Below the pieces are notes generated by a model, which worked only from the letters and a program-made list of their open reading frames with translations, did not search any database and had not been told where the DNA came from. Below, piece by piece: positions 1 through 64,000 of a DNA stretch of 64,000 nucleotides. The DNA lies in contig NW_020289975.1 of assembly GCF_003144245.1 (NCBI RefSeq), positions 62,001 through 126,000 of the forward strand, read 5' to 3'. This stretch comes from Jaminaea rosea. Its lineage: Eukaryota; Basidiomycota; Exobasidiomycetes; Microstromatales. Positions within the stretch are counted from its first letter, which is position 1. The number at the start of each line of letters is the position of its first letter. The position numbers and the translations under genes were made by a program.

Positions 1-37
1 GGCTGCAGCAGTAGTGACAGCAAGGAAAACGGAGGAA

Positions 38-2320
38 ATGTCGCAGCAGCAGTCGCAGTCGCAGTCGCAGTCGCGATCGCAGTCGCGATCGCAGGAATCT
101 CTGCGGGGCAAGGCAGCGGGTGGAGATGAGGGGCGAGTATCAGACGAACAAGTCCGTAGATTGGCTTCGGCGGCCAAAGCGGGGAACGTACCCTCGAAAA
201 GCGCGGCAACGACGGCTACGCCCACCACGTCCACGCCCACGTCCACATCCAATCGGGCAGGAGCATCCACCTCCAAGGCTGTCGCTTCAACATCACCTGC
301 GCTTGCGCCGGTCGCCAGTCGTAATCGCGAACTCAGTAGCAAGGACTCGTTTGGCGCCAATTTGAACAGCTTTGGATCGATGCAGGCCTTATCGAGGGCA
401 GTACCGCCGGCTCAGCAGCAGCAGCAGCAGCAGCAACATGAGGCCGGAAGCAGCACTTCGAAGGTAGCCGACACCCCTCACGTCGCTGCAAGGGACTTCG
501 CAACCACCCCATCGTCCTCCTCTGCGGCTGGCAAGGAGCGCGCAGGCACCGACCTCGAGTCGTTCATATCTCTGGCAACGACATCGTCGGGAAGCGGCCC
601 TGCGACTACCAAACCGGCGCGCCCAACCGCTGCTGGTGCTACCGGCACCTCGCCCCTCACGCAGCAGACGATACCGGAAGTAGAGACGCCCAAGGCATCC
701 ATGCCAGAGGTCATGTCGCCTCCCACGATCAGAAGACGGCTGACAGATGAGGACACGCCAGCTTCGCCGCCATCGACGACGCTGACACCAGCCAGGCAGA
801 CAGCCTCCTCAGCTACTCCCTCACCGCAGCGGACACTCAAGAATATCCCATCGGGCTCTCGTCTGCGGCAAACAGCCTCGTCCAATCGGCCAGCAGGGGA
901 GAACGGGAATGGCTCACGCAGCCTACGCAAGACGACCTCCTCCGCAGCCGTCAAGGCCAACGGCGGCAACGGCGCTGGCGGCGAAGATTCGGCAGACAGT
1001 GCTGGCCAGACCGGCGTAGCGCGGCCCAGCTCTTCGGTCAAGGGCGCGGCCGCCTCCTCCTCGCACCACCACAAGACGACCCTCCCCAAGCTCCCCCACG
1101 CGAGCGTCGCTCCTGCTCCCCCGCCCAGCATGTACTGGAGCAAGGCCCCCGTGCACGGCTCGGTACCCAAGCGCTGTTTCCGTGCGCACACAGCCACGCT
1201 TGATGGCGAGACGATGTGGTTGTTCGGCGGGTGCGACTCAAAGGGCTGTTTCGGGACAGTGTGGTGCTTCGACGTCGAAACAATGTGCTGGTCCCGCCCC
1301 AAGGTCAACGGGGACGTCCCCGCCTCACGACGAGCGCACAGCGCCACCATGGTTGATCAGCGCCTCTACGTTTTTGCAGGCGGGGACGGTCCGCTCTACT
1401 TCAGCGACCTCTACGTCTTCGACACCGTTGCGCTGCGTTGGTCCAAGCCTGAGGTGTTCGGCAGATCGCCCACGGCGAGGAGGGCGCATAGTGCCAATCA
1501 TTGGAATGGGTACATCGTCTTCTTTGGTGGTGGGAACGGAGTGGGTGCGCTCAATGATGTTTGGCTGTTGGATGTGAGGGATCCGAGTAGGTTGGAGTGG
1601 AGGGAGATGGAGTGCACGGGGAAGATGCCGATTGGGAGGGGATATCATACGGGGAATGTCGTGGACGACAAGTTGATTGTTATTGGAGGGTCGGATGGGC
1701 ATATGAGTGAGTGCCAGCGCGTCTACAATACGCAATGCTGGTGCCGGCGGTCGCTGACTCAGTCTCCTCGCACGCTCGTAGGCTTCAACGACATCCACGT
1801 CCTCCGCCTCGACACCTCAACCTGGTACCAAATAAAGACGGACGAAGTGCACAACCGTCTTGGCCACACGTCGACGCAAATCGGCTCCTACCTCTTCGTC
1901 TTTGGCGGGCACGACTCGCGTTCTTACTCCAACGAGATCCTCACCCTCAACCTCGTCAACCTCCAGTGGGAAGCGCGACGAGTCTGCGGTAAACGCCCCG
2001 CTGGTCGAGGCTACCATCAGGCGTGGCTCAAGGACTCACGGCTGTTCGTGCATGGCGGGTTTGATGGGAGGGAGGTCTTTGATGATCTCTTCTTTTTGGA
2101 TCTGGCAGCTTGCAGCTATTTGCCGCAGATAACGCAGTTTAGCGTTGTGCTGGATGATGAGGACGAGGAGGGGTCAAGGGGAGATGAAGATGGGGCTGAG
2201 TATGAGATTGGCGGGGAGGAGGCACGGTCGGAGGCGCGGTCAGAGGGGATGAGGGGTACTTCGGATCAGGGTCATCTCGAGGCGCAAGGTGGCCTGTTCG
2301 AGGATGACCCGCTGGAGTGA
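38..2320 (+). CDS. Kelch-repeat protein, possibly 5'-partial
   Basis: The protein has a long Ser/Thr/Gln-rich disordered N-terminus with an SQ-rich start and a polyQ run, followed by about six kelch repeats at residues 365-670. The repeats show the usual pairs such as RRAHSAT...LYVFAGGDG, GRGYHTG...LIVIGGSDG and RLGHTST...LFVFGGHDS. These should fold as a beta-propeller used as a protein-binding scaffold; fungal relatives often act in cell polarity, but the partner here is unknown. An acidic tail follows. One 75-nt intron (1707-1781, GTGAGT...GTAG) is inferred: it is a multiple of three, so the frame stays open through it, but its translation breaks a kelch blade, and removal restores GGSDGHMSFNDIHVL. 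The start is the ATG at 38, giving 735 residues. The frame is also open to the window edge, so an upstream exon is possible. Confidence 0.8.
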   Translation: MSQQQSQSQSQSRSQSRSQESLRGKAAGGDEGRVSDEQVRRLASAAKAGNVPSKSAATTATPTTSTPTSTSNRAGASTSKAVASTSPALAPVASRNRELSSKDSFGANLNSFGSMQALSRAVPPAQQQQQQQQHEAGSSTSKVADTPHVAARDFATTPSSSSAAGKERAGTDLESFISLATTSSGSGPATTKPARPTAAGATGTSPLTQQTIPEVETPKASMPEVMSPPTIRRRLTDEDTPASPPSTTLTPARQTASSATPSPQRTLKNIPSGSRLRQTASSNRPAGENGNGSRSLRKTTSSAAVKANGGNGAGGEDSADSAGQTGVARPSSSVKGAAASSSHHHKTTLPKLPHASVAPAPPPSMYWSKAPVHGSVPKRCFRAHTATLDGETMWLFGGCDSKGCFGTVWCFDVETMCWSRPKVNGDVPASRRAHSATMVDQRLYVFAGGDGPLYFSDLYVFDTVALRWSKPEVFGRSPTARRAHSANHWNGYIVFFGGGNGVGALNDVWLLDVRDPSRLEWREMECTGKMPIGRGYHTGNVVDDKLIVIGGSDGHMSECQRVYNTQCWCRRSLTQSPRTLVGFNDIHVLRLDTSTWYQIKTDEVHNRLGHTSTQIGSYLFVFGGHDSRSYSNEILTLNLVNLQWEARRVCGKRPAGRGYHQAWLKDSRLFVHGGFDGREVFDDLFFLDLAACSYLPQITQFSVVLDDEDEEGSRGDEDGAEYEIGGEEARSEARSEGMRGTSDQGHLEAQGGLFEDDPLE
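413..435 (+). repeat. (CAG)n tract encoding polyQ
   Basis: A run of CAG/CAA codons in the disordered N-terminus of the kelch protein encodes seven or eight glutamines. It is a likely length-variable microsatellite. Confidence 0.9.
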
Positions 2321-2625
2321 GCAAGCGAGAAGCGCCTGAGAGACAGCGCTGATTGGACGGTGGTGCGATTCACTTCCTATAATGCCGCGCTCTGTAATGT
2401 TATGCCGCTTGGTCACGACGTGATGATATTCTGGTGCCTTGTGCCTCAATTGGCCGAGCCAAGAGACGAAGAAGGCGCCGCACCAAGGTCGAGCCGCGCC
2501 AGACGAGGTGAGACCGCGTTCAGGCCTCTTGAATGCATCCCGAATCCAATCACGTCTTGACCTCCTCTCCATCACTTCTCATCTGGGGGAGCAGGCTAGC
2601 TAAGCTCAGCTCAGCTCAGCCAGCC

Positions 2626-5600
2626 ATGGCTCACCCCTACCACTATTCCTCTTATCCCTACCCTTCCTATTACGATTACGATTACGATTACGGGCCGTCT
2701 GCCGAAGACTACCCGTCCGCCTCCGCCTCCGCCTCGGCCTCTGCCGCTCGCTCAGGCAGATGCGAGCATTGTGGCAAGTACGGGCACGCATCGGAAAAGT
2801 GCTGGTTTCTCTCACAGAATGCACATAAGAAGCCGGCTCATTGGCTTCCTCCCCCTCAAGACATGGACACCACCAGCAGCAGCTACGCCTCGACCAGTCG
2901 GCGTCCTCCGCCTCGCCCCTCCAACCTACAGGACTCGATGACCGAGCTAAGGGATAGAGTGCATGGCGGTGCGGCTTCATCTTCTTCAACGCACCCAACC
3001 CGCAGTCCTCAGGATCGACGATCACCACCACCGCCTCCTCCTCGCGCGCCTTACGCGAGCACATCGTCGTCTTCGGCCAGGCCAGAGCGCGGACCGAATG
3101 GCATCGCGGTGGACTCTGGCTGGGGGCGTAGGGCTTCTATCCTGAATGAAGGGGCCAGGTCGCCACGCCAGGCGGAGGTGCTGGACCCGCGACGTCGAGG
3201 CGCATCAGTCAGGAGGCCCGCGGAGGAGGGCGAGATCATGTCAGAGGTGTCGTCTTTGAGAAGTGAAGCGCAATCGAGGGATCGCGGTGGACCACCGCAC
3301 AACGGCGAGAATAGGACCCGCAGAGATCCTCGCCTCGAGGAGCGTCAGAAGCGTCGCGGTAGTGATGAAAGCGCTCGCAAGCATCAAGCTCACACAGGCT
3401 CATCCGCCGACTTGCAACAGCATCTACAGGACCAATTTGAAGTCGTAGAGAGGCGCAACGAACACCTTTCCACCATCGTCAATCGGCCTTGGCCACAACA
3501 GCCCTACTCTCGAACCCAGCTCGCCTCGACGCTCTTCTCCGCCATTACTCGTCTCGTGCCCCTAGCAGAGGAGCTAGACAGGAAGCAGGTCGAGCTGGAT
3601 GACGCAGTCCAGTGGGTCGAGCTGAACAAGGACGAAGCAGGAGCACAGGAGACCATCAGTCAGTTCGAGAAGGAGACGCGCGCCGAGCTTCAGAAGGCGG
3701 TCGAGGAAGCTCGCTCGGCGATGGAGCCTGTTCAGCGCGAATTCACACAGGCTCTGATGCAGCTGGTCGACTACAAGTGGATGATCGAAGCTGCTCAGCA
3801 AAGTTCGGCGAAGAACATCCTTCATATCTGCCAGGAGATGCAGGACGAGTACCGGACCGCCTTCCAGAAGCTGGACCTCGACAGGAAGGCGAGCATTGAG
3901 CGGGCGAGCAGAGAGGCGAGTGATCAGCCACGACGCATCTCACCTCGGCCAATCGCAGCAGAGGATGCCCCGCCGGCGGGCGCGGAGGCGTCTACATCAG
4001 CAACAGCCACGGCGCCGGCGAGGACGACGACGACCGAAGGCGCCGCGACTGCACCGTCTGCTCGAACAGACGACGCCGTGCGTGCTCTGCGCAATGCGCT
4101 CAAGGGAATGCAGCGTCGACTGGATCGCATGGAGGAGGAGACGGACGCCACGAACGAGGAGGCGCATGCTATGCAGGCGGAAATGGTGGACAACGTGGCA
4201 TGGGAAGCGAGAGAAGCGGTCAAGGCCGAGATCCACGCGATGCGAGAGAGGAAGAGGCGGCGGGTGGAAGTGAGCGAAGGTACCGGCGAGGGTACGCCTG
4301 CAACGGCGGCGACGGCAGGGCAGGAAGGCGCGCGCACAGCATCGCCTGCCGCGCCTCGAGAGGATCAAGACGAAACGATGACGCAGGTAGCAAGCACGTC
4401 GGCCGTGCCCCCTCCCGCAGAACGCCCGTCGAGCTCCTCACTCACCTCGGCAGCACCCGCCTCAACCAGCATCGACCTCGAAGCCCTCTCCGCCTCTCTT
4501 CAACCGCGCATCGACTCCTCCATCGAGACCATCCGCACTGAAATCCTCGAACTCGCCCATCAGAAAGCTAGAGAAGACGCGAGCGCGATCGAGGAGCGCG
4601 TCAAATCCGCCTTTAAGGCCGTTGAGCAGGAATTCACCAAAGTCCGAGCTCACACGGAGGAACGCTTCGACTTCCTTGCGGCAGAGATGTTGCGGAAAGA
4701 CAATGAGTGGAAGGAGCGTTTCGCGAGGTACGAGGCTATGCAGAGTGAGACGAATGAGGGGCTCAAGAGGCTTGCCGGTGGGCATGCGAGTACGAGGCAG
4801 TTGCTCATGGGTGCGTGCCCGCAGGAAGGCCTTCAGTTGTTGTCGAGGCTTCTATGGCAAGCTGACCCCTCTCTTCGTCCACGCGCACGCAGCCATGATC
4901 CCCACGGTCAACCAAATTGCACTGCCCCAGCGAACAGCATCGACTGGCGCCACCCCGAGCGCCCCACCTCATCCTCAGCCGCGACCGCAGTCTCTGCAGC
5001 CTACGCTAACCCTTCGCCCGGGGCAGGGACTTCAGACGTCCCCCTTCATGATGCATCGAGGTAGCGCTCCGGTGTCGAATGGCCGAACGCACAGTGCTGG
5101 ATCTGCATCGAGTAGTCCGTCCGTGGCTCACTCACAGCCGCGCCAGCAGCAGGCCGCTCTCCAGTATTTCGGTCAACCGCCGATCCATCATCAGCAAGCG
5201 CTTCAGCAGCAGCAGCAACAGAACGCGAACCTTCAGATGCAGCCCCAGACCCAGCAGCAGCAGCAACAACAGCAGGCCCAGATGCCGAGCACAGAGTGAG
5301 CACGCGAACACGAAGCAAGACTTCCGCCCCTGAGTTCCCCTGGCCAGCACCCGCTCATCCATTCTCCTCATCCTCTCTCCTCTCCTCTCTCTCCACGCGC
5401 CTCCTCCGCAGGATCGACCCGCACCTAATCATCTTCAAAATGATGGGCGACTACTTCAAGCACATCCCCCTCTCCTTCTCCGGGTTCTCCGATACGCTGA
5501 AAGGCAAGGTGCTCAACTTGGCACAAGAGATTCTGGCTACGGGGGCGGCGAATATCAATCTGGACAGCGATCCGGGGGGTAGGACGCGCTGGGCTTTGAC

Positions 5601-6153
5601 GCGGGCAGCCGAGGCTATCTTGAAAGAGGCGGGGGCGTCGCAGCAACAAGACGAGGCTCAACAGAAGGGTAGCGGCGGGCAGCAGGCGCAGACTCAGACT
5701 CAGACTCAGACTCAGACCCAGACTCAGCAGGATCTGTCGCAACAGCATGGAGAGCGCGCAGCGTCCGAACCTTTTCGTACCCCTTCTCCTCCCGGATTCG
5801 AGATCACCGCCGTATCAAAGGCAGCGCAGCAAGTGGTTGCTTCAGCAGCGGCGGCGGCTGCTGCTGCCGAGGACGACGCGAATGGCGCTGAAGGCACTAC
5901 GAAGCGCGGCGAGGGGGATGGCGGCGGCGAGAGCGGAGAGAGCGCACCCCTGCGTAGCAGCTCGCTGACGGCACCAGCAACGACGCATCGAGACGGCACC
6001 AACGGCAATGGGGCAAGCGCAATCGCAAGGAGCAAGAGTGAGGACACGACTGCCAGTGCAGCAGCAGCAGCAGCAGCAGCAGCAGCACCCGGGGGTCAGG
6101 CCATGCAGAACATGCCGGCTTTGAGTGGTCCACCTCCTAACTCGGCTTCCTAG
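2626..6153 (+). CDS. CCHC zinc-knuckle, coiled-coil, polyQ protein
   Basis: Function is not recognised. Near residue 45 is a single zinc knuckle, CEHCGKYGHASEKC (C-x2-C-x4-H-x4-C), the type that binds single-stranded RNA or DNA. The remainder is disordered Ser/Pro/Arg sequence with predicted coiled-coil stretches (about 290-420 and 510-570, and again near 650-720), then Gln-rich segments. The start ATG at 2626 sits in a good context (CAGCCATGG). The model has three exons: 2626-4810, 4893-5295 and 5412-6153 (introns 82 and 116 nt, both GT-AG, both restoring frame), 1109 residues in all. The first intron is well supported by the frame change. The second is less sure: without it the protein ends at a TGA at 5297, and a separate short gene could begin at the ATG at 5441. 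Exon 3 contains a QT-repeat and a polyAla run, in keeping with the style of exons 1-2. Confidence 0.6.
5203..5279 (+). repeat. CAG/CAA-rich polyQ region
   Basis: Imperfect CAG/CAA repeats encode two polyglutamine blocks in exon 2 of the zinc-knuckle gene. A related CAGACT hexamer array encoding QTQTQT lies in exon 3 near 5690-5728. Confidence 0.85.
6058..6086 (+). repeat. (GCA)n tract encoding polyAla
   Basis: About nine GCA codons in a row lie near the 3' end of the zinc-knuckle gene. On the opposite strand the same tract reads CTG repeats. Confidence 0.9.
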
Positions 6154-6767
6154 GGTGAGATCAAAGCCACGTGGCGACCGCAAAGCCACGTGGTCTGTGC
6201 GCAAGTTGCACCTCAGCAAGTGAAAGGCCAACTTTCCTCAACTTTGGCACATCTTCGCAAGCCTTTCACAGCGAAGAGGCAGGTTAAGCTGCTGAAGGTG
6301 GGTAGAATGCTCATCACATTGAGACAGCTCTGCACCTTCTTTCTTCAGCTGGCCCTTGTTTCGTGATCTTCGATTTCCTTTCCTCCTCAACACCATTTCT
6401 CCATTCCTGTGAGACCATTCCAATGTCCAAAGTTCCTGGCCTTGGTGCCAAGCCTGCCTACACTTTGGCTGAATCTGCATTGGTCAGAAATGCCGATTGC
6501 CTCCCTCCAACAGTTGGCAGCTCCTCTATGCTGCTGCGAGATTGCCGACCAAGCTGCCACTATCATGTTCCTTGAATGGCCGCCACTCGCAGCCACGGTT
6601 TACCATCTTGCTAGCCCGAATGGAAATCCAAACTCCGCCCTTCCGTCCCTCTCCCCCTTTCCGCTCCGCGACGTGCACATCTTCCCTCGGCCCTCTCTCT
6701 TCCCGTCCTTCTCCCTCCCTCCTCGTCTTATCTGCCATATCCCCTCCACCCATCCCTCTTCATCGCG
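6154..6767. other. Intergenic gap, 614 bp, with repeated CACGTG motif
   Basis: No convincing gene is seen. Just after the upstream stop codon the 13-mer CAAAGCCACGTGG occurs twice (6162-6174 and 6181-6193), each copy holding a palindromic CACGTG E-box. Segments around 6223-6247 and 6428-6455 share AAGGCCA and AACTTTGG words in inverted order. A long C/T-rich run (about 6640-6765) immediately precedes the next start codon and is the likely core promoter of the amidotransferase gene. The middle of the gap is visibly less GC-rich than the flanking exons. Confidence 0.5.
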
Positions 6768-8046
6768 ATGTCATCAGCGAACGAGCAGTCCACCTCCACC
6801 AACCCGGGGAAACGCACCGTCTCCATCGCACTGCTGGTAGCGGACACACCGCCCGAGGACGTCGTCGCGGCAAAGGGGGAGTGAGTTGAGTTGAGTGGTG
6901 TGTCGACCAGTAAATCGCCGATGAGGACGTGGCGCTGAATCCACCCACCCACTCCTTGGCCTCTCGCCCCTCTCCCCCGCTCACTCACGCACAGTTACCA
7001 TCGCATCTACACTTCCTTCCTCACCCGCTCCCTCTCCACCATCCGCCGACACAGATGGCAAGAACGCATCGAGCTCGACGTCCGCCCCTTCGACGTGGTT
7101 CACGCCCAGCACTACCCTACAGACGGCCAGCTGGCCGACGGGCTTTGGGACGCCATCCTGATAACGGGCTCGGCCACTTCCGTCTGTGATGCTTCCTCGA
7201 CTCCTTGGATGGGGAAGCTACTCGACTTTGTACGTCATGTAGCCGAGGATCATCCGCTGGTTCGTATCCTAGGAGTCTGCTGGGGTCATCAGGCCGTTGC
7301 GCGTGCCTTTGGCGGGGAGGTGGAGCAGAACGAGGCGGGAGGGTGGGAGTTGGGGGTGTACGATTGTGAGCTTAATGAGGAGGGGGAGGAGGTTTGGGGG
7401 TTCACTAAGTGGGATTTGGAGGAGGAGAGGGGTAGTGCCGGTGGGGCGTTGAAGATGGTTGATGAGGAGCAGGATGAGGGTGCGCCCAAGAAGCTGGTGA
7501 GTTGCGCGAACGACCCAATGCAGGAGAAGAGTGACGATAATGTGCGTTGCCTGACATTTCCGGCCCCTCCCACCTCCTCTCCTCGCTCGCTCTGCACAGC
7601 GCATCCAACAAGTGCACAAGGACCACGTAACCGCCCTGCCCGAGGACCTGAACGGGACTCCCTTCCTCAACCTCTGCTCCACCTCCGCGACGCCGATCCA
7701 ATCCCTCTGCCTGCGCTACCCTACCGACTCACCCCCCATGCCTTCGGTCGCTCAAACCTCCCAGTTCATCGCCTTCGATACATTCACCCCTCCCACCTCC
7801 TCCGGTCCCTCGCCCCCGCGAGGATGCCAGATCCTGACGCTGCAGGGTCACCCGGAGTTTGATAGGGAGATCGTGGAACTCTTGATCAAGGGAAAGGCGA
7901 CGGCTATGGGTGCTGTGCCGGCAGGGATGGTAGAGGAGGCCCTGCAGCGCGCGGCGAGGGAGGATGATGCGATGAAGATTGGGAGGAGGATTTGGGCTAT
8001 GCTTGGCGTGGAGGAGGGGAGGGAAGAGGGCGGGGAGTCGATGTGA
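6768..8046 (+). CDS. Class I glutamine amidotransferase (GMP synthase-like)
   Basis: The protein is a stand-alone class I glutamine amidotransferase domain of 353 residues. The nucleophile elbow is GVCWGHQAVARAFGG (catalytic Cys), preceded by the oxyanion segment LITGSATSV, and the catalytic His-x-Glu is in LQGHPEFD. Such proteins hydrolyse glutamine or gamma-glutamyl peptides; the acceptor for this fungal subgroup is not known from sequence. There are three exons: 6768-6880, 6995-7496 and 7600-8046. Intron 1 (114 nt) is phase 2 and joins to give GDYHRIYTSF, a segment typical of the family; intron 2 (103 nt) is phase 0 and leads into RIQQVHKDHV. The C-terminal 40 residues are a charged helical tail. 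The gene is convergent with the next one, whose stop lies 50 bp away. Confidence 0.88.
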
Positions 8047-8096
8047 TGGCGTGCGACGACGTAATAGATGGCGATGCATTTACATGGGAGGGCTGG

Positions 8097-8907
8097 TCAG
8101 GATGGTCTCGCCGTCGTTGTTGTCGTCGTCGTCGTAGCTGACAAGACGTGCGCCACCGCCCGACTTGCCTCAACGAGGCGCTGCCTCCGCTCATAGGCAT
8201 CGTCGCTCGCCCCTCCCTTTGCTCGTAGCGCGGCTATCCGGTCTTGGAGGCTCGTCTGCGCTTCGCTGCCTCCTTCTGTCGCTGATATTGCTACGCCGCC
8301 GAGGACGGAGCGAGATAGGCTGGCCAAAGTCTGTGAGAGGGCTGATAGGAGGTGCTCGAGAGCGGCTGTACGCACGATGATCAGCAGATGCCACATCGTA
8401 CAGCCACGTTGCTATATGCTCACCTTGCGCGTCCGGACTCGCCGTCTCGCACAGCGACCCCTCGACTGCATCATAGAATTGCTCGCCCAGCCTCTCCAAC
8501 TCATCCAACTCCCTCTGAAAAGTCTCCACATCATCCTGCATACTCCTAGTCTTCTTGACTTGCCCGCGCGCCGCCGCTCCCCCCGTCCTTGCACCACCTG
8601 CTCTACGTGCCTGGCTCTGCGGCGTATAATTGCCCATACGCTGCGCCATCGGTGTCAGTCCCGCTGCACCCGCTGCAGCTGGAGAAGAGGCGGAGGCGGA
8701 GGCGAAGGGTGTCATCGGCCCACCCTGCGCTGGGTGCGGGGCTGGCTGTTGTTGTTGCGAGGGTGTCAGAGCGGATGAAGAGGTGGAAGCTGTCGGGAGA
8801 CCCACGAAGGGGGATAGGGCTGACGGTGATGTCTTGGGTAAGGGAGAGCCAGATGTCGTTGCTGCTGCGTTTAGCAGGGCTGCTTGAGATGTGGGCGGCG
8901 AGGCCAT
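8097..8907 (-). CDS. Conserved-looking helical protein of unknown function
   Basis: I do not recognise this protein. The first 120 residues are Ala/Ser/Pro/Gln-rich and disordered. The second half looks helical: VETFQRELDELERLGEQFYD is followed by leucine-patterned helices and a charged segment RIAALRAKGG. Small helical subunits of larger complexes (Mediator, tethering or kinetochore subunits) look like this, but no signature decides the matter. There are two exons, 8424-8907 and 8097-8365, separated by a 58-nt phase-1 intron (GTGAGC...ACAG). Splicing joins SPDAQ to AALEHLLSAL and avoids an early stop. A Thr run encoded by GAC/ACG repeats lies just before the stop. The gene is divergent from the paraoxonase-like gene, with 185 bp between start codons. 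Confidence 0.6.
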
Positions 8908-9092
8908 TCTGATTCAATGAGGCGAAGAATTGGGAGGGAAAGAAGAGAAAGAAGACGTGACGAATCCAAGTTCCTCTCCGCTCTCCCTCCCTACTCTGTC
9001 CGTCCACGGAGACGAGGGCCCCGCACGAGCCATGCATTTCGCCCTTTCCTCTTCCACTCGCATCAAGTTGACCTCTCCAACAAAGGAAAGCA
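8908..9092. promoter_or_regulatory. Divergent promoter region
   Basis: A 185-bp gap separates the start codons of the helical protein (minus) and the paraoxonase-like gene (plus), so it must hold both promoters. It is C/T-rich on the plus strand toward the second gene. No TATA box is evident. Confidence 0.45.
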
Positions 9093-10796
9093 ATGCCGTC
9101 CAAACGACAGGTCATTTCCCCGGGGCAAACACGAGGAGAAGCCCCCCCTCCTTCACCTCAAGGGCGTCGTGCACCGCAAAGTCTCGTCAGCAATCGCATC
9201 AAGCTAGCCCTCCTCGCCCTAATCCTCTCGCGCCTCATCCCCTTCCTCTCCTGGGCCACGACTGCGTTCTGGCCTGTGAGCCTTCCTGACTTCTGGGTAC
9301 CAGACGGATCTACGTGCTCGAACCTAAATGCATCACAAGTCGATGATTCGGTTTACGACGGCAAGCCAACAGGTGGGATAGCCTCGACGAAGCAGGAGTT
9401 GAGCTTCTGTGAGGATGCCGAGCACCTCGTTGGTGGATGGGTCTTGTTTAGTTGCGACTTCAATCGCGGGAGGTGGAATACGGTCATGGGTCCACTCGAA
9501 GATCCCGAGCCGCGAGGGTCATTGTGGATCTGGGATGCTCGGAACGGCAGCGAAGAAGAAGAAGAAGGGCCGCGTGTGCTATCTTTGTCGGGCTACCCGA
9601 AGGAGAGGGACTTCCATCCCTTGGGGACGGCGTACCACGAGGGGAGTGGGCGACTCTTTGTTGTGAATCACGCACGAGATGCAAGTAGTATTGAGGTGTT
9701 CGACCTCGTGCATGACAGAGTCAATGGCGCATGGGAAGCGCACTACGTACTTTCCTTGCGGCATCCACTTGCTACGCACACGCCGAACGCCATCGTCGCG
9801 CTGGGGGCTACTTCTTTGCTGGTGACCAACGACCATCTCCTCGCAAGACGACCTCCGAGAGACATTGAACAACTCCAGGCTACGTACAGGGCCCTCTCCC
9901 CCGACTGGCTCCCCTCCTCCCTTATCGCACCCCTAGCTCGACTAGCCAGCAACCCCCTCGTAGCCAATCTCGCCCCACGCCTGGAAACGATACTTGGCCT
10001 AGGAGGCGGATGGGTGGCACAGCTGCGCTTCACCGATGACGAGGCCAGTGCTGCGGAAGCTCGCCTTGTTGCGACGGGTATTCCATTCGCCAACGGCCTC
10101 GCCATCAGCCCGGACGGTAGCACACTGGCCGTGGCATCGACCACTACGCCTGGCGTCCGAATGTACGCCTTTACCGCACCACCTTCAGGAGATGGATGGG
10201 CCGAACCGCTAGGTCGAAGACGGGGCGTGAGCTACGATGTGGTCTCCACGCCATTCGCGCCGGATAATGTCGCCTTCTCCCGCACCAGTCGTAGTCCCAA
10301 GGGCAAAGAGAGTGACAAGACTCCATGGGGAGGGGCCAAGCTAGTAGTGGCAGGCCACGCAAACCCGATTCAGTTGCTCAGCCTCGCGCGAGGGCCCTAC
10401 GATCTGGATAACGAGGGGAAGAAGCAGAAGAAGGCGTCCAGCTGGGTCGTTGCGATTGATGTCGTTGCTGCGATAGAAGGGGGAGAGAGTGAGCAAGAGG
10501 AGGACGATCAAGCGCCCCACCCCGCCTTACGCGCAGGCATGGCACGAGAGCGACTGGTAGCAGTGCATCCCCCTCACTCCAGCTCCCCAACTTCCAGCTG
10601 GGAGTATCGCCTCCGCACCCTCTACCAAGGCTCGGCCGGCTCTGCGAACGGGCCAGGGGTTAGGAGCAGCACGACTGGCCTTCTCATCGACGAGGAAGAC
10701 AATCCGGCAGAGTCGGAGGCGGAGGGGAAGGCGACATTCGTCGTGCCCGGACTGTACGCTCGAGGAGTCATGGTTTGTCACGGTGTGTCGTTGTAG
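9093..10796 (+). CDS. Paraoxonase/arylesterase-like beta-propeller hydrolase
   Basis: The single-exon protein of 567 residues carries a hydrophobic anchor at about residues 37-60 and a lumenal or extracellular six-bladed propeller of the serum paraoxonase (PON) family. Calcium-site motifs match the family by eye: CEDAEHL (Glu-Asp pair), HPLGTAYHEG, THTPNAIVALG...VTNDHLL (Asn/Asp ligands), FANGLAISPDG (Asn ligand) and FAPDNVAF (Asp-Asn pair). PON enzymes hydrolyse lactones and aryl esters with a structural and a catalytic Ca2+. The protein is longer than animal PON (about 355 residues) because of insertions rich in Arg/Pro after the NDH motif and of Glu/Lys near 430-480. The N-terminal anchor without an evident cleavage site suggests an ER or surface type II membrane enzyme. 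The substrate cannot be read from sequence. Confidence 0.82.
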   Translation: MPSKRQVISPGQTRGEAPPPSPQGRRAPQSLVSNRIKLALLALILSRLIPFLSWATTAFWPVSLPDFWVPDGSTCSNLNASQVDDSVYDGKPTGGIASTKQELSFCEDAEHLVGGWVLFSCDFNRGRWNTVMGPLEDPEPRGSLWIWDARNGSEEEEEGPRVLSLSGYPKERDFHPLGTAYHEGSGRLFVVNHARDASSIEVFDLVHDRVNGAWEAHYVLSLRHPLATHTPNAIVALGATSLLVTNDHLLARRPPRDIEQLQATYRALSPDWLPSSLIAPLARLASNPLVANLAPRLETILGLGGGWVAQLRFTDDEASAAEARLVATGIPFANGLAISPDGSTLAVASTTTPGVRMYAFTAPPSGDGWAEPLGRRRGVSYDVVSTPFAPDNVAFSRTSRSPKGKESDKTPWGGAKLVVAGHANPIQLLSLARGPYDLDNEGKKQKKASSWVVAIDVVAAIEGGESEQEEDDQAPHPALRAGMARERLVAVHPPHSSSPTSSWEYRLRTLYQGSAGSANGPGVRSSTTGLLIDEEDNPAESEAEGKATFVVPGLYARGVMVCHGVSL

Positions 10797-11003
10797 TATG
10801 TTCAGTCGTCGAAAGGTAATATGGGATACACGATGGGGTGATAGTGATACATGTGGTGACTCAAGAGAAGTGTGTCGGGAGGCGAGGGGAGGGACAAAGT
10901 CGCCTCGTCCAGGCGACTAGCGTATTCGTGGTCTTGCTGTCGTAATGGTCTGCTCGTGTATGCCTCGCCGTGCTGTTCTGTGTCGTCTATTAAGCGCCCG
11001 CCC

Positions 11004-14000
11004 TTAGCTAATCGCCTTCGCATTGCCATTGGTCTTGCTCTTGGCCTTCGAGCCAAGACCCGTGCTTGACGATGTTGCCGCTTTCTTCGATATGGGCAGG
11101 AAGCCAAGTTTCTCCTTGTTGGGCGAGATCTTGCGCTTGGTCCTGTGATCCCTGCTGGTACTGCTACTGGTCCCGTCCTGCTCCTCGCCAACAACGGACA
11201 GGTCCACATCATCATCCCGTGGCTCCTCCTTGATACGGATCGCGCTGCTCCCACCGCTTGCGCTTTCAGCCTCATCCATGAGGCCCGACACCGCCGACTC
11301 GCCATTCTCCTCCGTCTTCACCTTCTCCTCCAACGCCTCAGCCATAGCCCTATCCCTCTGCTCCTGACGCACTCTCTCAGCCCTCCTTCTCCCCTCCTCC
11401 CTCGCCTCCAGCTCTGCAGGCGCGAAGAGTCCAAAGCTCAACCTCGCCCCGCCCTCCCGCTCCTTGGTTTCCTCCTTACTCGCGGCAGGTATATACTTGG
11501 GATAAGCCACAAAGTCCCTCATGACCGGGTCGGCCAACAAGCTCACCACGCCTCCATCTCCCGGCGCAACCTGCTGGGTAGTTCTGACAATCGAATCCCC
11601 CGAAGAGGCTCCACCACGGCTGTGCAGCTTATCGCGCATCATGTTGGTGATGCGCTCCTCAAACGTGCCCACCGCGTAGAGATAGTACACGTCCACTGCC
11701 CTCTCCTGACCCTGTCGCCAGGCACGCTTGATCGCCTGTCGCTCTACGCTGGGCGTGCCCTCCGGCTCGACAAAGACGACGCGCGTGGCGCGATACAGAT
11801 CTAGACCTTTACTGCCTTTGTCTGTCTTGATGAGGAGGATGTCCAGCTCCCCGCTCTTGAACATGGCCACGTACCGGTCCAGTGTAGCCTGCTTCACCCC
11901 CGAGGTGAAGATGCGATGCCGGAAACGCGCATCGTTGAGGGATAGGACGTCGAGGCAGGCGGAGATTTCGTAGAGGGAGTTGTCCTGTGAGGAGAAGATG
12001 AGGGTCGGGGCGGAGTGGGTGCCCAGCATAGAGATGAGGGCGAGGAGCTTGGTGGAGGAGAGGGAGGTGATGCGGGTGTTGAGGAAGGGGGAGGTGGCGG
12101 GGAGGCGCAGCCAGGGCGGAAGAGGGTCCTCCTCATGATCTCCAGTGGACGCCGTAGTAGTCGCGGCTTTGCTGCTCTTGTGCTTGTTATGAAGCACATG
12201 ATCGTCCAGGGACGAAGCAGCGGCGCTCCCCAACAACCTCAACTTCGCATTGACCTCCATATCCTTCTTGCTCTTGTTGGGCTGCGCATGCACGTGCTTC
12301 GCCGAGTACTTCAACGTCTGATCCCCTGAAAAGATATACCCGTCCTTCTCATACTCTTCGCGAATCTTGCGCACCTCCTCCTCCGAAGCTCGGCGGGACT
12401 GCTCGTCTGCGATGAACTTGTGGCGCTCTTGTACGCCGCGCGTGATCATCTCCTCCTGGATCAGCTCGTCGAGGTCGTCCAGCGCGGAGTCGCGGTGATC
12501 CGTGACCACCTCGCCAAAAGCCTTCTGTGCTCGCAAAACGTCAGAGGCGGCAAGACGATCGCTCCCGGGTACTTGACGCCATGTCCAGGCGTTGACAATC
12601 TCCTTGCTCAGCCCCTCGATCTTGTACGCCACGTCAGCGCCCTGCCTCGCCCACTCCCTGTCGTCTACAGCGGCCTGCAGCTGGGCAAGCGCCTCCTCTA
12701 GCTCTTTGCTGCCCTTCCACTTCTCATCCTCCAAACGTCTTGAGAGCAGCTGGATGGCGTCGCGAGCTTGGGCCACTCGATCGGGCGGAGCAAAGTGCAA
12801 GCAGGCGAGAGAGAGATTGCTGATGATTTGAATGAGCCACTTGCGGTTGGACGGATGGAAAAAGTAATCTTCCCCTTCGCGCTCAGAGAGGGCCGCGTTT
12901 GCCGCAATGAGCGCTTGCAGGACGTTGTAGCTTTTGCGCTCTGGCTCTGACAAGTGGACGGGAACATAATGGCGGTGCAAGGGGGGGAGGGGACGATCTT
13001 TCGCGACGTCTGCCGGCTGATTGCGCACCATCGTCTTGCACAAGATGGCGAAGAGAAGCTTGATCCCCTCATCGGTTGGTGGGATGTTCTTGTCGGGAAA
13101 CAGGGGCTTGGAGACGAATTCAGACCAGCGCTGCTTGGCCCAGAAGAGGGGTTCGTGCCCGTATGCTACTAGATCGATGTCGTAGAAGGGTGGAGTGCGT
13201 AGAAAGTTGGCGATGAGGCGAAAGAGGCGCTCGTCTATGTCCTTCTTCTCGTCCTTGGTCCAGGGGCGACGGATGATAGCGGCGGGAGGAGGTGACTCGC
13301 TGGGTGAGGTGCTGGCTGCTTGCTCGACAGCGGACCAATTCGTGCTGCCCGTGCCTATGAGGGCTTCGGCAGGCGTGCCGGAGACCATCCACCTGCTTTG
13401 GAACTGGAGCTGCGTGGTGGCTAGATCAACGAGGCGGGATGAGCCAGACAGCTTGTTGCCCTCGTCGACGACAAGGCGACGCCAACGCAGGCGGGCAAGC
13501 TGAGACAAGACGACGTCTGCCTCTTTGGCGAAGCGTTCGAAGCTCATGAGGACGACGTCCCAGTCGGAAGCCAGTAGCTCAGGTGGCGGGATGACGTCTG
13601 ACTGTCCGACGACAAGGACGCGGAGCGAGAGGATATGCTTGTCGATCTCTCCAGTCCAATGGCTCTGTAGCGTCGCGGGCGTAATGACGAGAGTGGCGCA
13701 CGAGAGGAAGACTGTCGTAGCTTGAGGCTCTCGAATCGGATTGCGCGAGAATTCGGAGCGTGCCGTGTAAGGGAGGAAGCGCTGGAAGTAAGGACGAGCC
13801 TGCCAGAGTTGTCTGAAGAGATGATCGGGCAGCTCTTCCTGCCCCGCCAGCATCGAGGTACCCCTATTGAGGCGAATCCTGCGAATGCACATGTCTCGAA
13901 GTGATCGCGAAGTTGCCGACTGGATCTTGATGGTGATGTGGCCTTCAGGCGTGCCGAAGCTGTCCTCGGGTGGTACGTCTGGGATGCTTCCCCTCGTGGC

Positions 14001-14492
14001 AGATATGAGCGAAAGGCATTCGACGGTCTTGCCCGTCCCCATCTCCTCGGCGAGTATACCTCCTTGCAGTCCATCAGGTGCATACTCGCGCTGAAGCATG
14101 ACGGCGAGCGTCCTGCGCTGATAAGGATGAAGCGTGGTGCGTAGGTTGGCGAGCGGCTCAGCGCAGTCGACAAGGTTGGCCATGAAGGCGGCGACCGCCG
14201 GCGGATATTTACTGAGATTCGCGTCGGGACGAGGAGAGGGAAGAATCTCGTAGAGGTCGGAGAGGCCGTTGACCGAGGCGAGCCTGGCGATATCTTGAGT
14301 GCTGAGCGTATCGATGAGCCGAAGAGGCGAGTTCTCGTCGTAGTCTGGGGCTTCCTCATCGCTGCTCTCTTCGTCTTCGTCGCTTGACTCCCACCATTCC
14401 TTCTGCGCCTTCTTCTTGACTTTCACCTTCTTCATTGTAGCGTCCGCCGCACCAGCAGCGGACGACGAGGCTGACGCTGCTGGTGGTGCCAT
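11004..14492 (-). CDS. SNF2-family DNA-dependent ATPase
   Basis: This uninterrupted gene encodes 1162 residues from the ATG at 14492. The frame stays open upstream to 14663, but that extension starts at no better codon. After an acidic N-terminus (SSDEDEESSDEE) comes the SNF2 N-terminal ATPase lobe with motif I GGILAEEMGTGKT and motif II RRLVVDEGNKL, then motif III MVSGTPAEAL. The second lobe has LLIKTDKGSKGLDL (motif V) and RAWRQGQERAVDVYYL (motif VI). The C-terminus is charged with basic nuclear-type signals (KRKISPNKEK). Such enzymes translocate on DNA to remodel chromatin or DNA-protein complexes. Motif II reads DEGN, not the usual DEAH/DEGH. No RING is visible between the lobes, so it is not a plain Rad5/HLTF. 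The subfamily is unassigned. Confidence 0.85.
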   Translation of the reverse strand: MAPPAASASSSAAGAADATMKKVKVKKKAQKEWWESSDEDEESSDEEAPDYDENSPLRLIDTLSTQDIARLASVNGLSDLYEILPSPRPDANLSKYPPAVAAFMANLVDCAEPLANLRTTLHPYQRRTLAVMLQREYAPDGLQGGILAEEMGTGKTVECLSLISATRGSIPDVPPEDSFGTPEGHITIKIQSATSRSLRDMCIRRIRLNRGTSMLAGQEELPDHLFRQLWQARPYFQRFLPYTARSEFSRNPIREPQATTVFLSCATLVITPATLQSHWTGEIDKHILSLRVLVVGQSDVIPPPELLASDWDVVLMSFERFAKEADVVLSQLARLRWRRLVVDEGNKLSGSSRLVDLATTQLQFQSRWMVSGTPAEALIGTGSTNWSAVEQAASTSPSESPPPAAIIRRPWTKDEKKDIDERLFRLIANFLRTPPFYDIDLVAYGHEPLFWAKQRWSEFVSKPLFPDKNIPPTDEGIKLLFAILCKTMVRNQPADVAKDRPLPPLHRHYVPVHLSEPERKSYNVLQALIAANAALSEREGEDYFFHPSNRKWLIQIISNLSLACLHFAPPDRVAQARDAIQLLSRRLEDEKWKGSKELEEALAQLQAAVDDREWARQGADVAYKIEGLSKEIVNAWTWRQVPGSDRLAASDVLRAQKAFGEVVTDHRDSALDDLDELIQEEMITRGVQERHKFIADEQSRRASEEEVRKIREEYEKDGYIFSGDQTLKYSAKHVHAQPNKSKKDMEVNAKLRLLGSAAASSLDDHVLHNKHKSSKAATTTASTGDHEEDPLPPWLRLPATSPFLNTRITSLSSTKLLALISMLGTHSAPTLIFSSQDNSLYEISACLDVLSLNDARFRHRIFTSGVKQATLDRYVAMFKSGELDILLIKTDKGSKGLDLYRATRVVFVEPEGTPSVERQAIKRAWRQGQERAVDVYYLYAVGTFEERITNMMRDKLHSRGGASSGDSIVRTTQQVAPGDGGVVSLLADPVMRDFVAYPKYIPAASKEETKEREGGARLSFGLFAPAELEAREEGRRRAERVRQEQRDRAMAEALEEKVKTEENGESAVSGLMDEAESASGGSSAIRIKEEPRDDDVDLSVVGEEQDGTSSSTSRDHRTKRKISPNKEKLGFLPISKKAATSSSTGLGSKAKSKTNGNAKAIS

Positions 14493-15546
14493 GACGAGGG
14501 GAGTGAGATGGTTGGCAAAGTGGGAATCGCGGGACTCGCGTCGGAAAGGCGGACTAGCAATTGTGGAGTACCTAAGCGGGCGGCGGCGGCGGCGGCGTGA
14601 GAGTGGGGCAGCCACGAGGCAGCCGGCCGCGCCTCGGTCAGCGGTGCATTGACCCACGCTCATGACGCCGAGACCCTCCTTGACTCGCTATCCATCCCTT
14701 CCAATCGCCTTCAGACCCTAGCATACACCGTCGTCCTAGACACGCAAAGCCTTTGTAAAAGCATCAGCGACGTTTCGATCGCTACCTCGACCGCTGCTAC
14801 CATCTGCGCCAGCTGCAGCGAGAGCCCAAAGTAGCGCTCACAGTGACATCGACTGGAGCAGCCAGCCCGCTCACGTGACTGGAGCGACGGTCGAGCGACT
14901 TTTCGACTCTTCGACGCCCACCCTCAACTCCTTCTTTCTCTCAACCTCCCACAAGGAGGCGCACCACTCCCAAAGCCAGCTCGCCTCATCTGGCCAGCTG
15001 GCTAGCTAGGCGACCAATCATCGAGACAGACATAGACCTTGTTTGTGAGTACCAGCATTTGCATCCCCTGCGAGACGATTAAAAAAGGTTCCACGCTTGA
15101 CGACTGGCGTCCGATGAAAGCGTATCCATCAAAAAAATATCTGAATCACCTGATCGCACAACGAGACGAGGGGTAGAGGCGTATCATCCCGCGAGATTGA
15201 CCAGCAGTAGCTGATCACCCACTCTGCGCGCTACCAGCTAGCTGTTCACAGCACTCCTCCAAGCCAATCGCGTCCCGTCCTCCGGCCTAGACCTCAGTGT
15301 GAGTATCCAACCCAGCGTCTCGAGTCTTGCTGCACGCTCCACTTCCTACCAAGGATGCTAGAACACATCAAACAAACTAGAGTCTCGCGGCCAATGATTC
15401 GCGATAATTTGCATTCTTGTTCCCTGAGGATGAAGAAGGGCGCGCGTAGCGAGGGAGCGAGGGCGTACACCCCGGCCAATCTGATCGATGAACTGACCCC
15501 TTGGAGGGCCTCCTCTCGCCCCTCGTAGATACCACTTCTCTCCGTC
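14493..15546. other. Upstream gap with probable spliced 5' leader of the J-protein gene
   Basis: No complete gene is seen. The left part must hold the SNF2 gene promoter. Further right are paired splice-like signals: a donor TTT/GTGAGTACC at 15045, an acceptor TTCACAG ending at 15251, a donor CAGT/GTGAGTATC at 15299 and an acceptor CTCGTAG ending at 15528, 19 bases before the J-protein ATG. This suggests two leader exons (ending 15044; 15252-15298) and introns of 207 and 230 nt. Between 14650 and 14834 one frame is open but has no ATG. Confidence 0.4.
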
Positions 15547-17017
15547 ATGAACGCCCTACGCGCATCAACACGAGGCTCTTCCCTTCTAGACTGCATCGTG
15601 AGTGCCCACCGCCTGGATCCCACGCCCCTGCCCGTCGCTCCGGCTCTATTACGAGATGATCATCAACTTTTTAAAGTTGGAATTACCGACTGAGTTGCAA
15701 AACGCATATTGGGTGTCGGCCTACGCAGGTTGGCACCCCTGAAGATATCAATTGGCTGTTTACTGATTCCAGAGCCAGAGCGAAGGGCGGGCGATGAGGA
15801 GGCGCATCGTTGAGCGTAACGAGAGCCCGTGTGGCTGACCACGATACTCTCGCTCGCTCTCTTTCAGGCCGGTCCATCAATACCTTGCCCTCAATTGCAT
15901 CGTTCAGCCCTTCAGCCACCACCATCATCAATTGTGAGTACTCCGGCGCAGACCCTCCTCGCTCGCCATCATCGCCGCACCGCTCCGCAATCTCGCACAC
16001 GCACACATGATGAGCCTCATCAAATTATCACGACGGTCTGCGTAGGGCTAATCACCCATAATGGCGAAGACGCCCGGACTAAGCTCACAAAATTCGGGCA
16101 TTAATCTGAACGCAATGCGAGAAAAGAAGAAGCTGCTGCGATGCGACGATGGCGGCGAGGCCGGGGAGAGGAGAGGCCCATTAACACTCCAATGGGCAGC
16201 AGGCTGACCTCTCGTTCCTCTCTAGCCTCCGACCAGGTCATTGCCGTCACGCCCCTTCCACACAACGCCCCAGTCTCAAGACCACTACTCCACCCTAGGC
16301 ATCAAAAGAACCGCCACGCCTAAAGAAATCAAGTCTCAATTCTACGCCCTAAGCAAGAAGTACCACCCCGACCTGAACCGCGACGACGAAGGGGCAAAGA
16401 AGCGCTTCCAAGAAGTTAGCGAAGCCTGGAACACTCTTGGAAACGAGAAGAGTCGTCGAGATTACGATCGTCAACTCCAAGGCGGAGGAGGAGGAGGGGG
16501 CATGGGCAGAAGGGGCACAGCGGGCTACTCGTACGACTCGACGGACAACACGGCCAGACGAGCGCGAGCGAGCTACGCCTGGGAGTACCAGCGTCGTCGT
16601 TCTGACTCCAATCGTGCACGAGCGGGGGCTGCGCGACACGACCCTTTCAACACCTCCTCAAGCTCAGCGTCAGCCTCCTCCTTCCACGCCTACGCCGAAC
16701 GACAACGTAAACGCGAGTCGGCCCTGCATGCCTCGCGCGTAGCCAACGGGTCCCCGGCAGCCTCCTCCGCCGCGGCGGCTGCCGCTGGCGCTGGAGCCTC
16801 GGCGGCCTCTGGTGCTTCGTCCACGGCTAGCGCTCCAGGCTTTGAAGCGGCCGCTAGAGAGCATGCGGCGCAGAGTGCTTCGGCACTGGTGCGCTTCTTG
16901 CAGGTTGGAGCAGCTTTCGTTGTTGTGTGGGTAGTGGGGAGTGGGTTTGCTGCTAAAGGTAGTGGTAACACGGCGACGAGTAAACGACCTGTGGCTGTGG
17001 GAGGGGCGGGGAAGTAG
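15547..17017 (+). CDS. Mitochondrial J-domain (DnaJ-type) protein
   Basis: A J-domain of about 65 residues begins QDHYSTLGIKRTATPKEIK and contains the diagnostic HPD in KKYHPDLNRDD, which stimulates an Hsp70 ATPase. Gly-rich and Ser/Ala/Arg-rich linkers follow. One hydrophobic helix near the C-terminus (VGAAFVVVWVVGSGF) could anchor it in a membrane. The large exon has no ATG before the J-domain; two upstream coding exons repair this exactly in phase 0: 15547-15597 (MNALRASTRGSSLLDCI) and 15868-15933, then 16226-17017. The spliced N-terminus is Arg/Ser-rich with no acidic residue before SRPFHTTPQ, as in mitochondrial presequences. The product is 302 residues. Introns of 270 and 292 nt are long for this locus. 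No zinc-finger domain is present, so it is not MDJ1. The likely role is partner of mitochondrial Hsp70. Confidence 0.8.
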
Positions 17018-17776
17018 ATGTATGATAGAGTGAGTGTGAGTGGTGAGCGGTGGAAGAGTATGGGTAGCTCGTATCATTTTGTATTTGGCTCTACGAGCCG
17101 TTGTATCATAGTCAATCAGACGTCAGTCAGCATCATCTTCGCCTGGTGTCCAGCGCTGCTGCTTGAGCTGGACGAGGTCAGACCATGAGCAAGGGAAGAA
17201 AGGGTCGACCGTCCAGGTTCGGCTGCGCGCTCCTTGTCGCATCCACGATCAGACGCATCGGCCTTTACGCGGCGAGGAGAAGAGCAAATGAAGCTTTGAC
17301 ATTAGAAGATCTGAAAAATTGGGCAGGACGATCTTGGTGTGACGGGGTGAGAACGGTGGAGGATGGGCGGTAGACAAGATTTGGAGGCGAATGGGCGTGG
17401 GGAGGAGGAAAGGACACGAGTTCAGGAGGCGGACAGAGGACAGCGTAAACGATGACATCGGCTTGTAGGAAAAGCCGCCTTTTGTGCGCGGCAATGAGGA
17501 GGCTCCCGCTCGTTTGCGTGTGTCGTCTGACAAGGGCGAGCTCTGACAGGCTCAGAGTAGTGGTAGGCGGGAAGAGTGTCGGGTGTCAAGAGGAGGTATC
17601 GCGAGGTTGGGTGGTGAGAGGGGGTGGTGACGCCTGGGAAGGACGAATACGCGAGCGTAGTTGGGTTGCCCGACGGGTCCGGGAGAGTTTGAGGATTTGT
17701 TAGCCCTCAAGCGAGGCACGTCGATCTATTCAACCGTGTTTCCACTCGTTGAGCCGCAGCTCAATGTCACTCCCGC
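17018..17776. other. Convergent intergenic gap, 759 bp
   Basis: This gap lies between the 3' ends of the J-protein gene and the seven-helix membrane gene. Only short open frames occur (the longest about 94 codons), without homologous motifs or sensible splice partners. The plus strand is purine-rich with repeated GGAGG words around 17380-17660. I see no supported gene; it most likely holds the two 3' UTRs and terminators. Confidence 0.4.
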
Positions 17777-20090
17777 TTAGCGATTCCAAAGGAGCATCCC
17801 CTGGTTGATCGACTGTCCGTAGGGTACAGCGCCTCGGCCATGACGGGGCTGTTGCTGGTGCGGATGAGACTGGCCGCTCTGCTGATGCTGATGCTGCCCG
17901 TCACGCGCATCAGGACTGGGAGTAGACTGCTGGTAGCGCTGCTCATCCACACGATGATGCCTATGAGCGTGGCCCTGCGCATCATTGCCTCGCGCAGCGC
18001 CAGAGCGGGGAGGGACCAAGAACTGAGACACATGGCTGAGATAGTCGTGGATCCCTCCATCACCCTGCGAGATGGCTCGAGCACGCCCGCCATTCCCAAT
18101 GCCGCCGGACCTGGTGCTGGAAGCAGGTGAGTGGTAGCTGTCCGAGTAGCCTGCGGGCGGGAGGTACTGCGTCACCGCACTCACGATCGCCTCCGGCGAG
18201 GCGGCTTCGATGCTGCTGGCCGTAAAAGGAGAATCCGGCTCGCGATACTGGCAAGAGTACGAGTGAGATCGACGGGGCTGCTCATCAGACTCGCGCGCAT
18301 GACGGGCTGTCTCCAGGTCACGGAGACGGTGCGACGAGGGCTTGTTGCGAATGGCGTTGGGTGGGGCGCAAAGAGTCGAGCTGTTGCTTGGCGTGGCTGC
18401 CAGCCCATGATTGCTCTGAGCATGGCTATGACTCCTAGTCGGCGAAGTCATGGTCGCTGCGCTGGTCGTGTGGGTGCTTACCGCAGATCGGGAGCTCTTG
18501 AGAGCGAGTGGCAAAGTCGTAGGCATTTGATGGTGATCACCCGCAGCGACGGCCGCAGCGTATTGGTCATTGCGCAGAGGCTCTGTGTCACTGTGATGCG
18601 ACTCGCCGAGGCTTCGCTGCGTGTCTCCCATGTTGAGGAACGAAGGAGAGTAGGGGCGCTGCGACGCGAAGATGGAGCATTGCTCGTCAAAGATACGTCC
18701 TCCCAGACCAGATTTGCTGAGCCAGTCTTCTTTGTCTCGTTGACCTAGCTGGCGCCCGCGCTCGGCGAGGGTCTGGTGAGGAGTAGCACGGCGGCGCGAG
18801 TACTCGTGACTCCCACACCCGCTGCGAAAGGCCGTCATTGAGGCTCCTGAGCTATGGTGGGCATGCTTGGTGCTGGTAGCCGTGTGCTTGAGCTCCTTGC
18901 TGTACCCGCGCTCGTGCTTCTGTGGCTCAGACTCCACAGGCGCGCTCTCCTCGTCGTCAGGTGACAAGGGTGGCCAGGCGCTGTTGTTGAGGTCCGGTCC
19001 GTCGAAAGAGCGTTCTGGCTTGTGAGTCGATCGCTGCAAGTCGCGAAAAGCGCGGCAGGCCAAGATGCCCGACAGGGTCATAGCCATTGGAGTGCAGATG
19101 TAGCCCATGAGCGGGTTGAGTGCCAGGTAGAACAAGGCGAGGCAGACCGTATTGAGTACGGTAGCCACAAAGACGTAGGCCACCGATTGTTGGAAGAGGA
19201 TCCTACCTATGCCCACGTTCTTGATGGTGCGTAGGCGCCAGGCTGTCAGGATGAATGTGAAAATGTCCACTATTTCGACAAAGAGGTAGGCGAGGTTGTA
19301 CCTGGGCATGCGAGAGGAGCGATTAGCTGGGCAACAGACGCCTACAATGACTGCGGCGCGCACTCACTCCCACATTGGCCGCGTGAAGAAGGTAAGGCAG
19401 AGGTGGCCCGTCCAGGTAGAGTGGATACGAGCAGGACTGCTTAGAAGGAGCGCGGCTTCTGTGGCCCAGAGAGGGACGAGGAGGCATATCACGAAAGCTG
19501 CGCACGTAGAGGGAAGTCAGGAGATAGGCATGAGCAAGCATCACTGCTGGTACACACACGCGCATACACTCACCATTCTTTTCCCAAACAGCGATGCATC
19601 GAACCACAAACATGAGGCTAGTGGTCATGGTCGACAAGCTGAAAGGGATCAAAAGCGCAATCAAGCTTGCCTCGCAGCGGATCGGCCTCGTCGAGTTGAT
19701 ATTGATCGCCATTGGTATCAGAGCCGCCCAAGTCGAGTATCTGATGATCAAGTACGCTAGCATCCCATGGCGCCACTTGGCCCTGCCGGTGAAGATGGCA
19801 ATCTCAAACTCGAAGGTGAGCATGTGCTCCCAGAATTGGATGCCGACCAAAGAGTAGACCATGCCCTGATAGATCTGCAGCTCGTAGTTGAGCTCCTCGG
19901 ACGACGTCCAGTCTTTGGCCCTGGCCGGAGAAGGCATCGCTGCGAGGAGTAGGAAAAGAAAGAGGACGGGGAGAAGGTGCGATGGAGCAAGCATGAAAGA
20001 CCGGAGGCTTCTGCGCCTCCAGGGAGGGCGACTGGCGCATCGTTCTGGTGTGCTTGTAGCAGCGGTAGAGGTGTACGATCGCCCAGACAT
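17777..20090 (-). CDS. Seven-helix membrane protein with long cytoplasmic tail
   Basis: The product has 723 residues. A signal peptide or anchor (LLPVLFLFLLLAAMPSPARA) precedes about seven membrane helices, including YQGMVYSLVGIQFWEHM, LAYLIIRYSTWAALIPMAI, SLSTMTTSLMFVVRCIAVW, FVICLLVPLWATEAALLL, LAYLFVEIVDIFTFILTAW and SVAYVFVATVLNTVCLALFY. The architecture resembles the receptor-like seven-helix families abundant in basidiomycetes, but no known ligand motif is seen. The remaining 430 residues are a Ser/His/Gln-rich disordered tail, presumably cytoplasmic. Exons are 19574-20090, 19368-19497 and 17777-19301, with introns of 76 and 66 nt; splicing keeps helices 4 and 5 intact. The start at 20090 was chosen as the ATG preceding the signal segment. 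A second ATG at 19994 would begin directly at the hydrophobic stretch. A G-protein-linked or sensory role is an inference only. Confidence 0.68.
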
Positions 20091-20783
20091 GGTGAGGTGG
20101 CTGGGTAGCGCCGAGCTGAGTGGTACGGAAGGCAGACGGGAGAGGGTCTGATGTAGCGAGAGGAGGGAGATCGGCGGTAGTGATGACGGTGTACGGGCAA
20201 AAGGAAAGATGCTGTTGACATTGCTCCTTGGCTCGTTCGGCGAGAATGCAAAGCGCGACCTCATCAGGTCGCTGTGCCTCGCATCTCTCGCCGCCTCGCT
20301 TCGCCCAATCACGCATCCGGCGCGCGGTCTACGGTGGTGTGCGCGGCAAAGTGTGGAAGCAAACGGAGAAAGGGCAGAGTGGCTCGAGCATCCGCCGCTC
20401 CTGAACGGATTGGTCGTTCCTGACTGCTGCGACCTCATCACCACGGCTTTGTCATTGGCGAGACCTCAATCACAGTGCGCGGACGAGGGCGAGGGCGCGA
20501 AGCTTGTTCCTCCTTTCTCTCGTCTAGGCCACGAGCGAGCAGGCGCCCGTGAGCGCTGATGTTGCGATGCTTCTGCGATCTCTGGAGCCGACAGTCGTTT
20601 GCGGTCAAGCCCCGTCATCATTGCGCGCTCGACGAGTATCGACGCTGAGGAGTGAAGCCAATGTCAGGGGCGCGGGAGAATTGCGAGAAGCACCGCAAAG
20701 CGATTTGGCTTGACAGTGGGTATCGTGTCGTATTTTATCATCTCTTGTCATCAGGCGGGCAGTCCACCGCACAACTGATTCCG
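20091..20783. other. Intergenic gap, 693 bp
   Basis: The gap separates the start of the seven-helix gene from the 3' end of AFI1, both on the minus strand. The frame of the seven-helix gene stays open upstream to 20444, but the translation is low-complexity and unlike a protein domain. No independent gene is supported. The promoter of the seven-helix gene should lie here. Confidence 0.35.
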
Positions 20784-23700
20784 CTACGTCTGCTGCTGAG
20801 CTAGACCCATCTCGCGATATGCAGCTGACAGTCCACTATTGACTGCGGCTGCTCCTGTCCCATTCTTTCCCTCTGCTCGACCAGCATTCATCGCAACACT
20901 AGGCGAAATAGCCCCCTCCCTGTCTCGTGATGGCGAGCGTCCCATCATTGCACTGCTGACAGAATTTGCCGACCAAGGTGGGGGCGTGGAGCGGGCGAGG
21001 TGCTGCATCGAGCCTGCACTCCCAGCCGGTGCCGCTGCGGCCGGCGTCGCTCCCGTCATGACTGCTTGATGTTGCACCCCTGCCCTCGCCGCAGCGGCCT
21101 GTTCGAGCTGCTCGGCCCTCTCCTGCCTCAGACGAGCAAAAGCCAGTCGGTGGTAAAGAGGCAAGGCTTGCACCATCTTGAGCCCGACAGATGTGTGCGC
21201 CGTCAAGCGGCTAAGCAGGTCACACGCCGCGTTGCGCACCGAGGACGAGGAGTGGTAAAGGCCGAGCGCAAGGGGTGTGAGTCCGCCGCTGTAGGAAGGG
21301 AGGTAGGAGAGGCTGTGCGCGGGCAAACAGCGGAAACGCAGTGGTCAGCAAGAGCTCACAGTGCAGTACAGGGGTACGCGGAGGGCACACTCACATCTCA
21401 AGAACCTGCCCCTCGCTCCTCACGTTCTTGGACAGCGTCGCGAAGATCAATCCCGCCTCACTGGAATGCATCGGCCTCCCTCTGCCTTTCAATCTCGCAA
21501 TCTGATGCCACACATCCACCTCGGTGATATTCGTCTCGCCTCTCGCAATCTTGGCGTCAAAGGCAAGCCAAGTCGCGTACCCGGGGGAGGAGCGGAACCC
21601 TTCTACCCTGCCCGCGTTGCAAGCCAACTCCCTCGCCTCGCCTTCCCGATCCCCAAAGGCGATCCCGCTTCCCAGCTGACCGTTGAGGTATGGCTGGTGA
21701 GGGAAACGCTCGAGCATGGAGGCCATCAATGCCGTCCCACCTGCTCCTCCCTCGACGCTCCCGCTCATCGCGGCTGGTGGATAGAACTGCTCCTCGTGTC
21801 TCGTCACCAGCCGCGTGAAATGCAGCGCATACTCCATCACCCTTGCCCTCACGTATTGCTCCGAGTAGCGCGCATTCACTGCTGCAGTGAGGTCCTCCAT
21901 GAAGAGGTTGTCTGGCGAGTCGTTGCGCCCATCTGGTATGCCGCCCGGTGTGGTAGCGCCCGATGAGGAAGACGCAAACGCCCCAAACTCACTGATGCCC
22001 CCACTGATGCTACCCGTCCCGCCCGATCGGTACGTTCGCAGTGAATTCCCGCCGGCTAAGGAGCCTTTGCGTAGGGAGACGCCGCCAATGCTGCTTGACG
22101 AGGGCCCATCGGAGGAAATGCCGCCACCGCCTGCGGTGAACAGGCCCGGGTCGATGCTCGAGTCGATAGAGAAGCTCGAGTGGTGCCCGTGCGTCGACGC
22201 ATCGTTCGAGAGGCCCATGGAGCCGTTGACGCTTCCTATGCCGCCGCCGGTGGTTGCGCCGATCGAACTTGAGCCGGCTCCCTGGCTGTTAAAGGCAGGG
22301 AGAGGGGCAGGCTCGATGTGTTTCGAGACGGTAATCTTGCCCGTTTCGATGTTGCAGAGGACATCCCAGCACCTGAGCTCCTCGAAGCGCGGGTTCGTTA
22401 CCCCAGCCACAAAGCCCTCTGTCTCCTCGAGCGTGTCAAGACTGATCAGGTTGGCGTAGGGATGGACTCGCTCCTTGAACCCCGGAATGACCCCACCGCA
22501 CCCGCTGCCTAGGGCGGATGCGGCTAGAACGTGTGATGCGACTGTGGCTGCGGGCAGGTTATGCCCGAGGAAGATGACGCGCTTGTAGGTTTGCAGAGCA
22601 TTGAAGAGAAGGGTGAGCGGATGGGTTTGGCTGCCGTTGCTGTGCAGGTGGGCGTGCAGGGGGCCGGCGGGCGGGTGGGAGGAGAAGGTTTGAAACAGGA
22701 GCGAGAGAGAGTACTGAGAGCGGGGCAGGAAGGGTCAGCATCACTGCCGAGAAAGGATCGGCCATGGGGCAACAGGGAAGCTCACCTCTCCAATCTCATC
22801 CTCCCACTCATCCAGCGGCCAGCGTATCGGAATGTCGATCTTGCCATACGGGATACTCGTCTCCCAAAGATGCGTATCCTTCGTCCCGCCGCCCCCATCA
22901 CGCCACGAAAATGGACTCGCTCTTCCCTGCTGAGCAGCATGAGATCGCACGGACACGACAGACGCCTTTCTTCCCATGGCTGGGCGCGAGCCATCTGACG
23001 CTATGCTGGCTGACGGCAATGGGAAGCGATCTGCAAACAGGTCCTTCCGGTCGCTACAGCGCAGGATAAGCTTCTGAGAGCGGCTGAAGGTGGGAGCGGA
23101 GCTGAGGTCGAGGGAGTTGATTGCCTCGTAGAGCTTAGTGAGGGTTGCTGGACCGGGGCTGTTAAAATACTCGTCGAGCGCGAGCAGGAGGATGGGCTAG
23201 CAAGAGCAAGAGATAGGGCTACGGTCAGCAACTTATTGCAACAGATCAATGCTGCATCACCTTCTCACCTTGAATACTCTGAGGCAAGGATGGCGCGACC
23301 CAATCGCGATAGCTTTCACCAGCGCGCCTCTCCTGACGCTCGCATCGTGCTTAGTGCGTACCAGATTGAGGACGTACGTGAGAGGAGGATGATTGCGGTC
23401 CCCTTGATCTGTCGCTGTCTTGGCCGCTCCCTTCCCCTTGTCGGTCAGAAAGAATGTCGTCCAATCCTCCGACCGAGCATGCGCCCCATCAGGCAACATC
23501 AGCTCCGCGAGCGCATGATCGTCGTGCCCCTCTACCAGTGCTGGGCTGGGGTAGACGTGCGCGAGGGTCGAGCCGCGATCGATGTCAAATTCTGCGAGAA
23601 GGACGAAAGAGCAATGCTCGCCCACGCTGCCGCCCTCTGAGTTGTTGTGGGCATGACTAGACGTTGACGCCTCCGCCGAAGCCGCGGACGCTGATACGGA

Positions 23701-23826
23701 GGCTCTCGAGGCTCGCGAGGGGGCGCGACTGGTCCTTGTCTTTGACGGGCCTGCGACCGGCTGCTGCTGCTGCTGCTGCTGCTGCGATGAGGATAGGGAC
23801 GATGAAGGAGAGGGCTCAGCCTCCAT
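20784..23826 (-). CDS. AFI1: AFI1-like DENN/polarity-axis protein
   Basis: The 938-residue product resembles Arf3-interacting protein 1, a DENN-family protein that links small GTPase signalling to cell polarity at the cortex. After a Ser/polyQ-rich start, the N-terminal uDENN part reads FVLLAEFDIDRGSTLAHVYP, then LAELMLPDGAHARSEDWTTF, which is the Afi1/AVL9-type signature. The central part contains WEDEIGE, a core segment YKRVIFLGHNLPAATVASHV, and a region beginning NPRFEELRCWDVLCNIETGK. Exons are 23269-23826, 22786-23196, 21395-22713 and 20784-21312 with introns of 72, 72 and 82 nt; all junctions keep the frame. A 200-residue Gly/Ser-rich disordered insert (about residues 470-600) lies between conserved blocks. 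The gene is divergent from the BTB/CAP-Gly gene. Identification rests on the N-terminal motifs; the C-terminal half is less certain. Confidence 0.75.
23761..23784 (-). repeat. (CTG)n / polyQ tract in AFI1
   Basis: Eight consecutive CTG triplets on the plus strand read CAG on the coding (minus) strand and give a polyglutamine run near the AFI1 N-terminus. Confidence 0.9.
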
Positions 23827-23956
23827 GGTGTCAAAGCGTGGCTGATGGTGATGAGGTAGGAAGTGAAAGATGTCTGTGCTCCTTGTTCCTGCTCCCGTTG
23901 TTCCTTGTCTGTCGACCCTGCCTCATCTCGCTCGATCCGCCTCCCGCCCACCCGCC

Positions 23957-24052
23957 GCCGCCTGCTTGCCTGCCTGCCGCTCGGCTGAATCCGAGTTGAG
24001 TGTTGGTTGTGAGATCGAGGAGCCGGGCAGGCAGGCAGGCAGGCGGGCGGGC
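23957..24052. repeat. GGCAGGCAGG inverted repeat in the AFI1-BTB divergent promoter
   Basis: The arms CGCCTGCTTGCCTGCCTGCC (within 23957-23985) and GGGCAGGCAGGCAGGCAGGC (within 24020-24052) are near-complementary over almost 30 bp with a spacer of about 35 bp. The sequence can fold into a strong stem-loop or cruciform. It lies between two divergent start codons (23826 and 24384), 557 bp apart. A regulatory role is possible but unproven. Confidence 0.6.
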
Positions 24053-24383
24053 GACTGGGACCACAGGAGGGAGCAAAGGGCCATTCGCCAGGGCTCCTCG
24101 GCACTTCTTCTTTTCATCACCATATCACACAGCCTGCCGATCAGCGTCGTCGACGATATCAACAAACCAGCACAGCATTACCCTCTTCGACAACAAGACT
24201 GCTCAATCGAGGGCTGTGATCCTCAGCGCACGCCCGAGTGCGTCATGGGCGACGACGAGGCCATTGCTTGCATTGATTTGAGCCCTTCGTCGCCGTCGCC
24301 AACACTCTCGCGCCGAGAGCGAGACCAACACTCAGACGAGCGAGCTCAGTGAGCTCAGCAATCCGCTTGTGTCTCACGTCGAC

Positions 24384-27300
24384 ATGGCCACCAGAGCATC
24401 AGGATCCGCAGTTGCCACCCCTCGACGTAGAATACTCCAGCAGGCCACTACTCCCTCCTCCTCATCTCCTCCTATCCCCTCCACTTCGCAAGCTCAGCAG
24501 CCCATCGAAGACCTGTCCCCGGAAAAGGTCCGTAATGATGCCACCGATGCCTGGTCAGACGACCTCAAGACCCTCTGCAACAATGCAGAGGAGCGCTTCC
24601 CGGATATCTCATGGACAACGGCCCCTCCACTCAGCCCGACCTCGAGCCCAAAGGCGGCATCTTCATCAGCAGGGCGAGGAAGCCGGGTCGTCTTTGCGCA
24701 TCGAGCTATTGTGCTTGCGAGAGCGCCAAAGACTTTCACGGCAAAGTACCTCGAGCTCCCTGCTGCGATTCGAGCGTCTGATGCCGAAAGCTCAGCTTCG
24801 CCGTCTGTGAGGCGTAGCAGTACCAGTAGCAGCATCAGCGGCAGTGGCAAGGTGACGGCCCCGACCAAGGCGAGCAGTGCGAGGACTACTGCGCCTCGCA
24901 AATCAGCATTGCGGCCTTCTGCTCCGCCAAGACTGCAAGGAACTCCAAGAGGGACTGCTCCCAAGGCATCGTCGTCGTCGTCGTCGATCCGCAAGCCAGC
25001 CAAAGCCACGTCCCCGCTATCCTCTCCACCTCTGCTGTCCCTCGCCTCAAGCGTCGACTCCATCCTCTCCACGCCAAGCGCAGCATCGACATCGAGCGAA
25101 GCAGGGACTGAGGTGCCGCTGAGCTCGGGCGATTTGGACTTCGGTCTGCTCAAGCGCAGCTTGACTTACATCTACACCTCCGAGACTACGGCCAGCGATG
25201 GCGATTTGGCGGATGCGCTGAGGGAAGACGCCCTGCCAATCGATGCATCCGCGCCTGAGCGTCTCGAGCGATTGAGGTCCGACATGTTCTCACTATGGCA
25301 AAGTCGCCACCTCGCGGACATCACAATACGAGTCGGCGGCTCTGACTCTAACCCCGAATCATCAGCCGATCGCAGCCCCCGTCCACGCGGTATGACCAAC
25401 CTCGCCGACCTCCCATCCTCATCTTCATCAGCAATCGCCCTACCCATGGAAGATGCCGGTGACGAGGAAACGGCAGGCGTCTTCTCTGCCCACCGCTTCG
25501 TCTTGGCCTCGCGCTCCCCTTACTTTGCAGCCCAGCTGCTGAGCGGCAGCTTCTCCGACTCTACGTCGCGCGAAGTCACTCTCCCGTCCCCACCCTTTAC
25601 GCCAACAGCCACGTACTTCACGCTGGGATTCCTCTACACGGGAGCCCTCTCCTTCTCACCGCGCACCTTCGACCTCACCACCGCATTCCAGATCTGGCGC
25701 GCCTCAGCCTACCTGCAAGTCAAGTCGCTCAGCTCTCTTGTGGGTTCGATGATCTTCAACGACTTTTGCCACAAGTTCGTTTGCGGCGCCAGCACGGCAA
25801 GTCCGCCTTGCACGACGTGCGTGAAGCGCGTACCGAGGACCCTGGCCTTCGCCGCGAGTCCAGACGTGGCTGATGCCACTCTTCGCGCTGCGGGATTGAA
25901 GGCTGTGGGTGGGCTTCATTTTGGAGCGTATTGGAGCAGGGAGGTGGGGGCAATGGATCCCTCTCTTCGCAGCAAGATTGTGGCCCAGATCAAAGCGCGC
26001 CTGAATCGCGAGGCCGGAAGTGTAGTGCCCGTCCTCTCGCAGTTGCTGAGAGTGGAGCGCATGCTCGAGGGAGAGAGGAGCAGTAAATGGACGGACAATC
26101 TGCGCGCCATGCTGGAGGCGATAGCGGAGCATGCCAAGCAGGCTCTGCTTGGTAATCTCGAAGAAGTAGTTGCCAGCTCAGAGTGGGATGGGATGATAGA
26201 AGGAGTCGGCCTTCTCACAGACGTTCTTGAACGCCTTCTCTCCATCATCACCTCGAGCCTCGCGGAGCGAAACGCTGCGCAGGTTTACTCCGTGCTGGTG
26301 GCACAGGTCCTCCTCAAGGGAGAGGAGGGTATGTCTCCCGGTCCGATGCGAGATCAAGTGGAGCTGGCTCGGCAGGACGTGCTAAGCTTTTTGAGAAAGA
26401 GATGGGTGAATGTCAGGGCGAATGCCGGATTCAATGGCTTGGAAAAGTGGCTGCTGAAGGAGATTGCGGGCGAGATCGAGGTACCTGCCGAGGAGCTGTT
26501 GCTTCCCGAGGACGACAAGGCTACCGATGGAGCAAAAAGTAAGACGGGCCTGAAGGCTTCGCCCACCAATCCTGCGGCGCGGCGAGCAACGGTACCCACA
26601 AGCACTCCGTCGCGCCGCCCAGCCGGGGCAGCTTCGCGTCCGGCGGTACGAGCGGACGAGGGTGAGCGCGAAGCAGGGCCTGTCAATCTCAGGGCGGCGG
26701 TGCTGAACAGGAATGCGGCCAAGAGCTCGGTCACTCATGGATTTCGGTCTGGCACGACGGCAGCCGCAACCTCTGCCTCAACGAGCTCTCCGTCGAGTAG
26801 TACGACAAGGCGGGGCGCGCCGGGTATTGCAGCAAGTAGGGCGACGCCTGCTCGCCCTAGCGCTCCTGCAGCCAGAAGACCGAGCAACGGCCCCACCAGC
26901 CCCTCAGCTTCCAGCGGTAGGGCAGCAACTACAACCTCGACACCTTTGACGGCAAGGCAAAGCCGCGGCTCGTCCCCACTCTCCTCTCCGCCGGATCGAC
27001 CATCACCGCTGCGGAAGTCGTCGCCTGCTGCAAGCGCGCAGTCAATTGATACGTCCACTGTCGGTTTGCAAGGTACTGCTGAGCCTGCAGAGACGCCTGT
27101 GCCACGCAATCAGCCTGAGACGCCAGCTGCGGAAGAGGCGGAAGCTGATAAGCCAGATTTCAGCAGCGAAGTTCCGGCAGCACCATCGTTGACTACCCAG
27201 CCAGAAGCCGCTGCCAAACCGGCAGAGCCTCTCGCCTCGGACACACCATCAACCACAGCACCTATCCCTGCGCCTTCATCGAACAAACCCGCCCGTCCAG

Positions 27301-30300
27301 CTTTAGGAAGTCGCGTTGCTGGTCTGGCAGCCCGCTTCTCCGGTCAATCACACACTGCTCCTGGCCAAACGCAGCGTCCCTTTCCGTCCGCGGCGAGTTC
27401 GAGCTCTGCTAGACTTCCTGGTAGGTCTAGGTCGAGCTCGCCGATCAAAGACAGCAAAATGAACAGAAGCGAGCATACGGGTACCGTGAAGAGGCCAGCG
27501 TCGAGGCCAGCGTCGAGGCCAAGCTCGAGACCAGCCTCGTCGGCCTCAACAGGCGGGGCAGGTGCCGCGTCACGAAGCTCAAGCTCGTCGAGGTCTAGAC
27601 AAGGGAGCAGAGCAGGATCGCCTGCTGTTCGCGCACCTGCACCCAAAACGCAGGGTAGCAAGTCGGCTGAGCGGAGCGCCGATGCAGTGCCATCAACTAA
27701 CGATGCGTCCACTAAAGTAAAGCAACCCGCCCTATCCTCCGATGGTCCTACCTCCTCCGCCTCCCTCACAAGCGTGCCCCTTCACCTCACCCCATCAGCC
27801 GCTGAGCCCTGGCAGCGAGGAGCCAGTGTGCCTTCATCCTCAGACGCTGCGGCGAGTTCCGCAGCCACAAAAGGACCATCTCACTCCGCTACGCCCTCTC
27901 GCGCCGCCTCTGTCGCGAACTTGGCCTCGTTGCGGGCGTCAGTGAGGAGGAGAAACGTTTCGATGATGGGGTCAGCGTCACGGGCAAGCCTGCCGCCGAC
28001 TGTGGCCGCGAGTAGTGAGGATAAGGAAGAGATGAAGGAGGAGGCCAAAGACCCCGCTCTTCAGGCGGACACCGGAAAGGAGGAGGAAGGAGAGGGGCAG
28101 GGAGATGAAAGTGCCGCGCCTGTCGAGAATAAAGGGGACGAGCCCATGTCCCCACCCCAGGTGCTCACGGAGGACGCAGACGAGGAAGGCGCTCATATGC
28201 CTAGCCAAGACGGCGAGGAGGCTGGGAAAGAGCAAGTAGCTGCGCCGTCTAGGGACGAGGAGCAAGGTGCACAAGAACCTCCTTCAAGGAGCATCACCCA
28301 CGATGCAGAGAGTGGCGCGCAACCTGAAGAAGAGGGCGCTTCCTCGATCCCCGACAACGGCGCCTTGGAGGACCTCGCTAGCGAGGCTCCGAATGACGTT
28401 CCCATTCCCACCTCGGAGGCAAACGAGTCTGTGGCAGATGCCGCGGTCACCATCGAGGACGAATCAACCGGCACCGCAGAAGCGAATGAGCCGCAGACTG
28501 ACCCAAATGAAGCGGCGGCGCCGGTGGAACCCCAGGCAGAAGAGACAGTCGAGTCTGACCCAGAGGAAGCTGCACAGCTCGAGCCAGCTGGAGAAGATGG
28601 AGTGCCTGCACTGCAAGCCTCACCAGAGATCGGCGATATCCCTGCGGCCCAGCTAGAAGCCTTCGATGCCAATTCGCTCCGCAGCCGGGACAGCAACGAG
28701 ACGCTCATGGTACCTCAAAGCGAAGGGCATGGCTTTCAGCAGGCAGACGAGCAAGAGCAAGAGCAAGACTCATCCACGTCGTCCTCCGAAATCGCGACCG
28801 ACCCAAACGACACATCCGCCTCCACGCTCATCGAGGACGCGGCTGACAGCAGCAATGGCTTCAGCAGCCCAGCGAAATGCGTCTCCCTCGCTCCTGGGCC
28901 ACATACTCCGAAAGCGTTGCGCAAGATGCCATTGCCGGGAGGCAGTGGAGATGACGTTGGAGAGGAGAGCCTCGACCGCACACCGAGGCCGAGCCGACCG
29001 GCCAGGCATCATGCTCCTCCGAAGCTAAGTGCCGATGACGACCCAGACGGCTCTGGCGCACCGTCTGCGTCTTCTTCCTCACCTCCGAGCAAAACCACCC
29101 GCCCGCCTCTGCGGATCCGCTCTCCCGCCAGCGCAACCGCATACGCCAACCACCTCGCAGCGGCCTTTCCCGCGGCGTGCCTTTCCATTGGCATACCCTG
29201 CCTCATCTGGCCCTCTGGCCCGCCTTTCCCGCCTCGTACGAGACTCAGGGCTTTGGTGAAATATATCGGCCCTGTGGAAGGCTATGCGGGGCCTATGGTG
29301 GGCGTGGAGGTCCCTATGCCACTGCCGCGGGCCTTGAGGGGGAGATTGGAGGGAGCTTTTGGTGATGGGTGTGCTGGTGGGGTCAGGTATTTCTCTTTGG
29401 CTAGGGGAGGGAGTGAGGTGGCCTCAGACGCTGCTTCGCTTGCTCCGAGTAGGACTTCGAGCATTGCATCGCGCGATCCGCACGACCGCTCTGGCGCAAG
29501 CACCCCGTCTACTACGCCCTTTCTCCCAGCCCCGCCGACCTTCAGCGACTCCAGCACACGAGCCATCAGTCCGGCTCCTCCATCCGCCGCAACTCAATCG
29601 GGCACGTCACGTCTCAGCGAGCACTTGGACATGTTCGCTCGAGCAGAGCGAGAGGCGCGACGGAGGCGTATCGCACGCTTGCATAACAGAGCTGCAGAGG
29701 TGCTAGCAGCAAGCGCGGCGAGTGCTTCGCTCTGGTCGGCTTCAGCGCCAGTGAGCCCCGAGCCTGATGACTTCACGATGCAACGAGACGGCCTGCCTCT
29801 AGGGAGTTCGTCCTTCTTCGCCAACGGGAGCAACAGAAGCATGAGCCTTGCACCGGGCAGTGGGATTGGCTTTCCGTCGGGCCCTTCCTCTATTCCCTTC
29901 GGCGGCCACGGCTACGGCTACAGCAACGGTCACCCAGCCTCCCGCGCGCCACCAGTCGCCCCCATCCCGCGATATGCGCCTGGCGTGCCACTGCGAATAG
30001 CGTCGGACAGTCTCGTCCCGACAAAGGCCACCACCACCACAGCCATGCAGCGCAACGCCTCGGCCACTGCCACAGCAGCAAATCTCGCCCCGTTCCCTTC
30101 AATGAGCCCGCCATCACCCGTCTCGTCGCTCTCATCGGCATCAACGTCAACCCGCAATGCAGGGCCCGCTTCCTCGGTCGCTTCCGCCTTCCTGAGTGGG
30201 TACGGCCTCGCTATCGAGCGCGAGCGGCGTGCCTCTTGGTCACCGGAGCTCGCCCTCGCCATGGCATCACGCAGTAATGCCACCTCCCCGCGCGGTGGGT

Positions 30301-30587
30301 CTACGACGGGGTTGAGCCCGCCCCACTGGAGGACGAATAGCACTGCCTCATCCACGCGCGCTACTGGCGTGGGACCAGGATCAGGGCTGGCCGCTCGTCG
30401 CCTCAGTCGACCAGCGAGCAGGAGTAGCAGGAGAAGTAGACGAAGCTCGATGTTCATGGCCTTTGGGGATGGACATGCCGATGAGGAGGAAGAGGAGGAG
30501 GACGAGAGAGACGAGCAAGGGTCACGTCCCGGGCTTGGATTGTTCGTTAGGCCTGATGAGGTCATGTGGGTTTTTGAGGACGAGTAG
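24384..30587 (+). CDS. Giant BTB/POZ + CAP-Gly protein
   Basis: A single-exon gene encodes 2067 residues from the ATG at 24384 (GACATGGCC). A first BTB-like fold is split: VVFAHRAIVLARAPKTFTAK at about 100 and LKRSLTYIYTSET at about 256 are separated by roughly 130 disordered residues. A clear second BTB follows at 304-460 (LWQSRHLADITIRVGG, FSAHRFVLASRSPYFAAQLL, YFTLGFLYTGALSFS). A helical region resembling a BTB-associated C-terminal domain runs to about 700. Then come about 900 Ser/Ala/Pro- and Glu-rich disordered residues and a CAP-Gly-like domain near 1615-1675 (ALVKYIGPVEGYAGPMVGVE, GGVRYFSLARGG). CAP-Gly domains bind microtubule ends or EEY/F tails, and BTB domains dimerise or recruit cullin-3. 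A microtubule-linked scaffold or E3 adaptor is an inference. The C-terminus ends in an acidic patch and VMWVFEDE. Confidence 0.75.
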   Translation: MATRASGSAVATPRRRILQQATTPSSSSPPIPSTSQAQQPIEDLSPEKVRNDATDAWSDDLKTLCNNAEERFPDISWTTAPPLSPTSSPKAASSSAGRGSRVVFAHRAIVLARAPKTFTAKYLELPAAIRASDAESSASPSVRRSSTSSSISGSGKVTAPTKASSARTTAPRKSALRPSAPPRLQGTPRGTAPKASSSSSSIRKPAKATSPLSSPPLLSLASSVDSILSTPSAASTSSEAGTEVPLSSGDLDFGLLKRSLTYIYTSETTASDGDLADALREDALPIDASAPERLERLRSDMFSLWQSRHLADITIRVGGSDSNPESSADRSPRPRGMTNLADLPSSSSSAIALPMEDAGDEETAGVFSAHRFVLASRSPYFAAQLLSGSFSDSTSREVTLPSPPFTPTATYFTLGFLYTGALSFSPRTFDLTTAFQIWRASAYLQVKSLSSLVGSMIFNDFCHKFVCGASTASPPCTTCVKRVPRTLAFAASPDVADATLRAAGLKAVGGLHFGAYWSREVGAMDPSLRSKIVAQIKARLNREAGSVVPVLSQLLRVERMLEGERSSKWTDNLRAMLEAIAEHAKQALLGNLEEVVASSEWDGMIEGVGLLTDVLERLLSIITSSLAERNAAQVYSVLVAQVLLKGEEGMSPGPMRDQVELARQDVLSFLRKRWVNVRANAGFNGLEKWLLKEIAGEIEVPAEELLLPEDDKATDGAKSKTGLKASPTNPAARRATVPTSTPSRRPAGAASRPAVRADEGEREAGPVNLRAAVLNRNAAKSSVTHGFRSGTTAAATSASTSSPSSSTTRRGAPGIAASRATPARPSAPAARRPSNGPTSPSASSGRAATTTSTPLTARQSRGSSPLSSPPDRPSPLRKSSPAASAQSIDTSTVGLQGTAEPAETPVPRNQPETPAAEEAEADKPDFSSEVPAAPSLTTQPEAAAKPAEPLASDTPSTTAPIPAPSSNKPARPALGSRVAGLAARFSGQSHTAPGQTQRPFPSAASSSSARLPGRSRSSSPIKDSKMNRSEHTGTVKRPASRPASRPSSRPASSASTGGAGAASRSSSSSRSRQGSRAGSPAVRAPAPKTQGSKSAERSADAVPSTNDASTKVKQPALSSDGPTSSASLTSVPLHLTPSAAEPWQRGASVPSSSDAAASSAATKGPSHSATPSRAASVANLASLRASVRRRNVSMMGSASRASLPPTVAASSEDKEEMKEEAKDPALQADTGKEEEGEGQGDESAAPVENKGDEPMSPPQVLTEDADEEGAHMPSQDGEEAGKEQVAAPSRDEEQGAQEPPSRSITHDAESGAQPEEEGASSIPDNGALEDLASEAPNDVPIPTSEANESVADAAVTIEDESTGTAEANEPQTDPNEAAAPVEPQAEETVESDPEEAAQLEPAGEDGVPALQASPEIGDIPAAQLEAFDANSLRSRDSNETLMVPQSEGHGFQQADEQEQEQDSSTSSSEIATDPNDTSASTLIEDAADSSNGFSSPAKCVSLAPGPHTPKALRKMPLPGGSGDDVGEESLDRTPRPSRPARHHAPPKLSADDDPDGSGAPSASSSSPPSKTTRPPLRIRSPASATAYANHLAAAFPAACLSIGIPCLIWPSGPPFPPRTRLRALVKYIGPVEGYAGPMVGVEVPMPLPRALRGRLEGAFGDGCAGGVRYFSLARGGSEVASDAASLAPSRTSSIASRDPHDRSGASTPSTTPFLPAPPTFSDSSTRAISPAPPSAATQSGTSRLSEHLDMFARAEREARRRRIARLHNRAAEVLAASAASASLWSASAPVSPEPDDFTMQRDGLPLGSSSFFANGSNRSMSLAPGSGIGFPSGPSSIPFGGHGYGYSNGHPASRAPPVAPIPRYAPGVPLRIASDSLVPTKATTTTAMQRNASATATAANLAPFPSMSPPSPVSSLSSASTSTRNAGPASSVASAFLSGYGLAIERERRASWSPELALAMASRSNATSPRGGSTTGLSPPHWRTNSTASSTRATGVGPGSGLAARRLSRPASRSSRRSRRSSMFMAFGDGHADEEEEEEDERDEQGSRPGLGLFVRPDEVMWVFEDE

Positions 30588-30717
30588 TGGAGGAGGGAGG
30601 GAAACGTTGACACTTGCTTTCATCTTTTTCTACGACGCTACGACGTCGCCATCTTTGTGTTTCCATCATACGACGCGATACCCTGTCATCTCAGTGCTGC
30701 AGACTCTTGACGAACAA

Positions 30718-30738
30718 TGATGATGATGATGATGATGA
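30718..30738. repeat. (TGA)n microsatellite
   Basis: Seven TGA/GAT triplets lie in the short convergent gap between the BTB/CAP-Gly gene and the DUF1764 gene. They are outside both spliced reading frames. Confidence 0.85.
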
Positions 30739-30773
30739 ATGATGACATTCTTCGCGTTTGACGTTTTCCTTGG

Positions 30774-31380
30774 TCAGAAGCCTGAATGACGGAGGAGCTC
30801 GATGGTCAGATCTCTCATCTCTTGGCCCCATCGTCGCCCTCTCATTGTACCCACAGCAATTACAATCAAAAGGACAGAGCGGTGTCCCCCCTCCATCGTT
30901 ATTCAGGCCCAATTCCTCTGCAGAATAGATCCTGTACCCTTCCTCCGTACGTGCCCTTCCATCATCTAGTCCGCGCGAGGATGTGAAGGCAGCCAACTCT
31001 GCGTCCTCCTTCGACTTGCCCTTCTTGCTCTTCTTGGCCGGAGGTGGCTTTGTGGTAGCGGACGAGGAGGCGGAGGGGGCAGCAGCTGAGGGGTCGTGGA
31101 CTACAGCTGGTGGCGGGCGAGCAGCAGTCTTCTTCGCTGATGATGATGATTCTGCGGGAGTCTCATCGAGCTTGTTCTTCTTCTCCTTCTTTTTCTTCTC
31201 CTTCTTGTCCGAAGTCTCTGCCGACTTGGACGATGACGCCTTTCCCTCCGGCTCAGACACTTTTGAGTCGTCGGCCTTGCGCTTCTTCGTCTTCGTCTTC
31301 ACTGGCTGCTTCACTTTTGCAACGCCTTTGGAGCTGCTTCCAGCCTTGTCAAGGCCGAATATTGCGTCGATCTCTGACAT
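30774..31380 (-). CDS. DUF1764-family protein with 8-nt terminal exon
   Basis: The 177-residue protein begins MSEIDAIFGL, continues with Lys/Ser-rich nuclear-type sequence (KTKTKKRKADD, KKEKKKKEKKNK) and ends with the DUF1764 signature EEGYRIYSAEELGL...GGGTPLCPFDCNCC. Family members normally stop right after CPFDCxCCF. In the genome the frame instead runs on for about 50 low-complexity residues to a stop at 30691. A 73-nt intron (30782-30854; donor GTGGGT, branch-like CTGAC 20 nt before acceptor TCATTCAG) joins T to GCTTCTGA, giving exactly NCCF and stop. Exons are thus 30855-31380 and 30774-30781. The function of the family is not established. The gene is divergent from NTR1, 182 bp away. 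Confidence 0.78.
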
Positions 31381-31562
31381 GGTGATGAGAATGAAGATGC
31401 GGGTGAGGAGCGAAGGCAAAGATGCGTAGTTGTCCTGAACAACTTTTTGCCGTTTCCGCTCGACCGACTGGGCGTCTCCACTCCCGTCCGTCCGCCGTCG
31501 ACCTCGCGAGCGGCTTGACCTCTGATCCATTTCATCACCCAACCCTCGTCTCGCTGCTCGTC
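31381..31562. promoter_or_regulatory. Divergent promoter between DUF1764 gene and NTR1
   Basis: Only 182 bp separate the two start codons, so the transcription signals of both genes must share this stretch. No TATA-like box is obvious. Confidence 0.45.
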
Positions 31563-34500
31563 ATGGGGAAAAGGAGCGGGAAAGCTCGTCGAGCCATCGA
31601 AGATGACGAATTTTCATCCAGCGACGATAGCAGCAGCTCGCGCGAGGCATCCACCTCCAAGCTGGGTGGGAAGCGCGGTCGCCGGACGATGCATGATGAG
31701 GCCAACCTTGGAGCCTTCGGGGATGACGACGATCACGAGCGGAGAGGCAGTCGAAGGGCTACTTCCAGCCGTAGTCTACTCAAAAGGCAAGCATTTGTTC
31801 CGGCATCGTCTTCGAAACCGATTGCAGAGGAGAACGAGCGACAGGGCGAAAGCAGCGCGTCCGAGTCAGATGGAGAGGATGCTCTGATGAAGGAGGCTCA
31901 GCAGACACGAGGGGAGGACGAGCTCGACGACGATGCCGCTTTCAAGCCTGCATCATTCTTTTCATCACGAGCACAGAGGGATCGAATGGATGAGGATGCC
32001 GACGACGAGGATGCTTCAGCAGCAAGGCCCGGTATAGGTGGACGAGGCGGTATTGGCAGCAGCAGCTCGACTGCCTCAACTTCAAGGGGAGGCATAGGCT
32101 CAAGAGCGCCACCAATGTTTGCTCCAGCATCTTCTTCCAGCTCTACACCATCTTTCGCTCCAGCAGTCTCCTCATACTCATCTGCTCCGTCCTTCCAGCC
32201 ACCCTCCATCCCCACGCAAGCTCCCTCCTTCACCCCATCAACCCTCCAAGACGCTGGCGTCCCAACTTCCTTCGGCGCCGCTCCCCCCGTCGCTCCCTCG
32301 GATGCCTTTAAGCGCACTCCAGCCAAAGGACCATCGAAGCGCTCTTTCCTCATGCCGCCGCAAACAGACATTAAATTCGGCACAGGCTCAGGCGGCGGAT
32401 TCAACCCTGCGGCCTACCTTGCCTCCATGGGCTGGGATGGTGGCGGGCTGGGAGAGAAGGGGGATGGGATGGTGAAGCCCATCGAGGTGCAGCTTCGCCC
32501 AGAACGCGCAGGTATCGCCTTCGGTGGCAGGAGGGAGAAGACGAAGCAAGCTCGCGACGAGGCTAGAAGACGAGGGGAGGAGGTCAGCGAGAGCGAGGAT
32601 GAGAAGGCTGAGCGAAGGCGGAGAGAGAAGAAAGCGGGGCGAGGTGTTGGGAAGGAGGCCCGCCAACAAGATGCGGCGGATTTGCGCAAGGCTTGGACAA
32701 AGGAGCGTAAGCCTCGCAAGCCGAAGGTGGAGCATCGCACCTATGAGGAGATACTGGAGGCTGCAGGTGGGCAGCCGGAGCAGAATGTCGGGCAGATCAT
32801 CGATGCGCGTAGCAAGGATCTCAAGGAGGTCTCCTCCCTCGCCTCTGCTCTTGCGCACCATCCTGTCCCCACGAGCGATTCGATGCGCCTTCCAGAGCTG
32901 CGTCACAATCTCCGGCTCATTGCAGAGAGCAGCAAGAACACACTCGATGGGCTGGCGAAGGAGGGGACGGCAATCCTTGACAAGCGTAGATGGCTCAAGC
33001 GCGAGCAGGAGGAGAGCACGCGTCGAAGCACAAAGGCGAGGCAAGAGATTGAGCGGCTGGAGAAGGTGCTTGCGGTAGTCAAGGAAATTGAAGCCATCGG
33101 CAAGAAGAGCATGGCGGATGCGTCGGTCGGGCTGGCCGACTTCGACACTGCCGTTGCAGCCATCCAGTCAGCAAGCAAGCATGGAGCGCAGGACATGGGA
33201 CTCGACGAGGCCGTCGTTGGTGCCATCGCGCCTTGCTTCAAGAGGATCATGGTCGCGTGGCACCCTCTCGAGGACGGGGAGGCTGGGCAGAGTGTGCATT
33301 TCCTCACACGATGGCGACGTGCTCTCAACATACCCGCCGAGAGCTCCAGTGATGCTGAGGGCAAGTCGCTTATCGATCGCTCAGCACCCCATCGCCCCAG
33401 CACTACCTCAAGCGCGGCAGACGAGATGTCACCGCACGGCTCTCTCCTCTACCACCTCTGGCTTCCCAAAGTCCGCTCAGCGATCAACAATGACTGGAAG
33501 CCTCACCATCCTACCGCCGTCGTTGCCCTTCTGACAGCATGGCGTCCACTCCTCCCGCGGTACATCTGGGACAACGTTGCAGACCAAGTCCTTCTGCCTA
33601 AACTGCAGCGCGCCGTCAGCGACTGGGAGCCGAAGGCGGCCAAGGCTTCGTTGCACCATATTATCTTCCCATGGCTACCCTTACTCGGAGGGGAAGACGG
33701 TGGTCGATTGGACGAGGTGATGGGCGAGGCACGCAGGCGATTACGCGTGGCAATCAAAGCCTGGCAACCCGGCGCCCTCGCTGAGGCCGACGAAGCGCTT
33801 CGTCGTGAGCTCAGCCTGTGGCGCGAATTCTTTCCCACCCACCAGGACTTCGACTCTCTCCTCCTCACCGCGCTACTCCCAAAGCTTTCCTCCCATCTCT
33901 CCTCTACGCTCAGCATTAACCCGTCCGCGCAAGATCTCGCGCCACTGCAGCGTGTGCTGGCCTTCAAGTCCCTGCTACGCAGCAAGATGCTCGCCCGCCT
34001 CCTCGAGGCCGAGTTCGTGCCGAAATGGCTGGACACCCTCTGGCTCTGGCTCCGTCAGCCTGGAGTGGACATGGGCGAGGTGGCGCAGTGGTATTCTTGG
34101 TGGAAGGCGTACCTAAGCGAGGAGCAAGGCCTGCCAATTGGGGATGATGCGAGCGGGGGCAGGGCGGAGGCGTACAAGGGAGTAAAAGCAGGGCTTGTAC
34201 AGGGCATTGCACTGATCTCAACGGCGCTCGAGATGGAGGAAGGAGAGAGGGGCCAGAAACTTGCCAAGCCAGAGTTCAAGCCGAGGCGCAATGAGGGCAA
34301 GAGCGCGAAGCCCACGGCGACGACAAAGCAAGCACGGCCCGCTGCGGCCTCCTTGCGCGAGGAGGACGACGACTCCTCGTCCGCTTTCCGTCGCATCGTT
34401 GAATCCCGCCTCTCTGCGTCCGACGTACTCTGCTTCCCCCTCGGGCGGGCACATGAGCGGACCGGCCGCCCCTTGCTCAAAGCGAGCGCGACTGCGACCA

Positions 34501-34661
34501 CTGGTGTGGGAAGCGGAGGTGTCACTTTCTACCTCGACGACGATGTTGTTTGGGCTGAGGAGCGTGTGGAGGGGAGGAAGGAGTACGTGCCCGTTGGTGT
34601 GGATGAGCTCATTGCGCGGGCAAAGAAGAGTGACGGGCCGGCGGGAAGGACTAGGAGGTGA
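31563..34661 (+). CDS. NTR1: G-patch spliceosome-disassembly factor (NTR1/TFIP11)
   Basis: The single-exon protein of 1032 residues matches the tuftelin-interacting protein 11 / Ntr1 (Spp382) family, which activates the DEAH helicase Prp43 through its G-patch to release the lariat intron from spent spliceosomes in the nucleus. An acidic, Ser-rich N-terminal TIP region is followed by the G-patch at about 270-320 (AAYLASMGWDGGGLGEKGDG, then IEVQLRPERAGIAFG). A basic stretch and predicted coiled coil lead into the GCFC domain: LWLPKVRSAINNDW, HPTAVVALLTAWRPLLPRYI and LLPKLQRAVSDW around 620-700. The C-terminus carries the conserved VTFYLDDDVVWAEE and VGVDELIARA. The start ATG (CGTCATGGGG) begins MGKRSGKARR; earlier in-frame codons are not ATG. 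Confidence 0.9.
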   Translation: MGKRSGKARRAIEDDEFSSSDDSSSSREASTSKLGGKRGRRTMHDEANLGAFGDDDDHERRGSRRATSSRSLLKRQAFVPASSSKPIAEENERQGESSASESDGEDALMKEAQQTRGEDELDDDAAFKPASFFSSRAQRDRMDEDADDEDASAARPGIGGRGGIGSSSSTASTSRGGIGSRAPPMFAPASSSSSTPSFAPAVSSYSSAPSFQPPSIPTQAPSFTPSTLQDAGVPTSFGAAPPVAPSDAFKRTPAKGPSKRSFLMPPQTDIKFGTGSGGGFNPAAYLASMGWDGGGLGEKGDGMVKPIEVQLRPERAGIAFGGRREKTKQARDEARRRGEEVSESEDEKAERRRREKKAGRGVGKEARQQDAADLRKAWTKERKPRKPKVEHRTYEEILEAAGGQPEQNVGQIIDARSKDLKEVSSLASALAHHPVPTSDSMRLPELRHNLRLIAESSKNTLDGLAKEGTAILDKRRWLKREQEESTRRSTKARQEIERLEKVLAVVKEIEAIGKKSMADASVGLADFDTAVAAIQSASKHGAQDMGLDEAVVGAIAPCFKRIMVAWHPLEDGEAGQSVHFLTRWRRALNIPAESSSDAEGKSLIDRSAPHRPSTTSSAADEMSPHGSLLYHLWLPKVRSAINNDWKPHHPTAVVALLTAWRPLLPRYIWDNVADQVLLPKLQRAVSDWEPKAAKASLHHIIFPWLPLLGGEDGGRLDEVMGEARRRLRVAIKAWQPGALAEADEALRRELSLWREFFPTHQDFDSLLLTALLPKLSSHLSSTLSINPSAQDLAPLQRVLAFKSLLRSKMLARLLEAEFVPKWLDTLWLWLRQPGVDMGEVAQWYSWWKAYLSEEQGLPIGDDASGGRAEAYKGVKAGLVQGIALISTALEMEEGERGQKLAKPEFKPRRNEGKSAKPTATTKQARPAAASLREEDDDSSSAFRRIVESRLSASDVLCFPLGRAHERTGRPLLKASATATTGVGSGGVTFYLDDDVVWAEERVEGRKEYVPVGVDELIARAKKSDGPAGRTRR

Positions 34662-34975
34662 GCCGCAGCCGCAGACACGCGAACAAGGCTGGGTGCAATG
34701 CCATTTGCTGCCAATCTTCGCCGCGGCGTGAGAACGGCAAAACGCTCGGACCGCTCGGCCGGCACGCGTCTTCTCGGCTGAGGGACGCTACTCCAAAGTA
34801 CTTCTAGGCGTAGTGAACGCCAAGGCCGCTGCCGCAATATCAGGCCGCCACGGCTTCGCGGCGAGCGGATGTGTGATGCGTTCGAAGCTGTTGATTGCAA
34901 TGGCTACTCTTGTCGAACGAATGAGAATGATCCCATCCTTCCTCTCTTTTCCTCACATCGCAACTTCAAACGACA
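34662..34975. other. Intergenic gap, 314 bp
   Basis: The gap lies between NTR1 and the OPT transporter on the same strand. It contains the NTR1 3' end and the transporter promoter; a C/T-rich run lies just before the transporter ATG. Nothing else is evident. Confidence 0.4.
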
Positions 34976-37685
34976 ATGGCTCAAGAGGATCGCATTGAAT
35001 CTGGTGACGCAAGCTCGATCACGCTCCCCGCAATCACCCAGCCCCAGGTCACGAAAGAGACCCAAAGTTCAGAGACACAGACGCCAATTGGCGAGAGGTC
35101 AAACGAGAAGGGCGTCGCAGACAAGATCAAGGGATCAGACCAGGTGAAGGTCACCACGGAGGAATACGACGAGTTGAGCGGCAACAATGAGACCGTCTTT
35201 GATGCCGCGGGTGAGCCGATTGTTGTCACCGGTCAGTAGCACACTTCGGCGCCGTACAATCGTTTGTTGCTGACGGCGTTGACACTTGTTCGCAGGCTAC
35301 GACGTCTCTCGCTACATCGTCTCAACTCGTGATGACGGCGATCCTCCCCTCACTTTTCGTTGCATCGTACTGGGTTCCTTGTTCTCTCTACTCGCCAGCA
35401 CAATTCATGTGAGCTCGGGGACACGCTGCCTGTCTCAGTCGCCGAGCTCACCCTTTGATTCTCGCGACCTTCCAGATGATCTACACCTTCAAGCCCGCCC
35501 AAGCAGGCGTCAGTGGCCTCTTCCTTCAGATTGTAGTCTGGATCTTTGGCCAGGCATGGGCCCGCTTCACCCCTTCGCCAGAGCGTTTCAAGTCCGCCAC
35601 GGTGCAGCGTGTCCTGCGTTTCCTCAATAGCGGTCAGCCATTCCTGATCAAGGAGCATGTCATTGCGGCTCTCATCTCGGGAGCGAGCAGCAATGCTCAG
35701 GCTGGCATTGAGATCTTTGCCGTCGAGCGACTCTACTACAACAAGAATACGGACGTGAGTCGGCGAATCGTGGATCGCCCAATTGCTGGAGCATGACTGA
35801 CGCCATTGCCATGTCTCGCCGCCGCAGGTCCTCACCGCCCTCCTGGGCACCTTCTCCGTCACTACCATTGGCTTCGTCCTCGCCGGCTTTATGCGTCCTC
35901 TCATCGTCTACCCCAGCGAGATGGTCTTTTGGGGCACGTTGCCGCAGGTGGTGCTCTACCAGAACCTGCATCACGACATGAAGAACAATCGAGAGCGCGT
36001 CATCAAGTTCACACGCTGGTTCTCTCTCGCCTTTCTGTGGGAAGTGGTGCCCGCGTGGATCGCGCCCATGGCGAGTGGCTTGTCAGTCTTCTGCTTGGCC
36101 TCACTAAGGGCGCCAAAAGACACTCAGCAGGTGATGACGAATGTCTTTGGTGGGGCGGGGAGTAATGAGGGCCTGGGCTTGGGCAACATCAGCCTGGACT
36201 GGCAGTACATGTGAGCAGCGAGGACGAGCCATACTCTCAGCAAATATCCACGCTGACATCGTCTGGCCCACGCGCGCGTGCAGCCAATCCGGCTTCCTAT
36301 CGCTCCCCTTCAAGCAGCAAGCCAACTCCTGGATTGGCCTCGCCATCGGCTTCATCGTTATGCCCGCCCTCTACTACGGCAACGCCTGGGGCGCCAAGTC
36401 TCTTCCTTTCATGTCCACTGACCTCTTCACGCAAGACGGCCGCCACTTCAAGCTGCTCAGCGTGATCGGCGATGATTTCAAGGTCGACCGAGCCAAACTA
36501 GCCGAGGTAGGCCTCCCCCGAATGACCGCCACCACGCTTTGGGGCTTCTTCACGCAGAACTGCGCAATTGGCGCCCTCATCACGCACGTCCTCCTCTTCT
36601 ACGGCTCCTCCGTCATCAAGACGCTCAAGCACACGCGCGCAGGCACGCTGCAAGACCCACACTACCAGGCGATGCGCAAGTACAAGGAGGTTCCCTTCTG
36701 GTGGTACGGGCTGGTCTTCTCCCTGTCCATTCTCGCCGGTGTGATCGTCAATGCCAAAGGAACGACGACCCTCCCCGTGTGGGGCCTCTTTGTTGCCCTA
36801 GCCCTCGGATTCTTCATCGCCCCGTTCTCTGCCATCTTGCTCGGCCTCTTCGGCAACAGCGTTGCCACAAACGGCCTCAGCAAAATGGTCGCCGGCATAG
36901 TACATCCTGCCTCGCCCCTCGCCAACCTGTGGTTTGCCGCTTTTAGTCACCAAATCGTGGTCCTCGGCCTGAATCTGTCCAATTGGCTCAAGATAGGGCA
37001 GTACACCAAGGTGCCGCATCGCGTCCTTTTCCTCGCGCAGATGTACGCGAGCCTGCTTGGGGCCTTCTTCAGTTACGTGATCATGGCTACAATTGTGAGC
37101 AGAGAGAAGCCGTTGCTACTGAACGCCAATCAGGGCGACCACACGTGGAGTGCAGCCCATATTGGCGGGGTGAATACTGCGTCAATCACGTGGGCGATGG
37201 CGAGGGATGTATACTCTTTGAAGGGTCCCTACGGCATAGTGCCGCTCGGGTTGTTGATCGGTGCGGGGGCCCCTTTGCTTCACTTCTTTGTTATGAAAGC
37301 CCTGAAGCGATTCAAGGAGAGGAAGGGACGCAACCAAGGTGTCCACAACCGGAACGCCGTCTCGCCGTCGCGCTTCCCCATCGCCGCGCCCATCATCATC
37401 GCATACTCGGGCGCCTACCACTCCGGCATCACCAGCCAGATGATGTCGACGATCCTTGTTGGCGTATTGAGCCAGTACGTGATGCGCACCCGCAGGGCCA
37501 GGTGGTTCAACCGCTGGAATTACTTGCTAGGCGCAGCGCTGGACGGTGGATCAGAGACCATGATCTTTGTCCTGAGCTTTGCCGTCTTGGGAGCGGGAGG
37601 CAAGGCGGTGCGCTTTCCCAGGTGGTTCGGCAATCTGGACCAGGACAAGGATGGGCAATATCCTGATCATTGCACTGTCTTCTGA
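34976..37685 (+). CDS. Oligopeptide transporter, OPT family
   Basis: The 810-residue multi-pass membrane protein belongs to the OPT family, proton-coupled importers of tetra-/pentapeptides, glutathione or metal chelates, usually at the plasma membrane. Family blocks seen are DPPLTFRCIVLGSLFSLLAS, SGLFLQIVVWIFGQAWARF, FNIKEHV-like FLIKEHVIAALISG, DWQYIQSGFLSLPFKQQANS, KYKEVPFWWYGLVF and a C-terminal VLGAGGKAVRFPRWFGN. There are five exons: 34976-35231, 35296-35408, 35476-35754, 35828-36210 and 36284-37685. Introns are 64-73 nt with GT-AG ends, and every junction restores the frame. The N-terminal 85 residues are a hydrophilic cytoplasmic tail. The length fits the family (about 750-900). Its position beside small secreted proteins may be chance. 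Confidence 0.92.
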
Positions 37686-37934
37686 TCGCGTCGAGCCAGA
37701 GCGAGATGAATGAAGGTGGCTGCACATTCTTGTTCTTCTTCCTTCGGTCCGAAAATCGCGAGACGGGTCTACATTGCGTGCACATCGCCTGGTACGGATG
37801 AAGAGGCAACGTGATCCAAAGTACTCCGCACTCTCACCTGTGACCCTTGACTGCCTTCCTCCAAGTACCTGCACCCTGTTGAAAAGTTTCATTCAACTCT
37901 CAACTTCTCTCCACACAGCTTGAGCCATCTCAAC

Positions 37935-38348
37935 ATGCCCGCCTTCTTCGTCCTGCTCCTCATCTTGACCACTTGCGCCGCAGCACAGGTCGACATCCAG
38001 GCTGGCAAGAAATCTGGCCGTCTGCCGGACTCAAATCCTATCCCCTTGGCCAACTGCTGGGACACGACCGACTGCACGGGCTTGGTACAGGAGTTCTCTG
38101 GCCCCATTGGCTCGACGCACAACATCACTCTGAATCTATGCGTGCGTCCAATGAGCGAGGTGCCTTTCGGCTGAACAACTGATGATCTCTTCGACGCCAC
38201 GTAGGTGTCGATCAAGCCTGCTTCCCGCTCATTGATTGGTCAAGCATGCACCGATCTTGACTGCGCTGGCCACTGCAAGAACATTACGATGGAGACTTGC
38301 ACGGTGGTGCCGACTGGACATGAATATTTTCATAGCGTGTGCAAGTGA
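37935..38348 (+). CDS. Small secreted eight-cysteine protein (SSP1)
   Basis: The predicted precursor is 116 residues. A classic signal peptide, MPAFFVLLLILTTCAAAQ, is followed by a mature domain with eight cysteines spaced C-x5-C-x21-C-x14-C-x4-C-x3-C-x7-C-x13-C, ending one residue after the last. Two exons, 37935-38141 and 38205-38348, are split by a 63-nt phase-0 intron directly after the third cysteine codon. The frame without splicing stops at once with no cysteines. It is a paralogue of the gene at 45105-45549, with identical cysteine spacing and intron position. Such small secreted proteins are often effectors or cell-wall proteins, but nothing here decides the function. N-glycosylation sequons (NIT) occur twice. 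Confidence 0.78.
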
Positions 38349-38830
38349 GAGCGGAGGGGCGGCTACCAGTGCCGCCTTGCGTCTCGTTTCCTTAGCCTAC
38401 AGTACAGTGATATTATCGTGGGCATTGCCGACAGCTGGTCTGGCGCGAGCCTTTGCCCAATCCAAACCTTCTCTACTCTCTGTCGCCTCGTTCGATTTAG
38501 CAGGTCCATCGGGGACACGTTGCCTCGCTGACCACTGTCCATGGAGCATGACCGTGGGCGGCCAATCATGGGCCAGGGTTGAGCGGGCCGGATTCAAAGC
38601 GTTTGTGTCCGATCTGTACGGTGTACTGGCGGTACCAACGGCGTGCTCAACCAGCAGCGTCCAACTGACTGTCTTGTCCCTTCTCCTTCCTCACCAAATT
38701 TGAACGACCGCCCTGATCCTTCTCGTATGAGTCGAGCACAACAGTGAGACATAATGGTCGGCGGCCTGAACATGCTCATCCAGAAACGCTTACAGTCTGC
38801 CTCTAGCATCGCAAAGCAGCATCCCCAATC
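38349..38830. other. Intergenic gap, 482 bp, between SSP1 and SSP2
   Basis: Open frames here are short and have no recognisable motif or plausible splice partner. The stretch should contain the SSP1 3' UTR and SSP2 promoter. Confidence 0.35.
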
Positions 38831-39022
38831 ATGCGCGCCACCAGCCTCGCTGCCACCATTTTGCTCCTCGTCGCCATCACCACAGGCGTATCAGGGAAGC
38901 TTTGCTGCTCTTCGCACATGCAGAGGAAGTGCAGTTCTCGCGAATTCTGCAATGCCGATGAGGAAGAGGTGAAGGGTTCGTGCTGCTACGGCGATAAGAC
39001 TTGCTACTGTAATGGTGGATGA
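38831..39022 (+). CDS. Small secreted cysteine-rich peptide (SSP2)
   Basis: This intronless gene encodes 63 residues. The signal peptide is MRATSLAATILLLVAITTGV(SG). The mature peptide of about 41 residues has eight cysteines with the pattern CC-x7-C-x5-C-x10-CC-x5-C-x-C and ends shortly after the last. This differs from SSP1/SSP3, so it is a separate family. The two CC pairs and the compact size suggest a disulphide-knotted extracellular peptide. Function is unknown; an effector, antimicrobial or wall-associated role is possible. The short length makes the call dependent on the signal peptide plus cysteine density, which together are unlikely by chance. Confidence 0.68.
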   Translation: MRATSLAATILLLVAITTGVSGKLCCSSHMQRKCSSREFCNADEEEVKGSCCYGDKTCYCNGG

Positions 39023-39725
39023 AAGCTGAGAGTTAGGTGGGCGGGAATCTTTCCTAAGTGGCGTGAATGTCGATGGAGAGGAGGAAGGGAGAGAAGAGGG
39101 CTTGAGCTTAGAGGTGAAAAGCCACCTGGAGTGTGATACCCCGTCCACCCGCGCGAGGGAGGAGCGAGCGGTCAACAAGCGTAGTCACAACACCGAAGAT
39201 TTCGACAGGCATCATCTTGCAATCTTCTCGACAAAAGAACTCCATAGCCCTTCGGCTGAAAGTCAATGCTCATACGTGCTCTCACTGTACCCTCTCGAGA
39301 ATGGGCGGAGAGTGTCCGAATTGTGTTGGAAGAATCAGACAGGTAAGTGCCGAAGACGAAAGCCACGAATCTTGTGAAAAGGTCGTGGACGACTTGATAG
39401 CCAGGCGACATCGTGAGAAAGCTGAGATGGATGAGCGTTACCCTGCCGCCTCACCCAACGGTCCCCTCCCACTTGCGGAAGAGACTGTCGATCCTCGCTT
39501 TGATCGACGTGGGGGGTCGCTGCCCCTCCAGCACCTCATCGAGAGCCTTCATGTTGCGCTGCTTGTAGTACCAAGCCTGGCATCGAGCGCGGGAGTGGTG
39601 GTTCAGCGGTGATCTGACTGGCCGTGGAGTAGCGAGACTCTCACAATGATCTTCAGGTCTTCCTCTGACCTCGGCAGAGGCGAGACGCGTCAGTCAGCGC
39701 ACAAATTCACTCCGGGGCAGCGAGT
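39023..39725. other. Intergenic gap, 703 bp
   Basis: A frame open from 39301 to 39612 begins MGGECPNCVGRI and is preceded in frame by HTCSHC, giving a CxxC...CxxC look, but no ATG or convincing acceptor lies upstream of the first pair. I do not call a gene. The rest shows nothing clear. Confidence 0.35.
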
Positions 39726-39914
39726 TCACTTCCCCTTGGTGAACGCCTTACCAGGTCCCGTCTTCCCAGCCTGCTTGATATCTTTGATGATTTTCTTGTC
39801 CTGATCCTCCTCCTTCTTGGCCTCCTTACTGGAGCTGGTGCTGGGCTTGCTCTCGTCATCAGAGCTGAGGGACGAGGCAGCGCTTCGCTTTTGGGCGGGC
39901 TTGCGAGGTGGCAT
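39726..39914 (-). CDS. Small basic lysine/serine-rich protein
   Basis: A 62-residue intronless frame begins MPPRKPAQKRSAASSLSSDD and ends KAGKTGPGKAFTKGK-like after a run of Lys, Asp and Glu. It has no cysteine, no hydrophobic segment and no known domain. Compositionally it resembles small nuclear or nucleolar basic proteins with an SSDDE casein-kinase-type patch. The ATG context (GGCATGCC on the coding strand) is acceptable. It may be a real small gene or a fortuitous frame; the strongly protein-like composition favours the former modestly. Confidence 0.45.
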   Translation of the reverse strand: MPPRKPAQKRSAASSLSSDDESKPSTSSSKEAKKEEDQDKKIIKDIKQAGKTGPGKAFTKGK

Positions 39915-40244
39915 GGCTGGAGATAGCTCGTGGGTGTGGTTTGGAAAGGGAGTACAGCAACGTACGTCGTGAGGCTGATCACCAAGGGCCAGGTTGCCAA
40001 CCAGAGCTCTTCAGAATTAATCAACTGCCGTGCACGACCCGTGAGGACGATAAGCACGCGGCTGCTGATGAGGTAGTGTTCACACTCGCAGGCAAAAGCG
40101 CAGAACAGATTGCGAAGCCAGTCAACTCGCATGTGCAAGCGTGCCTGCCTGTTCAAGAAAACAGCGAGAGTGCTCATGTGATGCAGCGATCCATTTGCTA
40201 GCAAAGCACTCAGCGTTCAACCACATCTTGCGCGTCTGCCCACG
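39915..40244. other. Intergenic gap, 330 bp
   Basis: The gap lies upstream of the small basic gene and downstream of the RING gene. No gene or structured element is seen. It should hold the small gene's promoter and the RING gene terminator. Confidence 0.35.
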
Positions 40245-43200
40245 TCACATTGGCCCCACGCCCGCCTCCACCACCCGCTCAACCGCCTCAATCCTGCACG
40301 TAGGGCAAGCCCGACTCCTAGTCCTAAACCACGTCCGCGCACACGGCTCCTCGTGGAACACATGCAGACACTGAAGCACAACAGCCATCTGTCCCTCCTT
40401 GAACTGGCTCATGCAAACCGCACAGCGTTCCACCCTCAAGCCTAGGCAGGCTAGCTTGCTCTTCGTTTTGCCCTCTCGCGTGACACGGCGCGACTCGAGG
40501 TACACCGGGCCTACGGGCAGGGATGCCATCTCGTGAGGCGTGAGGATGCCTCCACGAGAGGCTTCGGCAGGGCCCAGGAATTCTTGGAGCGCGGCAAGCT
40601 CGTCGAAGTGGGAGCCATCAAGGTCGAGGCGCGAGGCGAGAACATCCAGATCGGTTATGCCTAGCGAAGGTTGGCGACGTGGTGGGGAGCGGGAGGGGGA
40701 GGGCGAAGAGGCGTCGTCATCTTCCGTGTTGGCGGGGCCAGAGATGTTGGAAGCTGACTGAGGCGGAGGCATCGTAGACGAGGGCGCGGAGCTGTCTTGA
40801 CGGAGTCTGAAGCTATTGCTGTCAGTGCTACCCTGGCGCAGTGTAGATGACCTGCCTGCGGGTGAAGTGATAGCCTCAGAGGGCTCCGCGTTCACAGGAG
40901 GCTGGCTCGCGAGCGCCTCGCGCCCTTGTCCATTGCTTCTGGCCGGCATCGTTGGCGGCGTAGGCAAAGGCCTCCTGCCGGTATGCGGCGGCACGACGAT
41001 GATGTCCGGCGGGCTGGCTACGGCTGCCGATTCGGTGGAGCTCGTGCGGCGCGCTTCTTGCCTTGGCTCAGCCAAAACGAGCGGCACAGCAGGCCTTGGT
41101 GGCAGCTGAGGTGGGCTGGCTCCGGGCATTTGAGAAACTCCTGATGCCATAGAAGGCGGAGGTGGCGGTGGACGTCGCACGGTCGTAGGCGGAGAGATCC
41201 TGTTAGGCAATGGAGGAGTTGCTCTGCGCTGCGGAACCTCCTGACCACCGTTCAATCGCTGCGCTGCCGAAGCAGAAGAGGCAGGCGGCGCCGTGGTCGA
41301 CGCGGTGCTTGCGACTCGCTGTCGCGGAGGAACAGGAGGTGGGGCACGTCGTACTGCTCCGGAGCGGGAGATGGTGGATGCCAATGGTCGAGTGGGCGAT
41401 GCTGGGGCATCCACCGTGGCGGGCGAAGACGCTGCACCAGCGCCCTCCTGCTGCGCGCCGCCCGTCTCCTGACCAGCCTCAAACCTCGCCCTCAGCGCTG
41501 AGATCCGACTCCCGGGTACGGGCGGTCGCGCGCGTGACCCAGGTGCTGCGCCTGTGGATGAACCGCCGTCACTCGAGATAGTCGGCGCACGGCTGGGCGG
41601 GAAGTGCCTCGTTGCGTCCGTGATCTGCGGTAAGCGGGACTGGCGGGGTAGGGGGGCGTAGGAGCTCTGCCTATTTGTAAAGGGTAGCGAAGGGTCGACT
41701 GGCTGCTGCTGTTGTGGGCGAAGAGAGCCGGAGAGGAGGCGCTCGAGTGCGGCGAGGGAATTGTGTCCTCCCTGCACACCGCCTTGAATTCGTGCGATAT
41801 CCAGGAGGGCCTCGCGGCGGAGCTGTTGCTCATCTGGGAGCCCGGTGCCGACTGAGACCTTGCGTGGCGGTGCTGGCGCTGGCGGACTTGTGACGGGAAT
41901 AGACTCGCCGGAGGTCTGGCGACTCTTCGAGCTTCGCATCGATGCTCGATCGCTGGCCACCGCCACCTCAGGTCCATCAATGCTACGCGTGCTCTTCTGG
42001 CTCGACCTCCTCGTCGGAGCTTGCTGCTGCGTCGACGACCCAGGCATGGGCGCGTCAAACAACCCTTTCAGTCGATCATTTACCTCAGCCCGCCTCATAG
42101 GCTGCGGTGCACCAGGCATTCGCCCTTGCCACAAGCTGCCGCTGGACCCGCTAGCCTTGAGCGACGGCTGACTACCCATCGACGTAAGCGTCGCCGTCCT
42201 CTTCACCGGCTCCATCCCGCCTTCCTCCTCTCCGCTGAACGAAGCACTGCTCGAGCTGTCCGGCTCGAACTCGCCAGCCGGCGCGGTGTACGAGCCAGGC
42301 AGATTGGGGTCGGACGCGGCATGACGGGATTGCTGCGCAAAGAGAGCGGCGTCGGCAGGCGGTCGGACAGGCTGCTTGCCTTTACTGCTAGAAGCCGTCG
42401 GGGCAGGCGCCAAAGAGCTGTCCAAGCTTCGCCTCACGGCAGCTAGGTCCGCCGCAGCGCTCGGAGCGGAGGCTATATCTTGTGTGCTCCACCTTTCGTT
42501 GACATGTCGCTGTACTTCACCATCGTCCGGGCTCAAGCTATCGTCCGACTCAGATGCTGCCTCGCCTTCGTCTGCGGATGAGTCTGACTCAGAGGCGTCG
42601 TAGGCCAGCCCGGCACCACGACTACGGCCCAGAGCAAGTGGGGGCGGCGCTTTAGGCAGTGACTCGCGCATGATCTGTCCTGGCGAGCGTGCCATCTGCG
42701 GAGGAGCCATCGCCTCGTCCTCGGATCCAGACTCGTCGGCCACGGTAGTCGTGCGCTCAGCTGCTGCGCGCATGGCTTCGAAGGCCTTTTGCTCTGCTTC
42801 CCACGCTCCTGCAGAGTCTGATGAAGCATCTGAGGCTGAGTCATCATTGTCGTCTGGTCGAACCATCGAGGACGATGAGGCGCCTTCCGATGTAGACGTC
42901 GTCGCGCGCTCCATCTGCACCCTGTGAGCCTCCATTTCCTCTCGAGTTCTTGGAGGAGGCGCAAGCGGTACATGCAAGCCGGCGGGAGAGGCGGCAACAC
43001 CCCACGCTAGCCTTCTGCGCTCTGCTGCTGCTGAAGCATCGTCCCTGAAACGTGAGTGAGATTCTGAGCTTGGCCGTGGGCGAATAGCAGTTGCTTTGCC
43101 GCGAGGAATGGGAGATGCGCGCTGATCTGATGTCGAGCGGCTGTGTGACTTGCGGGCTCCTCCCGTTCGGGTCACCTGCAGCGAAGGCACGCTGAGGGCG

Positions 43201-44774
43201 CCATTGGTAAAGCTACTTCGGTCTGGCTGCCGAGATGAAGCGGCAGCGCGGGGGGCCGCGCCAGGCGCAGCGCTCGATGATGGAACCACGACAGGGGCTG
43301 CATGGGGCAGTTCTGGTGTTGCCACAGCTTCGACGACAGCTGAAACCTCCTCCTCTAGGTCAACCTGCGACGACGTTGGTTCTGCGAGTTGGGCTTCCGT
43401 AGCCGGCAACGGCTGGTCGATGGCAGCAGCCTCTTGCGTGGGACTGAGCGCCTGGTCTTGTGCCTCCATTTGAGCTCTCTCCACCTCGGCTCGCTGCGCA
43501 GCCTCCTGTCTCGCCTCTTGTTCCAGCATCTCTCTCACAGCCACTTCATTTGCTCTCTCCTCCCTCCATCTCTGCTCTGCCATACCCTCCTTCCGTCTTC
43601 TGCGCAGCTCCAGACGATGTAGCCGCTCCTCAAAGCTGAGCCCTCGTTGAGCATCAAGCTCCCACGCTCTTTGCTCCTCGTCTGTCACCTGCTGTACCTC
43701 CTCACCCGCTGATGACTCGCTCGCCTCGGAGGGAGAAGCTGGTCGTGTTCCGTCCACCTGTACCACCTCTGCAGCTGCGCCCTCTTCTTCTTCTTCCTCT
43801 CCCTCGCTCACGAAAGCTGGCGGCGGGCTATCCGGCACTCTCCGCCTGTAGTCCACCCATCTCCTTTCGTCCTCCTCAGTCCACGGCGTCTGCTCTTCAC
43901 CTCCTTCCACATCTGGAGGTGGTGGAGCTCGCGGCGGGGTCTCTGGTCTGCGACTACCTTGTGGAAAGGGAGGAGGAGGAGTCGAGTCCGACTGCCGCCT
44001 CGAAGGGCTGGAAGGGCCCGCCTCATCGCCGTCCTCGTCGGAGTAGTCTGAGCTAGACTCTACGCCTGGCAGGCCAAGATGCGCGATCTCGTGATAGATG
44101 TTGTGCCGCCTGAGAGAGGCGCGAGGTGCTAGCTGAGTGGGGACGGATTGGGTTGCAGTGATGGGTGCGGCGGCCGGGTCTTGCACGACGTGCTCCTGAG
44201 GTAGAACGGCAGGACCGCTACTGCTGCGGCTCATGCGCGGGCGTGTTGCAGCTTCGCTGAGTCGAGAAGAGGAAGTGATTGGATCTGCAGCTTCGGCTGC
44301 TACCACTGCCGCCTGCTCCTGTTGGGCGTTGGAGAGCTGCCGTTGTCTCCTCCGAGGGGAGATGCTTCGCGACGAGGCTGCGGAGGGAGGGCGAGGCTCT
44401 GCGCCTCCTGACATAGCGACAGGCTCTGTGCGAAGACCTCTTCTTGCCACCTTCCTGGCTCGTCTCTCTCTTTCGCGCTCCTGCGCCTGTCGTCGCAGCA
44501 TATTGTCTGGGGCAGTGAGCGTCATGCGGCCGAGATGAGCCTCTGCCGATAGCAGGTGCGGAGCGAGGGGTGCATCGGGTCGATTCAAGGAGGAAGATGA
44601 GACTGATACGCCCGGGAGGCCATATAGCGGAGAGCGAGAAGATGAGGAGGATGCTAGAGCAGCTGCAGCTCGATTTGGACTGGAGAGGAGGGCAGCGGAT
44701 GAGGAAGGTGAGAGGCCAGGACGCTCTGTCCCGCGAGGGCGGCGGCTCCCTTCGCCGTTTGCTCGCCTCGGCAT
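40245..44774 (-). CDS. Large RING-H2 E3 ubiquitin ligase candidate
   Basis: A single exon encodes 1509 residues, almost all disordered and rich in Ser, Pro, Glu and Arg, with PPxP-type proline motifs (RRPPPPPPS, PPPLPNR) that could bind SH3 or WW domains. Around residues 320-430 is an acidic, helical Glu/Arg-rich segment (RLHRLELRRRRKEGMAEQRW). Only the last 70 residues form a recognisable domain, a RING-H2: CAVCMSQF...VVLQCLHVFHEEPC...RACPTC, a C3H2C3 zinc-binding pattern that normally recruits an E2 enzyme. There is no membrane segment. The substrate is unknown. The RING placed at the extreme C-terminus after a long disordered region suggests that the tail-less scaffold selects substrates. 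Confidence 0.8.
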   Translation of the reverse strand: MPRRANGEGSRRPRGTERPGLSPSSSAALLSSPNRAAAALASSSSSRSPLYGLPGVSVSSSSLNRPDAPLAPHLLSAEAHLGRMTLTAPDNMLRRQAQERERERRARKVARRGLRTEPVAMSGGAEPRPPSAASSRSISPRRRQRQLSNAQQEQAAVVAAEAADPITSSSRLSEAATRPRMSRSSSGPAVLPQEHVVQDPAAAPITATQSVPTQLAPRASLRRHNIYHEIAHLGLPGVESSSDYSDEDGDEAGPSSPSRRQSDSTPPPPFPQGSRRPETPPRAPPPPDVEGGEEQTPWTEEDERRWVDYRRRVPDSPPPAFVSEGEEEEEEGAAAEVVQVDGTRPASPSEASESSAGEEVQQVTDEEQRAWELDAQRGLSFEERLHRLELRRRRKEGMAEQRWREERANEVAVREMLEQEARQEAAQRAEVERAQMEAQDQALSPTQEAAAIDQPLPATEAQLAEPTSSQVDLEEEVSAVVEAVATPELPHAAPVVVPSSSAAPGAAPRAAASSRQPDRSSFTNGALSVPSLQVTRTGGARKSHSRSTSDQRASPIPRGKATAIRPRPSSESHSRFRDDASAAAERRRLAWGVAASPAGLHVPLAPPPRTREEMEAHRVQMERATTSTSEGASSSSMVRPDDNDDSASDASSDSAGAWEAEQKAFEAMRAAAERTTTVADESGSEDEAMAPPQMARSPGQIMRESLPKAPPPLALGRSRGAGLAYDASESDSSADEGEAASESDDSLSPDDGEVQRHVNERWSTQDIASAPSAAADLAAVRRSLDSSLAPAPTASSSKGKQPVRPPADAALFAQQSRHAASDPNLPGSYTAPAGEFEPDSSSSASFSGEEEGGMEPVKRTATLTSMGSQPSLKASGSSGSLWQGRMPGAPQPMRRAEVNDRLKGLFDAPMPGSSTQQQAPTRRSSQKSTRSIDGPEVAVASDRASMRSSKSRQTSGESIPVTSPPAPAPPRKVSVGTGLPDEQQLRREALLDIARIQGGVQGGHNSLAALERLLSGSLRPQQQQPVDPSLPFTNRQSSYAPLPRQSRLPQITDATRHFPPSRAPTISSDGGSSTGAAPGSRARPPVPGSRISALRARFEAGQETGGAQQEGAGAASSPATVDAPASPTRPLASTISRSGAVRRAPPPVPPRQRVASTASTTAPPASSASAAQRLNGGQEVPQRRATPPLPNRISPPTTVRRPPPPPPSMASGVSQMPGASPPQLPPRPAVPLVLAEPRQEARRTSSTESAAVASPPDIIVVPPHTGRRPLPTPPTMPARSNGQGREALASQPPVNAEPSEAITSPAGRSSTLRQGSTDSNSFRLRQDSSAPSSTMPPPQSASNISGPANTEDDDASSPSPSRSPPRRQPSLGITDLDVLASRLDLDGSHFDELAALQEFLGPAEASRGGILTPHEMASLPVGPVYLESRRVTREGKTKSKLACLGLRVERCAVCMSQFKEGQMAVVLQCLHVFHEEPCARTWFRTRSRACPTCRIEAVERVVEAGVGPM

Positions 44775-45104
44775 AGTTGTGTGCTAAGGATGATGGCGAG
44801 ATTGCGATACTGATTAGATCAGAGCTGAGTGCAATGGCCTGCTACCATTTTCCACCACGGGTTCGGGATGCCGGCAGAGGAGGTCGAAGACGATTGGGAA
44901 AGGAAAGGAGGCGGGACAATCGACTCGCATCGCGTGGAGGTCACTCGACTCAAGTCCAGGTCTCATGCAGCCGACCGCCTCGCCTCGCCTCTCGACAACA
45001 CCACGCGCCAACAGTGATCAAGGTAGACAACGAGCATTGATTGGAACACACGCAATGGCTTCGTCGGCAGGAACTATAACACTTCATAGCTCCAGGCGCT
45101 CGCT
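44775..45104. other. Intergenic gap, 330 bp
   Basis: The gap lies between the RING gene start and the SSP3 stop, both on the minus strand. It contains the RING gene promoter. No other feature is seen. Confidence 0.35.
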
Positions 45105-45549
45105 TCACACGCATACGCTGTGGAAGGAGGACCCATTGTTGGGCACCGGGGAACAAGCCGTCGCCGAGAGGTCGACGCATTTGCCCGAGCAGCCGAAGCC
45201 AACGCAGGCCTTGTTGATCTTTGAGCCAGCGGCTGCCTTGATGGACGACTGCGAGGGACATGGTGAGGTGCAACGAGGTCAAGGTCAGCTCTCGCTTGCT
45301 AGATGGAAGCCGCGTCAGCTCTCGACTCACGCAGGTGTTGCCTTGTATGTTGGTCGTAGACAAAGTCGGTCCATTGACGGCCTGACCTAAACCACCGCAG
45401 TTGAGTGTGTACCAGCAGGTGGCCAAGCGGACGTTGGCACGAGCCTCAACAGATTGCATAACGGCTTTATCGTCGGCAGCCCCGTGAGTCGGCGTAAGAA
45501 GGGCCAAGCCTGTAACGGCGGCAAGCGTGGCGAGTTTGTTGAAGAGCAT
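45105..45549 (-). CDS. Small secreted eight-cysteine protein (SSP3)
   Basis: The 120-residue precursor starts with the signal peptide MLFNKLATLAAVTGLALLTP(THGA). A short polar region follows, then a mature domain with cysteines spaced C-x5-C-x21-C-x14-C-x4-C-x3-C-x7-C-x13-C and one final residue, exactly as in SSP1. Exons are 45331-45549 and 45105-45248. The 82-nt phase-0 intron again falls directly after the third cysteine, and the second exon is 144 nt in both genes. Shared residues include TNI/HNI, SSIK/VSIK, and FHSVC near the end; overall identity is otherwise low. The two genes face opposite directions, so they arose by an inverted or dispersed duplication. Function is unknown; it is a candidate effector or wall protein. 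Confidence 0.78.
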
Positions 45550-45902
45550 TGCTGGAGAATCGGTGCAGGTGCAGGTGCAGATGCAGGTCTTTGGTCTTGA
45601 GGTGGTAAGGTAGGCGGGGAAAAGAGAGGAGAAATTGCCTTACGTAGCCTGCAATGTCCCTCCGGAGGCTCGACGTAACGAACCTAAAGGGCAAGGGTAT
45701 CGCGTTTCTTGAGTGCAACGAGCGGTACGGTATGACGGTGCTCATCTCCGGCCGCCGCCTTCCTTCATTGCGCTGTGTCGGTCACGGGTCGTCTGCTCCG
45801 GCTCGCACGCTCCAGGTCTCGCCTCTCACTGGCTCATCTCCCCCACCTCGCTCCCCTGGTGCCCTCGATCTGGCTGCTCACACCTAATCAAACCATCCTC
45901 CG
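45550..45902. promoter_or_regulatory. Divergent promoter of SSP3 and the Myb-like gene
   Basis: A 353-bp gap separates two divergent start codons. Fourteen bases upstream of the SSP3 ATG is a short tandem array (GTGCAG three times, then ATGCAG, 45563-45587) probably in the 5' UTR. No other element is clear. Confidence 0.4.
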
Positions 45903-46443
45903 ATGCCCCGTCCTCTTACCACGACCATCGCGACCATCATGCCTCAACCCACGACGAAGCGCAAGCGCGGCTCCTCCTCGTCCTCGCCGGACGATCCCAG
46001 CTATCAGCAGGACGCGGGCTCGTCTTTCTCTAGTGACGGAGGTTCTGGCACCAAGCGGCGCAAGCAAGTCAAGGCTGAGAAGACGGAGAAAGATGTCAAG
46101 AAAGGTAGCGGTCAGGCAAGGGCGACAAGTCGGCCATTCACTCGCGGTGAGCTGTAGAGTCAAGTCGCCATACGAAAGGGCGTCGCTGACTGTCTCGTCG
46201 TGTCTGGCCGACAGAGGAAGATCTCAAGATCATTGTGCGTACCTCTACCCACTCCTGATCGCCTACGCTCTACTGACCTTCTCCTACGCTCTTCGACCGC
46301 TCGCTCGCATGCAGGCCTACCTGAAAGAACAAGTCGACTACACCCACCTTCGAAAGGTTGTACTGGAGGACAAGCGGTCGAAAACCTCTGTGCGTGCGCG
46401 TTATCTCATGCTCATCAAGGTGTGGGAGAATGCCCTGCCCTGA
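45903..46443 (+). CDS. Small Myb/SANT-like DNA-binding protein
   Basis: The spliced product has 130 residues (118 from the second ATG at 45939). A Ser/Lys-rich basic N-terminus (KRKRGSSSSSPDD, TKRRKQVKAEK) precedes a C-terminal helical domain RPFTREEDLKIIAYLKEQVD...LRKVVLEDKR...YLMLIKVWENALP. This is reminiscent of a single Myb/SANT-type or Myb-like fungal domain (an FTxEED start, three helices), although the usual tryptophans are mostly absent. Exons are 45903-46146, 46215-46234 and 46315-46443. The middle exon is only 20 nt, and without it the domain's first helix is broken. Introns are 68 and 80 nt. It is probably nuclear, but the target is unknown. It is divergent from SSP3. Confidence 0.62.
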
Positions 46444-46655
46444 GCGCGGGAGGTGTTGGTCGATAGTAGAGACTGCCAATGAGGGCAGGGGCCAATGCGG
46501 GGAAGGGTATGAATTGGATGATTGAATGGTGATACATGTGCGCGCGTGTGCTGCTTTATAGCAGCTTGAAAGTGCAGCACGGTGCTGTAGCGGCTCCTTG
46601 ATACGATGCTCTTGCTGTGCTCCTCTCTCTACAATGCTAATTGCCTGAGTCTACC

Positions 46656-48636
46656 TTACTTCCACGCCCCTGGCCCTCCAAGTGCACGGTCAAGGAAGAG
46701 CGCCAGCCTCGTGTCGACGTCCAAGGCAGCCGTAGCGTCTCCAAGCTTGAGAAGTGTACTGGGTGCCCGCACCGCGTACTTCAACTTTCGGTGCGCTACA
46801 GGAGGGAGAGGAGGCGGTGAAAGTGGTCCCCTTTCTGGCCTTCCCTGCTTCCCATTGTACTCGCGCTCCCTCTGTCGCGACCCTTGGGCAGTCTTTCGCC
46901 TTCGCTCGACCTCCACTGGCACTTCCCTCTCGATGTGCTCGAGAAAATGCTTGTGCGGTTCCTTCGCAACGGACGCCACCTCTTTGACCATCGAGCCAGA
47001 CTCTTCATCAACGAAACGATACTGACCCAACCAGCGCTTCTTCTCCTCTCTGCTTGGCCTGGGTGGAGCGTCCGCAGGGGCCCAACCGTATAGCTCGGTG
47101 ACGGCGTCGTGCATCTCTGAGCGAAACGTCATCGTCTTGCCGCCATCCATACGATGGGTCCACACGTCATGAGCTTCGCGCGGCCAACCTCCCTGTTCAT
47201 CTTCCTTCCTGTGCGTGGAAGAACTGCCGTGACTCTCGGCGCCATTCTCCCTTTCCCTGCGCAGCAGCTGCTCCTGCAGAATCTTTGGTGGCAAGTCCCA
47301 TGCAAATTCAAGCCGTTTCAAACCTCCAACGCCCAAGTCCCGTAGAGCCTGCGCCTCCTCTGAGTCTTCATCATGGACTGAGATGGCGACATTGCTGCCG
47401 TTGTTACCTGTGCTACCGTGTCGGCCTGCGCCCCACGTAGGAGCTGCGTGGCGCGGGCCGGAGTAGGTGGAGGTAGAGGTGCTAGAGGTATGACTCTCTT
47501 CCTTGCCATCCGCCGCTATTGCATCTGAACCGCATCTGATCCGGTCGGCAAAGACGATTTCCCGCAGAAAAGGGGCGAGACGACGAGCGACGATCTCGGT
47601 GGGTTGGAATGCAAAGCGGCGTGTGTCGTACCGAACTATGGGCGAAGGTATCACCGAAGGGTCAACTGAGGCTCTTCATGCAGCCGCAGATACGCTGTCA
47701 GCACTCACTATGCGAAACGATTGGCACGCCAACACGCCGGTACATGCCGTGCACGTCTGGATGTGGCTCCCATTGGTGCTCCCATCCAAGAGACGCATTG
47801 CTTCCGGCGCGTCGGGCTTCGACGATGTCTGCTGGAAACGCAAGGCCTGCCTCTTTCGACGCGGAGTCGGTGCCGATGATGTGCACTCTCTTCAGCTCTC
47901 TGCGGCAGACCCATTGGCGAAGAACTTGTTCGTAAGTAGTCTTGGTATCCACGCGCTCTTCTTCGTCGCCGGAGTCCGAGTCCGAGTCGTAGCTGAGGCT
48001 CGTGTACTCTGCAGCGGCATCGATGACGATGGTGACTTCACAAGGCATGAGGAGCAGAGGGAAGCTGTCCAACGAGCAATGGTAGGCTGATTCGGCTGCG
48101 CCCAGTGTGAGCGTGCGAAGATCGAAATGGACGCGAAGTGGTCCACCGTCCGGACCCTTGGAGAGGGTGTCGGTGTCCATAGAATCCTCATGGGCGGATA
48201 TGTAGAGAGCCCAAGCGTCGAGAAAGTGACGCCATTCATGGCTATCGAAATCTCTCATCTCTATGAAGAGATTGTCGACTGTTTTGAGGACGAAGTCAGG
48301 CTTCGAAAGGAGCCTCTTCGGTCCGAGGTAGTTCAGCATCTCTCTGACCTCTGTGGGCAGCCGTTCCTCTGCTTCCGGTTTGCCATTTCGCTCGTCACTG
48401 TCTCGAGGCGATGAGGGATAGTGTGCAAGAGTAACAAAGAAGCGCTTTGCAGCGGCCATGGAGCGGAGCACGACGGTCGTCCACCTACTTTCCGCGGTCA
48501 TGTTGCAGACCTCACGTGAGACAAGAGCAAGGCTAACCGCCGTTGCCTTATCCTGCAAGGCTGCCAGATCGAAGATGATCTCGAGGATTTCCTTAGGCAG
48601 ACGAGGCGTCGCCGCGGCGAGCGTCTCGCCCTCCAT
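46656..48636 (-). CDS. F-box-like paralogue A (intact)
   Basis: This is the first of three tandem paralogues. The 635-residue product starts MEGETL and shows an F-box-like motif LPKEILEIIFDLAALQDKAT followed by ALVSREVCNMTAESRW. The motif usually docks on Skp1 in SCF ubiquitin ligases; the rest would select substrate. A strand-rich region, an acidic loop (SYDSDSDSGDEEERVD) and the conserved pairs LKRVHIIGTD and IRYDTRRF...PFLREIVFAD follow. The C-terminal block reads APSTLLKLGDATAA...RLALFLDRALGGPGAWK. Exons are 47709-48636 and 46656-47635, with a 73-nt phase-1 intron at the same place as in B and C. No leucine-rich repeats or WD40 repeats are evident. The start was chosen by agreement with paralogue B. 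Confidence 0.72.
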
Positions 48637-48947
48637 CGTGATGTGCGAAGGAAAGCGGGGTCGGAGAAGAGATGTGAGGTAAGGTAGGAAGGAAAGGGAA
48701 GAAGGCAAGCGATACGCCGAGTCCGGGTGGCTTGTGCGGAGGCGGCGGAGAACGCGAGTTGCTTGGCTAGCGCGATTCTCGAGGAGTGTCACGGCCAACG
48801 AAAGGGTCGGAGGATCACAAGCACGTCGTCTGGTAGATTCGACAGATAGGTATTGATCAAAAGACTCTTGAGTATATAGAGCGAGGATGAAGATCGAAAA
48901 GTGCGACCGTCACTTGGCCCTGTCCCTTTCACTCCTGATGCTCGCCT

Positions 48948-50870
48948 TCACGCCCACGCGCCTGGTCCTCCACGCGCTTGATCAAGGAAGAGCGCCAGCC
49001 TCGTCTCAGGCTCAAAGGCAGCAGTCGTTTTACCTAGCTTAAGCAACGTGCTCGGAGCTCTTGCAGCAAAGGCTAGCTTGCGTTGCTGAACAGGTGGCTT
49101 CGGTGGCGGCGTGGGAGGCCCCTTCTCGGGCTGGCCCATACCCTCGTGGTAGCTGCGTTGCGACTCACGGTACGACTTCAGCCTGGCGCGGTCGCTTTTG
49201 ATCTGGTCGACGACCTCGGTCTCGATTTGCCTCAGGCGCTGCATGTGCGAGCTCTTGCGAAGTGAAATAAGATTCTTCACTATGGATCCCGCTTCTGGCG
49301 GAGCGAAGCGATACTGACCGAGCCAGCTGGCTTGCTCCTCCTTTGTGGGCTTATAAGGGGCGCCTGCTGGAGCTCAGCCGTATAGCTCGGTAACAGCATC
49401 CACGAGCTCAGAGCGGAATCGGTCTTGTCCGCCTTTGCTCTCGTCACCGAGCTTCGCGCCACGCTGGTCATTTGACTTCCGACGCTTGGGAGGGCTAGCC
49501 TGGTCCTCTTTGCCGTGCTGGCCGTCACTATTGCTGTTGGAGCGACGCTCTCCGAGAGTCTTGCCGGGTAGATTCCAGGCTAATTGAAGTCGTTTGAAGT
49601 CTCCTACAGTGCTGTTCTGAAGGACTTTTGCCTCCTCTGACTCCCCGTCCTCCAAGACTGACACGAACTTACGGCCGATTGACCCCTTCTGCGTGGTTCC
49701 ACGTTTCTTGGCCGCAACACCAGCTGACGATGCGCGCGTTGATGTATTCTCCTTGCAATCAACGTCGCTTGATGTGGTGGGACTTCCTGCCCCGTGACCG
49801 CCTGTAGAGCTACCGGTGTCAGGCCTAGCCTCGGCGAAGACAATCTCTCGAAGGAAGGGTGCGAAGCGACGGGCGGTGATTTCGGCAGGCTCCAAGGCAG
49901 CGCGGCGAGTGTCGAAGCGGACTGCTCCACCCAGGGTCAAAGCAGGTCAATGATCCTTTTGCTTGAAGCTCTGAGTTGGTGCGCTCCACTTACTGTGTGA
50001 GAGTCGAGCCCTCCAGTATGCCGTCCGCCCACTTCCAGCACGGCACTCTTCGAGCTCCTCAAAAGGAAAGGGTAGACCCGTATCCTCCGACTTGGTATTG
50101 ACGCCGACCATGTGAAGGCGAGACAGATTCTCTCGCGCGAGCCATTTCCGAATGACTTTGATGTAAGGAGGCGGTCGATTGTAGCCCATCTCTTCTTCCT
50201 CATCGCTGTCTTCGAAGTCGCTGAAATCGTAGAATTTTGCCTCCGAGGAGCCATCAACGACGATAGTCAGGTCGCAGGGATGCAGCTGAAGAGCACAGGT
50301 CTTGACACAGGCATGTGTTTCAGTCTCCTTTGCGCCGAGACTGAGGGTACGTAGAGAGATAACAATGTTGAAAGCTCCAATCTCTGGGTCCTTGACGATG
50401 AAATCATGGTCGAAGAACCAGTCATCATGATTGACATTTATGACGGCCCAATCTGCGTGCTCGCAGCAAAATCTGTGCCACTTGCTCGGATCGTAGTCGT
50501 GCATCTCGAGGTAAAGATGCATGAGACTGTAGTGAGGCATATCTGGTTTCGAGAGCAAGCGCTTAGTGCCTAGTCGCTTGTACATGGCGAGGATGGCGGG
50601 ACTGAGATTGGGATTTTCATTCTTTAGAGCATTCTTCCTGCGGAGCAGCGGCTTGTGAAACATTGTCGAGAAGAATCTGGTGGTTTGATTCATGGATCGC
50701 AAGACTGCAGTGGACCATCGCTCCTCGGCGGTGATCTTGCACACCTCGCGCGAGACGAGAGCGAAGCTGACTGCAGTGGGCGTGTCGTGTAGAGCCGCCA
50801 TCTTGAAGACAGTCTCCAGGACCTCTTTGGGGAGTCGCAGTGAAGAAGACATGGGCTTATCGCCCTCCAT
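48948..50870 (-). pseudogene. F-box-like paralogue B, coding frame interrupted by a TGA
   Basis: It is homologous to A over its whole length: LPKEVLETVFKMAALHD and REVCKITAEERW at the start, an acidic loop (FSDFEDSDEEEE), LSRLHMVGVN, then after the intron IRFDTRRAALEPAE and PFLREIVFAE. Exons are 49994-50870 and 48948-49921, with a 72-nt phase-1 intron (GTAAGT...GCAG). At 49374-49376 the codon that is Trp in both sisters (YGWAPA) is TGA. Beyond it the frame stays open and homologous for about 140 codons to the family ending RLALFLDQARGGPGAWA. Either the gene makes a protein of about 474 residues lacking the C-terminal block, or it is a recent pseudogene, or the base is an error, or the stop is read through. 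The well-kept downstream part argues that the change is recent. Confidence 0.72.
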
Positions 50871-51096
50871 CTTGAAGAGTCAAAGAGGAGGCGAGAATGC
50901 TGGAGCAGAGAAGGTTGGTAAAGAGGTAAGGGGGCAGGGAACGAAAGGAAAGCGAGGCGGCGCGTCGGGCGGCCATGCTCAAGGCGGACCGTGCGTGGGC
51001 TAGCGAGCTCGACTTCAGGCAAGAGAGATGAAATGGAAATCGGGCCCGAACTGTGATAGCCTCTCCCTCACCTCTTGCCTTCGGACCATCCTGCGT

Positions 51097-52617
51097 TCAC
51101 GTCCAAGCCCCCGAACCACCCTGCGCACGGTTCAAGAACAAAGCGAGTCTGGCGTCTGCACTTATAGCAGCCTGAGCCCCGCCGAGCTTCACCACTGTAG
51201 CCGGCGCTCGAATGGCGTACCTCAGCTTTCTTCCAGCAAAAGCGGCCCCGCCGGGACGCTGGCGCACTTTGGCTGCCATTGCCTTCTCGATGTTCGCTAG
51301 CCGATCGAGGTCGTTGCCCACTTCATTACGCAGAACTTCGTCGACCATGTCTCCGGCACCCGGCTTCACGAAGCGATACTGCTCGAGCCAGTCTGTCCCG
51401 TCTGCATTCGACGCCCCAGCTGGAGCCCACCCGTACCCTTCCGTGATTCTCTCGACAAGCTCAGAGCGAAGCGGCTCTGTTTCGCCGTTCCAGGTAAAGT
51501 GCACCCGCTTGAACTGCCCCACGCCCATGTCACGGAGTACCTCTGCCGCCATCGAGTCATCGCCCATCACGGAGATAAAGGGCCCTTGAACGGTACCGTT
51601 GGCGTTCCCAGTGACCGTGCTAAGCTCCATGCCGCTGCTGCCGCTATCGCCGGCGAAGCAGACTTCGCGCAAGAAAGGGAGCATGTGGCCAGCGAGTACT
51701 ACGGCGGGCTTGTATGCGTACTCTGTCGTGTCATAGCGTACTGAGAGACGGGACTTCCTGCGTGAGCACACTGTCAGCACCTCGTTCTATCTCCCGCAGC
51801 TCACTCACTGTGCGTAATCAACCAGGGCTTTTCATCTTTCCAGATCCGCTCATGATTGGGACCCGGCTGACCGAGCTGTAATGTGCTTCCCGCACGAAAG
51901 TTTTGGAAGAAGGTAGGCATGCCTAGGCCAGTGATGGGAGACTGTGAGTTGATGCCGACACCGTGAATGCGCTGTAGGCCAGGACGAGCGAGCCAATCGG
52001 GGAGGAAGTCCGCGTACGTTGAACATGACAATGGTGAGCTCCCGTGCAAAGACAAAGATTGGATGCCCGCGGATTCTCGAAAAATAGATTGACTCTGAAG
52101 GTCCAAGACTGAGGACATCGAGGCGGAGTGTGATGCTCATGCCATTGTAGCTTTCGACGGGCGTCCAACTGCACTGGGAAGAGGTTTCGGGGACTTCGTA
52201 GCAATAGTCGAGCAGCTCGCCGACGAAGCTATGCCAGATCGTCTCATTGTAATCGCTGAGCTCCATGTACAGATTGCGAAGAAGAGTTGTAGCTTTGTCT
52301 GGCCTGGAAAGGAGCGGATTTTTGCCCAGATCATTGAGAATGCGATGCATTGGACTGGTCTTGATTTGCTGTCGGGTGGGCGACTTCTTCGACGGCGAAT
52401 GGATCAGAGTGACGAAAAAGCGCATGGCTTGTGTCATGTCTTTGAGTACCGCTGTTCCCCATCTTCCCTCCGCAGTCAGGCGACTAACCTCTTTGGAAGT
52501 GAGGGCGAGGGCCCGGGCCGTAGGTGGATGGCCAGTGGCCGCGAGTTGCAGGATGGTCTCTGCGATGTCGACAGGGAGCAATGACCATACGCTGACGGGA
52601 GAGGTCGTTGTTGCCAT
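51097..52617 (-). CDS. F-box-like paralogue C (shortened)
   Basis: The third paralogue has LPVDIAETILQLAATGHPPT and SKEVSRLTAEGRW in the F-box-like region, LQRIHGVGIN, IRYDTTEYAYKPA and the ending RLALFLNRAQGGSGAWT. The phase-1 intron at 51741-51808 (68 nt) matches A and B. The acidic loop between ELTIV and the following helix is missing, and the reading frame changes at that point (about 52018). Two explanations are open: a frameshift with the helix STYADFLPDWLARPG still readable in the new frame, or a 46-nt intron (51972-52017, GTACGC...CTACAG) that would remove that helix and rejoin N to RIHGVG in frame. With that intron the product has 468 residues. The Pro-rich segment before the C-terminal block is also shorter than in A. 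Confidence 0.6.
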
Positions 52618-53098
52618 CTTGATGCTGGCGAGGAGTGATGGAAAGATGGGAAGCAAGATAGGTGAGAGGCTGGCCCACGCGCGTTGAGGCGGCCCGCTTT
52701 CCGGCTTCGGCTCAATGGCAAGAAACGAGCCAAGCAGAAGGGCAAGAGGTGACGAGCTTCATTCAACAGACATGCGATGACTGACATCTGGCATGAGATG
52801 CAACGAATAGTTGAGATATGCGGTTTTGACGCCATTGAGAGCACTGCGAACCGTCTACACTGTTCTTCTCGACTTGCTGTCGATCGATAGCGATTGCAGA
52901 GGGCGGCTGGGGGATGGTGACGATGAAGCGCTTAAGCTGCTTCACACTGCGCAGCAGGTCGTCTGCGCTCAGCAGCTTCACGTGGCAGAGCTGCGCAGAT
53001 GGTAGGCCTGGGCTTTCTCCCCATGATCATCTCCCTTGCTCTTTGACAAGCTTCAGGTGCGAGGAGGACCGAAAAGCACCCGATGTAAGACGGCGGCG
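52618..53098. other. Intergenic gap, 481 bp
   Basis: The gap holds the promoter of F-box-like paralogue C and possibly that of the small membrane protein. Open frames on both strands are short and lack domain motifs. No repeat or RNA gene is seen. Confidence 0.35.
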
Positions 53099-53401
53099 AT
53101 GCAGGATTGCAAAACGCGAGATGGATGGCTCGTGCTCATCCAAGCCTTGCCGCGCTTCCGCGTCTCACACCTCGACTGTGAGACGAGCTCGTCTCGGCCT
53201 CGTCAGGGCTCTCAGTGGAAAGGGCGGCGGCCGGATCTCGCTGAGGCGGGCGGGCGGTCCATTCGCAACTTCTCTCTCCGTCCCCGCATCTACCAATTCA
53301 CAACAACCGAGCAAGCTGCCATCGTACTCCTCATCATCATTTCTGCTTTTGCAGCATACGGCCGCCGCATCATCAAAGGCAGAGGGGCCGAGCAGCCTTG
53401 A
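53099..53401 (+). CDS. Possible small single-pass membrane protein
   Basis: A 100-residue frame from the ATG at 53099 ends with a clear membrane helix and basic tail: EQAAIVLLIIISAFAAYGRR followed by IIKGRGAEQP. The preceding SIRNFSLRPRIYQF is basic. This topology fits a tail-anchored mitochondrial or ER protein. The first half (MQDCKTRDGWLVLIQALPR) is less protein-like, and an unseen upstream splice may supply the true N-terminus. It ends 58 bp before the LIS1 start codon, so it could also be an upstream frame in that transcript. Identity unknown. Confidence 0.33.
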   Translation: MQDCKTRDGWLVLIQALPRFRVSHLDCETSSSRPRQGSQWKGRRPDLAEAGGRSIRNFSLRPRIYQFTTTEQAAIVLLIIISAFAAYGRRIIKGRGAEQP

Positions 53402-53459
53402 AACCTGAGCTCGCTGGCCTCTCTGTGAAACAAGGCGCAGCTGCGACGACTCCATCGCC

Positions 53460-55220
53460 ATGTCCAGTTCTCTGACGGAGCGGCAGAAGGATGAGCTGTA
53501 GGTGCCCTACTTGACCGCATATACGCACCGTCATGCTGATGATCATCGCTTTATCGTGCCCGCTCGCAGCCACAAGTCCCTCCTTGACTACTGCAAAACA
53601 CAAGGCTTCACCGCAACCTTTGAAGCATTGCAGCAGGAGGCTGGCCAGGAGGGCTTCGTCTCGGATCCCAAGGCAAAGTATGCGGGCCTGCTGGAGAAGA
53701 AGTGGACGAGTGTGATCAGACTGCAGAAGAAGGTGAGGCGCAGAGATGAGGGGGGCTAAACGGCGTGCTGATGGACAGCATATACTCCCTCTTACCGCAC
53801 TCTCAGATCATGGAACTCGAGCAACGCAATGCACAGTTGACAGAAGAGTGAGTTGATTCGCAGCAAAGAGGAGGGGGCGTCAGGAGGTCCAAGCGCTCAT
53901 CGCCCAACCTTATATGCCCTTCACTCATCACTCTCACAGACTAGCGACCGCTCCCACCTCTCGCCGATCAGCCTCGCAAAACGACTGGCTTCCCCGCAAT
54001 CCTCCTCGGCATGTGCTGCAGGGCCATCGTGGTCCTGTAGCCAAGGTGGCTTTCCACCCGCTGTTCAACCAGATCGCGAGCTGCTCAGAGGATACGACGA
54101 TCAAGATCTGGGATTGGGAGACGGGCGATTTTGAGAGGACGTTGAAGGGGCATACGAAGCCGGTGATGGACGTGGACTTTGACTCGAGGGGACGGTTGTT
54201 AGGTGAGTGAGGGCGGACCGAGGGTGAGCTCCGCCTCTGTCCTATTTGCTGACCCCCGTCCGTCTATTTGCCGCGCAGCCTCATGCTCGTCAGACATGAG
54301 TATCAAGATCTGTGAGTCTGCCAATCTCGTCCCTTCCAGCATCGTAGCCCGCCGCTCACCCTCATCCCTCCCCTCACGCCCTCCGCTCACGCACAGGGGA
54401 CTCCGACAAGCAATGGGCCTGCACGTCCACATTCCACGGTCATGACCATACAGTCTCCTCCATCCGCTTCCTCCCCGGCGACGACTACGTAGTCTCCGGC
54501 TCCCGCGACAAGTCCATCAGGATCTTCGAGCTCGCAACAGGCTACTGCACAAAGACCTTGGCGGGGCACAACGACTGGGTGCGCTGCGTCCAGCCATCGA
54601 GCGATGGGCGTCTGCTAGCGAGCTGCGGGAATGACCAGACGGGCAGAATATGGGATAGAGCGACTGGCGAGACAAAGGTGGAGCTTAGAGGCCACGAACA
54701 TGTAGTGGAATGCCTGGCATTCGCGCCCCTCGCTGCGTACCCCGCTATTCGCGAGCTGGGCGACATTAAGCCGGCAAAACCGGATAATACGACGCCAGGG
54801 CTCTACGTCGCGACGGGGGGAAGGGATAAAGTGATCAAGATCTGGGACTCTTCCAACGGCGCCTGCCTGCGTACCCTCGTCGGGCACGACAACTGGATTC
54901 GCGGGATAGTCTGGTCGCCCAATGGCAAGTACCTACTGTCAGTCAGCGACGACAAGACGCTGCGGGTGTGGGATCTAGGCGCGGGTGGGGGAAGGTGTAG
55001 TAAGACGATCGATGCGCATGGCCACTTCGTCACTTCGATCGCATGGGCGAGGGCGAAAGCTGGCGGTGAAGCTGCAGAGCCTAGGCCGGATAGTGGGCCG
55101 AGTGGGGGAGCGCCGTCCAAGATCAACGGTACGTCAGGAGGTGCAGAAGCGGGGGGAAAGACGGTCAATGCGGTGGTGACTACGTGCGTGGATATGACCA
55201 TCAAGGTGTGGACGCCGTAG
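53460..55220 (+). CDS. PAC1: LIS1/PAC1 (NudF) dynein regulator
   Basis: The 453-residue protein is a LIS1 orthologue, the WD40 regulator of cytoplasmic dynein needed for nuclear migration. It has the LisH dimerisation motif ([20 protein letters not shown]), a short coiled coil ([14 protein letters not shown]) and seven WD40 repeats, for example [56 protein letters not shown] and [14 protein letters not shown]. There are six exons: 53460-53497, 53570-53732, 53807-53847, 53940-54202, 54279-54311 and 54397-55220. The introns are 72-92 nt with GT-AG ends, and all junctions give family sequence. The last inter-blade loop holds a Gly/Ala-rich insertion of about 45 residues (near 402-434). The final repeat ends [10 protein letters not shown] at the stop, as usual for LIS1. 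Confidence 0.95.
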
Positions 55221-55536
55221 TGTGGGCGGAGAGAGTGGACAAGACATCGCTATACCCCCTCGGTGCCGCACCTGTGGCATGTAGATGCCTCCCGGACCCT
55301 TTTTCGTCTTCCAATCCTTACGGCTTACTCTACCGCCTCCCTCTGGGCGCCTTTACCCACTCGACCCTCGACGTGCGTGCTCGCACTGTCGATGAGCTGG
55401 CCTCTCCCACCTACACACTCTTTCGTCTTCTCACCGGCCTCTCATCCCACGCTCTCTTCTAGATATCAATGCGAGTGTACCTCATTGCAAGGCATGTCTG
55501 CGTATTTGCATCCTACACGTTTGCCACCTCTCGCCC
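55221..55536. other. Convergent intergenic gap, 316 bp
   Basis: The gap lies between the 3' ends of LIS1 and DFR1. It is C/T-rich on the plus strand. No gene or structured element is seen. Confidence 0.4.
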
Positions 55537-56409
55537 TCAACGTCTTATAGGCTTCCACATCTGGAACTCGTACTTAACCCCCTTCTCCTCAACTACGCCC
55601 TGCCCCACCCCTTCGATATCTGAATTGCCCAACCATTCGCAAAGCTCAGTGGACCCGCACTTCTCCCACTCTGCGACGTTGAGGGGCTGCTGCTGCTGCT
55701 TATCTTCACCGCCAGTCGCAGCTGGATCGGCCTCCGAGCCAGCGATGCTGGCATCGTCCTGAATTTGTTGCTTGGTGCGATACTCCGGCAGAAAGACGTC
55801 GCAATCAAAATTGGGCGACACGAGACGGGTGATGAGGAGACGATCTAGCTTGGCTGGCGTGGCTGAGGAGGAATGGGAGGAAGAGGGACCAAGCTCCTTC
55901 ATCGCTTGAGCGTACAGCTGTGCTCCTCCAATGAGGAAGACCCTCCCTGCATCTGCGATGTCCTTTGATTGTACATGCTCCAGCGCAGCCTGCAACGATG
56001 CAACGCAGTAGCTTCCTTTCCCCTCTTCGATGCCCAATTCCTCCTCGCGCTTCTTGTCCCCCGCTGTACGGCTGACCACGTAGTTGACTCGCCCCTTGAG
56101 CGGGCGAAATTTGGGCGGAATGCTTTCCCATGTATTGCGACCCATTATGACCACATTTTGCGCTGTGTTTCCAGTGGACAAGGCACCAGTCGAGGGGAAG
56201 GAGGAGGAGGGGGAGGAGGCTGAGGATGAAGAAGGGCCGGGGACATGGCTCGTCGCCTTGCGGAAGTAGGCCATCTCTTTTGATAGGGACCAGGGGAGGC
56301 CCCCGGCCTTGCCTAGGCCATTTGTGGGGCTGAGTGCCGCGATGAGGGTCAGGGATAGAGGGCTGCGAGGTGACATTGCTGTTGATGAGCTGGCGTCTGC
56401 GGTAGTCAT
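55537..56409 (-). CDS. DFR1: Dihydrofolate reductase
   Basis: The 290-residue protein is dihydrofolate reductase, which reduces dihydrofolate to tetrahydrofolate with NADPH for thymidylate and purine synthesis. The N-terminal block SLTLIAALSPTNGLGKAGGL with PWSLSKEMAYFR carries the substrate loop and Pro-Trp. The NADPH site follows in NVVIMGRNTWESIPPKFRPL and VNYVVSRTAG, then RVFLIGGAQLYAQAM and LLITRLVSPNFDCDVFLPE. It is longer than yeast Dfr1 (211 residues) because of a Ser/Pro insertion after FRKATSH and a Gln-rich insertion (about 230-250) near the C-terminus. The catalytic acidic residue is in KEMAYF. No intron. The start at 56409 is the likeliest; ATGs at 56454 and 56376 are alternatives. 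Divergent from the next gene. Confidence 0.92.
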   Translation of the reverse strand: MTTADASSSTAMSPRSPLSLTLIAALSPTNGLGKAGGLPWSLSKEMAYFRKATSHVPGPSSSSASSPSSSFPSTGALSTGNTAQNVVIMGRNTWESIPPKFRPLKGRVNYVVSRTAGDKKREEELGIEEGKGSYCVASLQAALEHVQSKDIADAGRVFLIGGAQLYAQAMKELGPSSSHSSSATPAKLDRLLITRLVSPNFDCDVFLPEYRTKQQIQDDASIAGSEADPAATGGEDKQQQQPLNVAEWEKCGSTELCEWLGNSDIEGVGQGVVEEKGVKYEFQMWKPIRR

Positions 56410-56657
56410 TGTCAGGAGAGATGGGATGAGAGGTGGAGAAGAAGTGCAAGGCAACTAGGGAAAGTCGCGTCGCCCGCATCTCATTTTGTCCATCGTGCAT
56501 CTCGCGCCCATTTCGAGGGCGGACAGAGGACCGGAAGACGCGGCTCACGATTCCACTTTCGGCCGCCGTGGAGGGCTTTGACTCCACTTTCCTTTCCCAC
56601 GAGAGCCGACCCCGCATTCCTTTCCTTCATTTGTTCTTCTCACAATAGCCCATCACC
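56410..56657. promoter_or_regulatory. Divergent promoter of DFR1 and the CMD-hydrolase gene
   Basis: A 248-bp gap separates the two divergent start codons. It must contain both promoters. No TATA-like box is obvious. Confidence 0.45.
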
Positions 56658-58228
56658 ATGCCCCGTGTACCGTACTGTTACCCGCCACCCGGCTCATCGC
56701 CCATCGCCGACGCTATTCGCGCTCGACGTGGGGAGAGGGGCCTCACGCCACTCGACGGGATGCTCCTCAACGCAGCGCCGATTGCAGAAGGGTGGAACAA
56801 GTTGCTGGGAGCTGTCAGGACTGGTAGTAGCTTGCAAGACGACGTGAGAGAAATCATGGTTGGTATATCGCAATGCCAACCTGTGTCAAGCCTTTTCGCT
56901 GCCATCTACCTTCGCCGCCTCCTCGCCCGCAGATCCTCCGCGTAGCAGCACGTAACCGCGCCTCCTTTGAATGGATCCACCACGAGCCCGTAGCACGCAA
57001 GGCTGGCGTGACGACTGAGCAGCTCACGCGCATTGGAGATGTTAGCAAGACGTCATCTTCCTCCCTCACTGCGGCCGGTAAGGGTCAACTCTCCCCTCTC
57101 CAGGCTGCGGCCACTGTATACGCCGACAAGATGACGTCCAGTGTCAAGGTTGACGAAGCGACTTTCGAATCTCTCAAGCACGAGCTGGGAAAGGTGGCAG
57201 GGACAGAAGGTGAGAAGCTCAATCAGCTGCTAGTAGAAGCTACAGGCACGACTGCGGTGTACAACATGGTGTCCCGCTTCCTTGTTGCGCTGGATGTCGA
57301 CGACCGTGCCAACGAGCCTGTGCCCGTACCTGGCCTTCCTCCCTCCCTCTCCTCCTCCTCCTCCAGCTCGACCCCTCAACAAGACCTCGGTCCGGCCACA
57401 GGTCGCATCGTGACGCGCGACGGGCTCACTCTGGCCACGCGCACCCACTTCCACTCAATGAAGGCCCCCTGGCTCCTCCTCATCAACAGCCTAATCACCA
57501 ACGTCTCCATGTGGGACTCGGTAGTCCCTCTTCTCGCCTCGCGCTACAACATCCTCTGCTACGATCAGCGAGGGCATGGCAGCTCCGCCATCCCCGATCA
57601 GCCCTGCACGGTCGAACAGCTGGCAGACGATGCGGCCGACGTTCTCTCCGCCTTGGGCATCGACAAGGCCAAAGCCGTCATCGGCGTTTCGCAGGGTGGG
57701 GCCACGGCGCTCAGCTTTGCGATTAGCCACCCAGAGAGAACGGAGTGCATCATCGCCAACGACACGCAAGCCGCTAGTCCTGAAGCAAACTTCCATGCCT
57801 GGGAGGATAGGATCGCCCTGGCGAAACGGGAGGGGATGGAGGCTATCGCGAAGGCCACGGTCGCGCGATGGTACGGCGAGGAGGAGGCTGGTGATGAGGA
57901 GGAACAGAAAGCGAGGGAAAAAGCGCACGCCATGATTGTTTCGACGGAGTTGCGAGGCTTTGAACAAGGAGCGAGGGCGTTACAGAAGTACGACTTGCTT
58001 CAGGCGGGATTGCTCGAGGCAATAGCGAAGAAGCCTACCCTCCTCATCGCGGGCGAAAAGGATGGGGCCCTCCCTAAAGGGCTAGCTGCTTTGGCTGAAA
58101 AGGTCAAGGAGGCGCAAAGTGGGGCAACGGTGGCTTTCCAGGCCATCGAAGGGGCATCACATCTGCCTATGCTCGACAGGCCAGAGAAATGGTGTGACGT
58201 CGTCTTGCGCTTTCTCGAATCTCAATAA
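56658..58228 (+). CDS. Carboxymuconolactone decarboxylase-alpha/beta hydrolase fusion
   Basis: The 498-residue protein joins two enzymes. Residues 1-190 are a carboxymuconolactone decarboxylase (CMD/AhpD-like) domain: REIMILRVAARNRASFEWIH with HEPVARKAGVTTEQL carries the Glu-x-x-His-type active-site helix. Residues 240-498 are an alpha/beta hydrolase resembling 3-oxoadipate enol-lactonase: LLLINSLITNVSMWD (oxyanion), YNILCYDQRGHGSS, GVSQGGATALSF (nucleophile Ser), GEKDGALP (Asp) and GASHLPMLDRP (His). This is the pairing of bacterial PcaL, where the two steps of the protocatechuate branch of the beta-ketoadipate pathway are fused; here the order is CMD first. One 74-nt intron (56859-56932, donor GTTGGT) lies inside the CMD helix. 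A Ser-rich linker joins the domains. No targeting signal is seen. The substrate is inferred. Confidence 0.82.
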
Positions 58229-58423
58229 GGCGTGAGCCAACCTCTTGTCCTCCCTCCTCTCTGTACGTTATTCTCCTCCCTTGTCTGTAGCGGCGAGCCT
58301 GAACAAGCAAAAGCGAGCGGGGCAATCGTACGCGGCATGATGAATAGAGTAGATGTAGCAAAAAATACAGGAAGAGTAGCACCGTACCTTCATTTGATCG
58401 ATCGATCCGTCGCACCCGCCTGC

Positions 58424-61400
58424 CTACTTCCTCTTGCCAGACGTGGAGATCTTCTTCGGTAATGAGCTCGACGACCCCAAACTCGACGGCGTAGGAGATG
58501 AGCCGGGCCGGGACGTCGGTGGCGATGAGGAGGGGAGCAAGGAGCCAGGCAAAGAGATTGGGGTCGCAGTAGCCTTGCCGCTGCTGGAGAAGGGGTCGAG
58601 CCCACCTGTTGAGCGTGGTGCGTTGCTAAGCGGAACTTTGCTTGTTGTAGTAGTGGTGGATGAGGAGGATGAAAGGCTGCTGCTCTTCGGCAGTGAGGAG
58701 GCAGTGCTGGAGGCGAGGTTGTCCGTCTTGTTGGACTCGGTAGGCGGAGCAAATGTGAAGGCAGGGGCTTTCGTAGACGCGAAGCTGAAGCTGTTCGTTG
58801 CCGCCTTGGGAGCTGTTGAAGCGGCAGACGACTCTTTACTCGCCCATGACGTAGCGGCCACAGTCTTGCTGATGGCGTTGGCTTCCTCACGCTTCTGACT
58901 TGACGTAGCCGAGACGCCAGCCAGATCCATCGGTGCAGCGGCAGTGGCAGTCGTCGCTTTCGTTGCCCCAGCAGTAGCCGTCGTGGCCGTTGTGGACCCA
59001 ACCTTGCGCGAGAAGCTCGGCAACTTCTCGCCCTTGACAGCTCCACTTCCAGCCTCCTCGTCCATGGTCATGTGCCCGACCAAGAAGTCGTCCGACGCCT
59101 TCTCTTTCGGCCCCTTCACTCGGGTAGCGGTCTGTCCCGCACCTCTCCTCGCCACTCCTCTCCCTCCAAACTCCTCATCGGGAAACGAGTCCCATCCAGC
59201 GCTGTCGCCCTGCACGTCTTCCTGTTCCCCTCTTGCAGCCTGCCAATCATCCTCCTCCCCTTCTCCATCGCCGTCACCACCCCACCTCTTCCCGCCATGC
59301 TGCTCATCATGATCACTCCCTGCAGTAGGCGGCGTATCAGAAGAAGAGAAAGTACCCGTCCCATCCTCCTCAATCGAAGAAGCACCTCGCGCAGCCATGC
59401 TCCCATTCGGGCTCGGCTGAGCATTGCGCGCGTCAGCGAAGAGGTAGGCATCATACGAGACGTCCTCGTCGAAGCTGATGGACGGTAATGGGGACCCGGC
59501 TTCTCCTCGTAGCGGGCTACCCACTCTCTGCCCACGCTGTCGCTGTCGTGCAGCATTCGCCGCCCCAATAGCAGCACTCCCAGCCCTCTGTCCAAGCCGG
59601 ACCGGGATGCTCATCCCGTCAGCAGCAGCCGTCCGCCAATTGGGGCGGCGGGCTGGTTGACCTTGTGGGAAGGAGGGGATGCGATGCGAGGGGGAGGAGG
59701 GGTAGCCCGGCCAGGAGGGGGAAGGTGGGGAAAGGTGTCGCTCGCTTGGAGACATGGCGCTTGCGAGTCCAGCGTCGAAGCTATCGCCCGTGATCTGGAC
59801 CGTCTCGCACACGTCGAGGGCACGGGTGGCGGCGCGACAGATGTCCATCAGCGTGGGCTCGGCCCTCATTGTCACCCCTTTTGGGTGAACAAAAGCGCTG
59901 AAGTGCATCTGGTGCGAGAAGTACAGTGGGGTGGGCATTGCGCGTGGGCCGCGCGGGTAGGTGTGGACTTCTGCTAAGGAGACCCAGCCGCGGGATGGAG
60001 AAACAGCTGAGGTTGGGCGAGGCTGCTTGCTAGGAGGCGTGGAGGCAAGAAGAGCAGGCGCAGGTCGTACCTCCGGCGCGTCGTGTACGCGCGCTAGGCT
60101 GGTCCAAATGGCGACCGCACGACATTGTCCTCTTGGCATCTCTGCGCGAGGAGTCGATGCTGCTTGCTGACCTCGCGACGCCACAGTTTGATTTCCCTTC
60201 TCCTCCGTCGTCCCCACGCTCTGCCGTCTCATCATCGCCGTGAGGCCAGACATGCCGCTTGACGCCGCTGCAACCATTGCTGCTGTTGCAGACGAGGTGA
60301 CACCTACTCCGACGAGGCTGGAGGGATGAGGGCCGACCCGGCTCAGCGTCAGTGCCGATATGCGGGGATGGAAGGTGAGAATGTCCAGGAACGATGGTGA
60401 AAAGGCGCTGTTGTCTTCACCGCTGCTGGTGAGCTTGACGTGTGAGGTGAAGCAGGCCACAGGAGGGGCAATGAGTGAATCCGAGCCGTGGTGTGTATCT
60501 TCCTCCTGACGGGGCGCAGAAGGTCTTGCCGTCCTTGCGTAGCTAGTGAGAGTCGCTCCGAGGGGCTTGGCTCTCGGCCCATGAAGCGGTCCGAGCCTAT
60601 AGATATGCACTGACCCTCTCATTGTCAGCACGCCTATACAGCGCTCATTGGGAGACCACAGCACATCAGAAACCTGTGCCGGTGTGACACCGCGCAGTAG
60701 CTTAAGGCGGTGCAGCACCGAGGGCGGCTGGGTGGCCGCGCTGCCTCGCATGCAAGCAGGACGGGATCGTATCTCGTAGACATGAAAGGCGTGCCCAAGC
60801 ACGTCGGCCACGAAGATCAACGAACCGCTGCTGCTCAGCCTCACCGCTGAAGTATTCTCGCTGCTACTCCTGAAGGAGGCAATGAGCGGAAGAGAGGGAG
60901 AGAGCTCGACGACTCGGATGGTCGTAGCGTCGAGGGACTGGCTTGTCGCGGACGGTGACTGGCCGTTTGCAGACCGACGTTGTAATACCAGGCTGGGTGA
61001 GGGAGATGTCTGCAGGACTGGAGATGGCGACCCCTGTTCAACGTGAGCGGCCGAAGACTTCGTTCCACCCTGAACGTAATTGCTACCCCACTCGCTCACA
61101 CTCTTGACCCCGCTTAACAGTCCACCGCCCATCTTCCTCGCCACGTCGCCCGCGTGTGCTCCCATCTCGATAGCCGCAGCGCGCATCTGCTCTGTTGTCA
61201 TCTTCGCAGACTCAACACCAGGACTAAAGACTGGCGCGTGGGTGCCGCTGGGGGCTCTTCGAGCCTCAGCGTTGCTCACGAGGACATTAGTGCTGCGATC
61301 CTGCTGAGTGCTTGCGTATGCTAGGAGTCGACCGGAGAGGTGGAACGGCGGAGGTGTTGCGCCTGAGGTAGAGGAGCTGCTCACGTCCGTTATGGCTTCG

Positions 61401-62302
61401 CCGAGACAGGGCCGTAGCGTTACAGCATCGAGTATATGGATTGCGGGTGGCTGCGACTGGCCGATGGCGAGGTGACTGGACGTAAGCTGCATAGAGGCGG
61501 ACGCAGGCGTCGTTGCCGTTGGGTTCGCGCTGGCGACCGCGGGTAACACGCTTGATGTGTCGACCACTTGAGAGTCCAGCGAGCAGGTCGAGAGGACATA
61601 CGTCGATCCAGTCCCCTCCGTGACAATAAGCAACCGTGGTTGCTTGCCCTCGAGACACTGAACGCGAGCGCAGAGGACACGTCCAGCTACTCGATCGCCT
61701 GGCAGGAGTATCTGCTGAAAGTTGATGACCTCGGCGAGCTGTCCATCCTCCTCGAGGCAGTAGACTTGCAGACCGCCCGTGACGTACGCAATGATGAGAG
61801 CGCGACGAGCAGGTAGTCGGTCCCACGAAGCCCAGGAGACGCCCTCACTGCTGGGGATTCTCTCATCTAGCGCAGACAGCTGCTCAACAAAGATGTCATC
61901 ATGTACAGCCGCCTCTGGTCGCCTGCCTCCCATAGCCTCGAAAATAGGGCTTGGTGAGGTACTGAGTGCCGGCATGGCGTCCGGCTGGCTCTGATGCCCA
62001 ACTCTGGCTGCGGCTGCAGAGCTCAGCGACGTAAGACCAGACGCGATGCTAGTCGAGGCATGGCGCGATATGCTGGAGATTGTGGAGGCGATCGCTTCGG
62101 TCACAGGACGCTCCTTGGCCTTTGTGGGCGTGATCTTGCGTCCATCATGGCGATTGAGTGCACTGCTGCTGGAGCTAGCTGGAGCGCGTTTGAGGGATGG
62201 TTGGCGAGAGGCTCGGTGCTTGTCCGCGGGATTGAGGCTGGGTGGTGATGGAGACACTGGGTGAATTGGCGTTGTTGGTGGTGAGGAGGCGCCCTCGGGC
62301 AT
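58424..62302 (-). CDS. BCAS3-like WD40 protein
   Basis: A single exon encodes 1292 residues from the ATG at 62302. The N-terminal 110 residues are disordered. A degenerate WD40 propeller then follows, with WASWDRLPARRALIIAYVTG, GLQVYCLEEDG, RLLIVTEGTGSTYVLSTCSL, HLAIGQSQPPAIHILDAVTL, NTSAVRLSSSGSLIFVADVL and WSPNERCIGVLTMRGSVHIY. The signature sentence RALIIAYVTGGLQVY and the KSVSEWGSNYV segment fit the BCAS3 family, cytoskeleton- or phagophore-associated PROPPIN-like proteins. A later block VHTYPRGPRAMPTPLYFSHQ resembles the BCAS3 C-terminal domain. The last 400 residues are low-complexity Ser/Ala/Thr. The family call is by motif memory only, and a generic WD40 scaffold is the alternative. 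A loop from about 330 to 460 is a long disordered insertion. Confidence 0.58.
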   Translation of the reverse strand: MPEGASSPPTTPIHPVSPSPPSLNPADKHRASRQPSLKRAPASSSSSALNRHDGRKITPTKAKERPVTEAIASTISSISRHASTSIASGLTSLSSAAAARVGHQSQPDAMPALSTSPSPIFEAMGGRRPEAAVHDDIFVEQLSALDERIPSSEGVSWASWDRLPARRALIIAYVTGGLQVYCLEEDGQLAEVINFQQILLPGDRVAGRVLCARVQCLEGKQPRLLIVTEGTGSTYVLSTCSLDSQVVDTSSVLPAVASANPTATTPASASMQLTSSHLAIGQSQPPAIHILDAVTLRPCLGEAITDVSSSSTSGATPPPFHLSGRLLAYASTQQDRSTNVLVSNAEARRAPSGTHAPVFSPGVESAKMTTEQMRAAAIEMGAHAGDVARKMGGGLLSGVKSVSEWGSNYVQGGTKSSAAHVEQGSPSPVLQTSPSPSLVLQRRSANGQSPSATSQSLDATTIRVVELSPSLPLIASFRSSSENTSAVRLSSSGSLIFVADVLGHAFHVYEIRSRPACMRGSAATQPPSVLHRLKLLRGVTPAQVSDVLWSPNERCIGVLTMRGSVHIYRLGPLHGPRAKPLGATLTSYARTARPSAPRQEEDTHHGSDSLIAPPVACFTSHVKLTSSGEDNSAFSPSFLDILTFHPRISALTLSRVGPHPSSLVGVGVTSSATAAMVAAASSGMSGLTAMMRRQSVGTTEEKGNQTVASRGQQAASTPRAEMPRGQCRAVAIWTSLARVHDAPEVRPAPALLASTPPSKQPRPTSAVSPSRGWVSLAEVHTYPRGPRAMPTPLYFSHQMHFSAFVHPKGVTMRAEPTLMDICRAATRALDVCETVQITGDSFDAGLASAMSPSERHLSPPSPSWPGYPSSPSHRIPSFPQGQPARRPNWRTAAADGMSIPVRLGQRAGSAAIGAANAARQRQRGQRVGSPLRGEAGSPLPSISFDEDVSYDAYLFADARNAQPSPNGSMAARGASSIEEDGTGTFSSSDTPPTAGSDHDEQHGGKRWGGDGDGEGEEDDWQAARGEQEDVQGDSAGWDSFPDEEFGGRGVARRGAGQTATRVKGPKEKASDDFLVGHMTMDEEAGSGAVKGEKLPSFSRKVGSTTATTATAGATKATTATAAAPMDLAGVSATSSQKREEANAISKTVAATSWASKESSAASTAPKAATNSFSFASTKAPAFTFAPPTESNKTDNLASSTASSLPKSSSLSSSSSTTTTTSKVPLSNAPRSTGGLDPFSSSGKATATPISLPGSLLPSSSPPTSRPGSSPTPSSLGSSSSLPKKISTSGKRK

Positions 62303-63123
62303 AGCAAGCGCGAAAGGGACCACGAAAAGATGAGAGATGGCTTGAAGATGACTGCTGTGTTGGTGCTACTAGGCCAATGTACGCTGGCTCAGTGGCGTCG
62401 ATTCAGGGGGGGCAGTCTTGTTGCGCGTGGTGTTGGTGGATGGGCGGGCGAGATGGGCGTGGTAATTCAATACAGCTCGTGGATCGAGTCGTGGGTGAGA
62501 CTCGAGGGCTAGATGGATGTGCTTTCAGGAGCTCGTCGGGCGGTGCAATGACGCGACTTTGTTTGGTGCGGATGCCTTTGAGTTTAACGCGATGGTGATG
62601 ATGATAGTAGTACGGATGGACGTTGTACAGCTTATGCGAGGCAGTGGGTATCGTTCGTCTGTTGTAATAAGGAGCAGTTCAATGGCAGTTGAAGACGGTG
62701 GTGATGAGCAGTTTTGTTGATGATTGGTCTGGTAAAGTAACTGAGAGCAGCTCGGCGAGGAGGCCGTCGATGGATGGATGGCTTTGATTGATTGCGTGGT
62801 GGACGGACAGAGAGAGGCTCAAGGCGGCGGCGGGTGACGCCTGCGACTGATCCCACACAACCCTGACTCGAAAGCAAACACACTGCTCTCCTGCTGCGAC
62901 TGAGCGTGATCATGCAGGGCGGGCGGCGAGCTAGGCCATCGATTCGCGCACAAGCCACGGCCATTTTTCGCGGCTCCAGCCGGACCGGATGAACAAGCCG
63001 TCGATGACGGACCAAAGACGAGTGCCGGTGAGCTGCGCAGCTTTATGAGCGATTCACCTCAGTACCTCTTGCTCGCTCACAGCCATCCTCTCGACACTCA
63101 TCAAGAGCAAAGCACGGCGGCTC
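62303..63123. promoter_or_regulatory. Divergent intergenic region, 821 bp
   Basis: The region separates the starts of the BCAS3-like gene (minus) and the LACTB2-like gene (plus), so it holds two promoters. Around 62560-62760 it is less GC-rich with T/G-rich words (GATGGTGATGATGATAG). A frame of 127 codons on the minus strand (62632-63015) has no domain-like sequence. No gene is supported. Confidence 0.4.
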
Positions 63124-64000
63124 ATGGCCGAATCTCTCGTCGAGCTTCCCGATGTAGCGCGCCTCTCCCCGCGAGTGGTGCGCCTCCTCGGCCAAAATCC
63201 GGGCAAGTTCACGCTCCAGGGGACCAACACCTACCTCATCTCCCCTCTCGAATCATCGTCATCGCAGCCAATTCCGACTATCCTCGTTGATACGGCAGAA
63301 GGAGATGAAGACTACCTGAAGCTCTTCGAAGACACCCTGGCTAAGCCGCCTAAGCGTCACATCTCCCATGTCCTCCTCACTCATTGGCACCATGATCACG
63401 TGGCTGGATTGGCGCCCGTGCTAGAGACGCTCGCAAAAGCGCAACCGTCCTTACCGCCGCCGTTGGTCTGCAAACTTCCGAATAGTGAACAAGACGGCGA
63501 CATCGAGTCATCTATTTCTCACCTCTCCGCTGGAACCCATTTCACGGCCCCCGCGTCTTCCTCTTCGTCACGCATCCTCACCCACCTGCGACACTCTCAA
63601 TCGCTTGCGATAGGCGACGATACCTCGCTACAATGTCTACACACCCCAGGACATACCACGGATCATCTTTCTCTTCTTCTCTCCTCGAGTCAACATGACC
63701 CCGTCTTCTTCAGCGGCGACAATGTTCTCGGGCAGGGCACGTCCGTCTTCGAGGACCTGGCCGCATACATTTCCAGCCTCAATAGAACACTCGACGTTCT
63801 CCCGGCTTCAGGACCAGCACGAATTTTTCCTGCTCACGGACCGGTCATCGAGGATGGGCGCAAGGCTGTTGAAGGCTACATCGAGCATCGCTTGCAGAGG
63901 GAGAAGCAGGTGGTTGAACTGATGAAAGAGAGCAGCCCGACAGGACAAAAGGAGGATGGAAGCGGCATGCCAAGATGGGGCGTGATGCAGCTGGTCGAAA
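63124..64000 (+). CDS. LACTB2-like metallo-beta-lactamase hydrolase, 3'-partial
   Basis: The frame from the ATG at 63124 (CTCATGGCC) is open to the window edge for 292 codons, so the 3' end is missing. It opens MAESLVELPDVARLSPRVVR and continues with GKFTLQGTNTYLI, a hallmark of the LACTB2 group. The zinc-binding metallo-beta-lactamase motif is LLTHWHHDHVAGL (HxHxDH), and later ligands are HTPGHTTDHLSLLL (His), FFSGDNVLGQGTSVFEDL (Asp) and FPAHGPVIEDG (His). The C-terminal part YIEHRLQREKQVVELM matches the accessory helical region. Human LACTB2 is a mitochondrial single-strand endoribonuclease; many fungal members are annotated broadly or sit in polyketide clusters, so the substrate here is not certain. 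No obvious targeting peptide is present. Confidence 0.87.
   Translation, partial: MAESLVELPDVARLSPRVVRLLGQNPGKFTLQGTNTYLISPLESSSSQPIPTILVDTAEGDEDYLKLFEDTLAKPPKRHISHVLLTHWHHDHVAGLAPVLETLAKAQPSLPPPLVCKLPNSEQDGDIESSISHLSAGTHFTAPASSSSSRILTHLRHSQSLAIGDDTSLQCLHTPGHTTDHLSLLLSSSQHDPVFFSGDNVLGQGTSVFEDLAAYISSLNRTLDVLPASGPARIFPAHGPVIEDGRKAVEGYIEHRLQREKQVVELMKESSPTGQKEDGSGMPRWGVMQLVE

Follow-up and report, generated by a model that had tools for sequence, protein, structure and literature searches.

Inverted eight-cysteine genes of Jaminaea rosea and a predicted crystallin-like fold for their large secreted-type family

Two small genes of inverted orientation, SSP1 and SSP3, encode secreted-type proteins with eight cysteines in the genome of Jaminaea rosea (Basidiomycota, Ustilaginomycotina, Exobasidiomycetes, Microstromatales). 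They lie in a window of 64,000 nucleotides (nt), the whole stretch of DNA that was analysed, which corresponds to C1:62001-126000 of the 16.6-Mb, 21-contig J. rosea assembly (contigs are designated C1, C3 and so on). Introns were found by enumeration of GT..AG pairs, with coordinates computed from offsets, and signal peptides were assigned by eye; the spliced products are 116 aa (SSP1) and 120 aa (SSP3) long. The features of the two genes are as follows.

37935-38141, plus strand: SSP1 exon 1, with signal peptide (by eye), short pro-stretch and cysteines 1-3
38142-38204, plus strand: SSP1 intron, 63 nt, phase 0, GTGCGT..CACGTAG, with in-frame stops inside, after cysteine 3
38205-38348, plus strand: SSP1 exon 2, 144 nt including the stop, with cysteines 4-8
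38049-38345 (span including the intron), plus strand: SSP1 mature eight-cysteine domain, aligned with SSP3 and related to the genome-wide family
45331-45549, minus strand: SSP3 exon 1, with signal peptide (by eye), pro-stretch and cysteines 1-3; identical to BDZ90DRAFT_257035
45249-45330, minus strand: SSP3 intron, 82 nt, phase 0, GTGAGT..CTCGCAG, after cysteine 3
45105-45248, minus strand: SSP3 exon 2, 144 nt, with cysteines 4-8 and the stop
45108-45423 (span including the intron), minus strand: SSP3 mature eight-cysteine domain, predicted beta-gamma-crystallin-like, the subject of the model and fold matches

For each gene, a single enumerated solution combines a consensus-like donor and a YAG acceptor with the stated protein, and the enumeration also permits other, weaker splice options in both. 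A phase-0 intron directly after the third cysteine and a 144-nt second exon, which a sequence-only reading of this DNA had described, are borne out in both genes. The spacing it had given, C-x5-C-x21-C-x14-C-x4-C-x3-C-x7-C-x13-C followed by one trailing residue, is likewise identical in the two mature domains, and signal peptides visible by eye agree with its view that both proteins are secreted. One additional cysteine of SSP1 is located within the signal peptide.

Spliced SSP3 is identical (100% over 120 aa) to a public J. rosea hypothetical protein, BDZ90DRAFT_257035. Against the metagenomic protein P0006, compared in the frame of exon 1 and hence out of frame in exon 2, SSP3 has 2/73 changed residues in exon 1, 6/27 in the intron, 1/48 in exon 2 and 5/51 on the 3′ side (exon 2 versus intron plus 3′ side, Fisher p = 0.03). 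The intron has thus changed more than exon 2, which is the pattern expected of a genuine intron. The predicted splice of SSP1 rests on homology to SSP3, on the splice signals and on the in-frame stops within the intron. SSP1 matches the metagenomic protein P0009 at 78/79 residues, the last 10 compared being intron read-through, and no public J. rosea record of spliced SSP1 occurred among the matches of the large protein-collection searches.

The mature domains of SSP1 and SSP3 are identical at 35 of 78 residues, or 27 of 70 when the cysteines are left out. Their local alignment score of 179 compares with 28.6 ± 5.6 (maximum 62) in 2,000 shuffles, and the ungapped score with the cysteines held fixed stands at 9.6 s.d. 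over 5,000 shuffles, an agreement in sequence from which we take the two proteins to be homologous. A FastTree tree of 32 family domains, defined below, places them as sisters with a support of 0.93. The NG86 estimates (dN 0.54, dS 1.63) give a ratio of approximately 0.33, a rough value because dS is near saturation, and point to old copies that are constrained overall. The earlier suggestion that selection holds the cysteine frame while the remainder diverges is upheld as to the frame, which is kept, but at this ratio NG86 gives no sign of positive selection between the two genes.

No inverted duplication of the flanks of SSP1 and SSP3 is visible. One 25-nt inverted match (88%) falls within the coding regions, and the remaining inverted matches are at chance level. 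Between the genes sits a 1509-aa low-complexity open frame (40245-44774, minus strand) with a C-terminus that looks RING-like by eye, so that SSP1 and SSP3 are set apart by unrelated sequence. A further secreted-type gene, SSP2 (38831-39022, plus strand), is intronless and encodes 63 aa whose eight cysteines follow another arrangement, CC-x7-C-x5-C-x10-CC-x5-C-x-C; up to E 10, nothing in the genome matches it except SSP2 itself.

Searching the genome with eight protein queries returned 97 rows, which merged into 44 places, a count that includes the matches of the eight queries to themselves; the best E-value is ≤ 0.01 in 37 of these and ≤ 0.001 in 33. Going by their reading frames, three places outside the 37 look like false matches: L008 on C1 encodes a Gln-rich protein, L009 on C3 a helicase-like protein, and L011 lies on C18 with an E-value of 2.1. 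Places at E ≤ 0.01 within 15 kb of one another form clusters, comprising six at C14:10-17 kb, four at C14:135-140 kb, five at C8:456-467 kb and five at C1:1863-1874 kb. SSP1 and SSP3 almost certainly belong to this large, diverged secreted family.

A pattern of cysteines 1-7 has 31 matches in 89 loci and none in the same loci reversed. Because similarity had determined which 89 loci were taken, the reversed control bears on the cysteine frame and not on that choice. One of the 31 is a low-complexity, Pro/Arg-rich chance match, which we rejected; the other 30 are family domains. Adding SSP1 and SSP3 brings the set to 32 domains with cysteines 1-7 intact; the pattern does not extend to cysteine 8, and the set omits other intron-split copies and the loci from one of the eight genome queries. 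At least one member, L014, lacks the eighth cysteine in the family alignment. Across the 32 domains, the spacing between cysteines 1 and 2 is 5 in 25 and that between cysteines 4 and 5 is 4 in 28, and a serine stands two residues past the third cysteine in 27. The exact spacing noted earlier is, over cysteines 1-7, common to SSP1 and SSP3 alone among the 32; the wider family varies every loop. In the remaining 30 domains, an intron behind cysteine 3 is absent by construction, because the pattern required an open frame. The shared intron may thus be particular to the SSP1/SSP3 pair, and intron-split copies could also carry it.

Several members depart from the single small domain. One eight-cysteine domain (L033, also L053; C8:435757-435975, minus strand) is C-terminal on an 851-aa, Pro/Thr/Lys repeat-rich frame that resembles a wall stalk. 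Three consecutive family domains (L018-L020; C1:1872820-1874061) occupy approximately 1.2 kb, are joined by recurring '[QG]CVxxGS' linkers and probably belong to a single intron-containing gene with several domains. A long form on C14 (L022, C14:13191) resembles them.

Outside the genome, Pfam contains no family for SSP1, SSP3 or SSP2, and the spacing belongs to no Pfam family, in keeping with the remark of the sequence-only reading that it is not a named one. Nineteen family members gave five stray Pfam hits, confined to one member each, at E 0.014-0.44. Crystall (PF00030) has no match in the genome and, like DUF3430 (PF11912), none among the 19 members at E ≤ 1. In the PDB, a phmmer search with SSP3 returned two copper-chaperone rows only (E 0.85-0.87) and no killer toxin, and PDB sequences compared with the family profile gave no match, again with no killer toxin.

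In a large protein collection, SSP3 as query found only itself (1 of 11 candidates), and profile queries found only Jaminaea-like metagenomic proteins and SSP3 (5 of 971 and 3 of 522 candidates). The profile search that had been proposed alongside the spacing recovers SSP3 and seven metagenomic near-copies, but no other fungal relatives, through a method that reaches solely relatives with common short exact words; absence of the family elsewhere in fungi does not follow. Each of the seven metagenomic proteins is close to one J. rosea copy. Five of them match at 86/91, 98/101, 101/107, 95/99 and 78/79 aligned residues and keep every cysteine but one, which lies in a signal peptide. A sixth is P0006, the near-copy of SSP3 described above. 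The seventh, P0008, follows L044 (C12:462270-462536) up to cysteine 7 and then has a different C-terminus, and may be a copy that is broken, differently spliced or misassembled. To judge from their sequences, six of the seven near-copies fit upkeep of the genes in a second strain or a close species. Public J. rosea records returned only SSP3 of the family, against metagenomic near-copies of six other members, and the family may therefore be largely unannotated in the public J. rosea proteome. No report of the eight-cysteine family in Jaminaea was found in the portions of the open literature available to us.

AlphaFold models were built for SSP3 and for P0003, a metagenomic orthologue of a paralogue. 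Both are essentially all-beta within the domain, both fit the superfamily's pattern, a domain of approximately 80-90 residues whose beta barrel is built from two Greek-key motifs, and both match the beta-gamma crystallin fold, with the same superfamily at the top. From these two models, the fold of the family is very probably beta-gamma-crystallin-like. Sequence homology of the family to crystallins is unproven: hhalign of the family against four bacterial crystallin domains gives a non-significant probability of 0.03%. Structure prediction had been proposed for the pair, and SSP3 does yield the crystallin-like fold, but in a weak model, with one fair model of five (62.5) and the other four at 34-42.

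Might the crystallin-like fold be an artefact of modelling from shallow alignments, the family having another all-beta disulfide fold? The alignments hold 4 and 5 sequences, mostly the same ones, so that the two models are not independent; their pTM values are low (0.51 and 0.62), and the four poor SSP3 models and the hhalign result also speak for an artefact. The fold matches have Foldseek E-values of at least 0.35 and VIA Z below 8, a range that the tool flags as common. We nevertheless consider this reading improbable, because both models put the same superfamily first, the domain of the P0003 model has a pLDDT near 90, and two features of the sequences agree with the fold. The first is an internal twofold signal: the halves of the domain, taken from the family profile, align with a score of 13.0 against a maximum of 10.2 over 60 column shuffles, although hhalign assigns this half-to-half alignment a probability of only 8.5%. 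The second is a Y/W/FxxxxC motif known from MiAMP1 and from the eight-cysteine Bad proteins of Dictyostelium (PMC7886984). At the second cysteine it is present in 14 of the 32 domains, including SSP1 and SSP3, against 6% expected, and is absent there from the other 18.

WmKT and MiAMP1 were not among the matches listed (best 50) for the P0003 model, an absence that excludes neither. Calcium-binding microbial beta-gamma crystallins carry the motif (N/D)(N/D)xx(S/T)S, which none of the 32 domains has at the position of the first motif as we placed it. Assignment to the Ustilago killer toxins KP4 and KP6 was rejected, since these have an alpha/beta-sandwich fold (PMC12715866) and our models are essentially all-beta. 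A viral origin was also rejected: the viral fold search gave no coherent picture, all 65 of its matches (50 of them listed) being weak and none reaching E ≤ 0.001.

Through its predicted fold, a cysteine spacing without a family name is linked to the structural group that includes killer toxins, antimicrobial proteins of plants and candidate effectors. The killer toxin HM-1/WmKT of Cyberlindnera mrakii (PDB 1WKT) has a known crystallin fold, the general type predicted for the J. rosea family. The two have no sequence match in PDB searches and differ in cysteine number, ten in HM-1 and eight in the family. MiAMP1 (PDB 1C01) likewise has this type of fold, has no PDB sequence match to the family and contains six cysteines rather than eight. 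By description only, the family also resembles Mig1 and Mig2 of Ustilago maydis, cysteine-rich secreted families from the same subphylum as J. rosea.

To kill, HM-1/WmKT binds mannoproteins of the wall and inhibits glucan synthase (PMC12715866), and MiAMP1 is a plant antimicrobial protein (PMC7886984). The many in-genome copies of the J. rosea family set it apart from HM-1, for which the available text describes none of that kind. Closer in this respect is the Bad family (DUF3430, PF11912), with 54 members in D. discoideum, which are secreted, have at least eight conserved cysteines and Y/FxxxxC motifs, and have been proposed to adopt a MiAMP1-like fold (PMC7886984). The two families agree in being secreted-type, eight-cysteine, large, equipped with Y/FxxxxC and of the same proposed fold type; Bad proteins are tied to bacteriolysis, and the J. 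rosea family has no PF11912 match in the search of 19 members given above. The crystallin/WmKT fold is, in addition, one of 18 candidate effector families present in more than 80% of 20 fungal species, in an ascomycete survey panel whose authors call massive expansions rather rare (PMC10462633). Its crystallin orphan candidate effectors are small secreted proteins with the same predicted double Greek-key fold; compared by description, the J. rosea family differs in coming from a basidiomycete, in its dozens of copies and in its own cysteine frame. One crystallin-like Fusarium protein has been described as a virulence factor (PMC12396751).

Taken as a whole, the best explanation, which we regard as evenly balanced, is that the family consists of secreted, disulfide-braced, crystallin-like mini-proteins, perhaps acting against competing microbes. 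SSP1 and SSP3 would stem from one member that was copied locally, in inverted orientation, a long time ago. Each mature protein would be a single domain of approximately 78 residues, predicted to form a double Greek-key (beta-gamma-crystallin-like) barrel, in which up to four putative disulfides would partly stand in for the calcium sites and aromatic corners that stabilise ordinary crystallins. The cysteine frame would keep this core while the loops diverge. The proteins would be exported and act outside the cell, where they may bind a glycan, a mannoprotein or the membrane at the surface of rival leaf microbes, as for HM-1/WmKT and MiAMP1. Over cysteines 1-7, the net charge of the 32 stretches is positive in 17, negative in 7 and neutral in 8 (mean +0.8), and the pI is 5.65 for SSP1 and 8.51 for SSP3; this mixture, with domains that are not consistently cationic, makes a simple membrane-lytic action less likely. 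Other crystallin-fold proteins have structural or enzyme-accessory roles, which also counts against the microbe-directed reading.

The same proteins could instead be self-directed, serving in the wall or matrix for adhesion, desiccation tolerance or dimorphic growth. The stalk-like context of L033 and the three successive, linked domains on C1 speak for such a role, and crystallin folds occur in the stress coats of other microbes, as in Protein S and spherulin 3a. However, most collected members are lone small domains, and high divergence with clustered copies is generally more usual for conflict proteins than for parts of an organism's own wall. We regard a self-directed role as doubtful.

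Alternatively, the family may be plant-directed, as the sequence-only reading had suggested, with effectors secreted on or in leaves and acting on the plant. Its members are small, secreted-type, cysteine-rich and expanded, smut pathogens belong to the same subphylum, and both the candidate effectors of ascomycetes (PMC10462633) and the Fusarium virulence factor (PMC12396751) provide precedents for the fold. Against this, J. rosea is described as a phylloplane fungus, with no disease reported in the available text: its source was the phylloplane of Plumeria in Florida (PMC8880017), and it is listed with phylloplane fungi in a list that also contains Ustilago maydis (PMC7766764). In the accessible portions of these two papers, it is neither called a pathogen nor stated to be non-pathogenic. 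A plant-directed role is, on our assessment, possible and rather unlikely. The phylloplane habitat makes microbe-directed roles possible besides interaction with a host, and a microbe-directed role is our tentative first choice over the plant-directed and self-directed ones.

A wider proposal is that the dozens of crystallin-fold proteins, including the multi-domain and stalk-borne forms, constitute a killer-toxin-like or antimicrobial chromosomal arsenal of a leaf-surface yeast. We hold this to be somewhat unlikely; if true, the arsenal would represent the HM-1/MiAMP1 fold expanded outside a plant-pathogen setting. Our results suggest that in a leaf-surface yeast a crystallin-like fold has multiplied into dozens of copies, and the family offers natural variants with which to test whether expansions of this sort are used in conflict with plants or with other microbes.

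The window also contains a local tandem expansion, at 47698-52617 on the minus strand, where three alike open frames of 255-312 aa begin with a sequence that appears F-box-like by eye (LPKEILEIIFDLAALQDK...).
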